The position numbers and the translations under genes are program-made. Shown here in pieces: positions 1-8,927 of a stretch of DNA of 8,927 nt (its first letter is position 1; each line of letters starts with the position of its first letter). The notes under the pieces are model-generated. The model had not been told where the DNA came from and made no database searches. It saw only the letters and a list, made by a program, of their open reading frames with translations. Where the stretch lies: NCBI GenBank assembly GCA_001799195.1, contig MGSU01000165.1:606-9532 (forward strand). The letters run 5' to 3'. The stretch is from Deltaproteobacteria bacterium RIFOXYA12_FULL_61_11 (lineage in GTDB: Bacteria; Bdellovibrionota_F; JAHFAK01; YA12-FULL-61-11).

Positions 1-1
1 C

Positions 2-1972
2 GTGGGAGAAGAGTCCCCGACCCTCGATGAGCGCACGGTACGGCGGGAACCGCCGCGGGACGGACGGAAAGCCACGGCCGCGGGTACTATCGCCGACAAG
101 TACGAGATACTCTCGCCCCTGGGCTCCGGCGGTATGGGGGTGGTGCAGCTCGCCTGGGACAGGGTCCTGCGGCGCAAGGTCGTGCTCAAACGCATGCACT
201 ACGAGCTCGCCTCGACTCCCGGGTATCGCGAACGGTTCATGAACGAGGCTCGCGCCGTGGCAGGCCTCAAGCACCCCAACATCGTGGTGGTGCACGATCT
301 CGACTTCGACGAACAGGGTGCCTTCATGGTCCTCGAGCATGTCGAGGGAGAGGACTTGGCTTCCCTCCTCCAGCGCCGGGGCAGGTTGCCCTGGAAGGAG
401 GCCACTGCCTTGATCCGGCCACTCGCTGAGGGCCTCTACCACGCGCACCGCCAGGGGGTCTGGCATCGCGACGTGAAACCGGGCAATGTCCTCCTCGGGA
501 CCGACGGGACGGTCAAGCTGGTCGATTTCGGTATTGCCCGGACCCGGCATCAGCACACCTTCGGAGTCTCGGGCATGGGGACTCCGGCCTACATGGCCCC
601 GGAGCAGTTCCAGGAGGGCGAGCTGGTCGACCACCGGGCCGATGTCTTCGCCCTCGGCAAGCTCTGGCACCAACTCATCGCGGGGGGGAAACTCTCTCCG
701 CCAGGGCAGCCGCCTCGGTTGGAGGACTTGACCACGCTGGCCCCGGCAGGTCTGAACGCCATCCTGGCGCGCATGACCGCGGCAGATCCCGGAGCCCGCT
801 ACTATTCGCTGGGCGAAGTCCTCTTGGCGATCGAGGTGTTGCTCGAGGACCGAGACCGGACCGTGCCCCGGATCGAGGTGCAGCCGCGCCCCCGTTCGAC
901 CTATCGTCGGCCCATCTTACTCGCGGGTCTGCTCGCACTGGGTCTTGCTTTCTGGGTCTTGGATCGGAGACCACCTGCATCGTTCGAGGAACGGTTCGCT
1001 GTAGACCCGGGGAAGCCCGCGATCGAGCAGACGGTGGTGGAAGCCGAAGCCAGGGTTCAACCCTCTCCCCTCGGGGCTGAGAGCACCTCGCCGGCCTCGC
1101 CCCCCATCACCTCGCTTCAACCAGAACCTCGGCGCAAGGAGCTGCAGGCCCTGCTCGACGCGGGCAAGGTGGCAAGAGCCGCTGCCCTGCTCGAGGAGTT
1201 CGCGCGACGAGGCACGCTCGAAGATGACCTCGCGGCGCTGCGCCGGAGGGTCCTCGAGGAGGTGAACTACCGAAAGGATCATATGCCGGTCGTTCCCGCG
1301 GGCTGCTTCTCCATGGGGAGGCAGGACGGTCGCTACGACGAACAACCGGTGCACCCGGTCTGCCTCGAGGGTTTCCGGTTGGACCGGACCGAGGTCGAGG
1401 TCGGTGCATATCGTCGTTGCGTGCAGGCGGGTGCGTGCGCACCTCCGGTCGCCTACAGCGAGTTCTGCAACGACCGCCGACCTGGCGGAGAGACCCATCC
1501 GGTGAACTGCGTGTCCTGGCGGCACGCGGTGGAGTTCTGTCGCTGGCGCTTCGCCTCTCTATCGAGCGAAGCCCAGTGGGAGTTCGCTGCTCGTGGGCGT
1601 GGGACTCGGCTCTATCCCTGGGGCGAAGACCCTCCTGACTGTACTCGGTCCCACTTCTCCTCAGAGCGAGGACCAGGCTGCGGCGCGAGTGGTACTGCCG
1701 CGGCGTGCAGCCGGGAACCCGACCGGGCCGCCTTCTGCGATCTTGCCGGGAATCTCGCCGAATGGGTTCTTGATTGGTATAACGATGGGTACTATGCCCA
1801 CTCGGCGGAAAGGAACCCCTTGAACGAAGAGCAGAGCACCGAGAGGGTCGTGCGCGGCGGATCCTGGTACTCCAGGCCCGAAGAATTGGCGGCAACGGCG
1901 AGGTCTGCCCGGGTTCCGGCCGAGGCCAGCGATGTCATCGGGTTCCGCTGCGCCTCGCCGCTCGAGGATTGA
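2..1972 (+). CDS. Membrane-anchored Ser/Thr protein kinase with C-terminal FGE/sulfatase-modifying-factor-like domain
   Basis: Hanks-type kinase expected to transfer phosphate from ATP to Ser/Thr. Visible kinase features: Gly-rich loop GSGGMG (41-46), ATP lysine K63, alpha-C glutamate E82, catalytic HRDVKPGN (155-162), DFG (175-177) and GTPAYMAPEQ (193-202). The domain spans about residues 33-283 and looks catalytically complete. A single hydrophobic helix (about 303-320) follows an Arg-rich stretch, so the kinase should be cytoplasmic and the rest outside. Residues 322-420 are a Pro/Glu-rich then helical linker. Residues 427-653 match the FGE-sulfatase fold (MG..DGRYDEQPVHPV, SEAQWEFAARG, LAGNLAEWV, RVVRGGSW, GFRC). 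The two catalytic cysteines of true formylglycine-generating enzymes are missing (Ser624 and Leu629 in their places), so this is more likely a binding or sensor domain than an oxidase. The GTG start at base 2 lies against the window edge, so the true N-terminus may be further upstream. The next gene starts 2 bases after the stop, implying an operon. Confidence 0.95.
   Translation: MGEESPTLDERTVRREPPRDGRKATAAGTIADKYEILSPLGSGGMGVVQLAWDRVLRRKVVLKRMHYELASTPGYRERFMNEARAVAGLKHPNIVVVHDLDFDEQGAFMVLEHVEGEDLASLLQRRGRLPWKEATALIRPLAEGLYHAHRQGVWHRDVKPGNVLLGTDGTVKLVDFGIARTRHQHTFGVSGMGTPAYMAPEQFQEGELVDHRADVFALGKLWHQLIAGGKLSPPGQPPRLEDLTTLAPAGLNAILARMTAADPGARYYSLGEVLLAIEVLLEDRDRTVPRIEVQPRPRSTYRRPILLAGLLALGLAFWVLDRRPPASFEERFAVDPGKPAIEQTVVEAEARVQPSPLGAESTSPASPPITSLQPEPRRKELQALLDAGKVARAAALLEEFARRGTLEDDLAALRRRVLEEVNYRKDHMPVVPAGCFSMGRQDGRYDEQPVHPVCLEGFRLDRTEVEVGAYRRCVQAGACAPPVAYSEFCNDRRPGGETHPVNCVSWRHAVEFCRWRFASLSSEAQWEFAARGRGTRLYPWGEDPPDCTRSHFSSERGPGCGASGTAAACSREPDRAAFCDLAGNLAEWVLDWYNDGYYAHSAERNPLNEEQSTERVVRGGSWYSRPEELAATARSARVPAEASDVIGFRCASPLED
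1964..1968 (+). promoter_or_regulatory. Ribosome binding site deciding the start of the exported protein gene
   Basis: GAGGA lies inside the last codons of the kinase gene, 6 bases before ATG 1975. An in-frame TTG at 1969 would leave no spacing, so ATG 1975 is the better start. Placing the site inside the upstream gene suggests translational coupling. Confidence 0.6.
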
Positions 1973-1974
1973 CC

Positions 1975-3042
1975 ATGGCCACGTCGTTACTCCTGCTCGC
2001 GCTTCTCTTGGCCGGTCAGGCCTCCCTGGCTCAAACCAACGTGCTCAAGGACGTGCGGCTGCTCTCGGACACCCGGAGGCTGGAAGTGCAACTCGCCTTC
2101 CACGAACCGCCTCGTTACCACCATCGCTTCGAGGCGGATGAGCGCGGGCGGGTGATCGAGGTCTATCTCGAGATAGAGGATTGCGCTCCCTCGGCCAGAG
2201 CCGACGAGCTCCGGCCGGTCGATCCGGGGCTCGCTTCCCTGACCCTGCACCAAGGCGCAGACCGTCGACTCGGACTGAGCATGCGCGTGCAGGGGATCAG
2301 GGACTATCAGGTCACGGCGGCAGACGAACGCAGACTCAGGATAACCCTGCGGCGACTTCCCGAGGGCTTTGATGCAACCGAGGTGAGCAGAGCCGTCCTG
2401 CTCCATGCCGACCTGACCGGAGAGCTCGGGGGGATGAGGTTGAGGCTCCGCTTCGACCGGCGGGTCGAGGTCCGGCAGCGGCAAACCGAGGGTTTTGTCG
2501 AGTTACTCCTCGATCCGGTCAGCGCGCTTGAGGGCGCTCCGCTGCTTGAGGCCGGCGCGACGGTCGGTGCGGAGGAGCCGGGAGTGATCGTGCTCAGCTT
2601 TTCTGCGAGGCGCGAACCGCGGCACGAGCTTCGTGCCGAAGGCAGCGAACTGGTCGTCTTTCTCTCGGGTTTTGACGAGAGGGAGATCCTGGCTCGAGTG
2701 CGGCCTCGGACCTTCGAGCTGCGCCGATCGCTGCTCCTCGGGACGACCGGCGTGGGCCTGGGGGCCACGTTGGTGGCCCTCTTCGCCTCGAACCGCAAGC
2801 AGGCCCTCCAGGAGGACTATCGGGGCACGACCGATCCGGAGCGTTGGGAGAGCCTGGAAGGGGAGATGAACTCGTGGGCCACAGTCCAATCAGTGAGCCT
2901 GGTTACGGCCCTTACCGCCTTGTTCGTGGGCTCAGGTCTGGCGTTCATCCTCCCTCCGGAGCTGCACTATGACCCTCCCGAGGAGGTTGCCTTGGCCTGG
3001 CGGCCGGAGGACGGAACGCTACTTGTCTCCTTGCGCCGCTGA
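1975..3042 (+). CDS. Exported AMIN-like beta-rich protein with two C-terminal membrane helices
   Basis: This 355-residue protein is unnamed to me. Residues 1-19 form a signal peptide: a poly-Leu core ending ASLA, with likely cleavage before Gln20. Two beta-rich units follow, about residues 22-128 and 140-232. Each has alternating hydrophobic strands with spaced Arg/Glu (for example LEVQLAF and MRLRLRFDR), resembling AMIN domains, which bind envelope or peptidoglycan components; this assignment is tentative. Two hydrophobic helices follow (about 251-271 and 306-326), separated by a polar loop of about 34 residues containing DYRGTTDPERWESLEGEM, and then a short tail. This helix-loop-helix end resembles the C-terminus of some myxobacterial envelope (PEGA-type) proteins. 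It starts 2 bases after the kinase stop, so it is probably co-transcribed. It may be an envelope partner or sensor for the kinase (inference). Confidence 0.85.
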   Translation: MATSLLLLALLLAGQASLAQTNVLKDVRLLSDTRRLEVQLAFHEPPRYHHRFEADERGRVIEVYLEIEDCAPSARADELRPVDPGLASLTLHQGADRRLGLSMRVQGIRDYQVTAADERRLRITLRRLPEGFDATEVSRAVLLHADLTGELGGMRLRLRFDRRVEVRQRQTEGFVELLLDPVSALEGAPLLEAGATVGAEEPGVIVLSFSARREPRHELRAEGSELVVFLSGFDEREILARVRPRTFELRRSLLLGTTGVGLGATLVALFASNRKQALQEDYRGTTDPERWESLEGEMNSWATVQSVSLVTALTALFVGSGLAFILPPELHYDPPEEVALAWRPEDGTLLVSLRR

Positions 3043-3050
3043 CGTATACT
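3023..3050 (+). promoter_or_regulatory. Candidate sigma-70 promoter for the FHA activator gene
   Basis: TTGTCT (3023-3028), a 16-base spacer and TATACT (3045-3050, 5 of 6 to consensus) lie across the end of the exported-protein gene. Transcription would begin near 3057, about 22 bases before ATG 3079. This could let the activator be expressed apart from the upstream genes. Prediction by eye only. Confidence 0.35.
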
Positions 3051-3067
3051 TGGTCCTCGACAACCTT

Positions 3068-3073
3068 GGAGAG
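3068..3073 (+). promoter_or_regulatory. Ribosome binding site deciding the start of the activator gene
   Basis: GGAGAG lies 5 bases before ATG 3079. The alternative in-frame GTG at 3073 overlaps this site and so cannot use it. Confidence 0.55.
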
Positions 3074-3078
3074 TGGGT

Positions 3079-4785
3079 ATGGTCGGCAGTACCAATGAGC
3101 AGGATACCGTCGCTCCGCGTGGTGCAGGTGCAGCACGTTCGCAGACCGGGAACGCGGCCAGCCTGACCGTGCTGTGGTCCCCGCATCCGGTCAACCTCGG
3201 TATGGTCTATACGTTCGAGCGGGCTATCCAACTCGGTCGCGGACTCCTGCCGATGGCCCAGGACGAAAGGATGTCGCGGCGGCACGCCACGCTCTCTCTC
3301 GATCCCGACGGTCTGGTCCGGCTGAGCGACCTCGGCAGCACAAATGGCAGCGAGGTCGATTTCGTGCCGGTTGGTGAAGCGGTGCTCGCCGACGGCGCGG
3401 TCCTGCTGTGTGGAGCTACCCTGCTGTTGTTCCGCGACGCCGGAACCACGCTGAAGTTCCTCGTGGAGAGCCCGGCTTTACTCGAACTCCCCGTTGGGGG
3501 AGACCTCGCCCCCTCTTCGCCGTTCGATTCCGAACTCGAGGAACTGGTCGACCCGGAGCGGCGCCGCGAGCTCGAAGCGCGGCTGTTGCGCTCGGTCACC
3601 GCCTTCAGGCGCGAAGTCAGTCCTCAATCCGGCGTTCGCTGGTGGCTCAACCGGAACGCGTATTTCCAACACGTCGGCTTGCCCGAAGCCGTGCGTTCTC
3701 GCGGAGGGAGGACGCTGCCGGGGTGTTCCCCCCTGCTCCAACGCCTCGGGGTTTCCTTGTCGAGGTATGCGGCTACCGATCACACGGTGCTGTTGCTCGG
3801 GGAGAACGGGGCGGGCAAGGAGATCGCGGCCGGCGTGTTGCACGCCAGGAGCGGTCGTCGGCAGCTCCCCTTCCAGGCGCTCAACTGTGCCATCTTCGAA
3901 CGGAACTTGCTCGCCGCAGAGCTGTTCGGTTATCGCAAGGGCGCCTTTACCGGCGCGGAGTTCGACCGCAAGGGCGCGATCGAGGAAACAGGCGGAGGTA
4001 CCCTGTTCCTCGACGAGGTCGGGGAGCTGCCCGCCGAGGTCCAGGCCTCGCTACTGCGCTTCCTGGAAACCCGCGAGGTCAAACCCCTGGGCGGCAAGAC
4101 GAGGCAGGCCGAGGTCCGGCTGATCGCCGCGACCAACCGCGATTTGGACGAGGCCCGGCGCAAGGGGACCTTCCGGGACGATCTGTACTACCGCCTGGCC
4201 CAGCTCCGCGTGGTGCTGCCGCCCCTGCGCGAGCACCGCGAAGACCTGTGGTATTGCTTGGTGGATCTGCTGCGCTCGCGAGGGTTGGCCGAGGATCCCT
4301 TGCCCTATCACGAACTCGAACCCGAGACGCGGTTTCAGGATACGGCCCAGTACCGTTTCCTGCGTTGGCTCTTTGCCAATCCATGGCGGGGGAACTACCG
4401 AGAGCTGCGCAATGCCCTCGAGAATCTGGTCGTCCAGGTGTTTACCGACTGGAAAAAAACCGGTGGCGGACGGGCCGCGCGGGTGCCCTGGGATCGCTGC
4501 TTGGCGGCTCTGTTGGAGGCCGATCCTGCTTATGCTTCATACCTCGGAACTCCGAAGTGGGGTCCTTCTCCCCAGGAACCATCGTCGGGTGGTGAGGAGG
4601 TGAGGCTCCCCGGTCATACGCTCTCCAAAGAGCAATTCCTCAGGGTTCTCGCAGCCAACGACTACACCATGTCGGCCGTGGCCAAGGCTTTGAAAGTGTC
4701 CCGACAGACCGTCTATGAGTACCTGAAACGGTTCGAGCTCGATGTCCACGAACTGCGCCGGGCGAAGAAAGGGGATCCGGAATGA
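3079..4785 (+). CDS. FHA-domain sigma-54-dependent transcriptional activator (bacterial enhancer-binding protein)
   Basis: A 568-residue activator that should use ATP hydrolysis to remodel sigma-54 RNA polymerase. Numbering is from Met at 3079. The FHA domain (about 45-120) keeps G53-R54, S66-R-R-H69 and the STNG loop (87-90), the residues that normally read phosphothreonine. Residues 120-213 are a Glu/Arg-rich linker with no domain I recognise. The AAA+ domain (about 214-455) has Walker A GENGAGKE (241-248), an intact GAFTGA loop (288-293) for sigma-54 contact, Walker B LFLDE (309-313), FRDDLYYRL with candidate arginine fingers (365-373), and GNYREL (sensor II region). A Fis-type HTH ends the protein (about 515-551; SAVAKALKVSRQTVYEYLKR). 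There is no receiver domain, so the input should be phosphothreonine binding rather than a histidine kinase. Lying just downstream of a Ser/Thr kinase, it is the obvious candidate output of that kinase (inference). A sigma-54 promoter candidate follows the gene. Confidence 0.95.
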   Translation: MVGSTNEQDTVAPRGAGAARSQTGNAASLTVLWSPHPVNLGMVYTFERAIQLGRGLLPMAQDERMSRRHATLSLDPDGLVRLSDLGSTNGSEVDFVPVGEAVLADGAVLLCGATLLLFRDAGTTLKFLVESPALLELPVGGDLAPSSPFDSELEELVDPERRRELEARLLRSVTAFRREVSPQSGVRWWLNRNAYFQHVGLPEAVRSRGGRTLPGCSPLLQRLGVSLSRYAATDHTVLLLGENGAGKEIAAGVLHARSGRRQLPFQALNCAIFERNLLAAELFGYRKGAFTGAEFDRKGAIEETGGGTLFLDEVGELPAEVQASLLRFLETREVKPLGGKTRQAEVRLIAATNRDLDEARRKGTFRDDLYYRLAQLRVVLPPLREHREDLWYCLVDLLRSRGLAEDPLPYHELEPETRFQDTAQYRFLRWLFANPWRGNYRELRNALENLVVQVFTDWKKTGGGRAARVPWDRCLAALLEADPAYASYLGTPKWGPSPQEPSSGGEEVRLPGHTLSKEQFLRVLAANDYTMSAVAKALKVSRQTVYEYLKRFELDVHELRRAKKGDPE

Positions 4786-4828
4786 GTCGGCCGTCCCTGT
4801 CCGATCGCCGGACATGTGCTCGGACTTG

Positions 4829-4848
4829 ACGGTAGCCATGGCCACCGT
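4829..4848 (+). promoter_or_regulatory. 20-bp near-perfect palindrome, candidate activator binding site
   Basis: The arms ACGGTAGCCA and TGGCCACCGT are reverse complements except for one pair (A4834 against C4843). It sits about 70 bases upstream of the -24 element at 4917 and about 95 bases before the predicted start site, a usual position for an enhancer of a sigma-54 activator. The binding protein is inferred, most simply the product of 3079-4785. Confidence 0.4.
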
Positions 4849-4916
4849 TTCTCGGCAACACTTTGAAAGACAAGGTCTTGAAGCCTTCGTGGCTTAGCGG
4901 TTACACCCGACGAGCA

Positions 4917-4932
4917 TGGTGTGGAGTTTGCT
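4917..4932 (+). promoter_or_regulatory. Candidate sigma-54 (-24/-12) promoter for the Kazal lipoprotein gene
   Basis: TGG (4917-4919) and TTGCT (4928-4932) give the required GG-N10-GC spacing, with G also kept at 4923. The CAC part of the -24 consensus is not matched. Transcription would start near 4943, giving a leader of about 67 bases before GTG 5010. The preceding gene encoding a sigma-54 activator strengthens the call. Confidence 0.45.
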
Positions 4933-4999
4933 CCCCGTGGCCGGTGATGGCATGATCGGGAGGCGGGGGCAATCGGCCCGTCCCTCCCTGCTCCTTCCT

Positions 5000-5005
5000 G
5001 GAGGA
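5000..5005 (+). promoter_or_regulatory. Ribosome binding site supporting a GTG start
   Basis: GGAGGA lies 4 bases before GTG 5010. The next in-frame ATG is at codon 16, inside the hydrophobic core of the signal peptide, so GTG 5010 is the only start that keeps a complete lipoprotein signal. Confidence 0.6.
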
Positions 5006-5009
5006 TTGC

Positions 5010-7181
5010 GTGAGTACGACCGTGCTCGTCCGATGGTGTCTGCTCCTACTCCTCATGGGAGCGTGCGAGAACAAGGTGTTCGTCGAGAACGCCCAGCGCG
5101 AGACCATACTGGCGACCCCGGTCGCTGAGGCTCAGAGCGCGGGAGAGGTCCTGGACCTGATGGCGGGCACGGAACTGGGCGGCGAGATTTACGAGCCCAA
5201 GCTCCGCGAGATCCTCGTGTTGGGCGGCTTCACCTTCGACGACCTGGCTTCCCCTCTCTATGTTGATGGGGAATCCCTGACCTTGCTCCAGCGGGGTTTA
5301 GCCGAGAAACGGACCTTTACCCTGGAAAAACTCTACCAACTCCTGCCGTACTTCGGATTGCTGCTCAAGGATGAAGCCTACCAGGACCTCGGACTCCCGA
5401 CCTTTTTAACCTGGCTCGAACGTTTCCGGACCGCCTATCCGGACTCGGGGCTTGCCGCCGAACCGCGGTATCTCCTCGAGCTGCTCTTCCTCGAGGCAGG
5501 GACGACGTGCAAGCCTGAGCAGCGCTTCGATGTCGTCCAGGCTCTGTTCTTCTATACCATGGTCTATTCGCTGCTCCTCGTCGACCCTGCTGCCGGATCC
5601 TTGGCGGTCGATGAGCGGGTTCTCAAGTTCTCCAGTCTCGGCACCACGTTGTTCGGAGCCTATCCCGAAGAGAGCAAGGTCACCGGGATCGGTCTCACCA
5701 AGGGATACAACCTCGGCCGGGTCCTCGACGGACTCGTCTTGCAACACGATCGGCAGGGCATTTTCCTGCCCGGGATCCACGGAGACACTTTCCCCGAGGA
5801 TGCTCTCGTGGTGGCGGTCTCCTTCGACCGGGACCTCGGCCCGGCCAGGTATCAGGCAACCTCCTTGAAAAGTCTGCTGAGGTATGGGGACACCAGCGCC
5901 CTCGGTTATCCCGGGGGTATCGCTTCCCCGTCCGTCGAACGCTTGATCCTCGACCTGCAACAGGTCGGGATCGGTGGTAACGATACCGCGACCGAACTCG
6001 ACCAAGTGGTTCGACTGTGCACGGTTTTTCAGTATGTCGCCGGAGAACCGGCCTTCGACTTGGCCATCACGCAAGCGCTCGGCGAAGTTGGCCTGACGGC
6101 GACCGCGGACACGGCCTTGGCGGTGAACGACCCGGAGTCCCTGGCAACGCTCCGCGAGGAGGTCCAGGCTTCCTCCGAGCTGACCCTCGAGCAGTTCCTG
6201 CGCTTGTTGCCGCTGCTCGGCTTGGCCCTCCGCGACGAAGCCGGTGCTCCCCTCGAAGTCGGGACCTCGATCGCCTGGTTGGAGGCCTTTCGCGCCTCGT
6301 ACCAGACCCAGGCGTTCTCCCCCGAGGTGAAGCTCTTGCTCGACTACGTCTTCCTCGACCTGGGTCCGCGTATCGAGGGAGCAGACCGTCTCGACCCGCT
6401 CCAGGCGCTCTTCTTGTACGTGGTTTTCCAGGCAGCGGTGGAAGCAGGGCAACAGCGGCTCGGCCCGGCTAGGTTCTTCCTCGCGAACCCGACCGAGGGA
6501 GGTGCGGTACTCTGTCCCCTCGGGGATGCCTTCCTCTCCCTGGCTCCCGTCCCCCTCTCCTTGTTGGGGGTTCCCCTGGGACCTGCGCGTTCCGTGGGCA
6601 TGGCTCTGCCCTGCCTCCACAGTGCTTACGAGGGGGCGCCGGTGGCGATGTCCGGCATGACGGTCGGGGTTGAGGGAGTCTTGAAGGTCTGCATCGATCC
6701 AACTGCGGCACCAGGAGAGCGGGTGGCGGTCGATCGGCTCGCGACCCCCGCGGGGAGCGGGGAGGATGATCCCTTGTTCGAGTTGATCGACGACTGGTTG
6801 GGTGAGTTCGACTACGAGGACCCGCTCGGCGGCACGGGGGGGGACTTTCTCTGCGGTTGTTACGAGGTCGATGCTCCGGTCTGCGGGGTGGATGGGAAAA
6901 CGTATCCCAATGCCTGCGAGGCCGACTGCGAGGAGGTCGCGATAGCTTCTACAGGGGCTTGCGGACAGACCGGACAAGCAGGTTCGGCGAGGCCGTGCGG
7001 CGAGGCCGACTTCTGGCCGGCCACGGGAGCCTGTTCCGTCCTCCAGGACGGGGTGCTGTTCAGCGCGGTGGAGTGGGTCAAGATCGGGCAGTGTACCGGG
7101 GGCATCGCCCCTCCGGCACCCGGTCTGGAACGGTGTTCCGAGCTCTTCAATGACCTCGCTCTCCCGCTTCCCGCGGAGTAG
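5010..7181 (+). CDS. Kazal-domain lipoprotein with an internal duplication
   Basis: A 723-residue lipoprotein of unknown function. Residues 1-19 form a lipoprotein signal: a short basic region, a Leu-rich core and MGAC with Cys19 as the likely acylated residue (Met at -3 is unusual). The mature body is mostly helical and acidic. Residues 88-190 and 376-478 are copies of one another at a constant offset of 288 residues without gaps; over 104-183 about 40% of positions are identical by eye count. Both copies share TLE..., LLP..GL, DEA, W-L-E-x-F-R and QALF. The duplication may extend weakly to about 60-280 and 348-570. A canonical six-cysteine Kazal domain (Cys 615, 617, 625, 636, 640, 651; PVCGVDGKTYPNAC core) follows, then a tail with four more cysteines. 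Kazal domains commonly inhibit serine proteases, so the exposed part may block a protease, but the inhibitory loop specificity cannot be read here. The sigma-54 promoter candidate upstream suggests regulated expression. The 3' end overlaps the convergent methyltransferase gene by 35 bp. Confidence 0.9.
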   Translation: MSTTVLVRWCLLLLLMGACENKVFVENAQRETILATPVAEAQSAGEVLDLMAGTELGGEIYEPKLREILVLGGFTFDDLASPLYVDGESLTLLQRGLAEKRTFTLEKLYQLLPYFGLLLKDEAYQDLGLPTFLTWLERFRTAYPDSGLAAEPRYLLELLFLEAGTTCKPEQRFDVVQALFFYTMVYSLLLVDPAAGSLAVDERVLKFSSLGTTLFGAYPEESKVTGIGLTKGYNLGRVLDGLVLQHDRQGIFLPGIHGDTFPEDALVVAVSFDRDLGPARYQATSLKSLLRYGDTSALGYPGGIASPSVERLILDLQQVGIGGNDTATELDQVVRLCTVFQYVAGEPAFDLAITQALGEVGLTATADTALAVNDPESLATLREEVQASSELTLEQFLRLLPLLGLALRDEAGAPLEVGTSIAWLEAFRASYQTQAFSPEVKLLLDYVFLDLGPRIEGADRLDPLQALFLYVVFQAAVEAGQQRLGPARFFLANPTEGGAVLCPLGDAFLSLAPVPLSLLGVPLGPARSVGMALPCLHSAYEGAPVAMSGMTVGVEGVLKVCIDPTAAPGERVAVDRLATPAGSGEDDPLFELIDDWLGEFDYEDPLGGTGGDFLCGCYEVDAPVCGVDGKTYPNACEADCEEVAIASTGACGQTGQAGSARPCGEADFWPATGACSVLQDGVLFSAVEWVKIGQCTGGIAPPAPGLERCSELFNDLALPLPAE
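5271..5579 (+). repeat. Internal repeat unit, copy 1 (protein level)
   Basis: Encodes residues 88-190 of the Kazal lipoprotein. It aligns without gaps to copy 2, which lies 864 bases downstream. Shared landmarks include TLE (104-106), DEA (121-123), W135 and QALF (177-180). The similarity is in protein rather than DNA, so the duplication is old. Confidence 0.75.
6135..6443 (+). repeat. Internal repeat unit, copy 2 (protein level)
   Basis: Encodes residues 376-478. Landmarks matching copy 1 are TLE (392-394), DEA (409-411), W423 and QALF (465-468). Confidence 0.75.
6852..6962 (+). other. Kazal-type domain coding segment
   Basis: Cysteine spacing C-x1-C-x7-C-x10-C-x3-C-x10-C, with the PVCG.DG.TY.N.C core, is diagnostic of the Kazal family. 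The first spacing (x1) is the short, non-classical form common in bacterial examples. Confidence 0.9.
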
Positions 7182-8334
7182 ATCGACGAGCGCCGACCTT
7201 CAGAAGCCACCAGCGCAGGTAATCCCCCTCCGGGAAGTTCGGGGAGGTCCGGTGGTCCGGGGGTAATCCTCCGCTCCGCACGAGCTCGACTGAGCCGAGC
7301 CGGTCAGCGAAGAACCTGGGGCCGAGGTGCGGGTTGACTAGCCCGGTACAAGAAATCGCCAGCACGAGACCGCCGGGGGAGAGCAAACTCGCAGTAGCGG
7401 CGAGCAGTTTCTTCCAAGCGGCCAGGGCTGCGGGGATTCCCTCGCGCTTCGAACAGAGCTGTGGGGGGTCGAGGATGACGAGGTCGTAGCCGGGAACGAG
7501 TCGGGGGAGCAAAGCCCAGGCGTCTCCTTGCAACCAGTCCTCCTCGGCGAGCATGAGACCGTTCGCCCGGTAGAGCACTCTCGCCCGTTCGGCCGCGAGG
7601 GGGGATACCTCCACCGAGGTCACCCTCTCGGCTCCTCCGCGCCGGGCCACCACGCTCAGGCTGCCGTTCCCCGCGAAGGCGTTGAGCACCCGCAGCCCCT
7701 TGCACAGCGAGGGCAACTGGGCCCGGACCCCGAGGAGGTCGAGGTAGAACCCGGTCTTTTGTCCACTGAGTGGATAGGAGTGGAACAAGGTGCCGGCTTC
7801 CTCGAAGACGACCGGTTCTGCCGGCAGGTCTCCGGCCGTGGGATTGCTGCTCCGTCCGGGCTTGAAGACCGAGGACGTGATGGTCGCGGTGGCCCTGAGC
7901 TGGGCATCCAGGGCCGGCAGGAGGGGAGTCCAGAAAGCGAGGTAGGGCTGCCACACGGCACAGGAAGCGTACAGGTCGAGGCACAGGCCGGGAAAGCCGT
8001 CCGCCTCGCCGTTGAGCACCCTCCGGCCGGGAGCAGTGCCCGAGGCCGACAGGGCCTTGGTGAGGCCGGTGAGGAGTTGTTCGAAGGTCGGCGGGTCCGT
8101 AAGAGCGGAGATGACCCGTAGACCTACCGGCCCGAGCGGTTCGTGGACGGCTAGGCCGACGAAACGATTCTCTCCGTCGACTACTCTGACGAGGGAGGGG
8201 ATGGACAGGGCCTTGGCGGCGCTGCTCAACTTGCCCCGGAAAACCCAGGGGTGCCCCTCGCGCAGGGCACGCGCGCTGGCCTCGGTTACTTGGTAGCGGT
8301 GGGGAGGAAGGTAGGGGGCAAGGGGCTCGTGCAT
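7147..8334 (-). CDS. rlmI: RlmI-family SAM-dependent 23S rRNA (cytosine-C5) methyltransferase
   Basis: Predicted to methylate a cytosine of 23S rRNA using S-adenosylmethionine in the cytoplasm. The 395-residue product matches the roughly 396 residues of E. coli RlmI. In order: a PUA-type N-terminus (about 5-80; RALREGHPWVFRGKL), the family motif RVLNGEADGFPGL (105-117), QKTGFYLD (192-199), SAM-binding motif I VLNAFAGNGSLSV (216-228), motif IV ILDPP (287-291), and a motif VI-like ISCTG holding Cys329, the likely catalytic cysteine. The family usually has SCS here, so ISCTG is a mild variant. ATG 8334 is chosen because family similarity begins just after it and the length fits. An in-frame TTG at 8391 would add 19 unlike residues. 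No Shine-Dalgarno is visible before either start. The exact target base is not shown by sequence alone, and a non-rRNA substrate is possible for this family (COG1092). It is convergent with the Kazal lipoprotein gene. Confidence 0.9.
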   Translation of the reverse strand: MHEPLAPYLPPHRYQVTEASARALREGHPWVFRGKLSSAAKALSIPSLVRVVDGENRFVGLAVHEPLGPVGLRVISALTDPPTFEQLLTGLTKALSASGTAPGRRVLNGEADGFPGLCLDLYASCAVWQPYLAFWTPLLPALDAQLRATATITSSVFKPGRSSNPTAGDLPAEPVVFEEAGTLFHSYPLSGQKTGFYLDLLGVRAQLPSLCKGLRVLNAFAGNGSLSVVARRGGAERVTSVEVSPLAAERARVLYRANGLMLAEEDWLQGDAWALLPRLVPGYDLVILDPPQLCSKREGIPAALAAWKKLLAATASLLSPGGLVLAISCTGLVNPHLGPRFFADRLGSVELVRSGGLPPDHRTSPNFPEGDYLRWWLLKVGARRSTPREAGERGH

Positions 8335-8449
8335 GCGGAGGTTCGGCGCTGAAGGCGTTGCGGAGGACGATACGCGCCTCGGCCTCTCCAAGGCAAGTCG
8401 TACTCGCGAAGATGTACCAGTATTCTGTAAATATTGAACCTTGTTCGGT

Positions 8450-8466
8450 CGAAGGGCTTCCCTTCG
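8450..8466. repeat. Perfect 7-bp inverted repeat, candidate operator
   Basis: CGAAGGG and CCCTTCG flank a 3-base CTT centre. It lies between two divergent genes, with no T-run on either side, so an operator is a better reading than a terminator. Which gene it would control is unknown. Confidence 0.35.
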
Positions 8467-8519
8467 CGTGGTTCGCGGGCCTCTCGGGTCCTGGCCTCAG
8501 GAGACCTGCAATTTTCCGG

Positions 8520-8548
8520 TTGCATAGCGATTGAAGTCCGGCTACAGT
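8520..8548 (+). promoter_or_regulatory. Candidate sigma-70 promoter for the Gly-X-Y lipoprotein gene
   Basis: TTGCAT (8520-8525), a 17-base spacer and TACAGT (8543-8548) each match consensus at 4 of 6. The implied start near 8555 coincides with the base of the first leader hairpin. Confidence 0.35.
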
Positions 8549-8553
8549 CCGCG

Positions 8554-8596
8554 CTTGCGTAGAAGAACCGAAGACGAACCGGGTTCCCTACGCAGG
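8554..8596 (+). other. Leader stem-loop 1
   Basis: Bases 8554-8562 pair with 8588-8596 over 9 pairs, one of them G-T. After a small internal loop, GAACC (8565-8569) pairs with GGTTC (8582-8586). The loop carries a second GAACC (8576-8580), which forms an 11-bp DNA palindrome with the same GGTTC. There is no T-run after it, so it does not look like an intrinsic terminator. Confidence 0.5.
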
Positions 8597-8600
8597 AGAA

Positions 8601-8623
8601 CGGCACGCCGGAGCGACGTGCCG
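8601..8623 (+). other. Leader stem-loop 2
   Basis: CGGCACG (8601-8607) pairs perfectly with CGTGCCG (8617-8623) around a 9-base loop. It begins 4 bases after stem-loop 1, giving a structured leader about 50 bases before the start codon. Confidence 0.5.
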
Positions 8624-8662
8624 AGCTCGAGGCCGATGATTGGGGTAAGTGCCTTATTTATC

Positions 8663-8669
8663 AGGAGGA
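8663..8669 (+). promoter_or_regulatory. Strong ribosome binding site
   Basis: AGGAGGA ends 4 bases before ATG 8674 and is nearly the full anti-16S complement, the strongest site in the window. It implies high translation of the lipoprotein and fixes its start. Confidence 0.8.
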
Positions 8670-8673
8670 AACC

Positions 8674-8927
8674 ATGCATCACCCAAACCTCGAACGGAAT
8701 GTATTCCTGCCGTTGCTGATCCTGTTGCTCGCCATGAGCTTCTCGGTCGTGAGCTGCGGAGGTGACAGCAAGAAGGATAGTGACGCCTCGGACGACGCCT
8801 CGAGCGATTTCTTGTATGACGAGAGCGGCGATATCATCCGGAATCCCGATGGAACCCCGGTCATCCCCGGTCAGAACGGCCAATCCGGGACCGCTGGGAC
8901 GGCAGGTGCGGCAGGTGCAGCCGGTGC
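8674..8927 (+). CDS. Lipoprotein with collagen-like Gly-X-Y repeats (3' end outside window)
   Basis: The first 84 residues are present and the gene runs off the window. A lipoprotein signal is clear: a Leu-rich core, then FSVVSC with Cys28 as the acylated residue. An Asp/Ser/Lys-rich acidic spacer follows (SKKDSDASDDASSD), then a short DESGDIIRNPDG segment. From Gly66 the chain becomes regular triplets (GQN, GQS, GTA, GTA, GAA, GAA). Such Gly-X-Y stalks are known in bacterial surface lipoproteins, where they can form triple helices or extended spacers. The triplets here are Ala/Thr-rich with no proline in the repeat, which would weaken a collagen helix. The downstream domain and true function are unseen. 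It is read in the same direction as the Kazal lipoprotein but is separated from it by the methyltransferase gene. Confidence 0.85.
   Translation, partial: MHHPNLERNVFLPLLILLLAMSFSVVSCGGDSKKDSDASDDASSDFLYDESGDIIRNPDGTPVIPGQNGQSGTAGTAGAAGAAG
8869..8927 (+). repeat. Start of Gly-X-Y triplet repeat
   Basis: Nine-base units encode Gly-X-Y, six complete triplets before the window edge, with near-repeated GCAGGTGC units in the last 25 bases. The tract probably continues beyond the window. Confidence 0.75.

Follow-up and report, generated by a model that had tools for sequence, protein, structure and literature searches.

A probable sigma-54 promoter and a candidate activator-binding palindrome between an FHA-type activator gene and a Kazal lipoprotein gene from an almost unsampled phylum

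FHA-domain enhancer-binding proteins of Myxococcus xanthus were reportedly described by Jelsbak, Givskov and Kaiser in 2005. For activators of other kinds, a comparison comes from Desulfovibrio, where the largest class of promoters has its nearest activator site no more than 100 nt away; in Desulfovibrio vulgaris, one-component activators have an adjacent target operon, and their upstream activating sites (UAS) are sometimes palindromic (PMC4641369). More generally, Francke et al. 2011 assigned sigma-54 a controlling role at the bacterial exterior, with its promoters concentrated before envelope and lipoprotein genes (PMC3162934).

Here, we examine a locus in which an FHA-type activator gene is followed by a lipoprotein gene. 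We propose that the gap between them is a sigma-54 control region: an activator bound to a palindrome at 4829-4848 would drive a promoter at 4917-4932. The promoter is probably real, while for the model as a whole we see the chances as even.

The window (the whole stretch of DNA that we analysed, 8,927 nucleotides) is C165:606-9532, from an assembly of 4.64 Mb that is 87% complete. The genome encodes one RpoN and about 26-33 sigma-54 activators. An Rfam search of the window gave no matches. The features that we discuss are:

2..1972, + strand: Ser/Thr protein kinase with a C-terminal FGE-sulfatase-like domain (Pfam Pkinase, 6e-41; FGE-sulfatase, 6.8e-42)
1975..3042, + strand: 355-aa protein of unknown family, either exported or a membrane protein (hydrophobic N-terminus)
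3079..4785, + strand: FHA-type sigma-54 activator (bEBP), 568 aa (Pfam FHA, 4.7e-8; Sigma54_activat, 3.5e-56)
4829..4848, no strand assigned: 20-bp palindrome ACGGTAGCCATGGCCACCGT, candidate upstream activating site or enhancer (sequence, inverted-repeat scan)
4917..4932, + strand: -24/-12 element TGGTGTGGAGTTTGCT, probable sigma-54 promoter (sequence, matrix score, genome calibration)
4999..5012, + strand: GGAGG ribosome-binding site, followed by the lipoprotein gene's GTG start at 5010 (sequence)
5010..7181, + strand: lipoprotein with one Kazal-type domain, 723 aa, the predicted target gene (Pfam Kazal_2, 9.9e-5, at its cut-off)

The kinase gene starts upstream of the window (the gene call begins near -70) and is the probable first gene of the activator operon. 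The gene for the 355-aa protein, which has no Pfam match, is tightly spaced to its neighbours on both sides. Since the genes for the kinase, the 355-aa protein and the activator are closely spaced, they are probably one operon.

Judging by its sequence, the activator appears to be intact. It has an FHA domain, an AAA+ domain and a C-terminal helix-turn-helix. The AAA+ motifs are present (Walker A, GENGAGKE; GAFTGA; and Walker B, LFLDE), as are the signature residues for phosphothreonine binding in the FHA domain (LGRG, SRRH and STNG). The C-terminus matches HTH_23 (2.3e-5), slightly short of that model's curated cut-off, and it aligns with the helix-turn-helix ends of the genome's other activators.

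The activator's stop codon ends at 4785, and a gap of 224 bp (4786-5009) separates it from the lipoprotein gene. GTG 5010 is the earliest start in the lipoprotein's frame and has a good ribosome-binding site, and the protein's N-terminus (MSTTVLVRWCLLLLLMGAC) is consistent with a lipoprotein signal. The match to the Kazal domain is weak. Further downstream, a convergent methyltransferase gene on the - strand overlaps the 3' end of the lipoprotein gene by 35 bp (7147-7181). At 8674-8925 lies the start of another probable lipoprotein, with an LSVVSCGG-like signal; its collagen-like glycine repeats (GTAGTAGAAGAAG) are reached at the end of the window.

The preliminary description read the sequence at 4917-4932 as a TGG-N8-TTGCT element with GG-N10-GC spacing. 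This spacing is indeed correct: GG is at 4918-4919, followed by ten bases and then GC at 4930-4931. The predicted transcription start (+1) is about 4943. A generic core matrix gives the element a score of 13.8. On the full consensus YTGGCAC-N5-TTGCW it scores 13.0 of 19.9 bits (this matrix is approximate); its -24 box is TGGTGT instead of TGGCAC. The motif in the gap is clearly above chance: at the rate seen in coding DNA, about 0.008 matches to TGG-N8-TTGCW are expected on one strand of the 224-bp gap. No sigma-70-like promoter was found in this gap. We also noticed a second inverted repeat (GGGAGGCGGGGGC / GCCCGTCCCTCCC) at 4958-4988, in the predicted leader and just 5' of the ribosome-binding site. 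A structured leader at 4943-5020 was rejected, as its fold is unexceptional (z = -0.66).

Our search of the phylum covered two genomes, the window's own and one other, and that other genome has no ortholog of the lipoprotein. A search for the activator outside the window's genome found only distant activator domains. Since the phylum has two genomes and no close relative was available, we calibrated the promoter motif within the window's own genome. We used about 1.16 Mb, in stretches that were chosen without regard to the motif, and called genes with a simple hexamer model. A strict form of the motif, TGGYRYR-N4-TTGCW, showed no genome-wide enrichment (26 matches versus 22 in the reversed control), so we calibrated by the orientation of the gaps instead. 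Promoter-oriented gaps contain 32 matches to TGG-N8-TTGCW versus about 5 expected, or about 6-fold enrichment (2.3e-4 per base). Reversed gaps contain 3 (3.3e-5 per base) and are not enriched; the rate in the genome's coding DNA is 3.7e-5 per position. Furthermore, the distances from the motif to the start codon cluster at 29-60 nt, and at 15-60 nt there are 21 matches versus 0.84 expected. Given the enrichment by orientation, the clustering of distances and the presence of RpoN, TGG-N8-TTGCW is a working promoter class in this genome. At 61-150 nt, which is the range of the window's site, there are 7 matches versus 1.24 expected, and, this far from the start codon, about four-fifths of the matches should be real. 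Among gaps that were not picked by the motif, a core-matrix score of at least 13 was found in 14/326 promoter-oriented gaps and 0/230 reversed gaps. With this calibration, simple -24/-12 motifs become a usefully reliable guide in the window's genome.

By our own simple rule based on hydrophobicity and the lipobox, 18 of the 27 genes behind the motif encode proteins that look exported; among the other genes that have a gap upstream, the count is 115 of 479 (odds ratio 6.3, p = 7e-6). Motif promoters are also found near activators: 8 of 24 activator genes have one within two genes, versus 60 of 655 distant genes (p = 0.0013). Similarly, scores of at least 12 occur in 8/48 promoter-oriented gaps that adjoin activators (the window's gap included), versus 14/326 elsewhere and 1/230 reversed gaps. 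The Kazal lipoprotein, with its gene beside an activator gene, fits both trends.

The sampled part of the genome encodes three other FHA activators (L068:8993-10684, L069:1554-2972 and L079:2322-4178). Their genes likewise have neighbours that encode exported proteins or lipoproteins, including an M23 peptidase and an OmpA-family lipoprotein. No strong match to TGG-N8-TTGCW was found before the exported-protein genes that adjoin these three activators.

As for the palindrome, the preliminary description gave it one mismatched pair and placed it about 70 bases upstream of the TGG. Both statements hold: 9 of its 10 pairs are complementary, with A4834/C4843 as the sole mismatch, and 68 bases lie between the palindrome and the TGG. 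Its centre lies upstream, about 78 bp from the -24 element and about 104 bp from +1. The distance was also said to be normal for an enhancer and its promoter, and it does match Desulfovibrio, where activator sites are most often within 100 nt of the promoter (PMC4641369). In the window's genome, 20-mer palindromes with at least 9 pairs are found in 8/431 gaps, and their frequency is 8.8e-5 per position in gaps versus 6.1e-5 in coding DNA. Palindromes of this quality are weakly non-random, and the chance of one in a gap like 4786-5009 is about 2%. Most activators use two or more sites. No second copy of the palindrome is present within the 224-bp gap, no close copy is found elsewhere in the genome (across 18 positions, even the nearest sequences have at least 2 mismatches, and their number barely exceeds the control level), and there is none in the only other genome of the phylum. 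We rejected the palindrome as a regulon motif because neither the genome nor the relative has further close copies. We give even chances to the prediction that the palindrome is an enhancer to which the adjoining FHA activator binds.

A similar layout is found elsewhere in the genome, and its best second example, again in a gap beside an activator, is L089:11418-11575. There, activator L089_9 is followed by a perfect 22-bp palindrome (GTACTAAGGTATACCTTAGTAC) and then, 66 bp on, by a consensus promoter (TGGCACAAACGTTGCT). That palindrome is unique in the genome. The layout recurs more weakly at L080 and L071. Overall, in a small test, inverted repeats with p ≤ 0.1 lie above 5/11 activator-adjacent promoters (a count that includes the window's locus and counts one divergent gap twice, with each p from 40 shuffles) versus 2/28 other promoters. 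Both of the latter are copies of a dispersed repeat. Inverted repeats above promoters in L050 and L096 were rejected as enhancers, as they are this dispersed repeat.

The dispersed repeat is about 130 nt long, with ends TTCAGTCTTGGGTGG and CCACCCAAGACTGAA and a nearly invariant hairpin, CCCCCACCATGCTCATNCTTGCGCGTGGYGGGGG. There are 71 copies genome-wide. All 17 of the copies that we sampled (including L126:6375, L096:5069 and L050:5017) are in gaps, and for most of these copies the flanking genes are divergent; some copies hold an extra inserted module. No Rfam family matches the repeat above threshold, and the phylum's other genome does not contain it. The repeat is probably a MITE-like element.

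We considered that neither element might be functional. Both could be chance occurrences in a GC-rich gap, with an unrecognised promoter, or else read-through out of the activator operon, accounting for the lipoprotein's expression. No terminator lies between the two genes, and their order on the same strand permits read-through. The strict form of the promoter motif is at the control level, as described above. Furthermore, the element at 4917-4932 is atypical for this genome and resembles chance matches in its flanks and its distance from the start codon: it ends 77 nt before GTG 5010, versus the cluster at 29-60 nt; A+T makes up 34% of its spacer and 15-base flanks, where other promoters average 55%; and A+T is just 20% in the 15 bases 3' of the -12 box. 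A flank-inclusive matrix, built from 21 other sites, ranks the element below all 21 and below 89% of chance matches in coding DNA, but this matrix mostly separates A+T-rich gaps from coding DNA, and the window's contig is GC-rich (65%). GC-rich gaps still show 11 promoter-oriented matches to the motif (4917-4932 included) and 0 reversed. The small number of chance matches expected in the gap also argues against this explanation, as do the adjacent activator and the exported target, which both match the genome's pattern. We think it unlikely that neither element functions. On a manual weighing of its distance and flanks, its type of target and the adjacent activator, we consider 4917-4932 to be quite probably a real sigma-54 promoter. 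This reading is well supported by the genome-wide enrichment of TGG-N8-TTGCW, the presence of RpoN, the exported targets and the proximity to activator genes.

Even with a real promoter, the palindrome could be a chance occurrence or another regulator's site, in which case the FHA activator would bind elsewhere or a different activator would drive the promoter. About 2% of such gaps would hold an equal palindrome by chance, this one is single in its gap and unique in the genome, and there are many activators (the genome's total is about 26-33) to choose from. However, the arrangement of palindrome, promoter and activator is seen again at L089 and, in weaker form, at L080 and L071, and the distance from palindrome to promoter is normal for an enhancer. 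This alternative strikes us as a reasonable possibility, if on the doubtful side. The palindrome might instead be the terminator hairpin of the activator operon: it lies 44 nt past the activator's stop codon and could fold into a CATG-looped stem that contains one mismatch, at about -9 kcal/mol in isolation. But only three T follow it, no intrinsic terminator-like site was found in the gap, and the gap's minimum-energy fold, which is unexceptional (z = -1.55), does not include the hairpin. For these reasons we rejected the terminator, which we consider highly improbable.

Returning to control by the FHA activator, we infer that the promoter at 4917-4932 is used, that the palindrome is a binding site with the FHA activator as its binder, and that the kinase provides input to the FHA domain. 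RNA polymerase with RpoN would park at 4917-4932 in a closed complex. The activator, probably switched by the Ser/Thr kinase of its own operon, would bind upstream, with the palindrome at 4829-4848 as the best candidate site. Once bound, it would loop to the promoter, where its AAA+ domain would melt the DNA, and transcription of the lipoprotein gene would begin near 4943. The preliminary description had suggested that the activator controls the lipoprotein gene. The sigma-54 promoter in this suggestion is strengthened by the calibration, RpoN and the intact activator, while the palindrome's role as the enhancer is plausible but unproven.

The kinase, as a product of the same probable operon, would be the natural partner for the FHA domain, and we predict that they interact. 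A route from kinase to activator is supported by a fusion in the same genome: L080:5562-9749 encodes a single protein of 1395 aa that has a Ser/Thr kinase at the N-terminus and a sigma-54 activator with a Fis-type HTH at the C-terminus, together with TPRs. This gene adjoins two divergent genes for exported proteins, both of which have TGG-N8-TTGCA motifs. It may be, at about even chances, that the main role of sigma-54 in this phylum is to control exported proteins and lipoproteins, by way of many activators that are often encoded beside their targets and that include kinase-linked FHA types and the kinase-activator fusion. The window would then hold one module of kinase, FHA activator and lipoprotein. 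The mechanism is textbook sigma-54 control in an ordinary module, and sigma-54 control of exported proteins has been proposed before; what the locus adds is to tie a Ser/Thr kinase and an FHA activator to a concrete candidate promoter in a lineage that is almost unsampled and for which we identified no cultured model.

Like the FHA activators of M. xanthus, the window's activator combines an FHA sensory domain, a sigma-54 AAA+ domain and a DNA-binding helix-turn-helix. Unlike them, it comes from a different and almost unsampled phylum, its gene lies downstream of one for a kinase that carries an FGE-sulfatase-like domain, and its predicted neighbouring target is a Kazal lipoprotein. As in D. 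vulgaris, the activator gene is beside its predicted target, and a palindromic candidate site is near a probable sigma-54 promoter (PMC4641369). The D. vulgaris sites draw support from cross-species conservation and, in some cases, from binding assays (PMC4641369), while the window's candidate site is known from one genome's sequence. Unlike the set of Francke et al. 2011 (PMC3162934), the window's genome is from a lineage that is represented by two genomes; as in their view of sigma-54, the motif in this genome favours exported proteins, with the odds ratio of 6.3.
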